Source: an uncultured Myxococcales bacterium
Lineage (GTDB): Bacteria > Myxococcota_A > Polyangia > Polyangiales > Polyangiaceae
Length of the DNA: 64,000 nt
Assembly: GCA_937902985.1 (NCBI GenBank)
Contig: CALFNG010000447.1
Location: 1 to 64,000, forward strand
Reading direction: 5' to 3'
In this document: positions 1-64,000 of the stretch, one piece after another
Position numbering within the stretch: the stretch's first letter is position 1
Layout of the letters: every line of letters begins with the position of its first letter
Made by a program: the position numbers and the translations under genes
The notes under the pieces: generated by a model
Database searches by the model: none
Told to the model about the DNA's origin: nothing
The model's input: the letters and a program-made list of their open reading frames with translations, nothing else

Positions 1-608
1 ATGCGAGCTCCATGCGACGACGAGCACTCGCCTTTTACCGACGCCTTCGCAAAGATGGCATCAAGATTTCGTGTCGACGCTCGCGTGCCGCGGCCGGCGA
101 GCGAGCCCCGCTAGGACGTCGAACGAATCGATTCCATAGCATTCCGATCACTTGCCTCGTCGTCCAGGCGCGGAGACCGCGGTCGAAGCGAGACGCGGGG
201 TCAACAGAGCAGCGATGGAATGATCTTTCGGGCTTCAGAGCGAGCCGGCCGCGCTCTGCAGGAGCTCAGATGGATCGCCGCGCTGACCGACTCGTGAATA
301 GTTGAGCACGCAAGAGCAGTTCACAATCGGACGCTTGATGCGCACCGGAGCATCGGACGCCGAGGGGGCAGCAGAAGCGCCGACGCTTTGGCCCCCGGCC
401 GCGAAAGTCTACGCGAGCGTGTCGGCGTCGAGCATCGCGCATCGCGCGAGTCGCTGGCGAAACCGGGCCTCTCGGCCGGAGGCCCGACGATCACCCCGGC
501 CTCTCGGACCTCGGTCTGTAACGAACAAAGAAGCACGTGCGACCGCGACGTTCACGGCACGCTGACAAACGTCGAGCTGGTTCCGCTCCACACAGGTGGG
601 CATGCGGT
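1..608. other. Stretch without a supportable gene
   Basis: I see no convincing gene here. Several short open frames exist on both strands, but they are Arg/Pro/Ser-rich in the way expected of chance frames in GC-rich DNA, and none has a good ribosome binding site or a recognisable domain. A short frame ending near 297 (MIFRASERAG...) could be the tail of something lost. The stretch is upstream of nothing on the + strand and lies beyond the 3' end of the minus-strand lipoprotein gene that follows. Confidence 0.5.
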
Positions 609-1133
609 TCACCGTCGTATCGGTGAAGTGTCGACTGGATGGGCGTCCGCGTAAGCGGCCGCCCGCGCGTACACCTGAATGCTCTCGGTGATGGTGGCCG
701 CCTCGAGCGTGACGGCGAAGTTGCCGTCATCCGGCGTAACCCGGATGTCGAGCCACGCACCCGGGAGCCAGTAGGGATCGTTCGCGAGCTCCGCGAGGTC
801 GGTTCTACCGAGGAGCTCCCGCGCGCTGTGGCATTGCAGGATTCGAGTCATCCGTTCGGCAGACATGCCCTCGGGAGGACGGATCAAGAGCTTCGCGCCG
901 TTCGCGCGGCGCTCGATGCCGTCGTATCCAGTCGGCACATTCGAATAGATGGGTTCCGAGGCGATGACCTTGGTGGTCTCCAGAATCCGAGCGTCTTCGC
1001 GCGCATTCACGCCGGCGTCGCACTGTCGCTGCTCGACCTGGGCTGCCTTGACCGACGGGGGTGCGCTCGTAGCGCACCCCAGGGGGAAGCATGACGCCGC
1101 GCCCGCAATCACCATACAGAGGAACTTGTCCAT
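609..1133 (-). CDS. Small lipoprotein of a three-member local family
   Basis: Predicted 174-residue exported lipoprotein. The start is the ATG at 1133 because a near-perfect ribosome binding site (AGGAGGT) sits just upstream and the protein then opens with a signal peptide (MDKFLCMVIAGAAS) ending in a lipobox-like PLGC at Cys20. The mature part shares a pattern with the gene at 4305-4796: Y-S-x-VP-x-G, a 'GA-x-L-x-(I/L)RP' strand, a 'CH-x-AR-x-LG' segment and 'DPY-x-LPGAWLDI'. A more distant relative is at 21357-21971. I do not recognise a named family and infer no activity. It lies downstream of and in line with the KdpD-like kinase and has its own KdpE-like box 47 nt upstream, so control by that system is likely. 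It may be an envelope sensor or accessory factor, which is inference. Confidence 0.75.
   Translation of the reverse strand: MDKFLCMVIAGAASCFPLGCATSAPPSVKAAQVEQRQCDAGVNAREDARILETTKVIASEPIYSNVPTGYDGIERRANGAKLLIRPPEGMSAERMTRILQCHSARELLGRTDLAELANDPYWLPGAWLDIRVTPDDGNFAVTLEAATITESIQVYARAAAYADAHPVDTSPIRR
1058..1080. repeat. Perfect 10-bp inverted repeat inside the lipoprotein gene
   Basis: GGGGTGCGCT, a CGT loop, then AGCGCACCCC. It covers the codons just after the lipobox cysteine of the minus-strand lipoprotein gene. No T-run follows on either strand, so it is not a typical intrinsic terminator. It could form a stem in the early mRNA, or could simply be codon-driven. Confidence 0.5.
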
Positions 1134-1179
1134 GATCGGACCTCCTGGGGGGACGGTGCCAACAAGTTCCGTGCCACGT

Positions 1180-1195
1180 TTTATATATTCTTTAT
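1180..1195 (-). promoter_or_regulatory. KdpE-like box, TTTAT-N6-TTTAT
   Basis: Two TTTAT half-sites exactly 11 bp apart, 47 nt upstream of the lipoprotein start at 1133. The spacing matches the other boxes in this window and the E. coli KdpE site as I recall it (TTTAT-N6-TTTAC). The local sequence is AT-rich against a GC-rich background, so a -10-like element could also lie here. Confidence 0.55.
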
Positions 1196-1338
1196 AACGG
1201 TGAAACCGCCGCGAAACCGCTGGAGCCGCGGGACCCGCCGGATCGTCGGTGCCACCTGCTCGGGGCGTTTCTGCGCCCTTGCACTCGCTCCCCCATCCTG
1301 GCTGTCCGCGTGAAGCCCGGCGCGGCGAATTCGAGGTT

Positions 1339-2517
1339 TCACGGCTCGGGCGACGGCTCCGGGAGCGGATCGGCCGAGGGCTCCGTCCGCACGGCGGGGA
1401 GAAAGAACGTGAACGACGCTCCCCCCTCGGGCCGGTTAACACATCCGATGCGTCCGTCGTGCGCCGCCAGAATCCCGCGGCAGATCGTCAGGCCCACGCC
1501 CATTCCGATCCCCGTCGACGCGGCGCGGTAGAATTTCTCGAAGATCCTCTCTTCCTGTCCCGGCGGTACTCCGGGTCCCCAGTCTGCGACTTCGACCTCG
1601 ACCCCGCCCGTCACCGCGCGGGCGCGGATCGCGATGCGAGCGGCCGGCGGAGTGTACTTTGTGGCGTTCTCGACCAGGTTGAGGAAGACTTGCCCCAAGA
1701 GTATCGCGTCGAAGGGCGCGAAGCTCGCTTCGTCTTCGATGTCGACCTCGATGGGCCGATCCGCGAGCTGGTCTTCGAGGCGGCCGAGGGCGACCCCGAT
1801 GACCTCCTCGAGCGGCTGCCACTCCTTGCGAACGCGAAGCGACCCCGCCTCGACGGACGTCATGTCGACGAGGTTCCGGACCAGACGGTCGAGGCGGCTC
1901 GCTTCGTCCGCGATCGTGATCAACTGTGCGCGACGGCGCGCGGGGTCGAGGCTCGATTCTCCCTCGAGCAACCCGGTCGCCGCGCCCTTGATCACGGCCA
2001 GCGGCGTTCGCAAGTCGTGGGACACGGAGCTGAGCAGCGCGTTGCGAAGGCGCTCTTTTTGGACTTCGACCTGCGCGTGCTCCGCCTCCTCGGCCAGCCG
2101 CATGCGGTCCATGGCCAGGCGTACCCGCCCCGCCGCTTCGCGTCGGATGCGTTCGGTCTGGCTGCTGATGACGATCGCGACGAACGCCATGATCAGGAAG
2201 GTCAGGTAGTGGCGGTGATCTTCGACTGTGAAACTCAGGTAGGGAGCCGTGAAGAAGAAATCAAGAGCCACGATGCTCAAGGCCGTTGCGGTCAACGACG
2301 CCACGTAGCCGAAGCCCACGGCCATGGCGACGACGCCAAGCAGGAACACCATGACGATGTCCGCCAACCTGCGGTCGAGGAACGTCCACGAGATCGCGGT
2401 CTCGATGGCGACGGTCGTGACGCTGGCGGCGAGTGCTCGCGCCCGGCCGCCCGTCCTCTGCGGCTCACCGTGCTTCGGGACGCGCTCCGGCGAGAGTTCG
2501 ACCGACGGATCAGCCAA
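1339..2517 (-). CDS. KdpD-like sensor histidine kinase, short form
   Basis: Membrane histidine kinase. Four hydrophobic segments in the first third (ALAASVTTVAIETAISW, IVMVFLLGVVAMAVGFGYV, LTATALSIVALDFFF, LTFLIMAFVAIVISS) match the DUF4118 module of KdpD. These are followed by a HisKA domain with SVSHDLRTPL, an N-box (NLVENATKYTPP), a G1 box (DWGPGVPP) and a G2 box (GVGLTICRG). The N-terminal KdpD and Usp domains of true KdpD are absent. The start is uncertain: a TTG at 2517 overlaps the stop of the upstream regulator, and an ATG at 2577 would overlap it by 68 nt. The gene follows the companion regulator as in the second locus at 18-20 kb, whose kinase is frameshifted. This is therefore the only intact KdpD-like kinase in the window and may serve both KdpE-like regulators (inference). 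Its signal is unknown, and no kdpFABC genes are nearby. Confidence 0.88.
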   Translation of the reverse strand: MADPSVELSPERVPKHGEPQRTGGRARALAASVTTVAIETAISWTFLDRRLADIVMVFLLGVVAMAVGFGYVASLTATALSIVALDFFFTAPYLSFTVEDHRHYLTFLIMAFVAIVISSQTERIRREAAGRVRLAMDRMRLAEEAEHAQVEVQKERLRNALLSSVSHDLRTPLAVIKGAATGLLEGESSLDPARRRAQLITIADEASRLDRLVRNLVDMTSVEAGSLRVRKEWQPLEEVIGVALGRLEDQLADRPIEVDIEDEASFAPFDAILLGQVFLNLVENATKYTPPAARIAIRARAVTGGVEVEVADWGPGVPPGQEERIFEKFYRAASTGIGMGVGLTICRGILAAHDGRIGCVNRPEGGASFTFFLPAVRTEPSADPLPEPSPEP

Positions 2518-3237
2518 GCTTGAGCCGATACCCTCTGCCGGGAGCGCCCACCAGGTGTCGCGGGCGCTCCGGGTCACACTCGATCTTCTGCCGCACCTGG
2601 CGCACGAGCTTGCGCAGGTACTGCGCCTTCCGCGGGCGGCTGATCCCCCACACCACCGCCACAGTCTCGTCCTCCGAAAGCGCCCGTCCCTGGCTCTGGA
2701 CCAGCGCGGCGATGAGCCGGCACTCCATCGGCGTCATGTGCATCTCCTGTTCGTCCACGAAGAGCCGCTGTCGGTTCCAGTCGAGGCGCAGGCGCGTTTG
2801 GCCCGCCTCCTGGGTCACGCTGGCGTCCCTCGAGCGCGGGAGCCGCGCATCAGCCAGGCCCGTGTCAGCGAGACCCGGTCGGTCGAGCTCAGAGAATCCA
2901 GCACACACTCGCTGGCGCTCGCGTCAATCAGGACCGCGCGCTCTCCAGCGCGCCTCAGCACGACGAGGATGGGCGCCGCCGAGCCGACGCGGAGGCGTCG
3001 TACGATTCCAACCCCATCGATCCCCGGTTCGCTCAGGTCGACCCATACGAGGCGCGCCCCGTGCGCGAGACCGCGACGACTCGCCCCGATGGCGAGCCCC
3101 AGCCGAACGCAGCGGAAGCCGTCGGCAGCAAGGGCCGCAACGAGCGACCGCTGCGCCGGGGAATCGTCTGCGACGACGAGCACCAAGGGTTGAACGGTGC
3201 CGTTGACCATCCACGAAGACGGGGCGCGAGCAAGCAT
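2510..3237 (-). pseudogene. KdpE-like companion regulator, degenerate receiver, frameshifted
   Basis: An OmpR-type regulator split between two frames. The first part starts at an ATG at 3237 with a GGGAG ribosome site. It reads through a receiver domain (QPLVLVVADDS; phosphoacceptor-like Asp in VWVDLSEPG) and runs out of frame near 2820-2850. The second part supplies the winged helix (TPMECRLIAALVQSQG, ending RGYRLKLG). The intact relative at 18449-19183 shows the expected continuity. Even before the frameshift the receiver is odd: the conserved Lys of the usual DYLTKPF motif is replaced (ECVLDSLSS), so classical phosphorylation signalling is doubtful. The kinase follows directly. A sequencing error could explain the shift; otherwise this is a pseudogene. 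Confidence 0.7.
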
Positions 3238-3288
3238 GGGTCTCCCGGCGCTCGAGGCGTTCGCGGAGTTGATGTACCGCGGCCGCCA

Positions 3289-3307
3289 ATCAAAAGGACG
3301 TAAATTC
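3289..3307 (-). promoter_or_regulatory. KdpE-like box with a 19-bp sequence shared with the second locus
   Basis: Read on the minus strand this is GAATTTACGTCCTTTTGAT, identical over 19 bases to 18397-18415. Both copies lie shortly upstream of the companion-regulator start (52 nt here). A CGGTACA also recurs at the same spacing downstream of both copies. The TTTAC-N6-TTGAT core has the 11-bp spacing of the other boxes. Confidence 0.65.
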
Positions 3308-3501
3308 AAGCGCTTTCGGCCGGTCCGCCCCGAGCGAAGGGTGCGCGAGCAGATCTCCTCCGCGCCGTAGCTCTCGGGGTCGCGCGACCTTGCAGTCCTC
3401 CGGCGACGTCTGGGCGAATTGTCGCAATGTCGTAATTTACGTCTTCGATATGCAGAAGGAGTCGTATTTTGCGAATTCTTTAGACGAAAACGACTACCTC
3501 G

Positions 3502-4302
3502 ATGACGGACGCGACCTTCGAAAGCGAGCGGCAGTTGAACGCCATGCAAATCGGTTCCGCGTATTCGAGCCCTCGGCCGCACGTAACAGGCCCCACGGCC
3601 CCGGCGGCCGTTGCGCCGCTGATCCTCGTCGTCGAAGACGACAGGCGGATGCTCACGTACCTGCGTACGACGCTCACGGACCAGCATCTCCGCGTCGTCG
3701 AGACGGAGACGGGCGCCGAGGCTCTCACCCTGGCCTCTGCGCACAACCCCGATCTCGTGGTCCTCGATTTCTCTCTACCCGACACGGACGGGGTTCAGAT
3801 CACGACGAAGCTGCGCGAGTGGACGGGGGCGCCCATCCTGCTGCTGTCGGCGCGCGCCGAGGAGTTCGACAAGGTGGCGGCCCTCGACGCCGGCGCCAAC
3901 GACTACCTGACGAAGCCGTTCGGCAGCGGCGAGCTCCTCGCTCGAATTCGCGTATGGCTGCGGCACACGCAGAGGCAGCCTGGGAACTCGCTGCAGCCGA
4001 CCCTCGACGTGGGTCCGCTGCGCATCGACTTCGACAAGCGTCTCGCGTTCCTCGCCGGGCGAGAGGTTCGCCTCACGCCGACGCAGTACAAGCTCTTCGC
4101 CACGATGATGCGCAACGCGGGGAAAGTCCTGACTCACGAACAGATCCTGCTCGCCGTGTGGGGGCTGGCCTACACCCGAGAGACCCAGTACCTCCGCGTG
4201 TACATGGGGCAGCTCCGCCAGAAGTTCGAAGACGATCCCGCCCGGCCGCGGTACCTTCTCACGGAGCCCGGAATCGGATACCGCCTTCGTCCGGAACGCT
4301 GA
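3502..4302 (+). CDS. KdpE-like OmpR-family response regulator
   Basis: Intact DNA-binding response regulator of 266 residues. It has an unusual Ser/Pro-rich leader of about 38 residues and then a receiver with acidic pair Glu45-Asp46-Asp47, phosphoacceptor Asp89 (VVLDFSLPDTDG), Ser116 and Lys138 (DYLTKPF). An OmpR/PhoB winged helix follows, from about 160 to 264 (RLTPTQYKLF, ending GIGYRLR). The C-terminal half is nearly identical to the regulator at 17504-18235. KdpE is the closest named family, judged from the wHTH and the KdpD-like partner. It diverges from the companion regulator. The 265-nt gap contains the shared box at 3289-3307 and a weaker TTTAC-N6-GATAT at 3436-3451, so mutual or auto-regulation is plausible. 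The ATG at 3502 was chosen as the first in frame; a start nearer Pro39 is possible. Confidence 0.9.
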   Translation: MTDATFESERQLNAMQIGSAYSSPRPHVTGPTAPAAVAPLILVVEDDRRMLTYLRTTLTDQHLRVVETETGAEALTLASAHNPDLVVLDFSLPDTDGVQITTKLREWTGAPILLLSARAEEFDKVAALDAGANDYLTKPFGSGELLARIRVWLRHTQRQPGNSLQPTLDVGPLRIDFDKRLAFLAGREVRLTPTQYKLFATMMRNAGKVLTHEQILLAVWGLAYTRETQYLRVYMGQLRQKFEDDPARPRYLLTEPGIGYRLRPER

Positions 4303-4304
4303 GA

Positions 4305-4796
4305 TCATTGGCGCGCCGTTGCGAAGCTACGCGCGCGACTCAGGACGCGCTGCGCGTCATCGAAGTTCTTCACCAGAACCGCGGCAACGAACCCATCACC
4401 GGTCGAGTCGACGTCGATGTCGAGCCAGGCTCCCGGAAGGACATAGGGGTCGTCGGGCGCCGCCGCACCCTCGCCCAGCGTCACCCGCGCCTGATGGCAC
4501 TCCAGCGAGCGCTGGAGCGATTCGGCGGAGAGATGGGGGCCGGGCCGGAGCTGTAGTCGCGCGCCCCGGAGACGGATGGCCCGGTCGTTGCCCGATGGAA
4601 CCGTGGAGTATGCCGCGTCCACGTGCTCGATGAGCGAGGGCGAAGCGGCGTCCGCGGTCTGCAGCGCGGATTGGCCCGCACATCGGGCCTCCATCGCGCG
4701 AGCATGATCCGCCGGCGTTCGCGCGTCCGGCAAGAGCGGAAACCATCCACCGCATGCGGCGACCAGCACCAAGATGAGGGAAAGACTTCGGCGCAT
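4305..4796 (-). CDS. Small lipoprotein, second member of the local family
   Basis: Predicted 163-residue lipoprotein. The start is the ATG at 4796, with AAGGAG about seven bases upstream. The signal peptide MRRSLSLILVLVAAC gives a lipobox VAAC at Cys15. The mature part aligns with the product of 609-1133: AAYSTVPSGND, GARLQLRPGPHLSAE, 'ECHQARVTLG' and 'DPYVLPGAWLDIDV'. The gene lies tail to tail with the KdpE-like regulator, with stop codons two bases apart, and has a TTTAC-N6-ATTAC box about 125 nt upstream. Function is unknown. The conserved CH-x-AR and PGAWLDI patches suggest a folded domain rather than a simple tether. Confidence 0.75.
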   Translation of the reverse strand: MRRSLSLILVLVAACGGWFPLLPDARTPADHARAMEARCAGQSALQTADAASPSLIEHVDAAYSTVPSGNDRAIRLRGARLQLRPGPHLSAESLQRSLECHQARVTLGEGAAAPDDPYVLPGAWLDIDVDSTGDGFVAAVLVKNFDDAQRVLSRARSFATARQ

Positions 4797-4921
4797 GAGA
4801 GCACTCCTTATCGATATTCCGGCGTTCCAACACTGACTCTTCGCGGCGCCGGTCCAAGGTAAGCGAATCCGCGCGACGCGGCGCCAGAACGTATGAAGTT
4901 TTTATGCAGCCGCCGGCGACA

Positions 4922-4937
4922 TTTACATCTCGATTAC
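4922..4937 (+). promoter_or_regulatory. KdpE-like box, TTTAC-N6-ATTAC
   Basis: Half-sites TTTAC (4922-4926) and ATTAC (4933-4937) are 11 bp apart, between the divergent lipoprotein (starts 4796) and porin (starts 5362). It could serve either gene. Confidence 0.4.
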
Positions 4938-5115
4938 GCGCTCCGTGAGTAGATTGACCTCGCTGGCACAAGGCGTCGTACCGCCCAGTGAGCGGCGCCG
5001 CGACGCTCCGGTAATGAGCCAAATAATTCAAGAATGTTTCGCCGGAGTATTCGCCGTGATCGTCCCCGCCCCCGAAGATAAACGCCAGACGTTTTCGTCA
5101 CACTCGGCAGTAACA

Positions 5116-5131
5116 TTTACGCACTTTTTAC
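5116..5131 (+). promoter_or_regulatory. KdpE-like box, TTTAC-N6-TTTAC
   Basis: TTTACGCACTTTTTAC: a perfect direct repeat of TTTAC at 11-bp spacing. With the next base it matches the remembered E. coli KdpE site TTTATACTTTTTTTACA at 13 of 17 positions. It lies about 230 nt upstream of the porin start, implying a long leader if it is the porin promoter. Confidence 0.6.
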
Positions 5132-5361
5132 ATGGGCGAACTCTAGAGTGGGCGCAAGTTGGGTGGTGGACGAGCATGTCGGTCGCGCATTCTGATCAAA
5201 TCGGTCGTTTCCACGAGTCACCATGGCGGGTCGCGCCGGACGGTGCCGACACCGCCTAGATAACTCCATACTCGTCTCGAGCCACAGGAAAGACGCCGCG
5301 AGACGCCCGGCGGCACAGCGGGAGCTTTTGTCTATTCGCACCATAGCAGGAGTCAAAGTCC

Positions 5362-6936
5362 ATGAATCGGTTCCAATTGATGCGCGCCCGATGCGTTTGG
5401 CTGGGTGCATTCGCGGCTGGCGTGGCGACGGAGAGCCTCGCCCTCGCCCAGACAACGCCGCAGACGGAGCAAGCTCCGCCGGCGGCCCTTCCACCCCCTT
5501 CGGCGTCTGCCGCGCCGGCGCCCCCGCCGGCCCCTGAGCCGACTGCCGCGCCCGCGTCACCCGTGATGCCCGCGACGCCGCCGGCGGCTCCGACCGTGGA
5601 GGCTCACGCGCCGAGCAACGCGCCCGAGAAGGCGAGCGACCCGTTCGCCTTCGGCGACTTCACCTGGCTCAACGGAACCAACCGGCAGACGAAGGCGCTG
5701 CTCGACTCGCCCATCTTCACCGGGAGCGTCTTGCTCGACGTGAACTACACGGCGTCCGGCCAGAACCCCATTGACAACACCGTCATCGGCTCGACTTCGC
5801 TCTCTCGCAACAACGAGTTCACTCTCGCCTTCCTCGGCTTCGGGGGCGACTTTCACTACGAACATGCGCGGGCGCGCCTGATGACGCAATTCGGCGTCCG
5901 TTCGGTGCTCGTACCGCGCAACGACTTCAGCACGTACCACGGCCAGTTCGACCTTCAGAACGCGCTCCGTTACGTCAGCGAGGCCAACGGCGGCTACCAC
6001 TGGGACGTTCTCCACGGCATCAATCTGGATGCCGGCATCTTCATGTCGTACGTGGGTCTCTTCTCGTACGACGCCTTCGAGAACTGGATGTACTTGCCGT
6101 CGTTCACCTCGGACAACACGCCCTGGTTCTTCAACGGCATGCGCCTCCAGATCTTTCCGACCGATACCCTCAAGATCGAGCCGTGGCTCATCAACGGGTG
6201 GCAGACGTACGGCAAGTTCAACGAGATGCCTGGCTTCGGCGCGCAGGTCCTGTTCCGACCCACCGAGTGGTTGTCGGTGCTCTCGAACGACTACTGGGGC
6301 TTCGACGCTCAGGACCTGCCAGGCCTCAACCGGTGGCACAGCGACAACAGCGTGACGGTCAGCTATTACCACAATCCCAAGGGCGTCCTCACGCGCCTCG
6401 CCTCGTCGTACACCTTCGACATCGGCGGCGAGTTCGGTGACGGCGTCTCCTTCGGCGGCAGCGCGGCGGAGGGGCATTGCTCGGTCGCCACGCCGTGCCC
6501 GGCACGCTTCATCAGCGGAATGATGTATCACCGGGCGTGGTTCGGCGACCAGTTCGCGTTCACCGGGGGCGCAGGGTTCATGTCCAACCCGAGTCGCTAT
6601 CTCGTGCTGGCTCCGACCGGAAACGCCTCGGGCGTTCCGCAGCCCGAGAGCACCCAGGGCATTCAGTACGTTCCGCCGACCTCGGGATACGACATGAACT
6701 TCGGGTCGCACTTCAACGCGTGGGACTTCGAGTTCGGGATCCAGTACATGCCCATCGAGCAGTTCACGTTCGACCTGGAGTTCAACCACCGGCAGGCGGA
6801 CACACCGTATTTCGCGGGCCACGGCGGCGTGACCTCGCCCGACGGCTACATCACGACCACGGCCCCCGCCGGCTGGAGGCCCGACCTCGTCAAGTCGGAC
6901 GACAGGATCATCGCTGCATGGCTGGTGCGCTTCTAA
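5362..6936 (+). CDS. Putative outer-membrane beta-barrel porin (OmpL/BBP2-like)
   Basis: Exported 524-residue protein. The start is supported by AGGAG nine bases upstream and a signal peptide with Ala-x-Ala near residue 30. A Pro/Ala-rich linker of about 70 residues follows, then a barrel-like region rich in alternating aromatic and polar residues (FGDFTWLNGTNRQ, GSVLLDVNYTASGQNP) that ends in Phe, as outer-membrane barrels do. The FTWLNG opening and length resemble the 'putative beta-barrel porin-2, OmpL-like' family, which forms diffusion channels; the substrate is unknown. It sits downstream of the KdpE-like box at 5116-5131 and 24 nt before a small Cys-rich exported protein, so envelope remodelling under the KdpDE-like system is a reasonable inference. 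A Pro/Ala linker before the barrel could span peptidoglycan. Confidence 0.8.
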   Translation: MNRFQLMRARCVWLGAFAAGVATESLALAQTTPQTEQAPPAALPPPSASAAPAPPPAPEPTAAPASPVMPATPPAAPTVEAHAPSNAPEKASDPFAFGDFTWLNGTNRQTKALLDSPIFTGSVLLDVNYTASGQNPIDNTVIGSTSLSRNNEFTLAFLGFGGDFHYEHARARLMTQFGVRSVLVPRNDFSTYHGQFDLQNALRYVSEANGGYHWDVLHGINLDAGIFMSYVGLFSYDAFENWMYLPSFTSDNTPWFFNGMRLQIFPTDTLKIEPWLINGWQTYGKFNEMPGFGAQVLFRPTEWLSVLSNDYWGFDAQDLPGLNRWHSDNSVTVSYYHNPKGVLTRLASSYTFDIGGEFGDGVSFGGSAAEGHCSVATPCPARFISGMMYHRAWFGDQFAFTGGAGFMSNPSRYLVLAPTGNASGVPQPESTQGIQYVPPTSGYDMNFGSHFNAWDFEFGIQYMPIEQFTFDLEFNHRQADTPYFAGHGGVTSPDGYITTTAPAGWRPDLVKSDDRIIAAWLVRF

Positions 6937-6960
6937 AGCGTCGGATCTTCGGAGCATGAC

Positions 6961-7431
6961 ATGAAGACTTCAATATTCGAGAAAGAGAACCCCATGTTTG
7001 TGCGCGCGTTCGTCGTCCTCGGGACGTTCCTCGCGGTAGTGTCCCTGGCCGGAGAAGCCTGCATCGGCGGCGTCAGCAACACCGACATCTCGGAGGGCGA
7101 TCGCTGCAATCCCAGCGACAGTCACAACGATTGCGCCAGTGGTCTTGTCTGTACCGGGCAGGGCGGCTCTCCGACGATTCCTTTCTGCCCCGAGAACTAT
7201 TGCTGCTCGGTAGACGGCAACGGCAACATCAACAGCACGGTGCCGAACTGCCAGCCGGGCTGCAACGGAGGCGCGGCTTCGATTTGCCACGCGAACTCGG
7301 ATCCGGGCGCGTGCGCGCTGGCGGGGGGCGCGTCGCTAGAGGTCGCGATGGCGATGGACTCGGACGGCGGGGCGAGTCCATCGAGCGATGCTGCGCCCGG
7401 GGATTCCGCGCTCACCGAGGGTGGCGACTGA
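6961..7431 (+). CDS. Small Cys-rich exported protein
   Basis: Up to 156 residues. ATG codons at 6961 and 6994 are both possible; the second (MFVRAFVVLGTFLAVVSL) makes a better signal peptide. The mature part has about a dozen cysteines in short spacings (GDRCNPSDSHNDC, SGLVC, PENYCC, PNCQPGC), typical of disulfide-rich surface proteins of this bacterial group, and an Asp/Gly/Ser-rich tail. It lacks EGF-type spacing. It follows the porin by 24 nt on the same strand, so co-transcription is likely. Function unknown. Confidence 0.65.
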   Translation: MKTSIFEKENPMFVRAFVVLGTFLAVVSLAGEACIGGVSNTDISEGDRCNPSDSHNDCASGLVCTGQGGSPTIPFCPENYCCSVDGNGNINSTVPNCQPGCNGGAASICHANSDPGACALAGGASLEVAMAMDSDGGASPSSDAAPGDSALTEGGD

Positions 7432-7444
7432 CGAACGTTGGAAT

Positions 7445-8158
7445 CTATTCTGCAGCGAGCTTCCGGATCCGTTCCGGATCCACACCGTGGTGCCAGTCCC
7501 ATCCCTTGCACACGGTGGCCGGCAGGAGCCGCCCGACTCGGGCGGCGAACGCCGTTTCGGCCTCGTCGATACTGTCTCCGGAATACTGCATGTCGATGAA
7601 CGCGACCGAGCGGCGCTGGGCAATCGAAAAGAGCGAGGCCGAGAGCTGAAGAACGCTGCGGTCCTCGCCGCCCGGGCGCTTGCGCGGCGTGAACGCCGCG
7701 AATCCCGCGGTGCCCTTGCTCCCCGTCGGGCTGGGCGCCGATCCCGCCGGCGTGTTCACGACCGAGGTCTTCTCTTCCTGGACGGGTAGACCGCCGGCTT
7801 CCACGAGGACCAGAATCAGGTCACCTTCGGCGGCCGACGCGAGCTGCGCCAGCAAGTCGTCCGTGGGTCCGTTCGTTCGAGCGTACTCCTCGATCGCCTT
7901 GAATAGCGGCTCATCGGCGAGCGGATCGCCGAGCGCAATGGCGCAGTCTGGTCGTCCGAGGACGGGGGCGAGGCGCGGGCGAAGCCCGCTCCAGGCCTCG
8001 GAGCTCATCTGGCCGTCCTTGTAGACGCCGAACACCGAGACCGCGTGGCCCGACGGAGTGAAGTCCGGTGCCACCTTGGCCTCCCACTGGACCGTCGGAC
8101 TGCAAGCGAACGTGACGACGGAGAGCGTCAAAACGGAAGCGATGCTCAACCGATTCAC
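7445..8158 (-). CDS. Lipoprotein of unknown function
   Basis: Predicted 237-residue lipoprotein from a GTG start at 8158, which gives a clean signal peptide (VNRLSIASVLTLSVVTFAC) with lipobox TFAC at Cys19. Longer frames upstream are Arg-rich and unlikely. The mature protein has an alternating hydrophobic core (GHAVSVFGVYKDGQMSSEAW, GDLILVLVEAGGLP) and a Gly/Ser/Pro-rich stretch near the middle. I recognise no domain. It is tail to tail with the Cys-rich protein gene. I see no KdpE-like box in front of it. Confidence 0.65.
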   Translation of the reverse strand: MNRLSIASVLTLSVVTFACSPTVQWEAKVAPDFTPSGHAVSVFGVYKDGQMSSEAWSGLRPRLAPVLGRPDCAIALGDPLADEPLFKAIEEYARTNGPTDDLLAQLASAAEGDLILVLVEAGGLPVQEEKTSVVNTPAGSAPSPTGSKGTAGFAAFTPRKRPGGEDRSVLQLSASLFSIAQRRSVAFIDMQYSGDSIDEAETAFAARVGRLLPATVCKGWDWHHGVDPERIRKLAAE

Positions 8159-8299
8159 GGCTCCGATATACGCGAGGCGCCCTCGGTGGTCCAGTCGCCG
8201 CGCGCGCTGACCCCGATATGCACATTCAAACGAATGCGGGTCGCGTGCGCGAAGCGGGTGGGACGAGCGGCACAATCGCGCTCGACGACCTCCTTCTAC

Positions 8300-8845
8300 C
8301 TACGGCGAACTGAGTTCGGCGTGCGACTCCGGAGCGACCGGGGGTATGGCGATCCGGACGGCCCTGGGCAACATGGGTACGACCAGCGTCTGCATCGTTC
8401 GGCGCACGATGGTCCTGGTCTGCCGAGGGAGGGCGACAACGACGCAGCCGTTGTAAACCCCCGCCATGGCCCGCCCCGTGACTATGTTGGCGACGCTCTC
8501 ACCTGCGTCCACGAGGAGACGGCGATACGCCTCGCCGAATCCATCCATTCGCCGATCCACCAGCTCGTCCAAAGCTTCGCACGTGAGGTCGCGTGCTCCG
8601 ATGCCGACGCCGCCGATGAGGAGGATGGCGTCGGCCTCGTTGCTGCCGCCGATGCTCAACACCAGCTCGTGGATGAACGCTTTTTCGCGGTTGACCGTGA
8701 CCATCCTCTCGACGACGAAGCCTGCGGCGCGCACGGAGTCGACGACGACTTGGGTGACGTCCTCCTTCACGCTCGCGCGCGCTGCGGCCACCGTCGCGAC
8801 AACACAACGCAGAGGGCGAACGCCCGCTCCACTCTTCTTGAGCAT
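8300..8845 (-). CDS. MoaB/MogA-like protein, divergent
   Basis: A 181-residue protein resembling MoaB/MogA, which adenylate molybdopterin during molybdenum cofactor synthesis. The match is in the central block ILLIGGVGIGARDLT (family GGTG-x-x-x-RD), then DGFGEAYRR, then a GRAMAGVYNG-x-VVVALP segment. Differences raise doubt about catalysis: the Thr of GGTG is Val (residues 78-81, GGVG), and the usual N-terminal VSD-type motif with its Asp is missing. No other cofactor genes are near. It may be a divergent enzyme, a regulator built on the MoaB fold, or a decaying copy. A KdpE-like box lies about 76 nt upstream. Confidence 0.65.
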   Translation of the reverse strand: MLKKSGAGVRPLRCVVATVAAARASVKEDVTQVVVDSVRAAGFVVERMVTVNREKAFIHELVLSIGGSNEADAILLIGGVGIGARDLTCEALDELVDRRMDGFGEAYRRLLVDAGESVANIVTGRAMAGVYNGCVVVALPRQTRTIVRRTMQTLVVPMLPRAVRIAIPPVAPESHAELSSP

Positions 8846-8920
8846 TCGCCTACGTTAACCCCGCTTTCGCGGGCGCGCATCCCCGAAATAGTAACGTGAA
8901 GTCGAAATTCGCGAGAGCAT

Positions 8921-8936
8921 GCAAAGGAAATATAAA
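8921..8936 (-). promoter_or_regulatory. KdpE-like box (weak), GCAAA-N6-ATAAA
   Basis: Read on the minus strand as TTTAT-N6-TTTGC with 11-bp spacing, 76 nt upstream of the MoaB-like gene. One half-site deviates, so this is a weaker call than the boxes at 1180, 5116 or 20323. Confidence 0.3.
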
Positions 8937-9071
8937 GAAACCAAGAAATGAGTCTGGAATGTATCATGATCGAGTTAGCGTCCCTGTCCGCCGACTGTAT
9001 CCGGCGAATGGACGTGCTCGATTTTGCGATCGAGGCACGCCTATTGATTGCCATTTTATGGCAAGCAGCGC

Positions 9072-9236
9072 TCAGGGCCGCAGCCATGCGGCGAGGGTGA
9101 CCCGGTCGATGGACGCGTGGATCTTGTCGCGAACGTACGCGGCGAGCGGCTCGGCGGCGTCGAGCGAGTCGTCGAGGGATCCACGAAGGATCGTCCGGCG
9201 CGGTGGCTCCGGATCACCCTCCAGCTCTATCTCTTG
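9072..9236 (-). pseudogene. Decayed 3' copy of the gene at 39408-39884
   Basis: The last 54 codons match the C-terminus of the protein at 39408-39884: 'IELEGDP-x-PPRRTI', 'DAAEPLAAYVRDKI' and a closing IDR segment. At the DNA level the two are very similar. Inside the match there is an extra base after ACGATC and a missing base about 12 nt later, so eight or so residues are scrambled before the frame is restored. Nothing upstream matches the N-terminal two thirds. This is a truncated duplicate with no start of its own. Confidence 0.75.
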
Positions 9237-9342
9237 CACTTCCCGTACGTCGAGCAGTGCGATGGGCGTGACACACAACCAGGAGGTGCAAGTCGATTCC
9301 GTGAGCGTCGACGGGCCCGTTCGACGACGAGGAAAAGTGCTC

Positions 9343-10377
9343 TCAGGGGCCGGGGATGACGAGCTCGTTGGGGTTGTCGTAGCGCCAGATGCGCTTAATC
9401 TTGCCGTCGACGATCTCGTCGACGTCGACGTTGTGCTTCTTCACGACGCGGTCGCGCTGGAGCGGGACCCAGCCGATCGGTCCGATCTGCTCGCCCGCCA
9501 GCGAGTACTCGACGATCGCGAACGAGCCGCCGGACCACCCGTTCTGGACGGTGGCGTCGAGCTGCGCGATCGACTTGTGCATCGCCTTGAAGTAGGCGGT
9601 CTGCCCGTCCTTGCCCCGCGTCGGGTCGGCGCGCTCGAGGGTGTGGAGCTCGACGTCGTCGGCCATCTGCGCGGCGTACGCGCCCTCGACGTTGTTCTCG
9701 AGGGCGTCGAGCGCGGTTCGGACGGTCGCGACGAGATCCGGCGCTTGCGGCGAAGCGTCGACCACCTGCGTCGGCTCCGTGGGAAGCGTGGGAGCCGGAA
9801 CACCGGCAAGCTCCTTCGGCCCCGCGCCGAGGAGGGCCTTCGCGGCGGCCACGTCGAAGGTGACGTGCGCGTCGGCGACGGTGCCGTCGTCGTTGGTCCA
9901 GAGGAGGGCAATCCCCTTGATGGCGATCGGCTTGTGGGTCGCGGGCACGCCCAGCCAGTCGCTGTTCTGAAGTCCCATCATCGTCCACTCGACGGTCTGC
10001 TCGCCGGCCGTCCGCCAGACGCGGCCGGCGACGAAGTGACGCTGATCGAGCGCACCGAAGAGCGCCGTGTGCAGGCGAACGACGCCCTCGCGATCATGCG
10101 CGTCGGCCATGCCGGGAAACGACGAACGCCCGTCGGCGTCGAAGAGCGGCCCGAGGCGCACGAAGGCGGGAGAGCCGAGGGCCGTCATGTAGTCGAGCGC
10201 GAGGGTGGCCTCCTTGGCGGCGGGTCCCGTCGCTGGACCCGCATCGGGCGGCGTGCGCTGGAACGCCTGCCAATCGACCGGAGGCGGAGGGGGACGCGCC
10301 ACGTTCTCGCCCGAGCACGCCATCACGAGCGGCAAGAGCCATGGTGCCGCGGCGGCGAGCCTCGCGATGGACTTCAC
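9343..10377 (-). CDS. Lipoprotein with two NTF2/SnoaL-like domains
   Basis: About 344 residues from a GTG at 10377 (a GTG at 10386 is also possible). The signal peptide ends in a lipobox VMAC at Cys21. Two similar alpha-beta halves follow, separated by a Pro-rich linker near the middle. Each has the feel of a ketosteroid-isomerase/SnoaL (NTF2-like) fold: a conical-barrel core with 'LHTALFGALDQRHFVAGRVWRT' in the first, and 'EYSLAGEQIGPIGWVPLQRDR' with 'DVDEIVDGKIKRIWRYDNP' in the second. The latter is the classic end of SnoaL-like proteins. The substrate is not predictable. Tandem NTF2-like lipoproteins of this kind occur in myxobacteria (general knowledge). Confidence 0.7.
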   Translation of the reverse strand: MKSIARLAAAAPWLLPLVMACSGENVARPPPPPVDWQAFQRTPPDAGPATGPAAKEATLALDYMTALGSPAFVRLGPLFDADGRSSFPGMADAHDREGVVRLHTALFGALDQRHFVAGRVWRTAGEQTVEWTMMGLQNSDWLGVPATHKPIAIKGIALLWTNDDGTVADAHVTFDVAAAKALLGAGPKELAGVPAPTLPTEPTQVVDASPQAPDLVATVRTALDALENNVEGAYAAQMADDVELHTLERADPTRGKDGQTAYFKAMHKSIAQLDATVQNGWSGGSFAIVEYSLAGEQIGPIGWVPLQRDRVVKKHNVDVDEIVDGKIKRIWRYDNPNELVIPGP

Positions 10378-10924
10378 GGCTCGCACGCCAGCGCAGCGAG
10401 GGAGGTCGGGGCAGGGCGATGCGCTGGTCTCTCGGTGTGGTGGCGAGCCCGTCTCGAGCTTCGGAAGCTTCATCGAGAGCGCCCCCTGGCAAGGTCCGTG
10501 CGAGCGCGGCGGGTCCATGCCCTCGATGTTCACGGACGCTTCGAGCCGTCCCCGGCCACCCTTCCCCCGCGTCGAGGCCGGCGTCGACTGGGGCGTTGCG
10601 CCCGCCTGAGAGATGGCCCGCGGGTTCGCCCGCCCCAACGCGGAGATCGTCACCCGATGATGACAACAGGCCAAACTAAGGATGGGCTTTTATACCTGCT
10701 TATGAGCATGAAGCCTCGACCCTGATCGCGTCGGGTGAGTTCCGTCGCCTTCCTTTCCAGCGAGTGGGCAGGGCGCCCGTTTCCATGTTTCCACGAGGTC
10801 AAGCGAGAGGCTCGAAGCGGCGTAGTTGCGGTTCGATAGGTTGGTCCCCGGCATGCTCTCCCCCTGGTTCGACAGTTGCTCTGCCGCGATGGTATCGGCG
10901 ATGGCGATGGCGACGGCAAGACGA
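10378..10924. other. Divergent intergenic region before the RND pump operon
   Basis: No gene is supported. The right half is less GC-rich around 10665-10710 and contains TTTAT-N6-TTATG (10689-10704), a poor version of the 11-bp box. Metal-responsive operators were looked for and not recognised. Confidence 0.45.
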
Positions 10925-12277
10925 ATGAGATCCTCGTGTGCGCCCCTCCTTCGTCTCGTCGCGCTCCTCCTCGGCTCCGCCGTCGTCGGTGTCGTGGCCC
11001 CCGAGCGTGAGGCTCGGGCCGATGGTGTCGTGCCCCCGGCCACCGACCTCCCTGCGCTCCTCTCGCTCGACGACGCCCTCAAGATCTTCCGGTCCCGGGG
11101 GCTCGATCTCCTGATCGCGGAGGCCGCGGTCAAGTCGGCCGAGGGCGATATCGGCGTCGCAGGCGCGGTCCCGAACCCCGTGGTCAGTGGCGCTTATGGC
11201 CGCGTCTTCAACTACGACCCGACCGGCTGCTCCGAGTGCTCGGCCAACGTCTGGCAGGTCGGCCTCTCGGACTCGGCCGCGATCGAAAACTCGCTGTCGG
11301 GCAAGCGTGGGCTGCGCTTGAAGGTCACGAAGAACGCCCTGGCTGCCGCGAAGCTCTCTCGAGTCGACGCCCAGCGAACGCTCGAATTTCAGATCAAGTC
11401 GGCCTACCTGCAGGTCGCGCAGGCGGTGCTCGCGTACCGCTTCGCCAAGGAGGTCACGGACGCTGCAGCCAAGACGCTCACCGTGTTCCAGGCGCGCTAC
11501 AGCAGCGGCGCGATCAACGAGGGCGACCTCGCGCGGATCGAGACCCAGAAGCTCGAGTCGGATCAGGCGTTCGACAGCGCGGTCGAGGCCGCGCGCCAGG
11601 CGCGCGTGGCGCTCGCGTTCCTCATCGGCGTGCGCGGCCCGGTGCCCGACTTCGACGTCGACACCGCGATCCTCACCTACACGGTGCCGCCGCCGCTCGC
11701 CGACGCGACGGAAGACGGCCTGCTCCACTCGGCGTTCGAGCGTCGTCCCGACCTCATCGCGACGGGATACCAGAAGGCCTCGGCCGAGGCGGCCATCGCC
11801 CTGGCACGCCGGCAGCGCTTTCCTGACATCTCGCTTTCTGTGAATTACGCGCAGACAGGGACCGGTGGGTCGGCGATCCAGCCGCCGACGCTGACGTTCG
11901 GCGTCTCGGCGCCGCTGCCGGTCTTTTATCAGCAGCAGGGCGAGGTCAAGAAGGCCGAGGCGGCCTACGACACGAACGCGCTCGGGCAAGCCAAGGCGAC
12001 GGCGCAGGTCGTCAGCGACGTCGCGAGCGGCTACTCCGCTTATCTCGGGGCGAAGCGGCTCGTTCAACGCATGGAGACAGGCGGACTCCTCAAGAGCGCG
12101 AAGACCGCGCGAGACATCACGCGGTTGCAGTTCGACAAGGGCGCCGCAAATTTGACGGACTTTCTCGACGCGCAGCGCGCGTATATCGCGACGAACGTGG
12201 AATACATCCAGGATGTGACGAACTACTGGACTGCCGTGTTCCAGCTCGAGCAGGCGGTTGGAATGGTTCTCCATTGA
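10925..12277 (+). CDS. TolC-family outer-membrane factor of a metal RND pump
   Basis: Outer-membrane efflux protein (CusC/CzcC type), about 450 residues. The ATG at 10925 leads into a signal peptide (MRSSCAPLLRLVALLLGSAVVGVV); upstream ATGs at 10826-10907 are possible, and no clear ribosome site decides. Two TolC repeats are visible: the first opens LSLDDALKIFRSRGLDLLIAEA and continues through long helices with Ala/Glu/Gln periodicity, and the second opens DGLLHSAFERRPDLIATG. The helical end IQDVTNYWTAVFQLEQAVG is typical. It carries export across the outer membrane for the adaptor and pump that follow; its stop overlaps the adaptor start by one base (TGATG). Confidence 0.9.
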   Translation: MRSSCAPLLRLVALLLGSAVVGVVAPEREARADGVVPPATDLPALLSLDDALKIFRSRGLDLLIAEAAVKSAEGDIGVAGAVPNPVVSGAYGRVFNYDPTGCSECSANVWQVGLSDSAAIENSLSGKRGLRLKVTKNALAAAKLSRVDAQRTLEFQIKSAYLQVAQAVLAYRFAKEVTDAAAKTLTVFQARYSSGAINEGDLARIETQKLESDQAFDSAVEAARQARVALAFLIGVRGPVPDFDVDTAILTYTVPPPLADATEDGLLHSAFERRPDLIATGYQKASAEAAIALARRQRFPDISLSVNYAQTGTGGSAIQPPTLTFGVSAPLPVFYQQQGEVKKAEAAYDTNALGQAKATAQVVSDVASGYSAYLGAKRLVQRMETGGLLKSAKTARDITRLQFDKGAANLTDFLDAQRAYIATNVEYIQDVTNYWTAVFQLEQAVGMVLH

Positions 12278-13434
12278 TGAACGTGCATAGATCGTGGGGA
12301 GCATCGTGGCGAGCGCTCGCGCTGGCCGCGCTGGTGGCTGCGGCGGCGTCGTGCCACAAGCCGGAGGCGTCCGAGCCGCAAGGTCCGCAGCCGCCGCCGG
12401 GTCAGGTCTGGCTCACCGCGCAGCAGGTGAAGGACGCGAAGATCGAGGTGCAGACGGTCGCCGAGCAAGACGTCGACGACACGATCCTCACGAGCGGTCG
12501 CGTCGCTCTCGAAGACCTCAAGTCGGCCCACGTCTTCACGCCGGTCACCGGCCGCGTCGTGAAGATCGAAGCCCAGCTCGGCCAGCGCGTGAAGAGGGGC
12601 GATCCGCTGGCGGTCATCGAGTCGCCAGACATCGGCAACGCCGTCAGCGACGTGCACAAGGCGCAGGCCGACGTCATCGCCGCCGAGCACGACTTCAAGC
12701 GCAAGAAGGAGCTCTTCGAAGAGAAGGCCGGGTCCGCCGCCGACCAGGAAGCCGCGGAAGACACCTGGCGCAAGACCAAGGCCGAGGTCGAGCGCGCGAG
12801 CCAGAAGGCGTTCCTCTTGCGGGCGGGCAACGTCGACAGCGTCACGCAGACCTTCACGCTCACGTCGCCAATCGATGGCGAGATCTTGCTGATGAACATC
12901 AACCCCGGCGCCGAGGTGCAGGGGCAGTACACGGGCGGCGCGACGCAGGAGCTCTTCACGATCGGCGAGATCGACAAGGTCTGGGTCATCGGCGACCTCT
13001 ACGAGATGGATCTGGCGCGCGTGCAGGTCGGCGCGCCCGCCCAGGTCACCACGGTCGCCTACAAGGACAAGTCGTTCTCGGGCAAGGTCGACTGGGTGAG
13101 CGGCATGCTCGACCCGACCTCGCGCACGGCCAGGATCCGATGCACCTTCGACAACCCCGACCGCCTGCTCCGCCCCGAGATGTACGCGACCGTTCGGATC
13201 TCGGTCGAGCAGAAGAAGGCGCTGGCCATCCCGCGCAACGCCCTCCTCCGGCTGGGTGAATACAAGGTCGTCTTCGTCGAGATCGGCGAAGACAAGGGCC
13301 TCATCCAGTTCGAGCGCCTGCCCGTCGACGTCGACGAAGGCGAATCGAGCCCGTGGCTCGAAGTGAAGCACGGCCTCGATGCCGGCCAGAAGATCGTCAT
13401 CAGCGGCGCAATCCTCCTGTCGCAGAAGCTCTGA
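12277..13434 (+). CDS. RND efflux periplasmic adaptor (CusB/CzcB-like)
   Basis: Membrane-fusion protein of 385 residues joining the pump to the outer-membrane factor. It has a lipoprotein-type signal peptide with Cys26 (VAAAASC). A beta-barrel and lipoyl half (PVTGRVVKIEAQLGQRVKRGDPLAVIESPD), a helical hairpin (SDVHKAQADVIAAEHDFKRKKELFEEK), the second lipoyl half (SPIDGEILLMNINPGAEV) and C-terminal barrel domains (VWVIGDLYEMDLARV, RPEMYATVRISV) follow in the usual order. I do not see the N-terminal Met-rich metal-binding motif of CusB, so copper specificity is not indicated. The start overlaps the upstream stop, and the pump gene begins 20 nt after its end, so the three genes form one operon. 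Confidence 0.93.
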   Translation: MNVHRSWGASWRALALAALVAAAASCHKPEASEPQGPQPPPGQVWLTAQQVKDAKIEVQTVAEQDVDDTILTSGRVALEDLKSAHVFTPVTGRVVKIEAQLGQRVKRGDPLAVIESPDIGNAVSDVHKAQADVIAAEHDFKRKKELFEEKAGSAADQEAAEDTWRKTKAEVERASQKAFLLRAGNVDSVTQTFTLTSPIDGEILLMNINPGAEVQGQYTGGATQELFTIGEIDKVWVIGDLYEMDLARVQVGAPAQVTTVAYKDKSFSGKVDWVSGMLDPTSRTARIRCTFDNPDRLLRPEMYATVRISVEQKKALAIPRNALLRLGEYKVVFVEIGEDKGLIQFERLPVDVDEGESSPWLEVKHGLDAGQKIVISGAILLSQKL

Positions 13435-13453
13435 AACCGCGGCACGTACCATC

Positions 13454-16400
13454 ATGATTCAAAAGATCGTCGCCGCGGCCCTCCGGATGCCGCTCATGGT
13501 GTTCGCGGCGGCTGCGCTGCTCATCGTCGTCGGCCTGCTCGCCTACAAGGAGCTCGACATCGAGGCGTACCCGAACCCGGTGCCGCCGCTGGTCGAGATC
13601 ATCACGCAGCCGCCGGGATGGAGCGCCGAGGAGACCGAGCGGTACGTCACGGTGCCTCTCGAGATCGGCCTTTCGGGCATGCCCGGCCTCGAGCACATCC
13701 GCTCGCAGAGCCTCTTCGCGCTTTCCGACGTGAAGTGTTACTTCGACTGGAACACTGCGTACCTCGTCGCGAAGCAAGAGGTCATCAACCGCATCCAGTT
13801 CGTGTCGCTGCCGACGGGGCTCCAGGCGGAGCTCTCGCCCTGGAACGCGATTGGTGAGGTCTACCGGTACCGCGTCGTCGGCAAGGGCTACACGCTCAAG
13901 GACCTGAAGACGGCCGAGGACTGGATTCTCGAGCGCCAGTTCAAGACCGTCCAGGGCGTCATTGACGTGACGAGCTACGGCGGCGAGACCAAGCAGTACC
14001 ACGTCGAGGTCGATCCCTTTCGCCTGCGCGGCAACAACGCGACCCTCGCCCAGGTCACGAACGCCATCCAGAACGCGAACGAGAACGTCGGCGGCGACCG
14101 CCTCTTCATGGGCGAGCAGAGCTACGACGTGCGCGGCATCGGCCTTCTCGGCTCGCGCAACGCGGCGCAGCGGGACATCGAGAACATCGTCGTCTCGGAG
14201 CAGAAGGGGACGCCCGTTCGCATTCGCGACGTGGCGGACGTCGACATCGGCCACGCGCCTCGGCTGGGCCTCGTCGGCTACGACGGCGAACCCGACGTCG
14301 TCCAGGGCATCGTCCTCATGCGGTACGGCGGTGAGACGCAGCCGACGCTCGAGGGCATCCACGCCAAGGTCGACTACATCCGGCTGAACCACATCCTGCC
14401 GCCGGGGATGGACATCCAGCCGTATTACGACCGCGGCGCGCTGGTGAAGCTGACGACCCACACGGTCATCGAGAACCTGCTCGTCGGGATGGGCCTCGTC
14501 ACGGCGATCCTCTTCATCTTCCTCGGGCACGTGCGCGCCGCGCTCATCACGGCGATCAACATCCCGCTCGCACTCCTCATCGCGTTCTGCGGCCTTGTCG
14601 GCACGAAGACCTCGGCGAACTTGATCTCGCTCGGCGCGGTCGACTTCGGAATTGTCGTCGACTCGACTGTCATCATGATGGAGAACATCTTCCGTCACCT
14701 TGGTCCCCACGGAAAAGGGACGATGACCGAGCGCATCCAGCTCAGCGCTCGCGAGGTCGCGACGCCGATCACGTTCTCGACCCTCATCATCGGGGTCGCG
14801 TTCCTGCCGCTCTTCACGATGACGGGCGTCTCGGGCGTCATCTTCGCGCCGATGGCGAAGACGTATGCGTTCGCGATCGGCGGCGCGATCGTGCTCGCCC
14901 TGACGTTCACGCCCGTCTTGGCGTCGAAGGTCATCCCGGCGCAGGAAGAAGAAAAAGAGAGCGCCGTCATGCGCGGTCTCGCGCACGTCTATAACCCCAT
15001 GTTCGCGTGGGTCGTGAAGCGCGCGAACTGGGTCGCGCCGCTTGCGCTCATCCCGATCATCGCGACGGCGACGCTCTTCCCGGTGCTCGGTCGCGAGTTC
15101 ATGCCGAAGCTCGAAGAGGGCAACTTCTGGATCCGCGCGACGTTGCCGCTCTCGATCTCGCTCGACCAGTCGGCCAAGTACGTCGGCAGAATGCGCGCGA
15201 TCGTCCGCGGCTGCCCCGCCGACGAGATCACGCCCTGCGACGAAGAGCACCGCAAGCACCCGGAAGTGACGGCCGTGGTCTCGCAGCTCGGCAGGCCCGA
15301 CGACGGGACCGACGTGTCGGGCTTCTACAACATCGAGCTCTTCGCGCCGCTCGAGCCCTTCGACGAGTGGCCGCGCGGCGAGACCAAGGACAAGCTCACC
15401 GACGAGTTGAACAAGGAGCTCACCGAGGCCTTCCCCGGCGCCGTCTTCAATTTCTCGCAGATGATCAGCGACAACGTCGAAGAGGCCGTCAGCGGCGTCA
15501 AGGGCGAGAACTCGGTCAAGGTGTTCGGTAACGATCTCGAGAGCAACGAGAAGATCGCGAACGCCATCGTCGACGTCATGGGCAAGGTCCCGGGCATCAA
15601 GGATCTCGGCTCGTTCCAGTCGATGGGCCAGCCGAACATCAAGATCACGCCCCTCCGCGACGTCGACGCGCGCTACGGCCTCAACACCGGCGACGTCGAT
15701 GCGGTCGTCCAGGCCGCCATCGGCGGACAGGCGCAGACCGTGGTGTACGAGGGCGAGAAGCGCTTCGACCTGACCGTGCGCTGGAAGCCTCAGTACCGTC
15801 TGAGCCTCGAGGCCATTCGCGAGACGACCGTATCGACGCCCGACGGCGCGCAGGTGCCGCTCGGACAGCTCGCGGACATCCAGATCGTCGACGGACCGGC
15901 GATCATCTACCGGGAGGACGCCCGCCGGTACTCGCCTGTGAAGTTCAGCGTGCGCGGGCGTGACCTCGTCAGCACGATCACCGAGGCCCAGTCCAGCATC
16001 GAGCGAGAGATCCCGCAGTGCGACAAGGCGCCGAGCGGCACGAAGTTGTGCCGCCCTTACGACACGCGGCTCGAGTGGGGCGGCGAGATCAACCAGCTCC
16101 ACGAGGCCGAAGGTCGGCTCGTCATCATCATCCCGCTGACCATCCTGCTCATCACGTTCCTGACGTACAGCGCGGTCAAGACCTGGATCGACACCGCGCT
16201 CGTTCTCATGAACATCCCGGTGGCCTGCACGGGCGGGGTGCTCGCGCTCCTCATCACGCAGGTAAACTTCTCGGTGTCGGCCGCCATGGGGTTCATCTCG
16301 ATCTTCGGCATCGCGATCCAGGATGCGATCCTCGTGGTCACCTATTTCCAGCGCCTCAGGGGCTCGGAAGGGCACTCGATCGAGCGCGCGGCGCAAGAGG

Positions 16401-16681
16401 CGGCCGAGAAGCGACTGCGCCCGTGCCTGATGACGACGCTCGTCGCGATGATCGGCCTCTTCCCGGCGGCCGTGTCGAACGGGATCGGAGCGCAGACGCA
16501 GAAGCCGCTCGCCATCGTGGTCATCGGGGGCGCCATGACGCTCGCGATCGTGGCCCGTATCATCCAGCCGCCACTCCTGGTCGTCGCGCACCGCTGGCTC
16601 GAGAAACATGGGGGCGGCACGACGGGAGAGCTCGACCACCCGGACGGCAGCCTCGAGCCGGAAGACCTCGTCCAGGTGTGA
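13454..16681 (+). CDS. Heavy-metal RND efflux pump (CzcA/CusA family)
   Basis: Inner-membrane proton-driven metal efflux pump of 1075 residues, near the usual size of about 1040. The ATG at 13454 gives [16 protein letters not shown], the normal opening of the family; a frame extension upstream is ignored. Expected features include [10 protein letters not shown], the large periplasmic loops, 12 membrane segments, and in TM4 the proton-relay signature [15 protein letters not shown], which keeps the Asp-x5-Asp-x6-Glu spacing essential in CzcA (known from the family). The final segments include [23 protein letters not shown] and [17 protein letters not shown]. Cobalt/zinc/cadmium versus copper/silver cannot be decided here. 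No metal-specific regulator adjoins; the nearest regulators are the KdpE-like ones. Confidence 0.95.
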
Positions 16682-17290
16682 ATCCGAAGGACTCGTACTT
16701 GAACGTCGATGCCGTTCTCGAGGCCGTTCGACGCACCGGCGCCGGCGCCGTTCACCCTGGATACGGCTTTCTGAGCGAGAGGTCGGGCTTTGCGCAGGGT
16801 CGCGTTCGCCGACGCGCGCGTGTATCTCGAGCGCTACGTCGACCAGCCCTGTCACATCGAGGTGCAGGCCTTTTGCGACGCTCAAGGCGGGGCGTACGCC
16901 CTGGGCGAACGCGAGTGCCGCGTCCAGCGCCGGCACCAGAAGATCGTCGAAGAGACGCCGTCGCCGGCCGCCTTCTTCACGGACGACGCGGGCGAAGCGC
17001 GCCGTCGCGAGCTGCACGCCGTGGCATTGCGCGTCGTGAAGAGCGTCGGGTATCTCGGCGCGGGGACGTGCGAGTTCATCGCCGACGCGCGGGGCGATCT
17101 CTTCTTTCTCGAAGTGAACGCCCGCCTGCAGGTCGAACACCCCGTGACGGAGATGGTGACCGGGCTCGAGCTCCAGCTCCATGTGGCAGCGGGCGAGTCG
17201 CTGCCGGATCCCTCCAAGGTCGTGCGAACGGGACACGCCGTCGAAGCGCGCGTGTACGCGGAAGACCCGAGCAAGGGCTTCATTCCGTCA
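16677..17290 (+). pseudogene. Relic of an acyl-CoA carboxylase biotin carboxylase subunit
   Basis: Fragments of a biotin carboxylase joined out of frame. A GTG overlapping the pump stop reads [16 protein letters not shown] then [20 protein letters not shown] jump to another frame skips more than 100 residues, including the ATP-grasp glycine loop. The catalytic half then continues with [46 protein letters not shown] and AYAEDP-like residues ([10 protein letters not shown]), and it breaks at IPS. The C-terminal domain is missing. Bases after 17288 match nothing in the family, so a deletion or insertion end lies there. It cannot be active. An intact carboxyltransferase partner type is at 46775-48298, but the two are 30 kb apart. 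Confidence 0.85.
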
Positions 17291-17503
17291 CAACCACCTA
17301 ACCAGACTATAGAACTCGCTGCGTAAAAACGGTGTAAATTGACGCGGTCGATTGATAAATATGGAAATGGATGTGCCGACGCCCGACGGTCGCGGCCGAC
17401 ACCGTGTCACGCGCTTCGAGGCGAAACGTGGCCAGCGACGAATGGTATTGTCCTAAATACGAAGGCTCGATTCGTCAGCAAATCGTCAACGTCGAGTGTT
17501 CGG
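17291..17503. other. Gap after the relic, with an orphan KdpE-like box
   Basis: No gene. It lies between the broken biotin carboxylase and the 3' end of a minus-strand regulator. The first 80 bases are AT-rich and hold the box at 17323-17338. No start codon lies where that box would be expected to act. Confidence 0.5.
17323..17338 (-). promoter_or_regulatory. KdpE-like box, orphan
   Basis: GTAAA-N6-GTAAA, read on the minus strand as TTTAC-N6-TTTAC, a perfect repeat at 11-bp spacing. It is next to a deletion junction and faces no intact gene, so it may be the promoter of a gene that was lost. Confidence 0.5.
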
Positions 17504-18235
17504 TCAACCCTCGCGAAGCCGATATCCGATGCCTGGCTCCGTGACGAAGTACCGGGGTCGCGCGGGATCCGCCTCGAGCTTCTGCCGGAGCTGTCCCATG
17601 TACACCCGGAGATACTGGGTCTCGCGCGTGTATGCCGGTCCCCACACGGCGAAGAGGATCTGTTCGTGCGTGAGGACCTTGCCGGCGTTGCGCATCATCG
17701 TCGCCAGGAGCTTGTATTGCGTCGGCGTCAGCCGGACCTCCCGCCCCGCGACGGAGGCCACGCGCCGGGCGAAATCGATCCGGAGGTCCCCGACGGCGAG
17801 AACGCTGCTCGTCGAGTCCGACGAGGCACGCTGCGTGTGGCGAAGCCAGACGCGGACGCGCGCCAGGAACTCTCCCGTGCCGAACGGTTTGGTCAAGAAG
17901 TCGTTCGCCCCCGCGTCGAGGGCGGCCACCTTCTCGATCTCCTCGTCCCGGGCGGAGATGATCAAGATGGGCGCTGCGGTCCACTCGCGGAGCTTCGTCG
18001 TGACGTGAATGCCGTCCATGTCCGGCAGTCCGAGGTCGAGCAAGATGAGATCGGGATTGTGCGCCGCTGCCTGCGCCAGAGCCTCGGCCCCGCTCTCGGT
18101 CTCGACCACGCGGAGCCGCTGATCGGAGAGGGTCGCGCGGAGGTACCGCCTCATCCCCTTGTCGTCTTCCGCGAGCAAGACGAGGGGCGCAGCCGCGGAT
18201 CGCGTCACGGTGGTAGCCGGCTGCTCCCCGTTCAT
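17504..18235 (-). CDS. KdpE-like OmpR-family response regulator, second copy
   Basis: Intact 243-residue regulator. The receiver keeps Glu23-Asp24-Asp25, phosphoacceptor Asp67 (LILLDLGLPDMDG), Ser94 and Lys116 (DFLTKPF). The winged helix (LTPTQYKLLATMMRNAGKVLTHEQ, shown here as parts) is almost the same as in the regulator at 3502-4302, differing mainly by Phe/Leu and Leu/Pro changes, so the two probably bind the same DNA site (inference). It diverges from the companion regulator at 18449. The 213-nt gap holds one box for each direction. Unlike the first copy it has no long Pro-rich leader before the receiver. Confidence 0.92.
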   Translation of the reverse strand: MNGEQPATTVTRSAAAPLVLLAEDDKGMRRYLRATLSDQRLRVVETESGAEALAQAAAHNPDLILLDLGLPDMDGIHVTTKLREWTAAPILIISARDEEIEKVAALDAGANDFLTKPFGTGEFLARVRVWLRHTQRASSDSTSSVLAVGDLRIDFARRVASVAGREVRLTPTQYKLLATMMRNAGKVLTHEQILFAVWGPAYTRETQYLRVYMGQLRQKLEADPARPRYFVTEPGIGYRLREG

Positions 18236-18311
18236 GGGCGCGACCCGCCGACGGTCGAGCGCTTGTTTCCACTGCTACGACGCTCCACGATGGGGATATA
18301 GCTACTCGCAC

Positions 18312-18327
18312 ATAAAGCGAAGATAAA
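18312..18327 (-). promoter_or_regulatory. KdpE-like box, TTTAT-N6-TTTAT
   Basis: On the + strand this is ATAAA-N6-ATAAA, a perfect 11-bp direct repeat, 77 nt upstream of the KdpE-like regulator that starts at 18235. It is consistent with autoregulation. Confidence 0.55.
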
Positions 18328-18396
18328 ATCGCGCATGGTCCGGATAAGGAACCAGCAAAGCGGCTTTGGTACCGTGTGCGCGTCTCGCTCGGACTG

Positions 18397-18415
18397 GAAT
18401 TTACGTCCTTTTGAT
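18397..18415 (+). promoter_or_regulatory. KdpE-like box identical to that at 3289-3307
   Basis: GAATTTACGTCCTTTTGAT, with core TTTAC-N6-TTGAT, ends 33 nt before the GTG start of the companion regulator. The same 19 bases precede the first-locus companion regulator. The repeat survives where the surrounding sequence has drifted, which points to selection on the site. Confidence 0.65.
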
Positions 18416-18448
18416 CGTGCGGCACGGTACACCCATGAAGGGCCCACG

Positions 18449-19183
18449 GTGCTACGCGCTTCCCCCGGGATGGCCGGTTCTGCCGGCGTGCAGCCCCTCG
18501 TGCTCGTCGTCGAGACCGAACCTCAGGTGCGACGCTTTCTCGTGTCGACGCTGGCGACGAACGGCTTTCGCAGCCTGCACGTCGGGACGCGGGCCGGAAT
18601 GCTTGCTCGCGCGGTTGCCCACGAGCCCGACCTCGTCTTGATCAGTGTGGGTCTACGTGCGGTCGACGTGGCCGGGCTGACGTCGAGGCTACGCGCCCGG
18701 ACGCCCGCGCCCATCCTGGCGGTGCTCACGGAGTGGGCGGAAGGCGATCGACGCGCCATCATCGAGGCGGGAGCCGATGACTACGTCGTCAAGCCGTTCT
18801 GGACGGCGGATCTCCTCGAGCGTATGCGCTTCTGGCTCCAGCAAGCGCCGCGCGCGAGGCGAATGGAGAGTCCGTCCTCGCTGCCGGCCGGGAGGTTTCG
18901 TCTCGATCGGGAGCGCCAGCGCCTCTTCGTAGAGGGGCGACAGGTGCACGTCACCCCGCTCGAATGCAGGCTGCTGGCGGCGCTGTCGGCCAGCCGGGGG
19001 GGCGCCCTGAGCGAGGACCAGGTCGTCGCAGCCGTCTGGGGGCCCGGTGGGGGCGGCCACTCTCAGAAGCAGTACCTGCGGGCGCACATGAAGCGGCTCC
19101 GCGAGAAGCTCGAGAGGGACCCCGCCCACCCGCGCTTCCTGGTCATCGATACCGGAGGCAGGTACCGGCTCAAGCCCAGCTGA
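18449..19183 (+). CDS. OmpR-type regulator with a pseudo-receiver
   Basis: A 244-residue regulator. The GTG at 18449 is chosen because GAAGG lies seven bases upstream and because it aligns with the ATG of the paralogue at 3237; an ATG at 18470 is the alternative. The receiver fold is present but lacks phosphorylation residues: the acidic pair is ET (LVVETEP), and the phosphoacceptor position is Ser (LVLISVGLRAVD instead of LLDLGLP). The Lys of DYVVKPF remains. The winged helix is intact (VTPLECRLLAALSAS, ending GGRYRLKPS). It is probably phosphorylation-independent, perhaps acting by dimerising with the canonical regulator or by binding another signal (inference). The kinase gene follows six bases after the stop. 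Confidence 0.85.
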   Translation: MLRASPGMAGSAGVQPLVLVVETEPQVRRFLVSTLATNGFRSLHVGTRAGMLARAVAHEPDLVLISVGLRAVDVAGLTSRLRARTPAPILAVLTEWAEGDRRAIIEAGADDYVVKPFWTADLLERMRFWLQQAPRARRMESPSSLPAGRFRLDRERQRLFVEGRQVHVTPLECRLLAALSASRGGALSEDQVVAAVWGPGGGGHSQKQYLRAHMKRLREKLERDPAHPRFLVIDTGGRYRLKPS

Positions 19184-19189
19184 GGACGC

Positions 19190-20283
19190 GTGCCACTGTC
19201 GATCCACGGCCGGAGGACGTTCGCCGTCGCATTCGGCGCCAGCCTGGGGACGGTTGGCCTTGCGGTGGCCGTCGGGTGGTTCGTGCTCGACCGCCAGTTC
19301 ACCGACTGCGTCATGCTCCTCCTGCTGGGGGTGGTCGTGACGGCGGTGCGGTTCGGTTACATGGCCTCGCTCTTGACGAGCGTGCTGAGCCTCGTCGCCT
19401 TCGGCTTCTTCTTCGTCGAGCCTTATTTCAGCCTGGAGATCTACGATCGCCGCTATTTGCTGACCTTCAGCGTGATGCTGTTCGCGTCGCTCGTCATCAG
19501 CAACCAGACCGAGCAACTCCGGAGGAGCCTCTCCGCGACGCGCGAGAAGGACAGCGAGATCGAGAAGGAGCGCGTTCGCAACGCGCTCCTCAGCTCATAT
19601 CCCACGACCTCCGTACACCCCTTGCGGTCGTCATAGGAGCGACTACCGCGCTGCTGGAGGGGGGCGACGGACTGTCGCGCGAGCGCCGGCGCGAATACGT
19701 CCTGACGATCTCGGAGGAGGCGAGCCGCGTCGATCGTCTCGTCCGCAATCTCCTGGACGTGACCGCGATCGAGGCGGGCGCGCTGCGCGTGCGAAAGGAG
19801 TGGCAGGCCATCGAGGAGGTGGTGGGTGTCGCGCTCGGCCGGCTGGAGGACCAGCTGGGCACGCGGCCCGTCCGGGTGCGGATCGCCTCCGACGCCGCGC
19901 TCGCGCCGTTCGACGCCACCCTCATCGAGCAGGTGCTGGTCAACCTCCTGGAGAACGCGGCGAAATACACGCCGCCTGGTGGGCCGCTCGAGGTCAACGC
20001 GCGGCGCGTCGAAGGCGGGATCGAGATCGAAGTCGCCGATTCGGGACCCGGCGTGCCGCCGGGGGAGGAGGAGCCGGTCTTCGCGAAGTTTCATCGCGCG
20101 ACGCACTCGGCGACAGGAATGGGAATCGGACTCACGATATGCCGCGGGATCGCCACGGCGCACGGCGGCCGAATCTGGTGCGAAAACCGCCCCGGGGGCG
20201 GCGCCAGCTTCCGCTTGCTGTTGCCGTCTCGTGCGGAGGCGCCGCCGATGAACGTCTTGCCCGAAGTCCCGCACGACGCCTGA
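19190..20283 (+). pseudogene. KdpD-like short histidine kinase, frameshifted
   Basis: Same build as the kinase at 1339-2517: four hydrophobic segments, then HisKA and ATPase domains. It starts at a GTG with GAGGA upstream, six bases after the companion regulator. The frame is lost at about 19597: it reads ...ERVRNALLSS and then, one base short, resumes as ISHDLRTPLAVV in another frame through to 20283. The missing base falls immediately before the phosphorylated His, so the uncorrected product would be only the membrane part. The downstream ATPase boxes (NLLENAAKYTPP, DSGPGVPPG, GIGLTICRG) are intact, so the lesion is recent or is a sequencing error. Confidence 0.8.
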
Positions 20284-20295
20284 CCGGTGCAATCT

Positions 20296-20338
20296 GTAAA
20301 GCAGATATAAAAATTGATGGGTGTAAATGAGCCGTAAA
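20296..20338 (-). promoter_or_regulatory. Two adjacent KdpE-like boxes
   Basis: GTAAA-N6-ATAAA (20296-20311) and GTAAA-N6-GTAAA (20323-20338), both at 11-bp spacing. Their starts are 27 bp apart, placing them on nearby helical faces. They lie 60-100 nt upstream of the soluble kinase gene at 20399. Confidence 0.6.
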
Positions 20339-20398
20339 TTGAGCGACGGCTCTCGCGGAGGGCCTTTCGCAAATCTCGACACGACGTAATTTGGTCGC

Positions 20399-21265
20399 AT
20401 GGCGTCGAGGGACATGAGCGCGTTGCTCGATGATTGGCGGCGGTTGAACAAGGGCTCGAGCCCTTCGCCCGTCGAGGGCCTCGCGAGTCGTCTCGCCGAG
20501 GGTCTCGCCGACGGCAACGGCCGGATCGACCGGGCCCGTCGTCCGCCATCGGCACACGCGGTCGAGGGTCCCCTTTGCGACGCGATCGACCACGCGCTCG
20601 CCGGCCCGCTGGCGCGGGCGAGCGCCACGGCCCGCGTCCTCGCCGGTCATGGGCGCGACGCGTCTGCCCCGGCTCTGAAATCGATCGTCGACGCGCTCGA
20701 CGCGGCGGACCTTCTCCTCCGCGACGTCCTCGAGTTCGCGCGCGCAAGCGAGAGCCCGCGCCTCGCGCGGCGCCGGGCGAACCTGAGGGCGCTGTGCGAG
20801 CGCGCCCTCGATGCTCTCCAGTACCGCTATCCCGGGTACGACTTGCGATTCGATTCGGATTCACGGGTCGAAGGCGGCTGGGACCCGGAGGCGATCGCGT
20901 CGCTGCTCGGCCGGCTGGTCGCCAACGCGGTCGAGCGCAGCGCCGAGGGCGGCGTGGTCCGTGTACGCCTGAGGGGTCTCGAGGGGCGCGCCGTTCTCGA
21001 AGTGTGGAACGCCGGCGCGCTTCCGGCGAGCGTCTCGCCTCGGGGCGTCTTCGAGCCCGCCCCGCCGACGCGCCCCCAGGGCGGTGAGGGCGAGCGCGCG
21101 CTCGGCCTGCGCCTCTACCTCGCCGCGCGAACGGTCCAGGCGCACCTCGGCCACATCGAGGTCGAGAGCGACGCGAGCACCGGAACGACGGTTCGCGTCT
21201 CGCTTCCTCTCTCCTCGCGAGAGCCTCGGGCCCCCCTCGCACTGATGGAAAAACATCGGATATGA
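20399..21265 (+). CDS. Soluble histidine-kinase-like protein with a divergent ATPase domain
   Basis: A 288-residue protein without membrane segments. A divergent H-box is visible (AIDHALAGPLARASATARVL, where IDH-ALAGPL replaces the usual SH-DLRTPL). It is followed by a dimerisation helix, an N-box-like LVANAVERS, a G1 segment where the usual DNGxG is WNAGALP, a weak G2 (ALGLRLYLAARTV) and a good final strand (DASTGTTVRVSLPL). The Asn-for-Asp at G1 occurs in some working kinases, so activity is possible. About 60 N-terminal residues are Arg/Ser/Pro-rich. It is preceded by two KdpE-like boxes, the densest such promoter in the window, and follows the frameshifted kinase. It may modify signalling through the KdpE-like regulators (inference). 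Confidence 0.75.
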   Translation: MASRDMSALLDDWRRLNKGSSPSPVEGLASRLAEGLADGNGRIDRARRPPSAHAVEGPLCDAIDHALAGPLARASATARVLAGHGRDASAPALKSIVDALDAADLLLRDVLEFARASESPRLARRRANLRALCERALDALQYRYPGYDLRFDSDSRVEGGWDPEAIASLLGRLVANAVERSAEGGVVRVRLRGLEGRAVLEVWNAGALPASVSPRGVFEPAPPTRPQGGEGERALGLRLYLAARTVQAHLGHIEVESDASTGTTVRVSLPLSSREPRAPLALMEKHRI

Positions 21266-21273
21266 GACTTCTA

Positions 21274-21289
21274 TTTAAGTTTCTTTGAT
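21274..21289 (+). promoter_or_regulatory. KdpE-like box, TTTAA-N6-TTGAT
   Basis: It has the same second half-site (TTGAT) as the 19-bp boxes at 3289 and 18397, with 11-bp spacing, 68 nt upstream of the third lipoprotein. The first half-site deviates in its last base. Confidence 0.4.
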
Positions 21290-21356
21290 GTGGGTCGTGC
21301 TTAGTCGTGGATCTCACGACACACGACGTCGATCGTCGCGAAGAGGAGAAGATGTC

Positions 21357-21971
21357 ATGATTGCAATGAACGGTATGGCGGGCGGGGCGATCCTCGCGGT
21401 CGCGTCGCTCGTCGCGACGGGCTGCGCGGCTCAGTCATCGGCGTATCGCCAGATGAGCGCCGTGGATCACGAGGCCGCAGCGCGCGCGGCGAGTCCGGCC
21501 GATGCGGAGGGGCACCTCCAGGCCGCGAAGCTCCTCCGCGACGAGGAGCAATCGGCCTGCTACCAGGTGCCCGACGCGGACCGCGCCCGGGGCCCGTTCG
21601 CGGACGCCGACCGAGTCTCTGGCGTCGAGATCGTCCGCGACCGCGGGGTCTTCCCGAAGGGGCCGCTCGAGCCCGTCGGCGTCGCCGTGAGCCTTCGCGC
21701 GGAGCCAGGCATGACGCAGCAGTGGCTGGGCCGGGTCATCGCGTGCCAGATGGCGCACGTCGCGGTCGTGGGCCACGTGTCGGGTGCTTCGCCCTTGTCG
21801 GTCGCGAACACGCAGGTGGCCGTCTCGTCGACGGCGACTGGCTTCCGGGTCACCGTGACGTCGCGCGACAGGGACGTGGTGCGGCTCGTCCTCGGCAAGG
21901 GACAGGAGCTGGCCGACAGCACTGGCGCCAGGCCGAGCATCGCCGGGAGCGGGACAGCGTCGATCCAGTGA
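21357..21971 (+). CDS. Lipoprotein, distant third member of the local family
   Basis: A 204-residue lipoprotein. The ATG at 21357 follows GAGGAG by about nine bases, and the signal peptide ends in VATGC (Cys23). The C-terminal half resembles the two other lipoproteins in layout: a strand with RA-x-PGM-x-QQWL, a C-x-MAH segment in place of CHxAR, then 'VAVSSTATGFRVTVTSRDR', which parallels 'LDI-V-x-F-V'. The PGAWLDI patch is not kept, so the relationship is by pattern only. An Ala/Glu-rich helical segment with HLQAAKLLRDEEQSAC lies in the N-terminal half. It ends the second KdpDE-like locus just as the first member ends the first locus. Confidence 0.7.
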   Translation: MIAMNGMAGGAILAVASLVATGCAAQSSAYRQMSAVDHEAAARAASPADAEGHLQAAKLLRDEEQSACYQVPDADRARGPFADADRVSGVEIVRDRGVFPKGPLEPVGVAVSLRAEPGMTQQWLGRVIACQMAHVAVVGHVSGASPLSVANTQVAVSSTATGFRVTVTSRDRDVVRLVLGKGQELADSTGARPSIAGSGTASIQ

Positions 21972-22039
21972 GCGTCGCCAGTCCAGCCGTGGGCTGGCCT
22001 TCTAGCGACGACGAGCGGGGCGCGCGGCCTGAAGAGACG

Positions 22040-22464
22040 ATGAATCTCGAATTGGAACCGGGGGACTGGGTCGACGACTTCCAGATCGTGCGCGTCCTTG
22101 CGCGCAGCGGGATGGGCTCGGTCTTCCGGGCGCGCCAGCGTACCGCGGGAAGAACCGTCGTCCTCAAGGTGCCGCATTTGCACCTCGAGAGCGACGTCAT
22201 GTTCTTCTCGCGGTTCAGCGCGAAGAGAGCATCGGGCTGCGCTTGAACCATCCCGCGATCGTGAGAGTCATCGCGTACCCCGACAAGAGCCGGCCGTACC
22301 TGGTGACCGAGCACGTCGAGGGTCAGTCGCTCGGGCACTTGATGAGCCGGAGCGGGAGCGAACGCGTTGCGGTGGGCCGCGTTCTCGCGATCGGTCGGCA
22401 GCTCTGCGAAGCCCTCGCTTACCTGCACGGGGAAGGCATCGTGCATCGCGATCTCACGGGCTGA
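22040..22464 (+). pseudogene. Truncated, frameshifted Ser/Thr protein kinase
   Basis: The N-lobe and start of the C-lobe of a Pkn-type kinase. An ATG at 22040 gives DWVDDFQIVRVLARSGMGSVF (glycine loop) and VVLKVPHL (catalytic Lys). The frame is then lost near 22218, where one base is missing. The second frame continues LNHPAIVRVIAYPDK, PYLVTEHVEGQSL, CEALAYLHGEGIVHRDL and stops two codons later. The catalytic loop ends at HRDL, and the Asn, the DFG and the whole activation segment are absent. It is inactive by any reading. Confidence 0.85.
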
Positions 22465-22480
22465 CGAGGGTTCTTGGTGT

Positions 22481-22499
22481 CCCCGCGACGCTCGCGGGG
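22481..22499. repeat. Inverted repeat at the kinase relic boundary
   Basis: CCCCGCGA, loop CGC, TCGCGGGG: a perfect 8-bp stem just after the kinase relic and about 90 bases before the next gene. No T-run follows, so it may act as a weak or factor-dependent terminator, or mark an old junction. Confidence 0.4.
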
Positions 22500-22590
22500 G
22501 TCGGAGGGCCCGTCGGCGGTTGGTCCCGCTTCCCATTTTGCGTTCGTGGCGCTAACCGTAGCGGCGACGGTTTGCCGTCGATCGCGACCC

Positions 22591-23727
22591 ATGGCCTCCA
22601 TTTTCGAAGCGCAGAGCCAGACGATTCTCGTCGTCGACGACAACGAGGCAAATCGTAGCCTCGCGCGTCACACGCTCGAAGACGAGGGGTTCCGCGTCCT
22701 TCTGGCGTCCGGTGGCGAAGAGGGGATCGCGCTCTTCGAACGAGAGCATCCCGATTGCGTCTTGCTCGACGTGCGGATGCCGGGGATCGACGGGTTCGCC
22801 GCCTGCGAGCGCATCCGCGCGCTCCCCGGGGGCCTCGAGACGCCCGTGGTCTTCCTCACGGCGCTGCGCGACGTCGACACGTTCGACCGCGCCCTCCGCG
22901 CCGGGGGCGTCGACTTTCTGACCAAGCCGGTCCGGCCGACGGAGCTCGTCATACGGGTCCAGTCCGCGCTCAAGCTCCGGCGCATGGGCGCCGAGCTCCG
23001 GGAGCATTACGAGCTCCTCAGGCACCAGCGCGACGACCTCCTGCGCCTCCAGCTGCAGAAGGAGCGCCTCATGGCTTTCGTCGTCCACGACCTGAAGAAT
23101 CCTGTCAACGCCATGGACCTGCACGCGCAGGTGCTCATCCGCGACCGGTCTCTTCCCGAGAGCGCCCGCGAGTCCGCGACTCAGATACGCGTCGCGGCGC
23201 GGCAACTGAACCGCATGATCCTCAACTTGCTCGACGTCAGCAAAGCCGAAGAGGGAAAGCTCTCCGCGAAAGCCGACCAGGTCGACCTCTTGGCGATGGT
23301 CTCCGCCGTGACGGGTGAGCTCGAGCTGGCCGCGAGCCAGCGCCAGGTCACCTTCGAGGTGTCGCTCGAGAGCGCGACGCTCGTGGCCGACGAGGATCTC
23401 TTGCGACGTACCCTGGCCAATCTCCTCGAGAACGCGATCCGACACGCGCCCCGCGGGAGCGTCGTTCGCGTAACCCGAAGACGCAGCGAGGGCGCCACGG
23501 AGGTCCGCGTCGCCGACGCGGGAACGGGCATCCCGGACGCCATGCGGGAGTCAATCTTCGACCCTTTCGTTCAGCTCGACCCTCAGAGCTCCCTTTCGAG
23601 CCGCAGTGGGCGGGGGCTCGGTCTGGCGTTCTGCCGCCTCGCGGCGGAGGCGCACGGGGGCCGCATCTGGATCGAGGACGCGAATCCAGGCGCGGTCTTC
23701 GCCGTGAGGCTTCCCGACCTCCGCTGA
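22591..23727 (+). CDS. Receiver-histidine kinase (soluble)
   Basis: A 378-residue cytosolic kinase with the receiver first. Receiver about 10-125: ILVVDDNEANR, phosphoacceptor Asp60 (CVLLDVRMPGIDGF), Lys in DFLTKPV. A coiled linker follows, then HisKA with VVHDLKNPVNAM, an N-box NLLENAIRHAPRG, G1 ADAGTGIPD, an F-box (IFDPFVQ) and G2 GRGLGLAF. All catalytic features look intact. Such REC-HK proteins often take phosphate from another kinase and pass it on. The ATG at 22591 is the first sensible start; the frame is open further upstream, across the stem-loop. No partner output regulator is adjacent. Confidence 0.9.
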   Translation: MASIFEAQSQTILVVDDNEANRSLARHTLEDEGFRVLLASGGEEGIALFEREHPDCVLLDVRMPGIDGFAACERIRALPGGLETPVVFLTALRDVDTFDRALRAGGVDFLTKPVRPTELVIRVQSALKLRRMGAELREHYELLRHQRDDLLRLQLQKERLMAFVVHDLKNPVNAMDLHAQVLIRDRSLPESARESATQIRVAARQLNRMILNLLDVSKAEEGKLSAKADQVDLLAMVSAVTGELELAASQRQVTFEVSLESATLVADEDLLRRTLANLLENAIRHAPRGSVVRVTRRRSEGATEVRVADAGTGIPDAMRESIFDPFVQLDPQSSLSSRSGRGLGLAFCRLAAEAHGGRIWIEDANPGAVFAVRLPDLR

Positions 23728-23838
23728 CACTCTCGAAGAACAAACCTGCGCTGAGGCGCAGAGTCTGCGCGGGAATCTCCGCAAGTCCTCGCAATTCTGC
23801 GTGGCACGTCGAGTGCGTATGCGGGGGGCGAGGACAAC

Positions 23839-24228
23839 ATGAAGCTGCGTGAAATCATGAACGCCGACGTCCCGACGGCATCCCCCGACGAGAGCGCGAC
23901 GACGGCCTGGGATCGGATGCGCGCGCTCGACGCTGCGTACCTCGTCGTCACCAAGGACGGAGAAGTCCTGGGGATCGTGTCGTGGCACGATCTCTCGGGC
24001 CCCTCTGGAGGCGCGCACCGTCGGATGGGGCGTCGGGTCGGCGAGCTGATGCGCCGCGACGTGACGTTCGCCACCCCGCAGACGAGCGTGGACCGAGCGG
24101 CGGCCACGATGCGAAGGCACCGCCTCGACTGCCTGCCGATCATGGCACGCGGGCGGCTCGTCGGGATCGTCACGACCTCGGACATGCTCCAGATCCTCGA
24201 GCGTCACGGCCGCGCGCTCGCGTCCTGA
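23839..24228 (+). CDS. CBS-domain pair protein
   Basis: A 129-residue stand-alone pair of CBS motifs, which usually bind adenine nucleotides and report energy state. Motif 1 opens MKLREIMNADVPTASPDESA and ends VLGIVSWHDL; motif 2 opens VGELMRRDVTFATPQTSV and ends LVGIVTTSDMLQIL. A GAGGA ribosome site precedes the ATG. It converges on the hemerythrin/CBS gene, which also ends in a CBS pair. Partner unknown. Confidence 0.9.
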   Translation: MKLREIMNADVPTASPDESATTAWDRMRALDAAYLVVTKDGEVLGIVSWHDLSGPSGGAHRRMGRRVGELMRRDVTFATPQTSVDRAAATMRRHRLDCLPIMARGRLVGIVTTSDMLQILERHGRALAS

Positions 24229-24270
24229 GAAGCCCGACAATCGCGCCTCTTTCGGGAGGCGCCGAAGGCG

Positions 24271-25401
24271 CTATCGTCGCTTCGAATCCACGATTCGATG
24301 GAGGGCGTCGATGTCGACAAGCAGGCCGAGGACGCGCCCGTCGGCTCCGACTACCGGCAACGAACGCTGGTGCGTCTTCACCATGCAGGCGATGGCGTCG
24401 GCCAGCGGGGCGGACTCGCCGATGCATGGGCCCGCCTGTCGGAGCTCGCCCGCAAGCTGACCGGCGTGGGCGCACTCCGCGAGGTCCCGGTCGATCGTGC
24501 CGGCGAAGTGGCCCGTCTCATCGACAACCACCGCGACCGCGTCGCCGTGCTTTCCGAGCGCGTCCGCGACGGCCTTCGCCGTGACGTCGAGACCCACGCT
24601 GACGTGGTGCTGTCCCAGCGCCTCGCCCACACAGAGATCCTCGCCCGTGCGTCGGGGAAGCGTCACGCTCCGTGACGGCACGATCGCCGGTGGAGTGCAC
24701 CGCACGCTCGACTCGTTGACCTCCCGGACGAGCGGGCAGGTGCTGCACCACTCGGGGGTGAACGAACGACGTTCCGAGGGGCAGAACACCGAGAGAGCCT
24801 CGTGACGGCCCGTGGCCGAGACGACCTCTCTACGGCGGACCGGGAGCATGACGGGGGTGGTGTCGCGCTCGACCGACGGATCCAGAGACAGAACGCGCGG
24901 CACCAGCACGACGCGCTCCAGATCCGCATGGTCCCGGGCGCCGTGCTCGAAGCCTGCAAGCGCCGCGTCGAGCGTGCGCGCGAGCAGCGAGGAAGCCGTG
25001 TCCAGTGAGAGACAGTCGAGCGTGACGCGACGAACGCACCCGACGATCGCGCGCAGCCGTTCGTGCTCGCCGTGCAGTCGCTGAAGAAGACGCGCCACGT
25101 CCGAGGGCTGGAGCGACGGTGCGCGCTCGTTCGCCTCGAGCGCCACCACGTACGGGAAGAGCAGGGTGGTCGTGGCGAGGTGCGCCCGCGCTGCATCTTC
25201 GAGGAGCGCGAGCTCGGTGCGAATGGTGAAGGAGATGCTCGGGGGAGCGACCCGATCCAGGGCGACGAAGAGCTCGCGAAGGCGTTCGAGCTCCGCCCGT
25301 TGCGTGTCGTGGTGGCGCTCCGCGATATGGGCGACCAGCGCGAGCGCCGAGCGACCGTCCCAGTCGTTCGGGGCGGGCTTCACGATGCACACCGGGGCCA
25401 T
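24271..25401 (-). CDS. Hemerythrin-like plus CBS-domain fusion
   Basis: About 376 residues from an ATG at 25401. A longer frame exists, but its residues are Arg-rich and it would run over the divergent gene. Residues 20-165 resemble the hemerythrin (HHE) domain of Ric/YtfE iron-sulfur repair proteins: LVAHIAERHHDTQRAELERLREL, a helix with HLATTTLLFP (His74), LHGEHERL (His113) and DHADLERVVLVPR (His158). The Glu normally following the third ligand (HxxxEE) is Thr, so the di-iron site may be altered. A short Cys-rich patch (WCSTCP) follows, then a CBS pair with GKHGDAVAVVVDETGHFAGTIDRD and RSLPVVGADGRVLGLLVDID. The combination suggests redox or nitric-oxide sensing tied to nucleotide binding (inference). 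Confidence 0.75.
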   Translation of the reverse strand: MAPVCIVKPAPNDWDGRSALALVAHIAERHHDTQRAELERLRELFVALDRVAPPSISFTIRTELALLEDAARAHLATTTLLFPYVVALEANERAPSLQPSDVARLLQRLHGEHERLRAIVGCVRRVTLDCLSLDTASSLLARTLDAALAGFEHGARDHADLERVVLVPRVLSLDPSVERDTTPVMLPVRRREVVSATGRHEALSVFCPSERRSFTPEWCSTCPLVREVNESSVRCTPPAIVPSRSVTLPRRTGEDLCVGEALGQHHVSVGLDVTAKAVADALGKHGDAVAVVVDETGHFAGTIDRDLAECAHAGQLAGELRQAGPCIGESAPLADAIACMVKTHQRSLPVVGADGRVLGLLVDIDALHRIVDSKRR

Positions 25402-25549
25402 GACCACATGTCCGAACTCAAAGCATGTCGCGTGCCTCGACGGGTCTCCCCGTACGAGACGGTGACGGTATCGGGTGACGTGCGACCACACCTGTGCGCA
25501 CGATTGGTGCACGATGCTCGCCACCGTGGCTTCCGCCGCACGGTCCGTC

Positions 25550-26134
25550 ATGCCCACGACACTGCGGGCGCTGCCCCGCCTCCGACGCTCGCCCCGCGCG
25601 CTCGCCGCGCTGGCGCTCTTCCTCGTCGCGCTCCGGAGCCCGACGGCCTCGGGCGCGGGGCCTGCGCCCGACGTGACGCAGGTCCCACTCTTCTCGATCG
25701 CGAAGAGCGAGAACAAGAATCAGATCCAGTATGTCGTCACTATCGACGCGCGGTGCGCGCCCGTGGGCGCCGCGCCGGTCTCGGCCTACTGGCGCATGCT
25801 CGAGAAGGGCCCCACGCTGACGGCGCCCCTCTTGCCTCGCGAGGCCCGCGCCTATGGCCTCGCTCGCCAGGACGTGCTGGAGAGCGACCCCAATGGCGGA
25901 CACGTACGCATCGCGCTCCGGGCCTTGGCCCGCCGTCCCCTCGATATCGTGACGTTCCGTGGCGCAGACGGCGCGTGTCGCGCGCTGACCACGACGTCGA
26001 TCGGGGGTGCGCCGTCGCATCTCTTCAACGTGTACGTGCACCTCCAGTGGGACGGCGTGGACTATCTGCTCCTTCAGGGCTGGTCGATCGACGGCGCTCG
26101 CGTACTTCGCGAGAAGGTCACTGGCGCGACGTGA
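25550..26134 (+). CDS. DUF4833-domain exported protein
   Basis: A 194-residue protein. The signal peptide begins at ATG 25550 (alternative 25514) and has an Ala/Leu-rich core. The domain shows the DUF4833 pattern: PLFSIAKSENKNQIQYVV, then PVSAYWRMLEKGP and REARAYGLARQD, ending in a strand with YVHLQWDGVDYLLLQGWSIDG. The family is widespread in exported proteins of unknown role. It is divergent to the hemerythrin/CBS gene. Confidence 0.8.
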   Translation: MPTTLRALPRLRRSPRALAALALFLVALRSPTASGAGPAPDVTQVPLFSIAKSENKNQIQYVVTIDARCAPVGAAPVSAYWRMLEKGPTLTAPLLPREARAYGLARQDVLESDPNGGHVRIALRALARRPLDIVTFRGADGACRALTTTSIGGAPSHLFNVYVHLQWDGVDYLLLQGWSIDGARVLREKVTGAT

Positions 26135-26290
26135 GCCTCGCGCTCGTGGCCTGCGCCGCTTGGAGCGACAGGCCGCTGTCACGCGACGCAATTCTTCCAC
26201 CCGGGCGCATCCCTTGCGCCGGCCGCGGCCGCAGCGTTCGGTGTGCCGACCGCCGGCCTGGCACCCCGTTTGCTGCCTGCCACGCAAACC

Positions 26291-26524
26291 ATGTCCGGAC
26301 ATCCCGTCGCGCGGTCGGTCTCGAATCCGAAGACACCCGATTCGCCCTCGAATCCGCGCCTCGCCAGGCTCCGATCGCAAGCGGCGGTGGTTCGCGCGGT
26401 CGCTGACTGCGTCAAGCGCATGACACACCCGGATGACGCACATGGCGTCCGCGACCAGTTGATCGAAGAGACGGCGAGGCTGGGCCAGTGGCTCCGCGAT
26501 GCGACGGCAGTCCGTCGAGGTTGA
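26291..26524 (+). CDS. Small helical protein, paralogue of the one at 27059
   Basis: A 77-residue predicted soluble protein. The core RLARLRSQAAVVRAVADCV and the following helix with QLIEETARLGQWLRDA match the product of 27059-27358 residue for residue over about 50 positions. It has a Ser/Pro-rich N-terminus. Function unknown; an amphipathic helical pair suggests protein-protein contact. Confidence 0.6.
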   Translation: MSGHPVARSVSNPKTPDSPSNPRLARLRSQAAVVRAVADCVKRMTHPDDAHGVRDQLIEETARLGQWLRDATAVRRG

Positions 26525-26577
26525 TCCAGGCGGCGCGCACCCCGGCGCCGGTCAGAAGTCCGGCGTGAGACGACGCG

Positions 26578-26868
26578 TCAAAGTCCCTTGGGCGCAACCG
26601 AGTCGTGACCGACGCCGATGTCGCCCTTGGTCACTCCGATGATGTCGTCGAGGTCGGCGTCGTGGATGCGATCGCGCTCGTGCTCACGCTTCATGATGGT
26701 CCCTGCGACCGCGCCGGCCGTCGCTCCGACGATCAGCCCTGTCACCGCGCCGGCCGGGCCCGCCGCGATCCCGACGATGGCGCCGATCAAGCCTCCACAC
26801 AGCGCGCCTCCCTCGACGCCCATACGTGCCGCCAGCGGCTCGGGTACGACTCTCTTCGCCTTGCTCAT
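26578..26868 (-). CDS. Glycine-zipper protein
   Basis: 96 residues from ATG 26868, with AAAGAGAT upstream. Residues 20-58 are Gly/Ala-rich with repeated small-residue spacing (GGLIGAIVGIAAGPAGAVTGLI, given in part), the glycine-zipper pattern of small membrane-associated helical hairpins. It is followed by a basic-acidic stretch (KREHERDRIHDADLDD). There is no clear signal peptide. It sits between two paralogous small genes on the opposite strand. It could insert in the inner membrane or coat it under stress; this is inference. Confidence 0.7.
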   Translation of the reverse strand: MSKAKRVVPEPLAARMGVEGGALCGGLIGAIVGIAAGPAGAVTGLIVGATAGAVAGTIMKREHERDRIHDADLDDIIGVTKGDIGVGHDSVAPKGL

Positions 26869-27058
26869 GGTGATCTCTTTCGCTCGCTCTTGGTGCGACC
26901 GCAGCGTCGCCCTCGACGAGGGCGACGCGGGCGGCCGATGGCTCGGGAGGAGCATGGGCCGTGCCGGGCCCGCAGCGGTTCTTCACTGTCCACAGACGAC
27001 CACGTTGTGCCTCTCAACGAGGCGGTGCAATGGCCCGGTCGTTGCTGAGGTGCCGAGC

Positions 27059-27358
27059 ATGTCCACCCACGTGCCGTCTCTCGATGCCCTCGAATCGAAC
27101 GATGATGCTCTGCTCGCCGTGGAGGTCCGGCTCGCCAAGCTTCGATCGCAGGTGGCGGTCGTCCGGGCCATCGCCGATCACGTGGAGCACCTCGCGCGGG
27201 CGCGCCATGTCGATGGCCTGCGAGCGCAGCTCCTCGAAGAGATGAGCTGCCTGGGACACCGCCTCGTGGAAGCAGCCGCGGCGATGACCGGCTATCCGCG
27301 TCCGGCGGAGGACAGCGGGGTCTTCGAGCTACGGGACGTGCTCGGCGTCGCCGAGTGA
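27059..27358 (+). CDS. Small helical protein, paralogue of the one at 26291
   Basis: A 99-residue protein. RLAKLRSQVAVVRAIADHVEHL and LRAQLLEEMSCLGHRLVEA (given separately) match the smaller gene upstream. Here there is a longer C-terminal tail (TGYPRPAEDSGVFELRD). The pair probably arose by tandem duplication, with a minus-strand glycine-zipper gene now in between. No family is recognised. Confidence 0.65.
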   Translation: MSTHVPSLDALESNDDALLAVEVRLAKLRSQVAVVRAIADHVEHLARARHVDGLRAQLLEEMSCLGHRLVEAAAAMTGYPRPAEDSGVFELRDVLGVAE

Positions 27359-27507
27359 CGGCGCCGCTGTGCTGCGGTCACGGGAGGCCTTCGCTGGCCC
27401 GACGCAGATCGCTCGCGCACGTGCAGCCCTTGCGCCAGAGGCCGGCCCGTCGCACCACGAATCGCTGCCGCGACACTGGCACTTCGCTTGCTGACCCGTC
27501 CTCACCG

Positions 27508-28749
27508 ATGATCTCCACCCAAGCAGCCGTCGACGGCATGGCGAGACCGACGCCGAGGCGCACGCTCTCCGCTCTGATCGTGAGCGAGGATCGTCGACGG
27601 TACCGGCGTCGCCTGATTCGCTGGGCCGCGGCTCTGGCCATGCCCCTGCTCGTCGCCGTCGGCTGGATGGTGTTGCGACCCAGGCCGGTCCCGCTCGCCG
27701 CGCGCTTCCGGACCGCGATCGTCACCCGGGGCGACGTCCTTCGCGAGGTCCGCGCGACCGGTCATGTCGAGGCGGTCACCACCGTCCAGGTCGGCGCGGA
27801 GATCTCCGGGCGCATCGTCACGGTCGAAGCCGACTACAACGATCACGTCAAGGAGGGTCAGGTGCTCGCCCGCTTCGACCGGGTGTCGCTCGAGGCGCAG
27901 CTCGCGCAGACGGCGGCCACCGTCGCCGCCACGCGCGCCGCGCTCGAACAGGCCCGGACGGATCGGGACCGGACCGCGCGCGATCTCGCTCGAGTGACGC
28001 AGCTCTACGCGAGTCGCTCGCTCTCCGAGGCCGAACGGGACAACGCCGCTGCGGCGGCGCGCCTCGACGAGCAGCGCGTGACGGCTGCGCAAGCCCAGCT
28101 CGCGGCGCAGCAGGCAGCGCTCGGCGTGGCGCGCAACTCCCTCGACCACGCCATCATCCACGCGCCGATCGACGGCGTCGTCATCACTCGAAGCATCGAT
28201 CCGGGCCAGACCGTCGCCTCCATGCTCCAGACGCCGGTGCTGTTCACGGTCGCGGCCGACCTCCGGAAGATGCGCGTCATCGCCGCGGTCGACGAGGCCG
28301 ACATCGGCGAGCTCGTGCGGCAGCAGGCAGCGTTCTTCAGCGTGAACGCCTACCCGGATCGGGTCTTCGAGGGCGTCGTGACCGAGGTCCGGAACTCCCC
28401 GGTCGTCGTCCAGGACATCGTGACGTACGAGGCCGTGATCGCTGTCGACAACGCCGAGCTTCTGCTGAAGCCCGGGATGACCGCGTCCGTTCGCATCCGG
28501 ACGGCCACCGCGACCGGGGTCCTGCGCGTCGCCAGCGGCGCGCTCCGCTTCACTCCACCCGGCTACCCGCCCGTCGACAGGCCGGGAGCGTGGCTGCGTG
28601 ACGGTGCAGAGCTCCGGCGAGTCGACGTCCGGCCCGGCGTGACCGACGGCGAGATCTCCGAGATCGCCCCTGGCGCGCTCGACCCGGGCGAGAGCGTCCT
28701 TTCGGAGCTCACGCCGGAAGGGAGGAAGGCCTATGGGCTCGCGCACTGA
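27508..28749 (+). CDS. macA: MacA-like periplasmic adaptor (HlyD family)
   Basis: A 413-residue membrane-fusion protein for an ABC exporter. It has an N-terminal anchor (WAAALAMPLLVAVGWMVL) and then VTRGDVLREVRATGHVEAVTTVQVG, split lipoyl halves (GRIVTVEADYNDHVKEGQVLARFD and IIHAPIDGVVITRSIDPGQTV, in parts), a long Ala/Arg-rich helical hairpin, and beta domains (VDEADIGELV, LLLKPGMTASVRI). The ATG at 27508 is assumed; 27538 is possible. The end overlaps the ATPase gene by 17 nt, so the three genes form an operon. No outer-membrane partner is adjacent; the TolC-like gene at 10925 belongs to the metal pump. Confidence 0.88.
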   Translation: MISTQAAVDGMARPTPRRTLSALIVSEDRRRYRRRLIRWAAALAMPLLVAVGWMVLRPRPVPLAARFRTAIVTRGDVLREVRATGHVEAVTTVQVGAEISGRIVTVEADYNDHVKEGQVLARFDRVSLEAQLAQTAATVAATRAALEQARTDRDRTARDLARVTQLYASRSLSEAERDNAAAAARLDEQRVTAAQAQLAAQQAALGVARNSLDHAIIHAPIDGVVITRSIDPGQTVASMLQTPVLFTVAADLRKMRVIAAVDEADIGELVRQQAAFFSVNAYPDRVFEGVVTEVRNSPVVVQDIVTYEAVIAVDNAELLLKPGMTASVRIRTATATGVLRVASGALRFTPPGYPPVDRPGAWLRDGAELRRVDVRPGVTDGEISEIAPGALDPGESVLSELTPEGRKAYGLAH

Positions 28750-29446
28750 CGACCCGGTCCTCCTGTCCCTGCGCGGTGTGACCAAGACCTACGGAAGCGG
28801 AGATGCGACCGTCAGGGCCCTCGATGGCATCGACCTCGACGTCGCGGCGGGCGAGTTCGTGGCCATCACCGGAGCGTCGGGCTCGGGCAAGTCGACCACG
28901 ATGAGCATCTTCGGATGCCTCGACGTCCCGACCGAGGGTGAGTTCCGGATCGAGGGGATACCGGTCCAGGATCTGGTGCCGGATGTCCTCTCCGTCTTGC
29001 GAAATTCGCGGTTCGGGTTCGTCTTCCAGCAGTTCAACCTGCTCGCGCGGACGACCGCTCTCGAGAACGTCGCCTTGCCCCTCGTCTATGCCGGGGTCGG
29101 CAAGCGCGAGCGTCTCCGGCGTGCCGCTGAGGCGCTGGCGACCGTGGGCCTTGGCGGACGCGAGGCCGCGCGGTCGAACGAGCTCTCGGGCGGTCAGCAG
29201 CAGCGGGTCGCCATCGCGCGGGCGATCGTGAACGACCCCGAGATCATCCTGGCCGACGAGCCCACCGGGAACCTCGACTCGAAGATGGGCAAGGAGATCC
29301 TGCAGCTCTTGACCACGCTGAACCGGGAGCGCGGCATCACGGTGCTGGTCGTGACCCACGACACGAGCTGCGCGGCGTACGCGCGCCGGCAGGTGGTCTT
29401 CCGCGACGGCCGCATCCTCTCCGACGCGAGCCAGGAAGCGTCGTGA
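28733..29446 (+). CDS. MacB-type ABC exporter ATPase
   Basis: A 237-residue ATPase of the MacB/LolD class. Walker A GASGSGKST, Q-loop FVFQQFNLL, signature LSGGQQQR, Walker B IILADEPTGNLDS and H-loop VTHDTSCAAYA are all intact. It overlaps the adaptor by 17 nt and the permease by 4 nt (GTGA). In classical MacB the ATPase and permease are one chain; here they are separate, as in many non-enteric versions. It powers export or lipoprotein/peptide mechanotransmission; the substrate is unknown. Confidence 0.93.
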   Translation: MGSRTDDPVLLSLRGVTKTYGSGDATVRALDGIDLDVAAGEFVAITGASGSGKSTTMSIFGCLDVPTEGEFRIEGIPVQDLVPDVLSVLRNSRFGFVFQQFNLLARTTALENVALPLVYAGVGKRERLRRAAEALATVGLGGREAARSNELSGGQQQRVAIARAIVNDPEIILADEPTGNLDSKMGKEILQLLTTLNRERGITVLVVTHDTSCAAYARRQVVFRDGRILSDASQEAS

Positions 29447-30651
29447 TCGCCTCCACCGTCGCCATCGCGTTCTCGGCGCTCCTGCGAAACAAGATGCGCA
29501 CGATGCTCACGACGCTCGGGATCGTCATCGGTGTCGCCGCCGTCGTCATGATGCAGTCGATGGGCCGCGGCGCGAGCGCGTACGTCGGCGACGCCATTTC
29601 CGGCCTGGGCAGCAACATGCTCATCATCATTCCCGGGCAGGTGCACGGCCTGCAGCAGAACACGTTCAACGTCCCGCTCTTCACGGCGAGCGACCTCGAC
29701 GCCATTCGCCGTCAGGCCCACGACGTCGGCCTGGTCACGGCAGCGGGCCAGCGTACGCTCCGCGCGGTGGTCGGCTCGAACAACCGGAGCGTCACGGCAG
29801 CCGGAGTCATGCGGGAGTACTTCGAGATCCGCGGCTGGGGAGCGGCCGTCGGGCGCCTGCCGAGCGTCGAAGAAGAGCGCGCCGGCGCGGGCGTGTGCGT
29901 CATCGGCGTGACCACGCGCGACGCCCTGTTCGAGACCCGCGACCCGATCGGCCAGGAGATGCGCCTCCGCGACGTGACCTGCAGGGTGATTGGCATCATG
30001 GAGACCAAGGGCGCGTCGACGTTCGGGATCGACCAGGACGACGTCGTCTTGATGCCGTACTCGACGTTCTCGCGGCGAATCCTCGGCAACGACCGGATCG
30101 GGACCTTGATGGCCTCCGCGGTGTCGGCCGATCGCATCGATGACGCGAAGGAGGAGATCTCGCTCATCCTCCGGAGGCGGCGGCACATGCTCCCTGGAGA
30201 CGAGGACAACTTCGCCGTGCGCGATCCGCGCGAGATCCAGGCGCTGCTCGAGTCCGTCACCGGGATACTGACCACGCTCCTCGCCGGGGTCGCCGCGATC
30301 TCGCTCGTCGTGGGCGGGATCGGTATCATGAACATCATGCTCGTCTCCGTCACCGAGCGAACGCGTGAGATCGGCGTCCGCCTCGCCATCGGGGCTCGCG
30401 CGTCCGACATCCTCGCCCAGTTCCTGGTCGAGGCGGCCACGCTGTCGGCCGCCGGCGGGGCCATCGGCGTGGCGCTCGGCCTGGTCTGCGCGATGGGCGC
30501 GGCGCGCGCCATCCACGTCCCGTTCGTGGTCCCCGGCGTCGCGATGCCCGTCGCGTTCGGGGTCTCGCTCCTCGTCGGGGTCGTCTTCGGCGTCGTGCCG
30601 GCCCGGAAGGCCTCTCGCCTCAACCCGCTCGCCGCGCTTCGCTTCGAGTGA
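29443..30651 (+). CDS. MacB-type ABC exporter permease (FtsX family)
   Basis: A 402-residue permease starting at a GTG that overlaps the ATPase stop. Topology: one membrane segment near the N-terminus (ALLRNKMRTMLTTLGIVIGVAAVV), a large periplasmic domain of about 240 residues (MacB-PCD), then three C-terminal segments of the FtsX domain (TLLAGVAAISLVVGGIGIMNIML, SVTERTREIGVRLAIGAR, PVAFGVSLLVGVVFGVVPA, in parts). This is the standard MacB arrangement. Mechanotransmission rather than simple channel transport is the known mode of the family. Confidence 0.93.
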   Translation: MIASTVAIAFSALLRNKMRTMLTTLGIVIGVAAVVMMQSMGRGASAYVGDAISGLGSNMLIIIPGQVHGLQQNTFNVPLFTASDLDAIRRQAHDVGLVTAAGQRTLRAVVGSNNRSVTAAGVMREYFEIRGWGAAVGRLPSVEEERAGAGVCVIGVTTRDALFETRDPIGQEMRLRDVTCRVIGIMETKGASTFGIDQDDVVLMPYSTFSRRILGNDRIGTLMASAVSADRIDDAKEEISLILRRRRHMLPGDEDNFAVRDPREIQALLESVTGILTTLLAGVAAISLVVGGIGIMNIMLVSVTERTREIGVRLAIGARASDILAQFLVEAATLSAAGGAIGVALGLVCAMGAARAIHVPFVVPGVAMPVAFGVSLLVGVVFGVVPARKASRLNPLAALRFE

Positions 30652-30677
30652 GTCCATGCATCCCGTGAGGAGTTTCG

Positions 30678-32627
30678 ATGCCCAGCGATGACGAGGCCGG
30701 GGGGTCCTTCGACTCCGGCCCCTGGCAGGTGCTCGACGCGGCGCCCGACGCGATCGTCGTCGTAGGCAGCGACGGGCTGATGGAGTTCGCGAACGCCCAG
30801 ACCGAGGCCGTCTTTGGCTACCCGCGCGCCGAGCTCGTCGGCAAACCCCTCGAGAAGCTCATCCCCGATCGCTTCCGTCCCACCCACGCCGCTCACGTGA
30901 GCCGCTTCCGGGCCAACCCCAGGACGCGGTCGATGGGGTCGGGCCTCGACCTCTTTGGCCGCCACCGGGACGGCACCGACATTCCCGTCGAGGTGAGCCT
31001 GAGCTCGATCCGATCGGCGTCGGGGACGACGTTGATCTGCGCCGCCATTCGCGACGTCACCGAACGCCGGCGGATCGAGAGCGCCGCCAAGCTCAACGCC
31101 AGCCGGCTCGCGAGCGCGGTCGAGACCATCGAAGACGCGTTCGCGCTCTTCGACTCGAGCGACCGGCTAGTGCTCTGCAACAGCGTCTACCGGGGCCTGC
31201 TCGGCGACGCGACCGGGCCGGTCGTGGGCCAGTCGTACGAGGAACTCGTCGACGTGTGGATGAACGATCTGGCGTTCGAGAGCGCGGAGGACCGAGCGCG
31301 CTTCCGCGAGGAGCGCCTCGCCGGGCGCAGCGATCCGAAGGGCGCCTTCGAGGTCCGGACGCGCGACGGCCGCACGCTGCGGGTCATGGATCGCCGCACG
31401 GTGGAGGGCGGCATCGTCAAGACGATCTGGGACCTCACCGAAGACAAGCGAGCCGCCGCCGATCTTCGCGAAGCGCGCACGGCCGCCGAGACCGCGAGCG
31501 CCGCCAAGAGCGAGTTCTTGTCGTCGATGAGCCACGAGCTACGGACGCCGCTCAACGCCATTCTCGGGTTCGCGCAGCTCCTCGAGCGCGACCGCAAGGA
31601 GCCCCTGTCGAACCGTCACAAGGAGCGCACCGAGCAGATCCTGCGCGGCGGCGAGCACTTGCTGCATCTGATCGACGACATCCTAGACCTGTCGCGCGTC
31701 GAGGCCGGAAACATCTCGATCTCCAAGGAGCCCGTTTCCGTCGCCGACGTGCTCGGCGTCGCGCTGCGGACGCTCGAGCCAATGGCCGCGCGCGCCTCCG
31801 TCTCGGTCAAGGTGGCTCCCGTCGCCGCCGACTTGCCGATGGTGACGTGCGATCGAACGCGCTTCGCGCAGATCGTGATGAACTTCGTGTCGAACGCGAT
31901 CAAGTACAACCGCCCTGGCGGTTCCGTGACGGTGAGCGTGTCGCGCGAGGCCGACGGGCGCGTTCGGGTTACGGTGACGGACACGGGCATCGGCATCCCG
32001 GAGAACAAGCAAGACAAGCTGTTTCAGCCGTTCCAGCGCGCGGGACAGGAGACGGGACCGATCGAGGGGACGGGAATCGGACTCGTCATCAGCAAGCGCC
32101 TCGCCGAGCTCATGGACGGGCGCGTCGGGTTCCGGAGCGTTGCTGGCGAGGGCTCCGAGTTCTGGCTCGACTTCCCGGCGCAGCTTCGGCAGACGGGACG
32201 ACCCGCGGCGCCCTCGAAGCCGAACCCTGGCTCGGTCACGGCCCTCGATGGTCAATCCGGCCGGCTGGTCTTGTACGTCGAGGACAACCCGGCCAACGTG
32301 TCGTTCATTCGCGACGTCCTCAGCGATTTCGACGGCATCGAGCTCGCGACCGCCCCGACGGCCGAGATGGGAATCGCGCTCGCGCGCGCGCGCCGCCCCG
32401 ACCTCGTGATCATGGACATCAACCTCCCGGGGATCAGCGGCCTCGAGGCGCTCGTCGCGCTCCGAGGCTTCCCGGAGACGGCCGCCATCCCGGTGATTGC
32501 CCTGACCGCGGCCGCCTCGGAGCGCGACAAGCAGCGGGGCAGGGAGGCCGGATTCTTCCGCTATCTCACGAAGCCAGTGAAGGTAGACGAGCTCGTCGAC
32601 GCGCTCGAGACCCTCCTCACGCGTTGA
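30678..32627 (+). CDS. PAS-PAS hybrid histidine kinase with C-terminal receiver
   Basis: A 649-residue soluble hybrid kinase. The ATG is preceded by AGGAG six bases away. PAS 1 about 15-130 (DAAPDAIVVVGSDGLMEFAN, RHRDGTDIPVEVSLS); PAS 2 about 150-265 (ETIEDAFALFDSSDRLVLCN); HisKA with SMSHELRTPLNAI; ATPase with NFVSNAIKYNRPGG, DTGIGIPENK, GTGIGLVISK; a linker; and a receiver from about 530 with VLYVEDNPANV, Asp in LVIMDINLPGISG and Lys in YLTKPVK. All motifs are intact. It follows the ABC permease by 26 nt on the same strand and may be co-transcribed. No separate output regulator is next to it. Confidence 0.93.
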   Translation: MPSDDEAGGSFDSGPWQVLDAAPDAIVVVGSDGLMEFANAQTEAVFGYPRAELVGKPLEKLIPDRFRPTHAAHVSRFRANPRTRSMGSGLDLFGRHRDGTDIPVEVSLSSIRSASGTTLICAAIRDVTERRRIESAAKLNASRLASAVETIEDAFALFDSSDRLVLCNSVYRGLLGDATGPVVGQSYEELVDVWMNDLAFESAEDRARFREERLAGRSDPKGAFEVRTRDGRTLRVMDRRTVEGGIVKTIWDLTEDKRAAADLREARTAAETASAAKSEFLSSMSHELRTPLNAILGFAQLLERDRKEPLSNRHKERTEQILRGGEHLLHLIDDILDLSRVEAGNISISKEPVSVADVLGVALRTLEPMAARASVSVKVAPVAADLPMVTCDRTRFAQIVMNFVSNAIKYNRPGGSVTVSVSREADGRVRVTVTDTGIGIPENKQDKLFQPFQRAGQETGPIEGTGIGLVISKRLAELMDGRVGFRSVAGEGSEFWLDFPAQLRQTGRPAAPSKPNPGSVTALDGQSGRLVLYVEDNPANVSFIRDVLSDFDGIELATAPTAEMGIALARARRPDLVIMDINLPGISGLEALVALRGFPETAAIPVIALTAAASERDKQRGREAGFFRYLTKPVKVDELVDALETLLTR

Positions 32628-32689
32628 ACGAGGTGCTTGGAGCCGGTGACCGTCTGCGCGGCTCCGATGAATTCAAGCTCCATGAGCGC

Positions 32690-33136
32690 TCAGGTAGGAG
32701 CGCCCGCCATCGGTTCGCGAACGACCAGGACCGAGCAGGTCGCGTGATTGACGACCTTGGCGGCCGTAGTCCCGAGCACGCGGTCGAACCCCGAATAGCC
32801 GTGTGAGCCGATGATCACGAGGTCGGCGTGAAGTTGCCGGGCCGTCTCGCAGATCGACTGCCAGGGCGAACCCACGACCACCATCGTGTCCCCCCGCGTC
32901 TCCCGGGGGACGAGCTCCTCGCATTCTGCGAGGTAGGTTCGCGAATTCCGCTCGAGGAGCTCCAGAAGCGACTCGTCCGTCGATTGCCAGAAATGCTGGG
33001 GGACGTCTGCGGGCAGGCCGATGGCCCGCAACAACACCAGGCGCGAGCCGTCGACGCGCGCTGTCTCGACAGCCTTGGTGAGAACGAACGGGGCCCGAGG
33101 CGAACCGTCGAGAGCGACCAGAATTTTCTTCATCAT
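32690..33136 (-). CDS. Universal stress protein, single UspA domain
   Basis: 148 residues from ATG 33136, with a strong AAGGAGGTC site directly upstream. It opens MMKKILVALDGSPRAP and ends with the ATP-binding loop GSHGYSGFDRVLGTTAAKVV and a closing CSVLVVREP strand, so it is likely of the nucleotide-binding type. A middle insert carries two Glu/Arg-rich helices (LLELLERNSRTYLAECEELV). It is part of a stress cluster with a two-domain Usp and CBS proteins. Confidence 0.9.
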   Translation of the reverse strand: MMKKILVALDGSPRAPFVLTKAVETARVDGSRLVLLRAIGLPADVPQHFWQSTDESLLELLERNSRTYLAECEELVPRETRGDTMVVVGSPWQSICETARQLHADLVIIGSHGYSGFDRVLGTTAAKVVNHATCSVLVVREPMAGAPT

Positions 33137-33333
33137 GACCTCCTTCGGAAGAGCCCCGGCCGATACGCCCGTTTGCATATCGCTCGCCTCCCCGATCTCC
33201 GGTCCCCCTAGCACTTGCCGTGCCTGCACATACCCGGCGAGGCTTGGGCTCGCCCGTGCACCGATACCGCATGGTTTGCGTGCCCGCGCAGGGTTGGCGG
33301 CGGCACGTCTGATGCTCGGGCCGTCGAGACTTC

Positions 33334-33490
33334 ATGGACGCCCAGCTCGAAACGCCTTCGACTACCACCGGGCTGAGCGCCGGCGAGGCCGCGGTTCGTC
33401 TCGGCAAATTCGGATTCAACGAGCCCCGCACGCCGGCGATCTCGTGCCCGCCGACGCCCGGCTCGTCGAAGCTCGGGATCTTCACCGGCA
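33334..33490 (+). pseudogene. Relic of a cation P-type ATPase
   Basis: Two short pieces of a P-type ATPase. From the [24 protein letters not shown], the N-terminal cation-ATPase signature. Then, in another frame from 33435: [17 protein letters not shown], from the actuator domain. The roughly 100 residues between them and all of the membrane, phosphorylation and nucleotide domains after them are gone. The two-domain Usp gene starts directly after. Confidence 0.8.
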
Positions 33491-33526
33491 CCGACGATGG
33501 ACCGAAAATGGCAATCGAAGACAGCC

Positions 33527-34396
33527 ATGAAGGCGCCCACACGGATTCTGGTTGCAACCGACTTCAGCGCCGCTTCCGAGCGCGCGCTGAAGACGGCGAT
33601 TGGACTGGCGACTCGCTTCGGCGCGTCCATCACGGTGACTCACGTCGTTGAGGGGGCGCCTTATCCCTACTCGGCGACGCCGCCGCCGTGGGTCGTGGAG
33701 TCTGCGAAGGCGCATCTCGACGCCGCGGTGGCCACCCTCGAGGCCGACGGCTTGAACGCCTGGGGAGTCTTGCGGCAAGGCCTCGCGTGGCGCGAGATCT
33801 GCTCCGCGGCTGCCGAGCTCTCGCCCGACCTCGTCGTCGTCGGCACGCAAGGCCGGCACGGCCTCCCGCGCTTCGTACTGGGCAGCGTGGCGGAGCTCGT
33901 CGTGCGGCAATCGCCCGTCCCGGTGCTCACCGTGCACCCCGCCGACGACGTTCCCGTTCTCGGCGGCGTCGCCGATCGTATCGGGCCAATCGTCGCCCCC
34001 ACCGATTTGAGCGAGGCCTCGCAGCGGGGCATCGACGCTGCCGCCACCCTGGCTCTTGCGCTCCGGGGCTCTCTGACGCTGGTCTACGTCTACGAGGTCC
34101 CGAGCTACGCGTACTACATCCTCGACGACATCGCGACCGAGGCGGAAGCCACGATTCGCCGGAGCCTCGACGAAGCCGTTGCGCGCGTGCGATCCCGGCT
34201 ACCCGACGTCGAAGGCGTCGTGCGATCGGGAACGCCCTGGAGGGGCATCATCGACGTCGCGAACGAGCGTGGCGCCAACATGATCGTCCTGAGCACGCAT
34301 GGCCGGCGCGGCCTCGACCATGCGCTCCTCGGCAGCGTCGCCGAGAAGGTCGTCCGGCTCTCGCCTGTTCCCGTCCTGACCCTCCGCTCGAAGTGA
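33527..34396 (+). CDS. Universal stress protein, two UspA domains in tandem
   Basis: A 289-residue protein from ATG 33527. Domain 1 about 1-145: [17 protein letters not shown], then [20 protein letters not shown], an ATP-binding-type loop. Domain 2 about 150-289: [16 protein letters not shown], then [21 protein letters not shown]; the first Gly of the loop is Ser. Tandem Usp proteins generally form an internal dimer. It sits right after the ATPase relic, as Usp genes often accompany cation ATPases. Confidence 0.92.
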
Positions 34397-34538
34397 CCCC
34401 GTCGGACGCGGTCCGCCATGCGACGCGAGAGGGCGCTGGATTCGCGCCGACGCGCACGGGCTGCGTCGGGCCGGTCGGCTTCCTGTCCACGACCCACGTG
34501 GCCCTTCCGCGCGACCCCCTCGGCCGGTCGAACGGCGG

Positions 34539-34976
34539 TCACGGGGTCCAGGTGGTCATGGTCGCCGCCACGAGCCGCAGCGCGTCGACGGCGGTGAAGA
34601 TGCCGATGAGGTGGGTACCGTCCATCACGACCGCGCACCCGTATTTGTGCTCTGCCATCTCGTGAGCCACCTGTGCGAGGGGCGTCTCCGGCGGGACGCT
34701 GTACACGTCGACCGACATCGCCTCGTCGACGCGGACGGCCGTAGGATCCACGCCTCCGATCGTCTCGACGAAGTAGACGTCGCGCTGCGAGAGAATTCCG
34801 GCGAGCTTGCCGCCATCGAGAACCGGCAGGTGCCGGAGCTTGAGCCTTCGCATCTTCTTGCTGGCGGCTTCGAGCGACTGCGCGCAGCCGATCGTGGTGG
34901 GTGCCGGGGTCATGAAGTCACGAATGGGCCCCCCGGAGCGCCGTCGCGAGTGCAGGGTATCGATCGGTGCGGGCAT
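34539..34976 (-). CDS. CBS-domain pair protein
   Basis: 145 residues from ATG 34976. Motif 1: IRDFMTPAPTTIGCAQSLEAA to LAGILSQRDVYFV. Motif 2: VDEAMSVDVYSVPPETPLAQVA to LIGIFTAVDALRLV. An RLKLRHLPVLDGG linker strand lies between them. It resembles the acetoin/IMPDH-type CBS pairs that bind AMP/ATP. A second stand-alone CBS protein is at 23839. It converges on the two-domain Usp gene. Confidence 0.9.
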   Translation of the reverse strand: MPAPIDTLHSRRRSGGPIRDFMTPAPTTIGCAQSLEAASKKMRRLKLRHLPVLDGGKLAGILSQRDVYFVETIGGVDPTAVRVDEAMSVDVYSVPPETPLAQVAHEMAEHKYGCAVVMDGTHLIGIFTAVDALRLVAATMTTWTP

Positions 34977-35339
34977 ACGGACCCCAAGAGCAAGGATGTG
35001 GCCAGCCGATGTCACAACGAGACCGCGGGCTTTCGCGGGCGCCCGAATGCAAGGATCGCGGACCGGCGCAAGGGCTGCGCCGACGCTCGAATCGGCGGTG
35101 CCCCGTCGCCATGTCAAAACGGCGGGCCCCGATCCTGCTTGGGCGACCGATACCACGCCATGATTCCCCACTCTCCGAGCCTCGACGATCTGCGCCTGAT
35201 CGACGCCTGGTGTGGCATCGCACGAACCCCCCGACACGACACCGTGCACGCGCCGCGAACCGCGCCATGAGATGAGGCGCCGCGCTTCGCTCAAGTTTCT
35301 GGCGCGCCGACCGTTCTACCGAATGAGGTCCTGACGGTC
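34977..35339. other. Intergenic stretch, nothing recognised
   Basis: Upstream of both the CBS gene (minus) and a small + strand gene. The open frames here look like composition artefacts. I see no 11-bp-spaced box, repeat or clear promoter. Confidence 0.45.
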
Positions 35340-35645
35340 ATGAACATCTCTGGTTCCACGGCGCCCTCGAGCGCGACCACGGGGTCGGGAGGCGCCCCGT
35401 CTCCGAGCGGATTGCAGGCGCAGATCGCCAGCCTCGAGGGGCAGATTCAGGACGCCAAGACCGATCCCAAGGCGGGCGCGAAGCGGCTGCAGGAGCTCCA
35501 GTTCGCGTTGCGACAGCTCGAACTGCGGATGCAGCAGCGCCAGGAGCTCGAGGCCTCGGCCAAGCTGGCCCCGGTGAGCGAAGAGTCGGCGGCGCAGGCC
35601 CGTCTGGCGTTGGGCTACGGCTCGCTCGTCGACACCGAGATCTGA
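35340..35645 (+). CDS. Small coiled-coil protein
   Basis: 101 residues: a Ser/Gly/Pro-rich head of about 25, then a heptad-rich helix (LQAQIASLEGQIQDAKTD, KRLQELQFALRQLELRMQQRQELE), then a short tail. It is likely a self-associating coiled coil. No family is recognised, though the layout recalls FlxA-like small proteins. It ends 55 nt before release factor 3 on the same strand. Confidence 0.65.
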   Translation: MNISGSTAPSSATTGSGGAPSPSGLQAQIASLEGQIQDAKTDPKAGAKRLQELQFALRQLELRMQQRQELEASAKLAPVSEESAAQARLALGYGSLVDTEI

Positions 35646-35700
35646 GCGGTCGTCAAGACCTCCTCGCACCGCGCGGACCGATGGTGTATGAGCCCGCGCG

Positions 35701-37338
35701 ATGACGCCCGGCGAACTGCGAGCGGAGATCGCCAAGCGCCGGACGTTCGCCATCATCTCGCACCCCGACGCGGGCAAGACGACGCTCACCGAGAAGCTCC
35801 TTCTCTACGGCGGCGTCGTCAAGCTGGCGGGAGCGGTGAAGGCCAAGCGCGGCCGCGCATCGGCGGTGAGCGACTGGATGGAGATGGAGCGCGAGCGCGG
35901 GATCTCCATCACCACGAGCGTTCTTCAGTTCCCGTATCGGGGGCTGCAGATGAACCTCCTCGATACGCCCGGCCACGCCGATTTCAGCGAAGACACGTAC
36001 CGCACGCTGCACGCGGTCGATGGCGCCGTCATGCTCCTCGACTGCGCCAAGGGCGTCGAGCCCCAGACGAAGAAGCTCTTCCGCGTCTGCAAGCAGCGCA
36101 AGATGCCGATCTTCACCCTGGTCAACAAGCTCGACCGGCCCGGGCGCGATCCCTTCGATCTCATCGGCGAGGTCGAGAGCGTGCTCGGTATCGGCACCTA
36201 TCCGATGACGTGGCCGATCTTTCGGGGAGGCGACTTCGTAGGCATCTACGAGCGGCTCGCCAAGCGGGTCCACCTCTTCGACCCGTTGCGCGTGGGCTCG
36301 AGCAACGCCCTCGGCGCCGAGGTCGCGTCGAGCCGGGTCGTCTCGCTCGGCGATCCGGCGCTCGTCGAGGCCATCGGCGCCGAAGCGCGCGACAAGCTCC
36401 TCGAAGAGCTGTCGCTGCTCGACGTGGCGGGCGACAGCTTCCATCGCGAGCGGTTCGAGGCCGGGGAGGTGTCGCCGATGTTCTTCGGCAGCGCGGTCAA
36501 CAACTTCGGCCTGCAGGCGTTCCTCGACGAGTTCTGCGAGTTGATGCCGCCGCCCTCTCCGCGCAAGACGACCACCGGGTCGGTCGACCCGATCACGAGC
36601 GGCTTCAGCGGCTTCGTCTTCAAGGTGCAGGCCAACATGGACCGAGCGCACCGCGATCGCGTCGCGTTCTTGCGGATCTGCTCCGGGCGGTTCGAGCGCG
36701 GGATGAAGGTCAAGCACGTGCGCACGGGCCGCGAGATCCGTCTGGCCAACCCCACGCAGTTCATGGCGCAGGAGCGGAACATCGTCGAAGAGGCGTTCGC
36801 GGGCGACGTCATCGGCCTTTACGACACGGGCATCTTCGAGATCGGCGACACGCTGACCGACGGCGAAGACCTCGTCTTCGAGGCCATCCCGAGCTTCGCG
36901 CCCGAGTACTTCGCTCGCCTCGTATCGACCGATCCCCTGCGGCGCAAGCAGCTGCACAAGGGAATCGAGCAGCTCGCGCAAGAAGGGACCATCCAGCTTT
37001 ACCGGCCGCCGGACGCGCGAAGCGGGGAGCTCATCCTCGGCGCCGTAGGCCAGCTTCAGCTCGAGGTCGTCAAGTACCGCATGTCGAGCGAGTACGACGT
37101 CGACGTTCGCATCGAATCGGTGCCCCAGAAGTTCGCGCGCTGGGTCTCTCGGGTCGATGGCGCGCCCGTGGATCTGCCTGCGCTCTCGCGCGCCGAGATC
37201 GGGCTCGTGGCGATCGACGTACGCGGGCGTCCTGTGCTGCTCTTCGAGGGCGACTGGGCGCTCCGCACCGCCGAGCGCTTCCACCCCGAGCTCCTCTTCG
37301 CCGAGACGGCGGTGGGCGTCGTCGTTCGCGACGGGTGA
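35701..37338 (+). CDS. prfC: Peptide chain release factor 3
   Basis: A 545-residue translational GTPase that recycles RF1/RF2 from the ribosome. G motifs: ISHPDAGKTTLTEK (G1), RGISITTSV (G2), DTPGHADFSEDTYR (G3), NKLDRPGRDPFDL (G4). The RF3-type insert and C-terminal domain follow (VFKVQANMDRAHRDRVAFLRICSG in part, FAPEYFARL, GAVGQLQLEVVKYR). Full length with no anomalies. Confidence 0.97.
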   Translation: MTPGELRAEIAKRRTFAIISHPDAGKTTLTEKLLLYGGVVKLAGAVKAKRGRASAVSDWMEMERERGISITTSVLQFPYRGLQMNLLDTPGHADFSEDTYRTLHAVDGAVMLLDCAKGVEPQTKKLFRVCKQRKMPIFTLVNKLDRPGRDPFDLIGEVESVLGIGTYPMTWPIFRGGDFVGIYERLAKRVHLFDPLRVGSSNALGAEVASSRVVSLGDPALVEAIGAEARDKLLEELSLLDVAGDSFHRERFEAGEVSPMFFGSAVNNFGLQAFLDEFCELMPPPSPRKTTTGSVDPITSGFSGFVFKVQANMDRAHRDRVAFLRICSGRFERGMKVKHVRTGREIRLANPTQFMAQERNIVEEAFAGDVIGLYDTGIFEIGDTLTDGEDLVFEAIPSFAPEYFARLVSTDPLRRKQLHKGIEQLAQEGTIQLYRPPDARSGELILGAVGQLQLEVVKYRMSSEYDVDVRIESVPQKFARWVSRVDGAPVDLPALSRAEIGLVAIDVRGRPVLLFEGDWALRTAERFHPELLFAETAVGVVVRDG

Positions 37339-37617
37339 GCTGCGGCTAGAGCCCCCGTACTGCAAGCGACGCACTCCCGGGCCCGATGGCGACGGTCAAG
37401 CCGAGCACCGCCGCGATCAACGCGAACATTCTGGCGGTGTCGCTCATCGCGGCGCAACTTGCCCTCGCGCTGCCGCGCGGCGATGTCAAGCGGCGCCCCC
37501 TTCATTGCGGGTCGCCTGCATGGTTTCGCTCTCACAGGGTGAGCACGCATCCGACGCTTCACGGCGCTTCCCCGCGCGACCTCTTTGCAGGCGCGCGCGG
37601 GTCGATACTCTCACTGC

Positions 37618-38268
37618 ATGGCTTTCGACGTCGCCATCTTCGGAACGCTCGTCTTGAGCCCCGGAGACATGACCGCGTGGACGCGTGTGGTCGTCGACGC
37701 CTCACGCTATCGCGTCATCGCGCGCGTCTTTCCGCGCGGGATCGATCTCGAACCGAAGACCGTCGGCTCGCTCCTCAAGACGCTCCCGGCCGCGGGTGGC
37801 TACGATCTCTTTCGCATCGCACGCGACGAGGAAATGCACCGGGTCGAGGGACAGTTCGCCGAGCGGGCCTTTCGCAAGCACTCGCGTCAACTCGCGGCCT
37901 TCTTCATGAGCGCAGCCGAAGTCGGCATCCATGGCGATGTCTACTTCCTGGGCCAGGGCGTCCACGAAGGGTACGCGATGCAGCTCTCGGGGGGTCGCCC
38001 CACGCTCGCGTCCCTCGAAGACGAGGAGATCGAGCGCCGCTCACGGGATCCCATCCTCGACGCGATCAGCGCCCATTTTCGGGCGGCGCCGGAGTCGATG
38101 CCGTCGCCCCCGCCGGTCCCGCCGACCCCGATCTCGTCCCGGCCGCTTCTGGCGTTCCCGCGCGGGCAGGGAGCCGACGCGCGCTCCGACGACTCGAGCG
38201 ATCCCGGCGACGACGCTTCTTCCGTGAGCGACCGGCCCCCGACCGAGCGCGGCGCCGGCCGCCGTTGA
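37618..38268 (+). CDS. Conserved-looking protein of unknown function
   Basis: 216 residues from ATG 37618. It has a compact N-terminal domain (MAFDVAIFGTLVLSPGDMTAW, GGYDLFRIARDEEMHRVE, GDVYFLGQGVHEGYAMQLSGG) and a disordered Pro/Ser/Asp tail after about residue 150. The domain looks folded and has no signal peptide. I do not recognise it. Confidence 0.65.
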   Translation: MAFDVAIFGTLVLSPGDMTAWTRVVVDASRYRVIARVFPRGIDLEPKTVGSLLKTLPAAGGYDLFRIARDEEMHRVEGQFAERAFRKHSRQLAAFFMSAAEVGIHGDVYFLGQGVHEGYAMQLSGGRPTLASLEDEEIERRSRDPILDAISAHFRAAPESMPSPPPVPPTPISSRPLLAFPRGQGADARSDDSSDPGDDASSVSDRPPTERGAGRR

Positions 38269-38271
38269 CGT

Positions 38272-38403
38272 TCACTTCTCCTTGAAGCCGTACTCCGGGA
38301 CCCCTTCGTCGCTGCCGTAATACCGGTACGGGAGGAACTTGCCGGACATCGTCATCTGTACCCGATCGCCCTTGGGGTGGGTGCGAAACAACCTGGCCAG
38401 CGA
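38272..38403 (-). pseudogene. 3' fragment of an unidentified gene
   Basis: A minus-strand frame ending at 38272 reads ARLFRTHPKGDRVQMTMSG, then KFLPYRYYGSDEGVPEYGFKEK and a stop. Its Tyr/Lys/Phe-rich, codon-like sequence stands out from the Arg/Pro/Ala frames around it. Upstream of about 38403 the frame becomes composition noise and has no start. It is probably the tail of a truncated gene, or an internal ATG product of 30-odd residues. Confidence 0.4.
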
Positions 38404-38553
38404 TCGCCGCGGGGCTCGCGGCGTACGGCGTCAGGCGGCGCGCTCGTCGCTCGACGTCCGCGCGCTGAGCGCGACCGCCATCGAGTCCCTTGCTGCTCGG
38501 CCGCCCGGGGGCTATCGGTCGGGGGCGCAGGCCAGCCGCCGCGACCTGGTTTC

Positions 38554-39363
38554 ATGGATGACGAACGACTCGTCGAGATCTCCCCGCAGCGATCGGTGAG
38601 GCTCGCGCGAGAGCTGGCTAGCCTCCTCGAGCGCCCGCAGCAAAACGACTACGTCGTTCGCACCATCGCCCGGCGCGAAGCGAACGGCCTGCCGCTCATG
38701 TCGGCCGAGATCGTGATCGCCGGGCGCGAGAGCCGGGAGCATCATCCGCTGTCGGTCACCTATCCGCTTCACTTTCGGAAGACCTACTTCACCGCGCGCT
38801 TGCATGGCGACCCCGCGAAGGAGTTCGAGAACCAGTCGCTGGCGAGCGCCATCCTCGGCATCCCGCCGCCCATCGGCTTCGGTCCGAGCGTCTTCCGGGC
38901 CTGCCTCGTCCCCGGACGCCCGTACCCGCGCCTCTCGCCGTTCGGCCTCGATCCCGAGGAGGCAAACCTCCGCGCGGCCTCGAAGGTGCATCTCGCCTCG
39001 GCCGCAGGTCTGTGGGGGTTCATGGCCGGCGCGCTGAAGCAGCTCTACGCCCTGCACGACGCCGGGCTCGCCCACGGCGACGCCGAACTGCACAACCTCG
39101 TGGTGTGTCCGTCTCCGCTCGAAGTCATTCCGATCGACTTCGAAGCGGCCGTCAAGCGTGACGACGTGGACGAGGCGGCGTGGCGGACGCGGCGCGCGCT
39201 CGACCTCGCGCCGCTGCTCCGAGAGGCCGTGTTCATTCAGTGCGTGCTCGGTCCTCAGCGCGGACCCCTGGCCGACGCCTCCTGGTCCGCCATCGACGGC
39301 CTCTTTCGCGCTCCCGACCGGTTCCGTCGTGCGATCGAGGTCCACCCCGATCCGCCCGAATGA
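38554..39363 (+). CDS. Protein-kinase-fold / phosphotransferase-like protein
   Basis: 269 residues from ATG 38554. The C-terminal half has a kinase-fold catalytic signature: LYALHDAGLAHGDAELHNLVV (HGD-x4-N type loop) and VIPIDFEAAVK (DFE at the metal-binding position), as in aminoglycoside/Kdo-type kinases and atypical bacterial kinases. The N-lobe has KTYFTARLHGDPAKEFENQSL, in which the Lys and Glu could serve as the ATP pair. Substrate unknown. It is followed 44 nt later by the gene that has a decayed copy at 9072. Confidence 0.65.
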   Translation: MDDERLVEISPQRSVRLARELASLLERPQQNDYVVRTIARREANGLPLMSAEIVIAGRESREHHPLSVTYPLHFRKTYFTARLHGDPAKEFENQSLASAILGIPPPIGFGPSVFRACLVPGRPYPRLSPFGLDPEEANLRAASKVHLASAAGLWGFMAGALKQLYALHDAGLAHGDAELHNLVVCPSPLEVIPIDFEAAVKRDDVDEAAWRTRRALDLAPLLREAVFIQCVLGPQRGPLADASWSAIDGLFRAPDRFRRAIEVHPDPPE

Positions 39364-39407
39364 GCGACGATCGGCGTCCTCGCCTATCCTCTCGCCCGAG
39401 GACGCGA

Positions 39408-39884
39408 ATGGGACCGACGGTATCGTTCTACGAAGAGATCGAGGCGATGCGAGCGCACAACGACGCGGCGCTCGAGCGACTCGAAAAGACCTGCGCCGGG
39501 CACGCGCGCTGGCTCCGCGACGCCCTGCAGAAGAAGCTCGGATGGCCCGACGCGCAGATCGCGATCGTCGATTTCGACGAGCCGCCCGAGGGTGCACGGC
39601 GGGTCTCGGGGGTCGGGCACGTCTCGCGCAGCGGCTATCACTTCGGGTTGAAGGTGGCCGGGCCGACCGACTGGCATGTCGTTTTCTACTGGACGATGCG
39701 GGTCCTCCCCTCGCAAAAGATCGAGCTCGAGGGCGACCCGGACCCTCCGCGCCGGACGATCATCGTGGATCCGCTCGACGCCTCGCCCGACGCCGCGGAG
39801 CCGCTCGCCGCCTACGTTCGCGACAAGATTCGTGCGTTCATCGACCGCATCGCCCTCGCGACCCGCGTCGAAGAGCAGCCCTGA
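39408..39884 (+). CDS. Protein of unknown function with a decayed copy elsewhere in the window
   Basis: 158 residues from ATG 39408. The N-terminal helix EEIEAMRAHNDAALERLEK leads into an alpha-beta domain (SGYHFGLKVAGPTDWHVVFYW, QKIELEGDPDPPRR). The C-terminus DAAEPLAAYVRDKIRAFIDR matches the pseudogene at 9072-9236. I recognise no family. The close DNA match to that relic implies a fairly recent duplication. Confidence 0.7.
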   Translation: MGPTVSFYEEIEAMRAHNDAALERLEKTCAGHARWLRDALQKKLGWPDAQIAIVDFDEPPEGARRVSGVGHVSRSGYHFGLKVAGPTDWHVVFYWTMRVLPSQKIELEGDPDPPRRTIIVDPLDASPDAAEPLAAYVRDKIRAFIDRIALATRVEEQP

Positions 39885-39933
39885 CGTCGCAAGCCTCGCC
39901 CGCGCCGGCTAGAGAACGAGGCCGAGGCGATGA

Positions 39934-40374
39934 ATGGATCCGCACGAGAGGGCTCGAAAGCTCGTCGCACTGGCGACCGACGCCGGCGCGTCCTCGGAAG
40001 AGGCGCGCTCGGCGGCCGTGGCGGCCTGCCGGCTCATCGCCAAGCACAAGCTCCTCGACCCGGCCGTCGGTCACGCCTCCAACGGTCACGCCGCTCACGC
40101 CGCTCACGCCACGCACGGCGGCCATGCCGACACCGCGAGGCGGCGGTCCACGCGGGACCATCCTTCGCCCGAGGAGGCGACCCCCCGGCGCCGGTCGCGG
40201 CGCGACACGAGGCCCGAGGGCCAGAGCTACCGCGCCGCCCGACCCGGGACGTGCTCCTTCTGCGCGAAGGGTTTCGGTGCCGAAGACGACGTCATGACGT
40301 ACATGGACGGCAACGTCGACCATTGGCACTGCGCGAAGCGTCGAGCCGCTGGCGGCGACCCCGCTCCGCGGTGA
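39934..40374 (+). CDS. DUF2786-like protein with His-rich linker and Cys/His zinc motif
   Basis: 146 residues. The N-terminal 38 fit the DUF2786 helical module (ERARKLVALATDAGASSEEA, CRLIAKHKLLD). A His/Ala-rich repeat linker follows (HAAHAAHATHGGHADTA). The C-terminus has C-x2-C (CSFCAKGF) and then HWHC, a likely zinc-binding site that resembles ClpX-type or treble-clef fingers. It may be a metal- or nucleic-acid-binding small regulator (inference). Confidence 0.7.
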   Translation: MDPHERARKLVALATDAGASSEEARSAAVAACRLIAKHKLLDPAVGHASNGHAAHAAHATHGGHADTARRRSTRDHPSPEEATPRRRSRRDTRPEGQSYRAARPGTCSFCAKGFGAEDDVMTYMDGNVDHWHCAKRRAAGGDPAPR

Positions 40375-40770
40375 CCGTGCCCCGCTTTCGTTGGCAGCCG
40401 ATCAGTTGCCCCCGGTCATGACGGCGTTCTTCTTGGCCTCGTAGCGGGTCTTCAGCTCCTCGGCGGCTTCCTGGAGCATTCGCTCGAGCGTGCCGGCTTC
40501 GCGCTCGTGCATCTCGGCGGCCCGCGAGCTCCTCGTGCTCGCGAAACGCCGGGTAGAACAGCTGTTATCTTTGACGCAGCGCGCCCCACCGAACGGTCGG
40601 CGTGACGCTGCATTCCGGTGACACGGCAAAGCCACGCCAAGTCTGGCTACGTCACTTCCGCGCGCGGCTTCGATGCGCGTTAGACGCTGGCTCACTCGCT
40701 TTCTGGGGGGCTGCCCGTCTAGAGTGCGCACTACGGGAACCTGGGGCGAGAACCTGGGAGGGTGCTCAGC
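40375..40770. other. Intergenic stretch with one possible minus-strand remnant
   Basis: Mostly non-coding. A minus-strand frame ending at 40402 (from an ATG at 40512) reads HEREAGTLERMLQEAAEEL then KTRYEAKKNAVMTGGN, a credible helix of about 36 residues. Upstream of that ATG the frame is noise. It is either a tiny gene or a 3' remnant. The rest holds the upstream region of the EGF-like gene. Confidence 0.4.
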
Positions 40771-43332
40771 ATGCTTGCAACATCGAGGCTGGTTCAAATT
40801 GCGTCGCTGCTGTCACTGATCGCCGTCGGTTGCGGCGGGGGCTCGGGTAACCCGTCGGGCCCCCAACCGGACGCCGGCGCAGACACCGGCGGCACGAACC
40901 AGGGCGACGATGGCTCCGCGAGCGTCGGCACCCCTGACGCGGCGGGGTGTCCCGCCGGGTTCCAGGCGAGCGCTGGCGCCTGCGTCGACATCGACGAGTG
41001 CGCGCAACCGGCGCTCGATACCTGCGACGCCCACGCCACCTGCACGAACACCCCCGGCAGCTTCACCTGCGCCTGCAACGCTCCCTACTCGGGCGACGGA
41101 AAGACCTGCACCTGCGCGCCAGGCACGCCGGGGTGCGCGAGCACCGACGGCTCGACCTGCGGCACGAACGCCGACTGCCAGAACGGCCACTGCGTGAGCG
41201 GCACGTGCTGCGCGAGCGCTTGCGCGACCCCCGCGGCTTGCCAGACGGCGACCGGCGCGACGTGCGGCGGGGGGTCGACGTGCGTCTATCCGAACGTCGC
41301 CGACAGCACCCCGTGCGACGACGGGAACAAATGCACGAAGACCGACGTGTGCACGGCCGGCAAGTGCATCGGCGCCGCGCTGAGCTGCGATGACAGCAAC
41401 CCGTGCACCGCAGACAGCTGCGTGCCCGCGACGGGCTGCGTGAACGACGGCACCGGCGTGCTCACGGCCGGGTGCAAGGCGGCCGATCTCTGCAGCACTT
41501 ACAAGTGCGACGGCGACAAGGCCGGCACCTGCGATCCCGTGTCCATCGTGGATTGCTCCGGGTCGCGGGACCAGTGCAATGACGGCGTCTGCAACCCGGC
41601 GACGGGCAGCTGCTCGAAGCAACCCTTCAACGAAGGCGGGTCGTGCGAAGACGGCAACGCATGCACGGCGGGCGACACGTGCCATTCCGGCGTTTGCAGC
41701 GCCTCGACCTCGTTGAATTGCGACGACGGCAACCCCTGCACCGACGACACCTGCGACCAGGTGCTCGGATGCAAGAGCCAGAACAACACCGCGTCGTGCA
41801 ACGACGGCAACCCCTGCACGGTCAACGACATGTGCTCGGGCGGCTTGTGCCAGAGCGCCACGCTGATGGACTGCTCGGCGCAAAACGACGCGTGCAACCT
41901 GGGCGTGTGCGCCGGGGGCACCTGCGGCAAATCGCCAAAGGCCAACAACACCGCCTGCGACGATGGCCACGCCTGTACCACGACCGACGTATGTACGAAC
42001 GGCAGCTGCACGGGCACCGGGAACTCGTGCGGCGCGAACTCCTCGGCGTGCGCCGAGGGCACGCCCAAGACCTGCACGTGCAACAACGGCTTCGTCAGCT
42101 CGGGCGGCCAGTGTGTGCCGGCCACCAACGAGTGCGCGGCCAACCCGTGCGCGGCCGTCGCCACGTGCAACGACCCGTCGAGCGCCACGGGCGATTACGT
42201 CTGCACCTGCCCCACGGGCTACAGCGGCGACGGCAAGAACTCCGGAACGGGCTGCACGAACATCAACGACTGCGTGGGCAACCCTTGCGGCGCGCTCGGA
42301 ACGTGCGTCGACGGCATCAACAGCTATACGTGCACTTGCAACGCCGGCGCCGTGTCGGTCAATGGCGTGTGCGTCTGCAACATGGGCGGGACGTTCGCGG
42401 TGCAGGACACGTTCGCGACCTCGTGGTCGGGGATCATGTACTTCGAGAACGGCACGAACGTGCAATCCAAGGCGTGGGCTCTCCGCACCCAGACCTATGA
42501 CTCGACCGGGAAGCTGACGATCCAGACGACCACGTGCGGAGGCACCACGTTCGACCTCTGCGGGAGCAACTTCCCGCTGGGCGTGGGCAGCGAGGCCTAT
42601 GGCCAGTTCTTCCCCACCACGATCTACGGAACACCGAGCATGCCGGTGGGCAACACCATCATCACCCTGACGAACACCGCTCCGGGCCAGGCGTATCAAG
42701 AGCCGTCGGCCGCATCGCTTCTGGGCATTTCGCTGACGAACCCGCTCGGTGCATGGCCGGCCGCCGCGGCGAACGTCGGCGCGGGCGCCAACCAGACCAA
42801 CGGCGCGGTCTGGGTCGACAACGACGGAGACAGCTTCATGGGCGTGACGAGCTACGCCGTGCCGCCGGGCGGGATCTCGCACACGACCTCGCCCTTCCCG
42901 TTCCAGGACTACGGGGCCACGTCGACCGCGTGCCCTCGCAGCAGCGCGACGGCGGCACGACTTGCCTACGCCTACCTGCCGGCGCCGGCGAGCATCTTCC
43001 CCCCCGTGGATCGGGTCAAACGCCTCTATACAGGGCAGCGCATCATCGCCAGCTTGACGGGTTCGATCACCAGCTGCGACGCCACCGGGGTGACGCTCAT
43101 CCAGGGCACCGTGGGCGGTCCGGACAGCGGACAGGCGCATGTCGACGCGCGCGTCGGCGGCTGCGTCCGGATCAACGACGCCGGCAACGGCGAGATCGAC
43201 TGCAGCGCCGCGATGGCCAGCCTCTACGACGGTCAGAACCAGAGCGAGCACATCACGAGCGCGAGCTTCATCATCAAGCGCGTGGCAAGCTCCGCGACCT
43301 GCGCGGACGTGCGCGGGATGACGTTCCCCTAG
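40771..43332 (+). CDS. Large Cys-rich lipoprotein with EGF-like repeats
   Basis: About 853 residues. The ATG at 40771 has GGAGG nine bases upstream; a GTG at 40762 is an alternative. Lipobox AVGC gives Cys21. An Asp/Gly linker leads to a calcium-binding-type EGF motif (DIDECAQPALDTC, CACNAPYSGDGKTC). A long array of C-x-DG-N-x-C / C-x3-D-x-C units follows (CDDGNKCTKTDVC, CDDGNPCTDDTC), then more EGF-like units (ECAANPCAAVATC, DCVGNPCGALGTC). The last 280 residues are a Cys-poor beta-rich domain I do not recognise. It is a myxobacteria-style surface protein, possibly adhesive or calcium-stabilised. Confidence 0.85.
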   Translation: MLATSRLVQIASLLSLIAVGCGGGSGNPSGPQPDAGADTGGTNQGDDGSASVGTPDAAGCPAGFQASAGACVDIDECAQPALDTCDAHATCTNTPGSFTCACNAPYSGDGKTCTCAPGTPGCASTDGSTCGTNADCQNGHCVSGTCCASACATPAACQTATGATCGGGSTCVYPNVADSTPCDDGNKCTKTDVCTAGKCIGAALSCDDSNPCTADSCVPATGCVNDGTGVLTAGCKAADLCSTYKCDGDKAGTCDPVSIVDCSGSRDQCNDGVCNPATGSCSKQPFNEGGSCEDGNACTAGDTCHSGVCSASTSLNCDDGNPCTDDTCDQVLGCKSQNNTASCNDGNPCTVNDMCSGGLCQSATLMDCSAQNDACNLGVCAGGTCGKSPKANNTACDDGHACTTTDVCTNGSCTGTGNSCGANSSACAEGTPKTCTCNNGFVSSGGQCVPATNECAANPCAAVATCNDPSSATGDYVCTCPTGYSGDGKNSGTGCTNINDCVGNPCGALGTCVDGINSYTCTCNAGAVSVNGVCVCNMGGTFAVQDTFATSWSGIMYFENGTNVQSKAWALRTQTYDSTGKLTIQTTTCGGTTFDLCGSNFPLGVGSEAYGQFFPTTIYGTPSMPVGNTIITLTNTAPGQAYQEPSAASLLGISLTNPLGAWPAAAANVGAGANQTNGAVWVDNDGDSFMGVTSYAVPPGGISHTTSPFPFQDYGATSTACPRSSATAARLAYAYLPAPASIFPPVDRVKRLYTGQRIIASLTGSITSCDATGVTLIQGTVGGPDSGQAHVDARVGGCVRINDAGNGEIDCSAAMASLYDGQNQSEHITSASFIIKRVASSATCADVRGMTFP

Positions 43333-43590
43333 ATTAGCGAGCGAAGTGCCGCAGCGACCTTCGGCGCTCGACCCGAGCGAAACCCCGAAAATCGGGCGGA
43401 TCGGCCCCCATTCGTGAATCCCGGACCCGTGCCGAAAGCCCCACGGACTGTCGTCTCGAAATGACAGTCGATCGGGCTTCGCCCGTCTGCGTCATGGCGG
43501 GGCCGGGCCCGCGAGACCGTCCTCGCCGGGTAAACGTTTGGCGCACAATGGAAAGGCACCTCGCCCCCGGCTCGATAGGGTGCGGTATCG

Positions 43591-44871
43591 ATGGAACGCG
43601 TTGTCATCACGGGCATCGGTCTCGTCACGCCGGTCGGCGTCGGGACGCTCGAACCCTGGCACGCGCTCCTGGCCGGCGAGAGTGGAATAGGCCCGATCAC
43701 CCGGTTCGACGCGGCCCGGTTCCGTGCGCGAATCGCGGGTGAAGTGAAGGGCTGGGACGGCTCTCGCTGGATCGAGAAGAAGCGCCTCAAGGAGATGGAT
43801 CGGTTCATCGAGTTCGCGCTCGGTGCCACCAGCCTCGCCACGACGGACGCGAGCCTCGAGCTCACCGAAGAGGAGCGCCCGCGGGCTGGCTGTATCATCG
43901 GCGTCGGCCTCGGCGGCCTGCCGGCGCTCGAGAGAACGAAGGAGACGCTCCTGGCCAAGGGGCCCGACAAGGTGAGCCCGTACACGATCCCCGCGCTCAT
44001 CTCGAACCTGGCCGCGGGGCAGGTCTCCATCGCCCACCACCTCGAGGGACCGAGCTACTGCACGACCAGCGCGTGCTCGAGCGGCGCGCACGCGATCGGC
44101 GAGGCCTCGCAGTGGATCCGCCTCGGGAAGACCGACGTCATGATCGCCGGCGGCGCCGAGGCGACCATCAGCCCCGTCGGCATCGCCGGCTTCGAGGCCA
44201 TGTTCGCCCTCAGCCGCCGAAACGACGAGCCGCGTCGTGCGAGCCGCCCGTTCGACCGCGGGCGAGATGGCTTCGTCTGCGGCGAGGGCGCCGCGATCCT
44301 GGTGCTCGAGTCGCTCTCGCGCGCGACCCGCCGCGGGGCGCGCGTCTATGCCGAGCTCACGGGCTACGGCGCGTCGAGCGACGCTTACCACATCACCCAG
44401 CCGTTGCCCCAGCACCGCGGCGCGCAGCGGGCGATGCGCATGGCGCTCGACGACGCGAAGATCCCGCCGGACGCCGTCGACTACGTGAACGCCCACGGGA
44501 CCTCGACCCCGGTCGGCGACCTCGAGGAGTCGCGGGCGATCGCCGCGGTCTTCGGCGCACGCGCGATCGACAAGGGCGCCGAGAAAGACGCAGGCACGCG
44601 GACCGACTCGAGACTGTGGGTGAGCTCGACCAAGTCGATGATGGGCCACCTGCTCGGGGCGGCGGGCGCCGTCGAGGCGGCCATCTGCGCCCTCGCGATC
44701 GCGAAAGAGAGCGTGCCGCCGACGATCAACCTCGACGATCCCGACCCCGAGTGCAACCTCGACTTCGTGCCGAACACCGCGCGCAGGCGCGCCGTGCGGC
44801 ACGCGATGAGCAACTCGTTCGGCTTCGGTGGAACGAACTGCGCGCTGGTCCTGTCGCGACTGGGGGCCTGA
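43591..44871 (+). CDS. fabF: 3-oxoacyl-ACP synthase II (FabF type)
   Basis: A 426-residue condensing enzyme elongating acyl-ACP with malonyl-ACP. The active site is complete: Cys162 in TTSACSSGAHAIG, His in NAHGTSTPVGD, Lys and His in STKSMMGHLLGAAGA, and the FGFGGTNC glycine-rich end. Length matches the family. A few substrate-pocket positions differ from housekeeping FabF (for example DAARFRARIAGEVKGWD near the N-terminus), but this does not decide the role. It is the first gene of a lipid cluster; FabH follows after 6 bases. Confidence 0.95.
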   Translation: MERVVITGIGLVTPVGVGTLEPWHALLAGESGIGPITRFDAARFRARIAGEVKGWDGSRWIEKKRLKEMDRFIEFALGATSLATTDASLELTEEERPRAGCIIGVGLGGLPALERTKETLLAKGPDKVSPYTIPALISNLAAGQVSIAHHLEGPSYCTTSACSSGAHAIGEASQWIRLGKTDVMIAGGAEATISPVGIAGFEAMFALSRRNDEPRRASRPFDRGRDGFVCGEGAAILVLESLSRATRRGARVYAELTGYGASSDAYHITQPLPQHRGAQRAMRMALDDAKIPPDAVDYVNAHGTSTPVGDLEESRAIAAVFGARAIDKGAEKDAGTRTDSRLWVSSTKSMMGHLLGAAGAVEAAICALAIAKESVPPTINLDDPDPECNLDFVPNTARRRAVRHAMSNSFGFGGTNCALVLSRLGA

Positions 44872-44877
44872 GAGCCG

Positions 44878-45939
44878 ATGCACGCCCACGGTTCCTCGCC
44901 TGCTTCTCGGCCCGCGGCTCCGCCCCGCGCCCAGGCCGGTCTCGCGCGCGCGCGGATCCTCGGCACGGGGGCCTTCTTGCCACCGTTCGTCCGGACGAAC
45001 CGCGACCTCGAGCGCCTGGTCGACACGTCAGACGCGTGGATCACCGAACGGACGGGGATCCGGGAGCGCCGCCTCGCGCCGGAGGGGACCACGACCAGCG
45101 ACATGGGCGCCATCGCGGCGCTCGCGGCGCTCGACATGGCGGGGCTCCGGGCCACCGACCTCGATCTCATCGTCGTCGCCACCGTCACCCCGGACATGCC
45201 CATGCCCTCGGCGGCGGCGCTCGTTCAACACAAGATCGGCGCGGGCCCGTGCCCGGCCTTCGACATCGGCGCGGCCTGCGCGGGCTTCATCTTCGCGCTG
45301 ACCGTCGCCGAGCAGTTCATTCGCACGGGGAAGCGCCACCGCGTGCTCGTCGTCGGCGGCGACACGTTGACGAAGTTCCTCGACTGGACCGACCGCAAGA
45401 CCTGCATCCTCTTCGGCGACGGCGCCGGTGCCGTGGTGCTCGGCTCCGACGTCGCGGTCGACGCCCAGGATCGACCGCGAGGGGTGCTCTCCACGTCGCT
45501 CTCGACGGACGGCTCGCTGGTCCCCGCGCTCTACATCCCGGGTGGGGGGAGCGCCCATCCCCCGTCGGCCGCGACCGTCGAGGGGAGGCTGCATTTCATC
45601 CGCATGAACGGGCAGGAGATCTTCAAGCACGCGATCAAGAACCTCGTTTCCGCCAGCCACGCCGCCCTCGACGACGCCGGGATGACGACCGCAGGCATCG
45701 ACTGGGTGTGCGCGCACCAGGCGAACAAGCGCATCCTCGATCAGGTCGCGATTCGCCTCGGAACCGCGCCCGACCGAATGCTCTCGAACATCGATCGCGT
45801 GGGCAACACCTCGAGCGCGTCGATCCCGATCTTGCTCGACGAGAGCGTTCGCGCGGGCAAGATCAAAGACGGGGACACGGTGTTGATGAGCGCCCTCGGC
45901 GCCGGCGTGTCCTGGGGCGGCGCCGTGGTCCGGATGTAG
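44878..45939 (+). CDS. fabH: 3-oxoacyl-ACP synthase III (FabH type)
   Basis: A 353-residue initiating condensing enzyme. The catalytic Cys124 is in DIGAACAGFIFAL, His in CAHQANKRILD, and Asn in RVGNTSSASIPILL. An Ala/Pro-rich extension of about 22 residues precedes the normal start (ARILGTGAFLPP); an internal start is possible. It begins 6 bases after fabF, so they are surely co-transcribed. It sets the primer unit (acetyl or branched) of the chain; myxobacteria make iso-branched acids (general knowledge). Confidence 0.94.
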   Translation: MHAHGSSPASRPAAPPRAQAGLARARILGTGAFLPPFVRTNRDLERLVDTSDAWITERTGIRERRLAPEGTTTSDMGAIAALAALDMAGLRATDLDLIVVATVTPDMPMPSAAALVQHKIGAGPCPAFDIGAACAGFIFALTVAEQFIRTGKRHRVLVVGGDTLTKFLDWTDRKTCILFGDGAGAVVLGSDVAVDAQDRPRGVLSTSLSTDGSLVPALYIPGGGSAHPPSAATVEGRLHFIRMNGQEIFKHAIKNLVSASHAALDDAGMTTAGIDWVCAHQANKRILDQVAIRLGTAPDRMLSNIDRVGNTSSASIPILLDESVRAGKIKDGDTVLMSALGAGVSWGGAVVRM

Positions 45940-45976
45940 CGAGCCGCGCGCGGCGAACACGAGCGAACAAGAGAAG

Positions 45977-46759
45977 ATGAGTCTGTCGCTCTCGCTCCGG
46001 AACCTCGTCGAGACGCTCGCCATCTCCGCCCCCACGGTGATCGACGCGGGCGTCGGCCGCGTGACCAAAGAGCGCTGCGACGCCCGCCTCGACGGCTGGT
46101 CGCGCGCGGTCGTCGCCCACGCCCGCATCCGTCTCCAAGTCACCGGAACCGAGAAGCTCTCGCCGGGCGAGACCTACGTCGTCATGAGCAATCACCAATC
46201 GCTCTACGACATCCCCGTGCTCTTTCGCGTCTTCGGGCCGAACATCCGGATGATCGCCAAGAGCGAGCTCTTTCGTATTCCCGTCTTCGGCCAGGCCATG
46301 TCGGCCGCCGGCTTCATCTCCGTCGACCGCTCCGGCGGGCGCGGGGCGGTTCGTAGCCTGGGCGTCGCTCGCGATCTCCTGGGCCGAAAGACCCACGTCT
46401 GGATAGCCCCCGAGGGCACGCGGAGCCTCGACGGCGCGCTCTTGCCTTTCAAGCCGGGGGCGTTCTTGCTCGCCGCCGACGCGCGCATGCCGATCGCGCC
46501 CGTGACCCTCGTGGGAACGCGCGACGTGCTCGCTCCGGGCGAGGTCCGCTCGCACGTGGGCGCGACCGTGCGCGTCATCGTGCATGCTCCGATCGACGCG
46601 CCGGCGCGTCACGGGGGGAAGGCGGCGCGCCGCGACCTGATGGCGAGCGTGCGGAGCGCGATCGAAAGCGCCCTCCCGGGGCGCGATCGCGCGAGAGCGC
46701 ACGTTGACGCCATAGGAACAGCATCTGGCGCGCGGAGACAATACGCATCAGACGACTAG
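45977..46759 (+). CDS. plsC: 1-acyl-glycerol-3-phosphate acyltransferase (PlsC type)
   Basis: A 260-residue acyltransferase. Motif I NHQSLYDIPVLF (NHx4D), motif II GFISVDRSGGRGAV, motif III APEGTRSLDGALLPFKPGAF, motif IV MPIAPVTL. It uses acyl-ACP or acyl-CoA to make phosphatidic acid. It lies 37 nt after fabH and 15 nt before the carboxyltransferase. The N-terminal segment is moderately hydrophobic (LVETLAISAPTVIDAG), giving peripheral inner-membrane association. Its placement next to FabF/FabH suggests direct use of the chains made there. Confidence 0.92.
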   Translation: MSLSLSLRNLVETLAISAPTVIDAGVGRVTKERCDARLDGWSRAVVAHARIRLQVTGTEKLSPGETYVVMSNHQSLYDIPVLFRVFGPNIRMIAKSELFRIPVFGQAMSAAGFISVDRSGGRGAVRSLGVARDLLGRKTHVWIAPEGTRSLDGALLPFKPGAFLLAADARMPIAPVTLVGTRDVLAPGEVRSHVGATVRVIVHAPIDAPARHGGKAARRDLMASVRSAIESALPGRDRARAHVDAIGTASGARRQYASDD

Positions 46760-46774
46760 AGATAAGATTGCGCC

Positions 46775-48298
46775 ATGAACGGAATCCGTACCCACGAGTC
46801 GAGCGCCTCCGAGCGACGGGGCGCTGGCGACGCCGTCGAGGGCGCGGATGAGGTCGTCCACAGCAGCGTGCAGCCCCTCTCGCCGCCGGCGCGGCGGCTG
46901 TCGGCGCTCTTCGACGGCGGCCATTACGAAGAGCTCGATGCGCTGGTTCATCACCAGGCGAGCCGCTGGGGAATGGCCGCGAAGCGCTTCGACGGCGACG
47001 GCGTGAGCATCGCGACGGGCCGCGTCCATGGGCAGCCCGTGGTCGCGTTCGCGCAAGACCGTCGCTTCATGGGCGGCTCGCTGGGCGAGGCGCACGCGCG
47101 AAAGATCTGCAAGGCCATGGACCTCGCCGAGCGGCTCGGCGCGCCGATGATCGGCCTGCTCGACTCCGGCGGGGCGCGCATCCAGGAAGGCGTCGCGGCG
47201 TTGGCGGGGTACGGCGAGATCTTCCGCCGCAACGTGCGCATGTCGGGGCGGGTGCCGCAGATCTCCGTGGTGCTCGGGCCCTGCGCCGGCGGAGCGGTGT
47301 ATTCGCCCGCCATCACCGACTTCATCGTCCTGTCGCGCCCCGACGCGCTGATGTTCGTGACCGGGCCGAAGGTCGTCAAGCAGGTCATGTTCGAAGACAT
47401 CGACGCGAGCACGCTCGGCGGCGCCGCCGTGCACGCGGCGCTGAGCGGCGTCGCTCACCTCATCGAGGCCGACGAAGCCGCGGCCATGGCCCGGACGCGC
47501 GACCTCATCGGGTTCCTCCGGGTGACCCGCGCGCCGTCCGAAGAGCCCGGAGACGACGCGCCGTTCGAAGAGATCGTCTCCGCCAACCACAGACGCGCCT
47601 ACGACGTCCGCAGGATCATTCGCAAGCTCGCCGACCGTGGGACCGTCATCGAGATCCAGGCCGACTACGCCAAGAACATCGTCGTGGCCCTCGCGCGAAT
47701 CGAGGGTCGGGCCGTCGGCATCGTGGCCAACCAGCCGAAGGAGCGCGCCGGAGTGCTCGACATCGACGCCTCTCGAAAAGCGGCGCGCTTCGTCCGCACG
47801 ATGAGCGTCTTCGGCATTCCCATCGTCACCCTGGTCGACGTCCCCGGATTCATGCCGGGGTCGAAGCAGGAGCACGGCGGCGTCATCGTGCACGGCGCGA
47901 AGCTGCTCTACGCATATTGCGAGGCGCGCGTGCCGCGCATCACAGTGGTGCTGCGAAAGGCGTTCGGCGGCGCTTACATCGTGATGTCGTCGAAGCACGT
48001 CGGCTGCGACGTGAACCTCGCGTGGCCCGGCGCCCAGGTGTCGGTCATGGGCGCCGAGGGGGCCGTCGAGGTCCTTCACGGCAAGGAACTCCAGGCCGCC
48101 GCCGACCCCAAGGCGCGCTTCGACGACCTTTGCGCCCGCTACCGTGAAGAGTACATGTCCGTTCGCGTGGCCGCCGAGCGCGGCTGGATCGACGAGGTCA
48201 TCGAGCCGAGCGACACGCGCCGCAAGCTCGCTCATTACCTGAGCATGCTCGAATCGGCCGGCGCCTCGGCCGGGACCCACGGCAACATCCCGCTCTGA
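46775..48298 (+). CDS. Acyl-CoA carboxylase carboxyltransferase (PccB/AccD type)
   Basis: A 507-residue carboxyltransferase. It has crotonase-fold halves with oxyanion-hole segments: DSGGARIQEGVAALAGYGEIF and GPCAGGAVYSPAITDF in the first, and DVPGFMPGSKQEHGGVIVHGAKL with RKAFGGAYIVMSSKHVGCD in the second (in parts). It carboxylates acetyl- or propionyl-CoA using carboxybiotin. No intact biotin carboxylase or biotin carrier is next to it; the only such gene here is the relic at 16677. It therefore needs a partner from outside the window. It is the last gene of the fabF-fabH-plsC set. Confidence 0.92.
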   Translation: MNGIRTHESSASERRGAGDAVEGADEVVHSSVQPLSPPARRLSALFDGGHYEELDALVHHQASRWGMAAKRFDGDGVSIATGRVHGQPVVAFAQDRRFMGGSLGEAHARKICKAMDLAERLGAPMIGLLDSGGARIQEGVAALAGYGEIFRRNVRMSGRVPQISVVLGPCAGGAVYSPAITDFIVLSRPDALMFVTGPKVVKQVMFEDIDASTLGGAAVHAALSGVAHLIEADEAAAMARTRDLIGFLRVTRAPSEEPGDDAPFEEIVSANHRRAYDVRRIIRKLADRGTVIEIQADYAKNIVVALARIEGRAVGIVANQPKERAGVLDIDASRKAARFVRTMSVFGIPIVTLVDVPGFMPGSKQEHGGVIVHGAKLLYAYCEARVPRITVVLRKAFGGAYIVMSSKHVGCDVNLAWPGAQVSVMGAEGAVEVLHGKELQAAADPKARFDDLCARYREEYMSVRVAAERGWIDEVIEPSDTRRKLAHYLSMLESAGASAGTHGNIPL

Positions 48299-48392
48299 CA
48301 CGGCGCACGCCACGCGGCCCGGTACGGCGCTTCAAGAGGAAGCTCCGGGCGATCGGTGAGCCACGGCCGGCCCCGCGCGCCACAAGGTTCAC

Positions 48393-50411
48393 GTGCGCGC
48401 CGTCCACGCCCAGACGGGTCGATCGAGCCTTCTCGCCCTGCCGCTTCTCGTCGTGACCCAGGTCGCGGCCTGCGGATCGCCCGGCGACACACCCGGCCCC
48501 GCGCCGGCCGGTGACGGCGACGGCAGCGGGCAAGAAGCTGGTGCGCCATCGGCGGGCGACGATTCCACCGGCCCGGCTGCGGACGCGGGAGACGCCGCAC
48601 GGGAGGCGACCGGCGGCCCCGACACCCCTGCCGTCGAAGCCCGCGTCGCTGGATTGCTGGGGCAGATGACGCTCGACGAGAAGGTCGGCCAGATGATCAT
48701 GGTCGACTACGGTTCGCTGGCGTCCCTCGACGACATCACGACGTACTTCCTCGGCGCGCTGCTGCCGAACGCCGGTGAAGCCCCCGCCGACAACACCCCG
48801 CGAGCGTGGCTCGATCTCGCGGGCTCGTTTCGCCCGAAGGCGCTCGCGACCCGGCTCGCGATCCCGCTCATCGTCGGGATCGACGCGGTGCACGGTGACG
48901 CCAAGGTGGCCGGGGCGACGGTGTTCCCGCACTCCATCGGTCTCGGTTGCTCGCGCGACCCGGCCCTGGTGACCGCCGTGGAGCGGGCCACGGCCGCCGA
49001 GGTGCGTGCCATGGGGTTCACGATGAGCTTCAGCCCCGACGCGGACGTCGGCCAGGACGAGCGCTGGGGTCGCACCTACGAGAGCTTCGGCGAAGACCCG
49101 ACGCTCGCTTCGACGATGGTCGCGGCAGCGGTGACCGGGTACCAGAGCGCCGGTCCGGGCGCTTCCGGCGCGCTGCTCGCGTGTCCCAAGCACTACGCGG
49201 GCGCGGGAGGCACCTCGTGGGGTACCGGCGTCATGGGCGGGATCGATCAGGGAGACACCCAGATCGCCGAAGCCGAGATGCGAGCCGTTCATCTGCCGCC
49301 GTTCAAGGCCGCGGTCGACGCGGGCGCCATGGCGATCATGGTCTCGTACAGCTCGTTCAACGGGACGAAGATGTCGGCGAGCGGGCACTGGTTGACGGAC
49401 GTCGTCAAGGGCGAGCTCGGGTTCGCGGGGTTCCTCCTGTCGGACTTCGACGCGATCCGTCAGCTCGCGGGCGGCAGCCAGCAGCAGGAGGCTACGGCGA
49501 TCAACGCCGGTCTCGACATGATCATGATGTCGAACGGCTACGTGGAGTTCATCGCCGACGTGAAGTCGCTCGTTGCCGCCGGGACCGTCCCGATGGCGCG
49601 TATCGACGACGCGGTCACCCGGATCCTGCGAGCCAAGGTCGTGGCCGGCCTCTTCGAAGCGAACGCGCCCGACCCCGGCGGGCTGGCCGACGTCGGGGGC
49701 GCCGCGCACCGAACGATCGCGCGGCAGGCGGTGCAGGAATCGCTCGTCCTCCTGAAGAACGACAACCACGTCTTGCCGCTGTCCAGGTCCGCGCATGTCG
49801 CCGTGGCGGGTCCGGGAGCCGACGACCTCGGCGTGCAATCGGGGGGGTGGACGCTCGGCTGGCAAGGAGTCACCGAGACCGGAGCGTCGCCCATCGCCGG
49901 TACGACGATCCTCGCCGGACTGCAGGCGACGGCGAGCTCGCCCGCGCTCGTCACGTATTCGTGGGACGGGAGCCAGGTCCCCTCGGGCACGTCGGTAGGC
50001 GTCGTCGTTCTCTACGAGAATCCGTACGCAGAGTTCGAAGGCGATACGAACGACCCGAGCTTCGCCAATACCTCGAGCGCTCAGGATCCCTCGGGGCACG
50101 TCATCTACGACGGCCTGGCCGCCGGCATCGTGCGTCAGATGACGGCGGCCAAGATCCCGCTCGTGCTCGTGCTCGTGACGGGGCGTCCGGTGCGGATCGA
50201 ATCGTACCTCTCGCAGTTTTCCGCCGTCGTCGCCGCGTGGCTCCCCGGTTCGGAGGGCGAAGGCGTGGCCGACGTCCTCTACGGCGACGCGAAGTTCTCG
50301 GGCGTCCTGTCGAAGTCGTGGCCGCGCGACGCCACGACGCTCCCGGTCTCGTCGCTACCACCCGGCGGCGATCCCCTGTTCGCGTACGGCTTCGGGCTCG
50401 GGTACCCCTAA
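48393..50411 (+). CDS. Glycoside hydrolase family 3 lipoprotein (beta-glucosidase-like)
   Basis: 672 residues from a GTG. Lipobox VAAC at Cys27, then a Gly/Asp/Ala linker of about 50. The GH3 barrel starts at MTLDEKVGQMIMVD and includes GIDAVHGDAKVAGATVFPH, FSPDADVGQDERWGRTYESFGEDP, CPKHYAGAGGT and the nucleophile Asp351 in FLLSDFDAI. The C-terminal alpha-beta domain (ESLVLLKNDNHVLPLS, YENPYAEFEGDT, VVLVTGRP-like LVLVTGRPV, WLPGSEGEGVADVLYG) supplies the acid/base. The length is typical for two-domain enzymes without a fibronectin domain. It probably releases glucose or related sugars from plant or microbial polymers on the cell surface. Confidence 0.95.
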   Translation: MRAVHAQTGRSSLLALPLLVVTQVAACGSPGDTPGPAPAGDGDGSGQEAGAPSAGDDSTGPAADAGDAAREATGGPDTPAVEARVAGLLGQMTLDEKVGQMIMVDYGSLASLDDITTYFLGALLPNAGEAPADNTPRAWLDLAGSFRPKALATRLAIPLIVGIDAVHGDAKVAGATVFPHSIGLGCSRDPALVTAVERATAAEVRAMGFTMSFSPDADVGQDERWGRTYESFGEDPTLASTMVAAAVTGYQSAGPGASGALLACPKHYAGAGGTSWGTGVMGGIDQGDTQIAEAEMRAVHLPPFKAAVDAGAMAIMVSYSSFNGTKMSASGHWLTDVVKGELGFAGFLLSDFDAIRQLAGGSQQQEATAINAGLDMIMMSNGYVEFIADVKSLVAAGTVPMARIDDAVTRILRAKVVAGLFEANAPDPGGLADVGGAAHRTIARQAVQESLVLLKNDNHVLPLSRSAHVAVAGPGADDLGVQSGGWTLGWQGVTETGASPIAGTTILAGLQATASSPALVTYSWDGSQVPSGTSVGVVVLYENPYAEFEGDTNDPSFANTSSAQDPSGHVIYDGLAAGIVRQMTAAKIPLVLVLVTGRPVRIESYLSQFSAVVAAWLPGSEGEGVADVLYGDAKFSGVLSKSWPRDATTLPVSSLPPGGDPLFAYGFGLGYP

Positions 50412-50965
50412 CCGAAGCGGCGCTGCCCAAGCGCGCGGCGATCATCGGTCACGCCTCGCTGGGCGAGTTGATCGCGAACCTGGTTCGCGTCGGCAACGAC
50501 CACATGACGAGCTACCGGCTCAATCAGCTCTTGCCGCTCGCCACGGCGCTCCAGATGCTCGACGAAGACGCGCCGGTGCCGGATGATCTGCCGATCCTGG
50601 GCAAGAACGCCTACCGGCTGACGCTCGACTTCTTTCGACAGAAGCGAACGCGGTTCATGGATCTGGTGCCGGAGGCCATCGGCGGGCAGTACGGCTACCG
50701 GGTCTGCCCGGTGGATATCGATTTTTTCGTCACCGTCAGCATGGGCGTCGGCACCATGGTCCCGTCCGGGGCCGACGAGCTCGTGCATTTCATCGAAGAG
50801 GTCGACCGGCGCCTCTATCGCGCAAAACAAAGCGGCCGAAACATGCTCGTGGTGGGCGGCGCTCCCGGTGCCAGCAAGCCCATCTCGATGCGTCCATCCG
50901 CGCCGCCGCGGTCGAGCCGTGGTCGAGCCGCGGTCGAGATACGCATCGATCCCTCCGCGCCGTAA
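50412..50965 (+). pseudogene. GGDEF-domain remnant fused to an unrecognised segment
   Basis: An open frame of about 180 codons without a credible start. The last third is the end of a diguanylate cyclase domain (FFVTVSMGVGTMVPSGADEL, VDRRLYRAKQSGRNM) but lacks the GGDEF signature and the substrate-binding half. The first two thirds (SYRLNQLLPLATALQMLDED, NAYRLTLDFFRQKR) are of unknown origin. The join is near 50715. It is probably a chimeric relic, just upstream of a full GGDEF gene. Confidence 0.6.
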
Positions 50966-51194
50966 CTCGAAAAGAACCGGGGCGATCTCCGCATCACGGT
51001 GCTAGCGTTCGCGTAGTGTTGGGGGGGTCCGTTCGGCGCGCTTGCTCGGAGCGTTATCCGCGGCATACCGCGAAGGGAAGGGGGGCCCTCCGGGGCCGTG
51101 AAAGCATGGCGCGAGTTCGCAGACTCCGTCGAGAGAGAGCCGCCGACGGGCCTCGTCTCGACCGCAAAGGGGGGCCGTTGGGCCAACCTACACA

Positions 51195-53528
51195 GTGATC
51201 GGTCGCCTACGTGTCCTTCTGATCGAGGACTCGGCCAGCGACGCGAAGATGATCGCGCTCGCTCTCCGTCAGGGACGGCGCTCGGTCGAGTACGAGTGCG
51301 TGGAGGACGCCGCGTCGATGCGCGCCGCCCTCGCGAAATCGGCCTGGGACCTCATCATCGCCGACTGGTCCATGCCCAGGTTCAGCGCCCTGGCAGCGCT
51401 CGACATCGTGAAGGAGCTCGGGCTCGACACGCCGTTCATCGTTCTCTCGGGTGTCGTCGGAGAAGAGTGGGCCGTGGAGGCGATGCGTGCGGGAGCGCGC
51501 GACTTCCTGGTCAAGGACGACCTCGCTCGCTTGAACCCGGCGGTCGAGCGAGAGCTCCGAGCGCACAAGGAAGGCGACACGCGCGAACGGGAGGTGGCGC
51601 GTGCGCGGGACGAGGGCCTTCGTGAGGCGCTGGAGGAGACGGGTACCCTCTCGCTCGCCAGACGGCTCCGCCGGACGTTCCTGGAGATCGCCGGCACGGT
51701 GGGCGTCGCGTTCGCTGCAACGGCGCTCTCCCTTTGCCTGGTCACGGTCTGGCTCGAACCCGAGCTCGCCGATTGCCGGGCGGCGAAGGACGCCGCGAGC
51801 GATCTCAACACGGCGATGATCGACGAGGAAACGGGGTTGCGCGGATTCCTCCTCACGCGCGACCGCACTTCCCTCGAACCCTACTATCGTGGAGAGATCG
51901 CGGCCTCGCGCGCAAACGACCAGCTCGCCGCGCGCGCTTCTTCGGAGTTCGCGGTCGCGCTGGCCCAAGAGAACGCGGCTCTGCAGGTCTGGCGCGAGAA
52001 GTGGGCCAGACCCGTCGCGCAGATGATGGGTGACGACGCCGCCCCCTCGGTCCAGGACGGCAAGATGCTCTTCGACGCCTACCGGGCCGAGCACGCGGTG
52101 CTCGAGAGCGCAATCGCGGATCGGACCGTCGTCTTGTCGCGACGCCTGCAGCGTGGGATCGGCGTCAATGCGGCGCTCGAACTCGCCATCTTGGGCGCTC
52201 TCCTCATTCTGGCTTCGCGCCAGCATGACGCGGTTCGCGACGCCATCGTCGCGCCGGTGGCCGCGCTCTTGCGCGACATAGGCCGCGTCCGCGACGGCGA
52301 ACTGGTCACGACGATTCACCAGGCCGGACCGAGCGAGCTCCGCCAGCTCGGCGCCGGGTTGAACGACATGGTGCGCGCGCTCCTCCTGTCCCGAGAGGTC
52401 GCCGAATCCCGAGCTGGGCTCCTTCGAGAGCACGCCAATCGTTTGCGACAGATCCTCGATGCGAGCCGCGAGTTCTCCGAGAGCCTCAACCTCGAGTACG
52501 TCATCAGGTCGGTGACCGCGAGCACGCGCGCGGTCGGCGGCTACGACGAGGTCATCGTGTGGCTGATGGAGGACGACCAGAAGGGGCTTCGAGACACGCG
52601 CATCGCGGAGTCCTCTCCCCCGCCCGAAGCGACTGGCGATGACACCCTCGCGTGGCGCGCCGCGAAGTCCGGGCGGATCACGTTCGAGGGACTCGACGGT
52701 CGCTTCAAGTTCGGCGACGGAGGGGCGGCGCGCGTCCGCGCCAGGGCAATCCCGCTCATCGTGGGAGCGCGCGTGGTGGGAGCGCTCGAGGCGCGCCACT
52801 CCGAACCCCAGGCCGCCAGCGGCGAGACGATCGAGGTCCTCGAGATGCTGGCTGCGCACGCGGCGACCGCGATCGAATCGGCGAGGCTCAACCGGATCAA
52901 CGAGGAGCGGAGTGAGATGGACCCGCTCACCCGGCTCCATAACCGGCGCCGCCTCGAGGGAGACCTCGACGCTGAGTGCAAGCGTTGCGCGCGGTACAGT
53001 CGGCCGCTGTCGTTCGTGATGCTCGACGTCGACTACTTCAAGGCCTTCAACGATACGCACGGACATCCGCGAGCCGACGTGGCGCTGCAAGAGGTCGCAG
53101 AGGTCATCGGGGGCACGGTGCGTTCGACGGATTCCGCGTACCGCTACGGGGGCGAAGAGTTCTGTATCCTCTTGCGGGAGACCGACGCCGACAGCGCGAT
53201 GCACTTTGCCGAGCGCCTCCGCCAGCGCATCGAGCTGCGCTTCGCGAACGAGACGTCGAGCGGGCTCACGGCGTCTTTCGGCGTGGCCGAGTTGTCCGTC
53301 GACATCCAGACGCCGCGCAACCTCATCGAAGCCGCGGATGCCGCGATGTACGAGTCGAAGCGTGGCGGGAGGAACCGCGTCGTGCTCAGCACGGCCCCGC
53401 CCGCCATGGCGTCGGACTCGGCGATCCCGGCCGCGTCCGCCGAACGGCTGACCCCCACCGACTCGTGCACCGTCCCCACCGCGCTCGCCGCCCCGGGGAC
53501 GAAAGAAGCGGGTGGCGGCCGCGCATGA
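51195..53528 (+). CDS. Membrane diguanylate cyclase: receiver, CHASE3-like, GAF, GGDEF
   Basis: 777 residues from a GTG. Receiver 5-125 (VLLIEDSASDAKM, Asp in LIIADWSMPRF, Lys in DFLVKDD). Then a first membrane segment near 170-190 (VGVAFAATALSLCLVTVWL), a periplasmic helical CHASE3-like region with MIDEETGLRGFLLTRD, a second segment near 330, a HAMP-like stretch, a GAF domain about 415-560 and a GGDEF domain. The cyclase keeps GGEEF and an RxxD inhibition site five residues before it (RSTD), so it should make cyclic di-GMP with feedback. A cytosolic receiver ahead of the first membrane helix is unusual. A Ser/Ala/Thr tail follows. Confidence 0.9.
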   Translation: MIGRLRVLLIEDSASDAKMIALALRQGRRSVEYECVEDAASMRAALAKSAWDLIIADWSMPRFSALAALDIVKELGLDTPFIVLSGVVGEEWAVEAMRAGARDFLVKDDLARLNPAVERELRAHKEGDTREREVARARDEGLREALEETGTLSLARRLRRTFLEIAGTVGVAFAATALSLCLVTVWLEPELADCRAAKDAASDLNTAMIDEETGLRGFLLTRDRTSLEPYYRGEIAASRANDQLAARASSEFAVALAQENAALQVWREKWARPVAQMMGDDAAPSVQDGKMLFDAYRAEHAVLESAIADRTVVLSRRLQRGIGVNAALELAILGALLILASRQHDAVRDAIVAPVAALLRDIGRVRDGELVTTIHQAGPSELRQLGAGLNDMVRALLLSREVAESRAGLLREHANRLRQILDASREFSESLNLEYVIRSVTASTRAVGGYDEVIVWLMEDDQKGLRDTRIAESSPPPEATGDDTLAWRAAKSGRITFEGLDGRFKFGDGGAARVRARAIPLIVGARVVGALEARHSEPQAASGETIEVLEMLAAHAATAIESARLNRINEERSEMDPLTRLHNRRRLEGDLDAECKRCARYSRPLSFVMLDVDYFKAFNDTHGHPRADVALQEVAEVIGGTVRSTDSAYRYGGEEFCILLRETDADSAMHFAERLRQRIELRFANETSSGLTASFGVAELSVDIQTPRNLIEAADAAMYESKRGGRNRVVLSTAPPAMASDSAIPAASAERLTPTDSCTVPTALAAPGTKEAGGGRA

Positions 53529-53612
53529 ACCTCCCGCGGTTCTAGGGGGCCCACCCCGGCGGCCTCTCCGACCCGCGACCGAAGAACACCCCACTTCGAG
53601 CACCGGCCATTC

Positions 53613-54023
53613 ATGAATACGTCGACGAACGGCGACACGGTCAAGAGCGGTTCGACGGAGATTCGCTGGAATCCCGTCTCGCGCGTCGCCTTCGTCCGCT
53701 ACTCGGCGGGCGCGAGCCTCGGCCGCGTGGATGGCCCGTTCCTGGTCGACGCGCTCACGGGCTGGATCGGTTCGAAGGGCGAGCCGTTCTCCGTGCTGGC
53801 CGACGGCGCCGGCCTTCGCGGAACCGACGCGGAGTACCGGGCCCACGTGAGCCGCTTCTTTCGACGACACCGCCACACCGCCTGCATCGCGCTCATCAAC
53901 CTCGGTCCGGTGATCCGGGTCGTGGTGGAGATGTTCGGCATCGGGACGGGCATACCGTTGAAGACGTTCGCCGACGAGGAGGCCGCACGCTCGTGGTTGC
54001 GAGCGCAGGGTATCGCTGCATGA
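53613..54023 (+). CDS. SpoIIAA/STAS-like small protein
   Basis: 136 residues. It has an alternating strand-helix pattern similar to SpoIIAA-like domains: VSRVAFVRYSAGASLG, VDALTGWIGSKGEPFSVLADG, CIALINLGPVIRVVVEMF, KTFADEEAARSWL. I do not see a conserved phosphorylatable Ser at the STAS position. Its stop overlaps the next kinase gene by 4 nt (ATGA), so it probably functions with that kinase. Confidence 0.7.
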   Translation: MNTSTNGDTVKSGSTEIRWNPVSRVAFVRYSAGASLGRVDGPFLVDALTGWIGSKGEPFSVLADGAGLRGTDAEYRAHVSRFFRRHRHTACIALINLGPVIRVVVEMFGIGTGIPLKTFADEEAARSWLRAQGIAA

Positions 54024-56359
54024 CGGGCGCTCCGTCGTTCGAGGACATCTTCGCCGTGATGTCTGCCGCGTCCGTCGGAGACACGGCCGCGCGGGTCGCG
54101 GTGCCCGACGGCGCCCAGCTCGACGACACGGCGACGAAGTTCGCCATGGCGCTCAACGTACTGCTCGACGACCTTCAGCTCAGCGCGGCCAATGCGCAGC
54201 GCGAGCTGGCCGAGCGGGGGCGGCTCGCGAATCGCCTGCGGATCCTCGCCGAGGCTGCCCAGGAGTTCTCCGCGACGACCTACGACCTCGACCGCCTGCT
54301 CGATGCCGTGGCCCATCGCCTCGGCGAGCTGGTCGGCGACATGTGCGCGATCAGGGCCGCCAGTGACGACGGGGAGTGGCTGGAGTCCGAGGGGGCCGTG
54401 TATCACCGCGATCCAGAGCTGCTCCCGGCGACGCGGGAGGTCATGGGGCTCGGACGCCAGCGCATCGGCGAAGGGATCTCGGGGCGCGTGGCCGCTGCGG
54501 GGAAGCCGCTGCTCATCCCGAAGATCGACCCGGCGGAGTTCGCCGCGTCGAGCGAACCCCGATATCGCCCGTATCTCGAACGGCTCGGCATCACCAGCGC
54601 GATCATCCTTCCCCTCATGTGCCGGGGGAAGGTCGTAGGCGTCGCGAGCCTCATGCGCAGCCGGCCCGACGCTCCGTACGACGTGGACGATCTCCACCTG
54701 GTGCAGAGCGTGGGGGATCACGCAGCTCTCGCCATCGGGAATGCCCGCTCTCTGTCCGCCGAGCGAGCCGCGCGCGATGCGGCGGAGAAAGCGACGAAGG
54801 CCCTTCGGCTGGCCGAAGCTCGGTTCGCCCACCTGAGCGAGGCCGGGATTCTGGGAATCGTCATCCTCCGCCTCGACAGCCTCGCCGTCGTCGATATCAA
54901 TGGCACGCTCCTCGATCTGCTGGGTGTCTCGCGCGACGAGATCCTTTCCGGGCGAGTCGCGTGGACGAGCCTGACCCCACCCGGGTGGAGTGATCTGGAT
55001 ACAGAGGCCATTGCGCAACTCAGGAGTTCGGGCGTCGCGGGTCTCCGCGAGAAGGAGTTCTTTCGCAAGGACGGCAAGCGCGTCCCGGTCCTCGTGGGCT
55101 CGGCCATGCTCGACGACGGGACCACGGAGTGCATCTCCTTCGTGCTCGACCTCACCGAGCGCAAGGCGGCCGAGGCGGCGGTCGAGCACCTGCGCGAACA
55201 GGCGGCGGCGGACGCGAGCGTCCGGCAGACCGAGGAGAGGCTGCGAGCGAGCGAGGAGCGCTTTCGGTCGCTCGTGGGTTCGGTGAAGGACTACGCCATC
55301 TCCATGCTCGATCCCGCTGGGCTGGTGACGAGCTGGAACGCGGGGGCCGAGCGAATCAAGGGATATACGTCCGAGGACATCCTCGGCCAGCACTTCTCGC
55401 GGTTCTATCCTCCCGAAGACGTCCGCGACGGCAAGCCCGCTCGAGCGCTGCGCGTCGCCGTGGCGGGTGGGTCGTGGGAAGACGAAGGCTGGCGGGTGCG
55501 CAAGGACGGGTCGCGTTTCATGGCGAACGTCGTCATCACCGCCGTCTCCGACGCGAGCGGGAAGCTCGTCGGGTTCGCCAAGGTCACGCGCGACGTCACG
55601 GAGCGGTACCTCGCGGAAGCCGCGCTCAAGCTCTCCAACCGCGAGCTCGAAGCGTTCAGCTACTCGGTCGCGCACGACCTCCGCGCGCCCCTCCGGGGCA
55701 TGAACGGCTTCGCGCAGGTGCTGCTGGACACCTACAAGGACAAACTCGACGCCGAGGGTCGAGACTGGCTTCAGGAGATTCTCTCGAATGCGCGCAAGAT
55801 GGGCGAGCTCATCGACGCGCTCCTGTCGCTGGCCCGCGTGACGAGGAGCGACCTCAAGCCCGAGCGAGTCGACCTCTCGGCGGTCGCGCACGCGGCCGCA
55901 ACGGCGATCGCGTCGGCCGATCCGGCCCGCTCCGTAGAGCTCGTCATCGAGCCCGGTCTGGTGGCCGAGATCGATCCCCGGCTCGCGCGCGCGATCTTCG
56001 ACAATTTGCTGGGAAACGCATGGAAGTTCACGCAAGGAACCCCGGGCGCGCGCGTGGCGGTTGGGCTGTCTAAAGACGGCGCCCCCACCTTCTTCGTGCG
56101 CGACAACGGGGCGGGCTTCGACATGGCATTTACCAGCAAGCTCTTCGGCCCCTTTCAAAGGCTCCACACCGCCGACGAGTTTCCCGGGACCGGCATCGGC
56201 CTCGCGACCGTGCAGCGAATCGTCCACCGTCATGGGGGCCGGATCTGGGCCGAGGGTGCCGTGAATCAGGGCGCGACGTTCTATTTCACGCTCCCCGGAG
56301 CGCGGAGTGAAGACCGTGAAGCGCGCGCGAAGATAGGCGCCCGAGGAATTCTCGATTAG
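54020..56359 (+). CDS. GAF-PAS-PAS histidine kinase (phytochrome-type catalytic core)
   Basis: 779 residues from an ATG overlapping the preceding stop. It has an N-terminal helix and a GAF domain about 75-255 (EFSATTYDLDRLLDAVAHRL, GISGRVAAAGKPLLIP, SAIILPLMCRGKVVGV). PAS 1 about 270-385 (GILGIVILRLDSLAVVDING), PAS 2 about 410-530 (VKDYAISMLDPAGLVTSWNAGAE in part, RVRKDGSRFMANVVI). HisKA has SVAHDLRAPLRGMNGF, followed by an N-box FDNLLGNAWKFT, G1 DNGAGFDM and G2 GTGIGLATV. No bilin-binding Cys is evident, so it is not called a phytochrome. It has no receiver of its own, although one follows two genes later. Confidence 0.92.
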   Translation: MTGAPSFEDIFAVMSAASVGDTAARVAVPDGAQLDDTATKFAMALNVLLDDLQLSAANAQRELAERGRLANRLRILAEAAQEFSATTYDLDRLLDAVAHRLGELVGDMCAIRAASDDGEWLESEGAVYHRDPELLPATREVMGLGRQRIGEGISGRVAAAGKPLLIPKIDPAEFAASSEPRYRPYLERLGITSAIILPLMCRGKVVGVASLMRSRPDAPYDVDDLHLVQSVGDHAALAIGNARSLSAERAARDAAEKATKALRLAEARFAHLSEAGILGIVILRLDSLAVVDINGTLLDLLGVSRDEILSGRVAWTSLTPPGWSDLDTEAIAQLRSSGVAGLREKEFFRKDGKRVPVLVGSAMLDDGTTECISFVLDLTERKAAEAAVEHLREQAAADASVRQTEERLRASEERFRSLVGSVKDYAISMLDPAGLVTSWNAGAERIKGYTSEDILGQHFSRFYPPEDVRDGKPARALRVAVAGGSWEDEGWRVRKDGSRFMANVVITAVSDASGKLVGFAKVTRDVTERYLAEAALKLSNRELEAFSYSVAHDLRAPLRGMNGFAQVLLDTYKDKLDAEGRDWLQEILSNARKMGELIDALLSLARVTRSDLKPERVDLSAVAHAAATAIASADPARSVELVIEPGLVAEIDPRLARAIFDNLLGNAWKFTQGTPGARVAVGLSKDGAPTFFVRDNGAGFDMAFTSKLFGPFQRLHTADEFPGTGIGLATVQRIVHRHGGRIWAEGAVNQGATFYFTLPGARSEDREARAKIGARGILD

Positions 56360-56440
56360 GGTCTCATTGGCACGGGGAGAGTCGTTTGCGGGCCTGGCAT
56401 TTCGGGTCAGGCTACGAAAACGATGGGGGGACATTGACGT

Positions 56441-59044
56441 ATGGAGAAGCGTCGAGCGCCGAAGCGGCGTGCGATCGCGAAGGCGACCGCTGGGCGCGCA
56501 CGCCGCCCTGAGGGTCTCGCGTTTCCCGTCGTCGGCATCGGCGCGTCGGCAGGCGGGCTCGAGGCGCTCGAGCAGTTTCTGAAGCAGCTGGCGCCGAAGA
56601 GCGGAATGTCGTTCGTCGTCGTCCAGCACCTCGACCCGACGTACGAAGGGATGCTTGCGGAGCTCCTCCAGCGCGCCACCACGCTCCCCGTCACCCAGAT
56701 CATCGACGGGATGCACGTCGAACCGGACCACGTCTACGTGATCCCGCCGAACCGTGACCTGTCGATCTTGCAGGGCGTCTTGCACCTGCTCACCCCGGTT
56801 GCGCCGAGGGGACTGCGCCTGCCGATCGACTTCTTCTTCCGCTCGCTGGCCGCCGATATGCGGGAGCGGAGTGTCGGGGTCCTGCTCTCGGGCATGGGGT
56901 CCGACGGCACGCTCGGGCTGCGCGCCATCAGGGAGAGCGCCGGCTCGACGTTCGTACAAAAGCCCGAGTCTGCCCGGTACGACAGCATGCCCCGGAGCGC
57001 CATCGAGGCGGGTCTCGCCGACGTGGTCGCGCTCGCCGACGAGTTGCCCGCCAGGATCGACGAGTATTTTCAGCACGTGCGACGCGTCGCGCGGCCCGAG
57101 CGCTGGGTGCCGGACCCGCAGGCTCAGAGCGGGCTCGACAAGATCGTCGGACTCCTGAGGTCGGGGACGGGCCACGACTTCTCGTTCTACAAGAGCGGCA
57201 CGCTCTACCGCCGGGTCGAGCGGCGCATGGGTCTGCATCAGATCGATGCGATGACGGACTACATCCGCTACTTGCGCGAAAATCCCGCGGAAGGCGATCT
57301 GCTCTTCAAGGAGCTCTTGATCGGGGTGACGAGCTTCTTCCGCGACCCCGTCACCTGGGAATCGTTGCGGAGCGAAGTCTTGCCCCAGCTCCTCGCGACG
57401 TGTCCCGCGAACGCCATCGTGAGGGCGTGGGTGCCCGCTTGTTCGACCGGAGAGGAGGCGTACTCGCTGGGGATCGTCTTCAAGGAGGCGCTCGAGCGAT
57501 GCGCCCCCGCGAAGATCGTCCGACTCCAGATCTTCGCCACCGATCTCGAGGCGAGCGCCGTCGAGAGGGCGCGGCAAGGCCGCTATCCGGCCACCATCGC
57601 GGCCGAGGTCTCGCAGGAGCGCCTGACACGATTCTTCGTAGAGGAAGACGGCGGCTATCGCGTACGCAAGGAGCTCCGCGATCTCGTGGTGTTCGCCGCG
57701 CAGAACATCCTGCAAGATCCACCGTTCACGAAGCTCGATCTGCTGACATGCCGGAACCTTCTCATCTACCTGAGCCCGGAGATCCAGCGCAGTCTCATTG
57801 CGCTGTTCCACTATAGCCTCTCGCCGGGCGCCATCCTCGTTCTCGGCAGCGCCGAGGTCGTCGGCGCGTCCACGGACCTCTTCGCGCCGCTCGACGGCAA
57901 GCCGCAGGTCTATCGGCGACTCGACGGGGTCGCTCGCTTCGATTCGGCGTTCCCTCGCGCCGCGCGCCACGAGACGGAGGCCCGAACGATCGACCCGAGC
58001 CCGGCCCACGCGAGCGCATCGGACCTCCAGGGGCTCGTGGCGCGATTTCTGGTGTCGCGCTTCGCGCCGTCGGCCGTTCTCGCGAGCAAGAAGGGAGACG
58101 TGCTGTTCGTCAGCGGGCGGACGGGAAAGTACCTCGAGCTACCCGCGGGAAAGACGAACTGGAACGTCTTCGCGATGGCGCGCGGCGGGCTTCGTCACCC
58201 GCTCAGCGCCATCTTTCGCAAGGCGCTCGCGGCCAAGAGCGCCCTCACGCTCACCGGCGTGCCGCTCGGGCACGATGGTGCTGGCGATGCGGTCGACGTG
58301 ACGATCGAAGCCATCGACGAGCCCGGAATCTTGCGAGGGACGGTGATGATCGTCTTCTCCGATACGCCGGGCCGTCCGGCCCGCGCGGTCTCGAGGAAGG
58401 CGGCCCGAGCGCCGGTCCGCAGCACCGGGGTTGCCGGCATCGAACAGGAGCTGCAGCAGGTTCGCGACGATCTGCGCACGACGCGCGAGGAGATGCAGAC
58501 GTCGGAGGAAGAACTCAAGTCCGCCAACGAGGAGCAGCAATCGACCAACGAAGAGCTCCAATCGACCAACGAGGAGCTCATGACCTCGAAGGAAGAAATG
58601 CAGTCGATGAACGAGGAGCTCCACACCCTCAATCACGAGCTTCAGGGGAAGCTCGACGAGCTGTCGCGCGCCAGCAACGACATGAAGAACCTGCTCGACA
58701 GCACCGAGATCGCGATCCTCTTCCTCGACGAGTCGCTGCGCGTGCGGCGCTTCACCCCGCAAACGACGAGCCTCTTCAAGCTGATCCCGGGCGACGTCGG
58801 GCGCCCGCTCGCGGATCTCGCGTCGAGCCTCGTGTATCCCGGCATTCACGACGACGCCCGCGAAGTCCTACGCACCCTGGTCGTCGAGGAGAAGGTCGTC
58901 GCCACTCGGGACGGTCGCCGTCTGCGGATCCGTATCATGCCCTATCGCACGATCGACAACCGGATCGACGGCGTCGTGATCACTTTCACGAACATCAACG
59001 CGACCGAGACGCGGGCGGGAACGCCGGTAAAGGGGGAGCCGTGA
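56441..59044 (+). CDS. CheB-CheR-PAS fusion protein
   Basis: 867 residues. CheB methylesterase domain about 25-220, with Ser in IGASAGGLEAL, His in VVQHLDPTYEGML and Asp in LLSGMGSDGTLG. CheR methyltransferase about 225-500 (RRVERRMGLHQIDAMTDYIRYL in part, GVTSFFRDP, ACSTGEEAYSLG, LTCRNLLIYL). A linker follows, then a long heptad coil with repeated SANEEQQSTNEELQSTNEEL (part), then a PAS domain (LLDSTEIAILFLDES). The CheB receiver is absent. Such fusions occur next to hybrid kinases in non-motility signalling. Its stop overlaps the next kinase by 4 nt, and no CheA or MCP gene is present. Confidence 0.94.
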   Translation: MEKRRAPKRRAIAKATAGRARRPEGLAFPVVGIGASAGGLEALEQFLKQLAPKSGMSFVVVQHLDPTYEGMLAELLQRATTLPVTQIIDGMHVEPDHVYVIPPNRDLSILQGVLHLLTPVAPRGLRLPIDFFFRSLAADMRERSVGVLLSGMGSDGTLGLRAIRESAGSTFVQKPESARYDSMPRSAIEAGLADVVALADELPARIDEYFQHVRRVARPERWVPDPQAQSGLDKIVGLLRSGTGHDFSFYKSGTLYRRVERRMGLHQIDAMTDYIRYLRENPAEGDLLFKELLIGVTSFFRDPVTWESLRSEVLPQLLATCPANAIVRAWVPACSTGEEAYSLGIVFKEALERCAPAKIVRLQIFATDLEASAVERARQGRYPATIAAEVSQERLTRFFVEEDGGYRVRKELRDLVVFAAQNILQDPPFTKLDLLTCRNLLIYLSPEIQRSLIALFHYSLSPGAILVLGSAEVVGASTDLFAPLDGKPQVYRRLDGVARFDSAFPRAARHETEARTIDPSPAHASASDLQGLVARFLVSRFAPSAVLASKKGDVLFVSGRTGKYLELPAGKTNWNVFAMARGGLRHPLSAIFRKALAAKSALTLTGVPLGHDGAGDAVDVTIEAIDEPGILRGTVMIVFSDTPGRPARAVSRKAARAPVRSTGVAGIEQELQQVRDDLRTTREEMQTSEEELKSANEEQQSTNEELQSTNEELMTSKEEMQSMNEELHTLNHELQGKLDELSRASNDMKNLLDSTEIAILFLDESLRVRRFTPQTTSLFKLIPGDVGRPLADLASSLVYPGIHDDAREVLRTLVVEEKVVATRDGRRLRIRIMPYRTIDNRIDGVVITFTNINATETRAGTPVKGEP

Positions 59045-60789
59045 AGAAGCCGAAGAACGAGCGCTCGAGCGTCGGATTGCTCCGATCGCGGGCAGAAGAT
59101 CGAATGCGCGAACGCGGTGAGCTCGAAAGGGCCAGCGGCGAGCCGGCGCCCGACCCGGCCAGGCTGCTCCACGAGCTCCAGGTGCACCGGATCGAGCTCG
59201 AGATGCAGAACGAGGAGCTCCACCGGTCGCGCGGGGACCTCGAGGCGGCGCTCGCTCGCTACTCCGAGCTCTACGACTTCGCACCGGTCGGCTACTTCAT
59301 GCTCGATCGCGAGGGAACGATCCAGGAGGTGAACCTGACCGGCGCGCGCCTGCTCGGCTTCGCGCGTTCGCACGTCATTGGCCGGCGATTCGGCGCCTTC
59401 GTCGTTTCCGCCGACACGCGCGCTCTCAATGCGCTGCTCAAGAAGGCCCTCGAGAGCAAGGCCACCGAGTCTGGCGAAGTGGCGCTCGGGGTCCAGCCCA
59501 CGTCGGGCGGCCAGTCGCTCTGCGTCGAGCTCACCGTCTCGGCTTCGGCGGGCGGGGAGTGCCGGATGGTCGTCGTAGACGTCAGCGGGCGAAAGAAGAT
59601 GGAGGAGCAGCTCCGGAGCGCGCAGAAGATGGACGCGATCGGACGGCTCGCCGGGGGCGTGGCGCACGATTTCAACAATCTGCTCACGATCATCTTGAGT
59701 CACGCCGCGTTCGCGCTGGACGCCGTCGACGGCGACACGCCGGTGCACGACGACTTGCTCGAGCTTCGGGCGGCCGCCGAGCGCGCGGCGGCGCTCACTC
59801 GCCAGCTCCTCACCTTCGGGCGCAAACAGCCCCTCAGACCGCAGCTCGTCGACGCGAACGATCTCGTCCGCGGGCTCGAGAGCATGCTCCGCAGGGTGCT
59901 CGAGTCGCCCATCGACCTGATCCTCGACCTTGCCCCGGACCTCGGCCTGATCGAGGTCGATCCCGTCCAGTTCGAGCAGGTGGTCATGAACCTCGCCATC
60001 AACGCGCGCGACGCCATGCCCGACGGCGGTCTGCTCACCGTCTCGACCGCGAATGTCGATGCCGACGAGCCGCGCGAGCCAACGCGGCCCGACGGCAAGT
60101 CTGCTCAGCTGGTGTGCATGACGGTGCGCGACACGGGCGTCGGCATGGACGCGGTGACGCTGGGGCACATGTTCGAGCCGTTCTTCACGACCAAGGAGAA
60201 GGAGCGCGGGACGGGCTTCGGACTGTCGACGGTGCACGGGATCGTCACGCAATGCGGCGGCGAAGTGTTCGTGCGCAGTGAGCTGGGGAGAGGGACCGTG
60301 TTCGACATTCGCTTTCCTCGGGCCGCCGAGGCGTCCTCGCCGCGACGGTCCATGGTGATGGCCAGGCCCGAGTCTCGCGCGGGCGGCGCCGAGACGATCC
60401 TCGTCGTCGAGGACGAAGAGGCCCTCAGCCGGGTCGCGAAGCGAATTCTCGCCGAGGCGGGCTACGACGTGCTCGTGGCCGCGAGCGGCCAGGAAGGCCT
60501 GCGTATTTGCGAGCAACACAAGGGCGCGATCCACCTCGCCCTCTGCGACCTGGTCATGCCGAAAATGACCGGCCTTGCATTTGCGTCACTCCTGCGGGCG
60601 ACGCGTCCCGAGATCAAGGTCGTCCACATGTCGGGCTACGCGGGCGATTCCGTGCGTAGAGACGGGGTGCTCGACCTGACGAGGTACATCGGCAAGCCCT
60701 TCACCTCGGAGGAGCTGAGGCGCAAAGTGCGCGAGGTGCTCGACCACGACTACCGCCTCGACCTCGGAGCCAAGGCCGCCAAGGGTTGA
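59041..60789 (+). CDS. PAS hybrid histidine kinase with C-terminal receiver
   Basis: 582 residues from a GTG that overlaps the CheB-CheR stop (GTGA). It opens with a coiled region (LHELQVHRIELEMQNEELHRS), a PAS domain (DFAPVGYFMLDREGTIQEVN), HisKA of the NtrB-like type (RLAGGVAHDFNNLLTIIL), an ATPase (NLAINARDAMPDGG, DTGVGMD, GTGFGLSTVHGIV), then a receiver from about 450 (ILVVEDEEALSR, Asp in LALCDLVMPKMTG, Lys in YIGKPFT). The tight overlap implies coupled translation with the CheB-CheR protein, probably as one signalling complex (inference). Confidence 0.93.
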   Translation: MKKPKNERSSVGLLRSRAEDRMRERGELERASGEPAPDPARLLHELQVHRIELEMQNEELHRSRGDLEAALARYSELYDFAPVGYFMLDREGTIQEVNLTGARLLGFARSHVIGRRFGAFVVSADTRALNALLKKALESKATESGEVALGVQPTSGGQSLCVELTVSASAGGECRMVVVDVSGRKKMEEQLRSAQKMDAIGRLAGGVAHDFNNLLTIILSHAAFALDAVDGDTPVHDDLLELRAAAERAAALTRQLLTFGRKQPLRPQLVDANDLVRGLESMLRRVLESPIDLILDLAPDLGLIEVDPVQFEQVVMNLAINARDAMPDGGLLTVSTANVDADEPREPTRPDGKSAQLVCMTVRDTGVGMDAVTLGHMFEPFFTTKEKERGTGFGLSTVHGIVTQCGGEVFVRSELGRGTVFDIRFPRAAEASSPRRSMVMARPESRAGGAETILVVEDEEALSRVAKRILAEAGYDVLVAASGQEGLRICEQHKGAIHLALCDLVMPKMTGLAFASLLRATRPEIKVVHMSGYAGDSVRRDGVLDLTRYIGKPFTSEELRRKVREVLDHDYRLDLGAKAAKG

Positions 60790-60870
60790 GACAGACGCTC
60801 GATCGCGGAGCCGAGCTCACCGACCGAAGAGCGGGCGAGCCGCGCGAAGGTGTGACAAGGTCCCCTAACC

Positions 60871-62766
60871 GTGCCAGAAACCGCTGCGTCTCCTCCGAAG
60901 TCGACCTCGAGACCGCCGCCCGGCGGCAAGGCCAGGCCTCCCTTCGCGTCGCTGCTGACCTGGATCCTTCCGGCACTTTTCCTCGCGGGGTCGTGGGCCT
61001 ACCAGGTCTACGGGTCGAAAGAGCAAGCGGTGCCCGAGATCCGGTACACCGACCTTTACACGCTGGTCGACTCCGGAAAGGTCGAGTCCGTCACCCTGAC
61101 GGGGCTCCAGATCCGCGGGAAGCTGAAGGCCGCCGACAAGGTCGACGGGCAATCGATCACGACGTTCCGATCGCTCCTGCCCGCCATCGAAGACAGGAAT
61201 CTGCTGCCTTTGCTCCGCGAGAAAGTCGTCGCCGTGACGGTGAAGAGCGAGGAGGTGTCGCCCCTCGTCCGCGTTCTCGAGTCGGTTCTCCCGTGGGTGC
61301 TCATCCTCGGGGCCTGGGTCTGGATGTCTCGACGCGCGGCCGGTGCCCTGGCCGGTGGGCCGATGGGCAGGTTGCTCGCGGGCCGCTCGTCCCGGGTGGA
61401 TACGGCCGCGCGCGTGCAAACCAAGTTCGACGACGTGGCGGGCCTCAAGGGCGCCAAGCGAGACCTTGGCGAGATCGTGGACTTCCTCAAGGCGCCCGAG
61501 GCCTTCCGCCGGCTCGGCGGGAAAGTGCCGCACGGAATTCTCCTGGTGGGCCCACCGGGCACGGGCAAGACGCTGCTCGCGCGCGCGGTCGCGGGAGAGG
61601 CGGACGTTCCGTTCTTCTCCGTGAGCGCGTCCGAGTTCATCGAGCTCTTCGTGGGAATGGGCGCCAAGCGCGTTCGCGACTTGTTCCAGCAAGCCAAGCA
61701 GGTCTCTCCGGCCATCGTCTTCATCGACGAGATCGACGCCGTCGGCCGCTCGCGAGGCGCCGGGCTCGGTGGAGGGAACGACGAGCGAGAGCAGACGCTC
61801 AACCAGCTCCTGTCCGAGATGGATGGCTTCGCGCGCAACGACCTCACGATCGTCCTCGCCGCGACCAACCGACCCGACGTCCTCGACCCCGCGCTTTTGC
61901 GACCCGGTCGTTTCGACCGGCGGGTGGTCGTCGATCGGCCGGAGCTCGCGGCCCGCAAATCGATCCTCGCCGTGCACACACGGGACAAGCCGCTCTCCCC
62001 CGACGTGGACCTCGAAGTCGTCGCCGCGATGACGGCCGGGTTCTCGGGCGCGGATCTCGCGAACCTCGCCAACGAAGCCGCGCTGGGCGCCACGCGGCGC
62101 AAGGCCGACGCCATCTGGGCCGCCGACTTCGCGGCCGCCTACGACAAGATCGTGCTCGGCGACCTTCGCGACGCCAAGCTCGATGCGGGAGAGCGCAAGC
62201 GTGTCGCCGTGCACGAGTCCGGCCACGCCGTGACCGCGTTCTTCGAGCCCTGCGCCGAGTCGCCGGCTCGCGTCAGCATCATCCCGCGTGGAATGGCGCT
62301 CGGAGTCACGCAGCAGACGCCGGGGGTGGACAAGCATCTCCTCGCGCAGCCCGAGCTCGAGGCGAGGCTTCGCGTCCTCATGGGGGGCTACGCCGCCGAG
62401 TCCCTCGTCCTCGGGACGATCTCGTCCGGCGCGTCCGACGACCTCCGCAAGGCGACCGAGATCGCGTTCGAGATGGTCGGCCACTACGGCATGAGCGAGC
62501 GCGTGGGGCCCGTCTTCCACGAGCACCGAACGGCGCATCCGTTCCTGGGCCAGCAGATTGCCCTCGAGGGCGGCGGCACGAGCGACGCGACCGTCCACAC
62601 GATCGAAGAGGAGACCCGCCGCATGCTGAACGACGCGCTCCGCGCGACGCGGGACCTCCTGTCGACGCATCGGTCCGAGCTCGACGATCTCGTCAGCGCG
62701 CTCCTCGAACACGAGACGATGGAGAAAGACGATCTGGCGAAGGTGCTGCGGGTCGCCGCTACTTAG
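60871..62766 (+). CDS. ftsH: FtsH-type AAA+ zinc metalloprotease
   Basis: 631 residues from a GTG. It has a Pro-rich leader, TM1 ([20 protein letters not shown]), a small periplasmic domain and TM2 ([14 protein letters not shown]). AAA: Walker A GPPGTGKT (227-234), pore loop [13 protein letters not shown], Walker B VFIDEID (283-289), arginine fingers in RPGRFDRR. Protease: HESGH (448-452), with the third ligand Asp in [12 protein letters not shown]. It degrades membrane and regulatory proteins. The periplasmic domain is about 75 residues, within the usual range. The C-terminus is short, without the long acidic tail of the housekeeping form, so this may be a second copy in the genome. Confidence 0.95.
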
Positions 62767-62926
62767 GGGCGATCGGCGGCGGGGGCGGCACGTTGAAGTA
62801 TTCCCACGCGTCGGGGGCGCCCGTATGGCAACCCATGCACTGCCCGTTTTCCGTGACCTGCTGTGCGTCGTCGAACCGCCACCATTTCCACTCGCAGCGG
62901 ATGGCCGCAGCGGCAACGACGATCAA
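62759..62926 (-). CDS. Possible very small c-type heme protein
   Basis: A minus-strand frame converging on ftsH, with the last bases overlapping the ftsH stop. From a possible TTG at 62926 it reads LIVVAAAAIRCEWKWWRFDD, then QQVTENGQCMGCHTGAPDAW, then [14 protein letters not shown] and a stop. CMGCH is a textbook CxxCH heme-c attachment motif. The preceding short hydrophobic stretch with a Cys could be a lipoprotein export signal. The frame has no ATG or GTG start in reach, so it may be the 3' end of a truncated cytochrome, for example of the P460 type, where C-x2-CH-x2-A near the C-terminus is typical. Confidence 0.45.
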   Translation of the reverse strand: MIVVAAAAIRCEWKWWRFDDAQQVTENGQCMGCHTGAPDAWEYFNVPPPPPIAPK

Positions 62927-63025
62927 AGAGCACGCGCACCCGGTTTCGGGTACTGCTCGGTTTTGAGATGGGGTGACGCGAGGGGTTGCGTGGCGCTCGA
63001 GCGGACCGTGGCTACGTTTGGCGCG

Positions 63026-63196
63026 ATGGGCCCGGCCGACGCGGAGCGTATCAGGGCGGTGCGGAAGAAGGCGGCGAACTACCCCGCGTTGGCGCGCGCA
63101 GCCCTTCGTCGAGGCGACAAGAAAGTGGCGGACGAGTACTGGCGGCTATGGCACGAAGCGTTCGAGGAACTCTTCAACCATTTGGCCGACAAATGA
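63026..63196 (+). CDS. Small helical protein
   Basis: 56 residues from ATG 63026. Sequence pattern: ADAERIRAVRKKAANYPALA then RGDKKVADEYWRLWHEAFEEL, a charged two-helix peptide. The aromatic and charged pattern looks coding rather than compositional. No family is recognised. It could be a small regulator or a stress peptide. Confidence 0.5.
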   Translation: MGPADAERIRAVRKKAANYPALARAALRRGDKKVADEYWRLWHEAFEELFNHLADK

Positions 63197-63365
63197 CTGA
63201 CCACCCCGTTGCGACGGCCGATGTCATGAAGGGGAACTCGCGGTGGCATCGAGGGCCGACGCCGGGGTGCCGCAGAGCGGCAACACGGTGTCGTCGTAGG
63301 CGAAGCCGCTTGCTCGCCGGCCCCCCCGCCGGCATCCTCGGGCCGACTGCCACCGAGGAGCCGAC

Positions 63366-63770
63366 ATGAATGCGAAGGGCCCGTTCGAAGTGAAGCTCGT
63401 TCCGCAGAAGGCCGACCACCCGCACGCCGAGGCGTCGGGCCACGGGCGTATGTCGATGGCCAAGGAGTTCCACGGGGATCTCGAGGCCACGAGCCACGGC
63501 GAGATGCTGAGCGTCATGACCGACACGAAGGGTTCCGCGGGCTACGTCGCGATCGAGAAGGTCACGGGGTCGCTCGGCGGCCGCACAGGCAGCTTCGTGC
63601 TTCAGCACAGCGGCACGATGAACCGCGGGGCGCCGCACCTGGCCATCGCCGTCGTGCCCGACTCGGGTACCGACGACCTCGCGGGGCTCTCCGGGAGCGT
63701 GAAGATCGTCATCACGCCCGACGGCAAGCACTCGTACGAGATGGAGTACGCGTTCGCGGGAACGAATTGA
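63366..63770 (+). CDS. DUF3224 family protein
   Basis: 134 residues of a small beta-barrel family. The diagnostic segments are [51 protein letters not shown] and HSYEMEYAF, all in the expected order. The family is related to allene-oxide-cyclase-like barrels, with no known activity. Full length, ATG start. Confidence 0.92.
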
Positions 63771-63858
63771 TCGCGGGATGGACCAGGCCCCCAGTACCCG
63801 CCCGGGCACGATCGGCAAGGCACCTTCGCGCTGCATTCGTTCGTGGCAGACTGCGGCC

Positions 63859-64000
63859 ATGCGCAAAGTGGCTACTGTCGTGGGTCGTGCGATCGCGGTT
63901 GTGCTTCTCCTCGCCGCCGTGCTCGTCGTCTGGCAATGGAAGAGAGACCTTCCGCTCGACCAGCTGCAGGCGCGCTGGGGCAATGGCGCGTCGCGCTTCG
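63859..64000 (+). CDS. N-terminus of a probable alpha/beta hydrolase (cut by the window end)
   Basis: The frame from ATG 63859 reads MRKVATVVGRAIAVVLLLAA, an N-terminal anchor, then VLVVWQWKRDLPLDQLQARW and GNGASRF before the window ends. The DLPLDQL-x-ARW-x-N-x-x-S-x-F lead is typical of membrane-anchored alpha/beta hydrolases just before their first strand. The catalytic part is not visible. Confidence 0.5.
   Translation, partial: MRKVATVVGRAIAVVLLLAAVLVVWQWKRDLPLDQLQARWGNGASRF

Follow-up and report, generated by a model that had tools for sequence, protein, structure and literature searches.

A KdpE-derived pseudo-receiver regulator, present twice beside its canonical relative and a DUF4118 kinase in an uncultured Myxococcales bacterium

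In an uncultured Myxococcales bacterium, a KdpE-type response regulator gene was copied and the copy then lost its phosphorylation chemistry, giving a regulator, here called the companion, which is encoded together with a canonical KdpE-like regulator and a DUF4118 kinase and which occurs twice in the window, that is, in the whole stretch of 64,000 nucleotides that was analysed. The original prediction had described such a phosphorylation-blind companion of KdpE type, tied in two places to a canonical regulator and a kinase, and in this the analysis agrees with it. Both companions have been under purifying selection in the receiver and in the winged helix since the duplication that separated them, and the operons that they form with their kinases start at sequence matching the operator of KdpE type that precedes kdpFABC in the family. 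We suggest, as a plausible reading that stops somewhat short of being probable, that the companion works as a phosphorylation-uncoupled, dose-controlled and homodimeric competitor in feedback with the canonical regulator.

The two modules are copies inverted relative to each other and separated by about 14 kb in the window (Table 1), with the canonical gene on the minus strand and companion 1 and kinase 1 on the plus strand in module 1, and with can2 on the plus strand and companion 2 and kinase 2 on the minus strand in module 2. Each companion is indeed encoded between a canonical regulator and a kinase, as had been proposed; the promoter that it was supposed to share with the canonical regulator is a common intergenic region, but the genes are divergent in both modules, form no common operon, and have the KdpE-type operator facing the companion–kinase operon only. 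Pfam finds a receiver and a Trans_reg_C domain in can1, can2 and companion 1 alike, and the best solved match of can1 is E. coli KdpE (246.6 bits for 6lgq_D and 245.4 bits for 4kny_A). In kinase 2 (393 aa), Pfam finds DUF4118, HisKA and HATPase_c only, the N-terminal KdpD sensor domain being absent. Small lipoprotein-like genes recur next to the modules (609-1133, 4305-4796 and 21357-21971; also L024, 7977-8597).

Table 1. Features of the two modules and their putative operators (positions in the window)
Feature	Position	Strand	Remarks
Kinase 2 (DUF4118-HisKA-HATPase)	1339..2517	-	Intact; ORF, Pfam
Companion 2, winged-helix ORF	2510..2818	-	GTG start overlaps receiver TGA; GAGGGA 7 nt upstream
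Companion 2, receiver ORF	2815..3237	-	Asp retained; Lys replaced by Asp, Ser/Thr switch by Leu, DD1 by Ala
Putative KdpE-type operator TTTACG-TCCTT-TTGATT, companion 2 leader	3288..3304	-	Core identical to module 1
Canonical KdpE-like response regulator 2 (can2)	3502..4302	+	Start 3502 or 3544; ORF, Pfam
Canonical KdpE-like response regulator 1 (can1)	17504..18235	-	ORF, Pfam; E-D-D/D/S/K complete
Putative KdpE-type operator TTTACG-TCCTT-TTGATC, companion 1 leader	18400..18416	+	TA-type -10-like hexamer at 18428
Companion 1, Asp-less KdpE-derived regulator	18449..19183	+	Start GTG 18449 or ATG 18470
Kinase 1 (DUF4118-HisKA-HATPase)	19190..20283	+	One-base deletion near 19597, just before H-box
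Operator-like site TTTAAGTTTCTTTGAT, TTTAAG-TTTCT-TTGAT	21274..21289	+	Ahead of lipoprotein-like gene 21357-21971; 1 mismatch to TTTACGN5TTGAT

Companion 1 is an intact OmpR/KdpE-type regulator, encoded in a single open frame of 244 codons in which Pfam recognizes a receiver (PF00072, 47.4 bits) and a winged helix (PF00486, 46 bits), both above cut-off. In the alignment the active sites read E-D-D/D/S/K in the canonical regulators, E-T-E/S/L/K in companion 1 and A-D-D/D/L/D in companion 2, companion 1 having lost DD2, D and T, and companion 2 having lost DD1, T and K. It had been foreseen that Ser takes the place of the phosphoacceptor Asp in companion 1, and that its paralogue keeps the Asp and has lost the Lys; the alignment columns bear out both, with Asp standing in the Lys column of companion 2. 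The acidic pair of companion 1, said to be lost, is lost only in part, since its second acidic residue is gone but its Glu remains, as does the Lys. The set of residues typical of the KdpE subfamily, a phosphorylatable Asp together with DD, T/S and K, is thus incomplete in both companions. A pseudo-receiver is defined as a receiver fold missing one or more of five active-site residues (PMC12632262, in excerpt); such residues are missing in both companions and the receiver fold is present in the model of companion 1, which, with its Ser, is also an aspartate-less receiver, whereas companion 2 is a pseudo-receiver but not an aspartate-less one, its Asp being present. Among 83 distinct receiver-containing homologues, the genome's own included, departures at the five active-site positions occur only in the two companions and L015, in a residue check of the best matches only, with loci from about 30 of the 105 matching genomes of the class. 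L015 (1471-2172, G000:C315) is an unrelated OmpR-type regulator of the same genome with Glu in the phosphoacceptor column.

In the predicted structure of companion 1 (mean pLDDT 74.9), the receiver shows all ten of its elements and the winged helix is complete; with a pTM of 0.56 and 5 sequences behind it, the model is informative about the fold and not about the domain arrangement. Its nearest solved folds, in the top places of a fold search, are those of KdpE (4kfc and 4kny), and by sequence against solved structures 6lgq came first, followed by KdpE 4kny.

In a tree of 60 regulators, built after removing matches that aligned over fewer than 190 residues as well as nearly identical rows, the two companions form one clade (bootstrap/SH-aLRT 100/99, stem 1.05) with long branches of 0.78 and 1.89, and this clade adjoins can1, can2 and a third regulator of the same genome (C311:40777-41508) at 95/84, within the KdpE-like group. 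Pairwise dS between the modules is 0.85-1.16 for the canonical, companion and kinase pairs, and because it is alike across the three pairs we read a single duplication of the whole module. As both companions share Leu at the Ser/Thr switch, the loss of the phosphorylation read-out would precede this duplication, and the losses of Asp and Lys differ between companions 1 and 2; judging from these residues, the switch was probably lost before the module duplication, and the Asp or the Lys after it. In L023 (5155-7524; G000:C311:39154-41523), a 223-aa membrane protein that by eye resembles a DUF4118 sensor without the kinase domain overlaps a response regulator by ATGA and is convergent with the closest relative of can1 and can2.

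The leaders of the two companions hold an identical stretch of 18 bases, AATTTACGTCCTTTTGAT, at 18398-18415(+) and 3306-3289(-), where the rest of the divergent regions aligns poorly, and its 16-base operator core has two copies only in the 8.3-Mb assembly when up to 2 mismatches are allowed. It can be read as two half-sites that each begin with TT and lie at a distance of 11 bases (TTTACG, then 5 bases, then TTGAT), which is the architecture of the E. coli KdpE site TTTATA, 5 bases, TTTACA (PMC3264566), and in both leaders a TA follows the operator by 12 bases. Upstream of kdpA, TTTACGN5TTGAT with up to 2 mismatches was found within 800 bases in 16 of 30 loci, compared with 24 of 300 shuffles; these loci are 30 of the 53 matches listed at the level of the family, two more kdpA genes of the genome itself (C111 and C382) lying outside the sample, and they come partly from near relatives (L194 and L195 have the same site), hence they are not all independent. 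Within 1500 bases upstream, sites lie on the operon strand in 15/30 loci and on the opposite strand in 5/30, and a TA stands 11 or 12 bases downstream in 10 of the 16 sense sites located at -250 to -421 from kdpA. A control within kdpA itself gave a sense match in 19/30 loci, so that the pattern does not discriminate promoter from coding sequence; these internal matches we tentatively attribute to a conserved coding stretch, with one such site in the genome's own kdpA. The own kdpFABC operon (C338) carries TTTACG-CGTTC-TTTATC upstream.

In the sister species G002 (L152, 8510 and 9402; G002:C465), the operator is found twice, ahead of kdpFABC and ahead of a porin gene that diverges from it; a small lipoprotein gene separates the two, and relatives of both the porin and the lipoprotein adjoin module 2. 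The window contains 3 sites within 1 mismatch of TTTACGN5TTGAT, as against 0.07 per shuffle, and a direct repeat, TTTACG-GCTCA-TTTAC, lies at about 20323-20338 (-), just after kinase 1. Matches to the 16-base pattern in 55 of 183 genomes (up to 2 mismatches) were taken as chance, except in G002, since a reversed control matched often, and sites with one mismatch in G103, G109, G061 and G051 proved uninformative.

In the winged helix, both companions retain Y191, R193 and R200, and the wing Thr of KdpE (T215), which is Thr in 44 of 47 KdpE-like relatives (a comparison set of 47 rows, with 9 distant rows left out), is replaced by Ile/Gly. The set typical of the KdpE subfamily, R193 and R200 in helix 8 with T215 in the wing, is therefore incomplete, and the full winged helix attributed to the companion is complete as a modelled fold of companion 1 but lacks this Thr, in companion 2 as well. 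In E. coli KdpE, any one of the substitutions R193A, R200A and T215A was enough to abolish DNA binding (PMC3264566). Helix 8 has a charge of +4 and +6 in the companions, compared with 1.9 (sd 0.58, maximum 3) in the 47 relatives, and because T215 is lost and helix 8 is more basic, the way in which the companions bind DNA is probably not that of an ordinary KdpE.

As to the dimer face, we take K87, D92 and R113 to be dimer contacts, from the salt-bridge network of the OmpR family. These were added to contact residues in KdpE numbering from PMC4773095, as given in its excerpted text. Companion 1 keeps the charge at K87, D92, D96, D97, E107, R111 and R113, i.e., at 7/7 positions as against 23/40 other invariants (p 0.03), and for all 12 literature contact positions the figures are 8/10 against 22/37 (p 0.21), an interface bias that is not significant. 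A third contact set, based on PhoB numbering, gave 8/8 against 22/39 (p 0.019). Within the hydrophobic dimer patch, the KdpE residues I88 and A110 have become Arg and Glu in companion 1, at two positions that are uncharged in 47/47 KdpE-like relatives and also in can1 and can2, and these opposite charges suggest that companion 1 pairs with itself and is insulated from its canonical partner.

This bears directly on the mixed dimers that had been proposed. In such a reading, companion and canonical regulator would meet at their alpha4-beta5-alpha5 faces, and the resulting dead-end or half-strength dimers would damp the output. The 7/7 conservation of the charged network would allow such pairing, mixed dimers would bind poorly for lack of the wing Thr, dead-end heterodimers have been proposed for the OmpR family (PMC2586830, in excerpt), and CmrR and CmrT co-purify (PMC12548384, in excerpt). 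Against this, I88R and A110E would face hydrophobic residues of can1 and can2, and E. coli OmpR-family regulators mostly homodimerise, by the same excerpt of PMC2586830. The proposal is thus weakened, with Arg88/Glu110 favouring a re-specified homodimer, and we regard mixed dimers as rather unlikely, though they are the alternative that survives best.

It is also conceivable that the companions are simply paralogues losing their function, and here the search in relatives weighs in favour. The order regulator, pseudo-regulator and kinase, which the original prediction proposed to look for in other Myxococcota, was not found from family to class genomes or in a GTDB scan, an outcome that goes largely against the prediction, since it had named missing conservation among relatives as a refutation: no companion orthologue was found in another genome among 108 of the family, 183 of the order and 317 of the class, counts that include the genome itself, and of 49 stretches matched by a GTDB peptide-pattern scan 2 encode relatives, both canonical, and none a companion orthologue. 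Companion 1 as query matched 34 of the 183 order genomes (own included; E up to 1e-46), all at KdpE level and with a best foreign match of 189 bits, and the companion profile matched 105 of the 317 class genomes (E up to 1e-40; best foreign match 195.7 bits). Kinase 2 matched in 77 of 108 family genomes (E up to 1e-30), and none of the five short DUF4118 kinase loci inspected (L055-L058 and L071) has the regulator–companion–kinase order; a canonical regulator lies directly downstream of the short kinase at L055, L058, L057 and L071, with none in the flank of L056 that was examined. A Kup-type potassium transporter, recognised by eye, adjoins L055, L057, L058 and the genome's own C168, and such neighbours would fit a potassium or osmotic setting. 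The companion is so far known from one genome.

Two lesions point the same way. The stretch 2510-3237, predicted as one gene, turned out to be two overlapping ORFs, with the receiver and the winged helix of companion 2 in different frames and a GTGA overlap in the linker, and by Pfam the winged helix passes while the receiver piece stays below threshold; in kinase 1, a one-base frameshift before SHDLRTP puts the DUF4118 half and the catalytic half in different frames. Either could be a genuine mutation or an artefact of assembly. The majority of the large genes in the window appear intact; gene fragments adjoin module 1, at 16790-17326 and 22040-22464, and by eye these remnants resemble biotin carboxylase and a Ser/Thr kinase. 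Together with the long companion branches, these features speak for decay. Nevertheless, dN/dS of the companion pair is 0.40 [0.22-0.65] in the winged helix and 0.48 [0.29-0.74] in the receiver, reaching 1 or more in 0/2000 bootstraps, as pairwise estimates near saturation that average over the time preceding and following the split of companion 2; the second refutation that the original prediction had named, a DNA-binding helix free of selection, did not come about. These values are higher than those of the canonical pair (0.07 and 0.18). Between the modules, dN rises from 0.08 in the canonical winged helix and 0.17 in the canonical receiver through 0.30 in the catalytic part of the kinase to 0.40 in the companion winged helix, 0.43 in the kinase sensor and 0.56 in the companion receiver. 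Companion 1, moreover, has stayed open throughout, the derived winged-helix residues are common to both companions, the operator is identical at both copies though its flanks have diverged, and the companion–canonical pair has outlived the in-genome duplication of the module at a dS near 1. Decay of both companions seems to us unlikely on this balance, although it keeps some weight.

The companion could alternatively dock on the DUF4118 kinase and so limit phosphotransfer to the canonical regulator, as its place in one operon with the kinase, the KdpE-like helix-1 residues retained in companion 1 and the binding competitors discussed for CmrT (PMC12632262, in excerpt) would permit; this leaves the conserved DNA-binding domain unexplained and sits badly with the far degenerated receiver of companion 2 (17/39 non-contact invariants kept), which makes it improbable. 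Least probable by our estimate is that companion 2 is a working design of two coupled proteins, whose free winged helix binds DNA phosphorylation-free, for although the GTGA overlap is preceded by GAGGGA and the break falls exactly in the linker with the winged helix intact, a single linker indel would give the same picture and an assembly error is possible.

We thus slightly favour homodimeric competition over mixed dimers, with the kinase-docking and decay readings following. In homodimeric competition, the DUF4118 kinase would phosphorylate the canonical regulator, which would bind the operator and raise companion and kinase together; companion 1, with the charged network kept and Arg88/Glu110 in its patch, would dimerise without phosphate and mainly with itself, and because of this its amount, rather than its phosphorylation, would carry the signal, so that control of the companion probably lies in the quantity produced. 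Having an altered winged helix, it would compete in a dose-dependent manner at KdpE-type or related sites, limiting or reshaping the response. Three points may tell against this: the loss of T215 may, by analogy with E. coli KdpE, leave the companions as poor stand-alone DNA binders; the single genome, the split paralogue and the frameshifted kinase may leave room for decay; and the operator is assigned by sequence and its binder may be other than can1 or can2, since the genome encodes several other KdpE-like regulators. That the phosphorylated regulator drives both the twin and the kinase through a KdpE-type operator, the twin, insulated by the charges in its dimer patch, being a dose-encoded competitor at operators of that class, and that the two modules, with interchangeable operators and complementary damage, run as one circuit, is a bolder picture, and as a whole an unlikely one. 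What makes these modules of interest is that the twin adjoins its canonical parent and the kinase, that its operator can be recognised and that the change in its dimer interface can be put to the test; because all of these lie together in two copies, diverged by about one synonymous change per site, the choice between a mixed dimer and an insulated competitor is directly testable.

Pseudo-receivers make up about 6% of bacterial receivers, those characterised experimentally being greatly enriched for orphans, their switching is called an open question, and models of expression-controlled pseudo-receivers have been published (PMC12632262, in excerpt), while Asp-less receivers account for about 2% of OmpR-type regulators (PMC4395418, in excerpt). 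In a search of full-text literature, judged by titles and the openings of abstracts, no KdpE-type companion of this kind was found among the matches listed. By sequence, tree and fold the closest family is KdpE/KdpDE, whose kdpFABC-type operator is matched here, but the companions are without the phosphorylation chemistry and T215, and the kinase is without the N-terminal KdpD domain. BldM and WhiI of Streptomyces are likewise atypical regulators acting together, but they are encoded apart, WhiI is active only as a heterodimer, and they are not known to be of OmpR type. HnoD, an Asp-less regulator that damps its canonical partner, belongs to a different signalling pathway. The closest precedent is CmrT in the CmrRST system of Clostridioides difficile, where a pseudo-receiver regulator is encoded beside its canonical regulator and a kinase (PMC12548384 and PMC12632262) and where, as here, an Asp-less regulator of the OmpR family is linked genetically with a canonical member of that family and with a kinase; its operator is autoregulated, as the companion operator would be. 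In CmrT the phosphoacceptor position holds a phosphomimetic Glu, whereas companion 1 has Ser; CmrR and CmrT are encoded in one operon, whereas here the canonical gene is divergent and there is no three-gene operon like that of CmrRST; the CmrR site is an inverted repeat, whereas the companion operator is a KdpE-type direct repeat; and CmrR and CmrT co-purify, whereas the dimer patch of companion 1 argues for insulation. The companion therefore belongs to a known, poorly understood class of regulators and is not a new kind of system.
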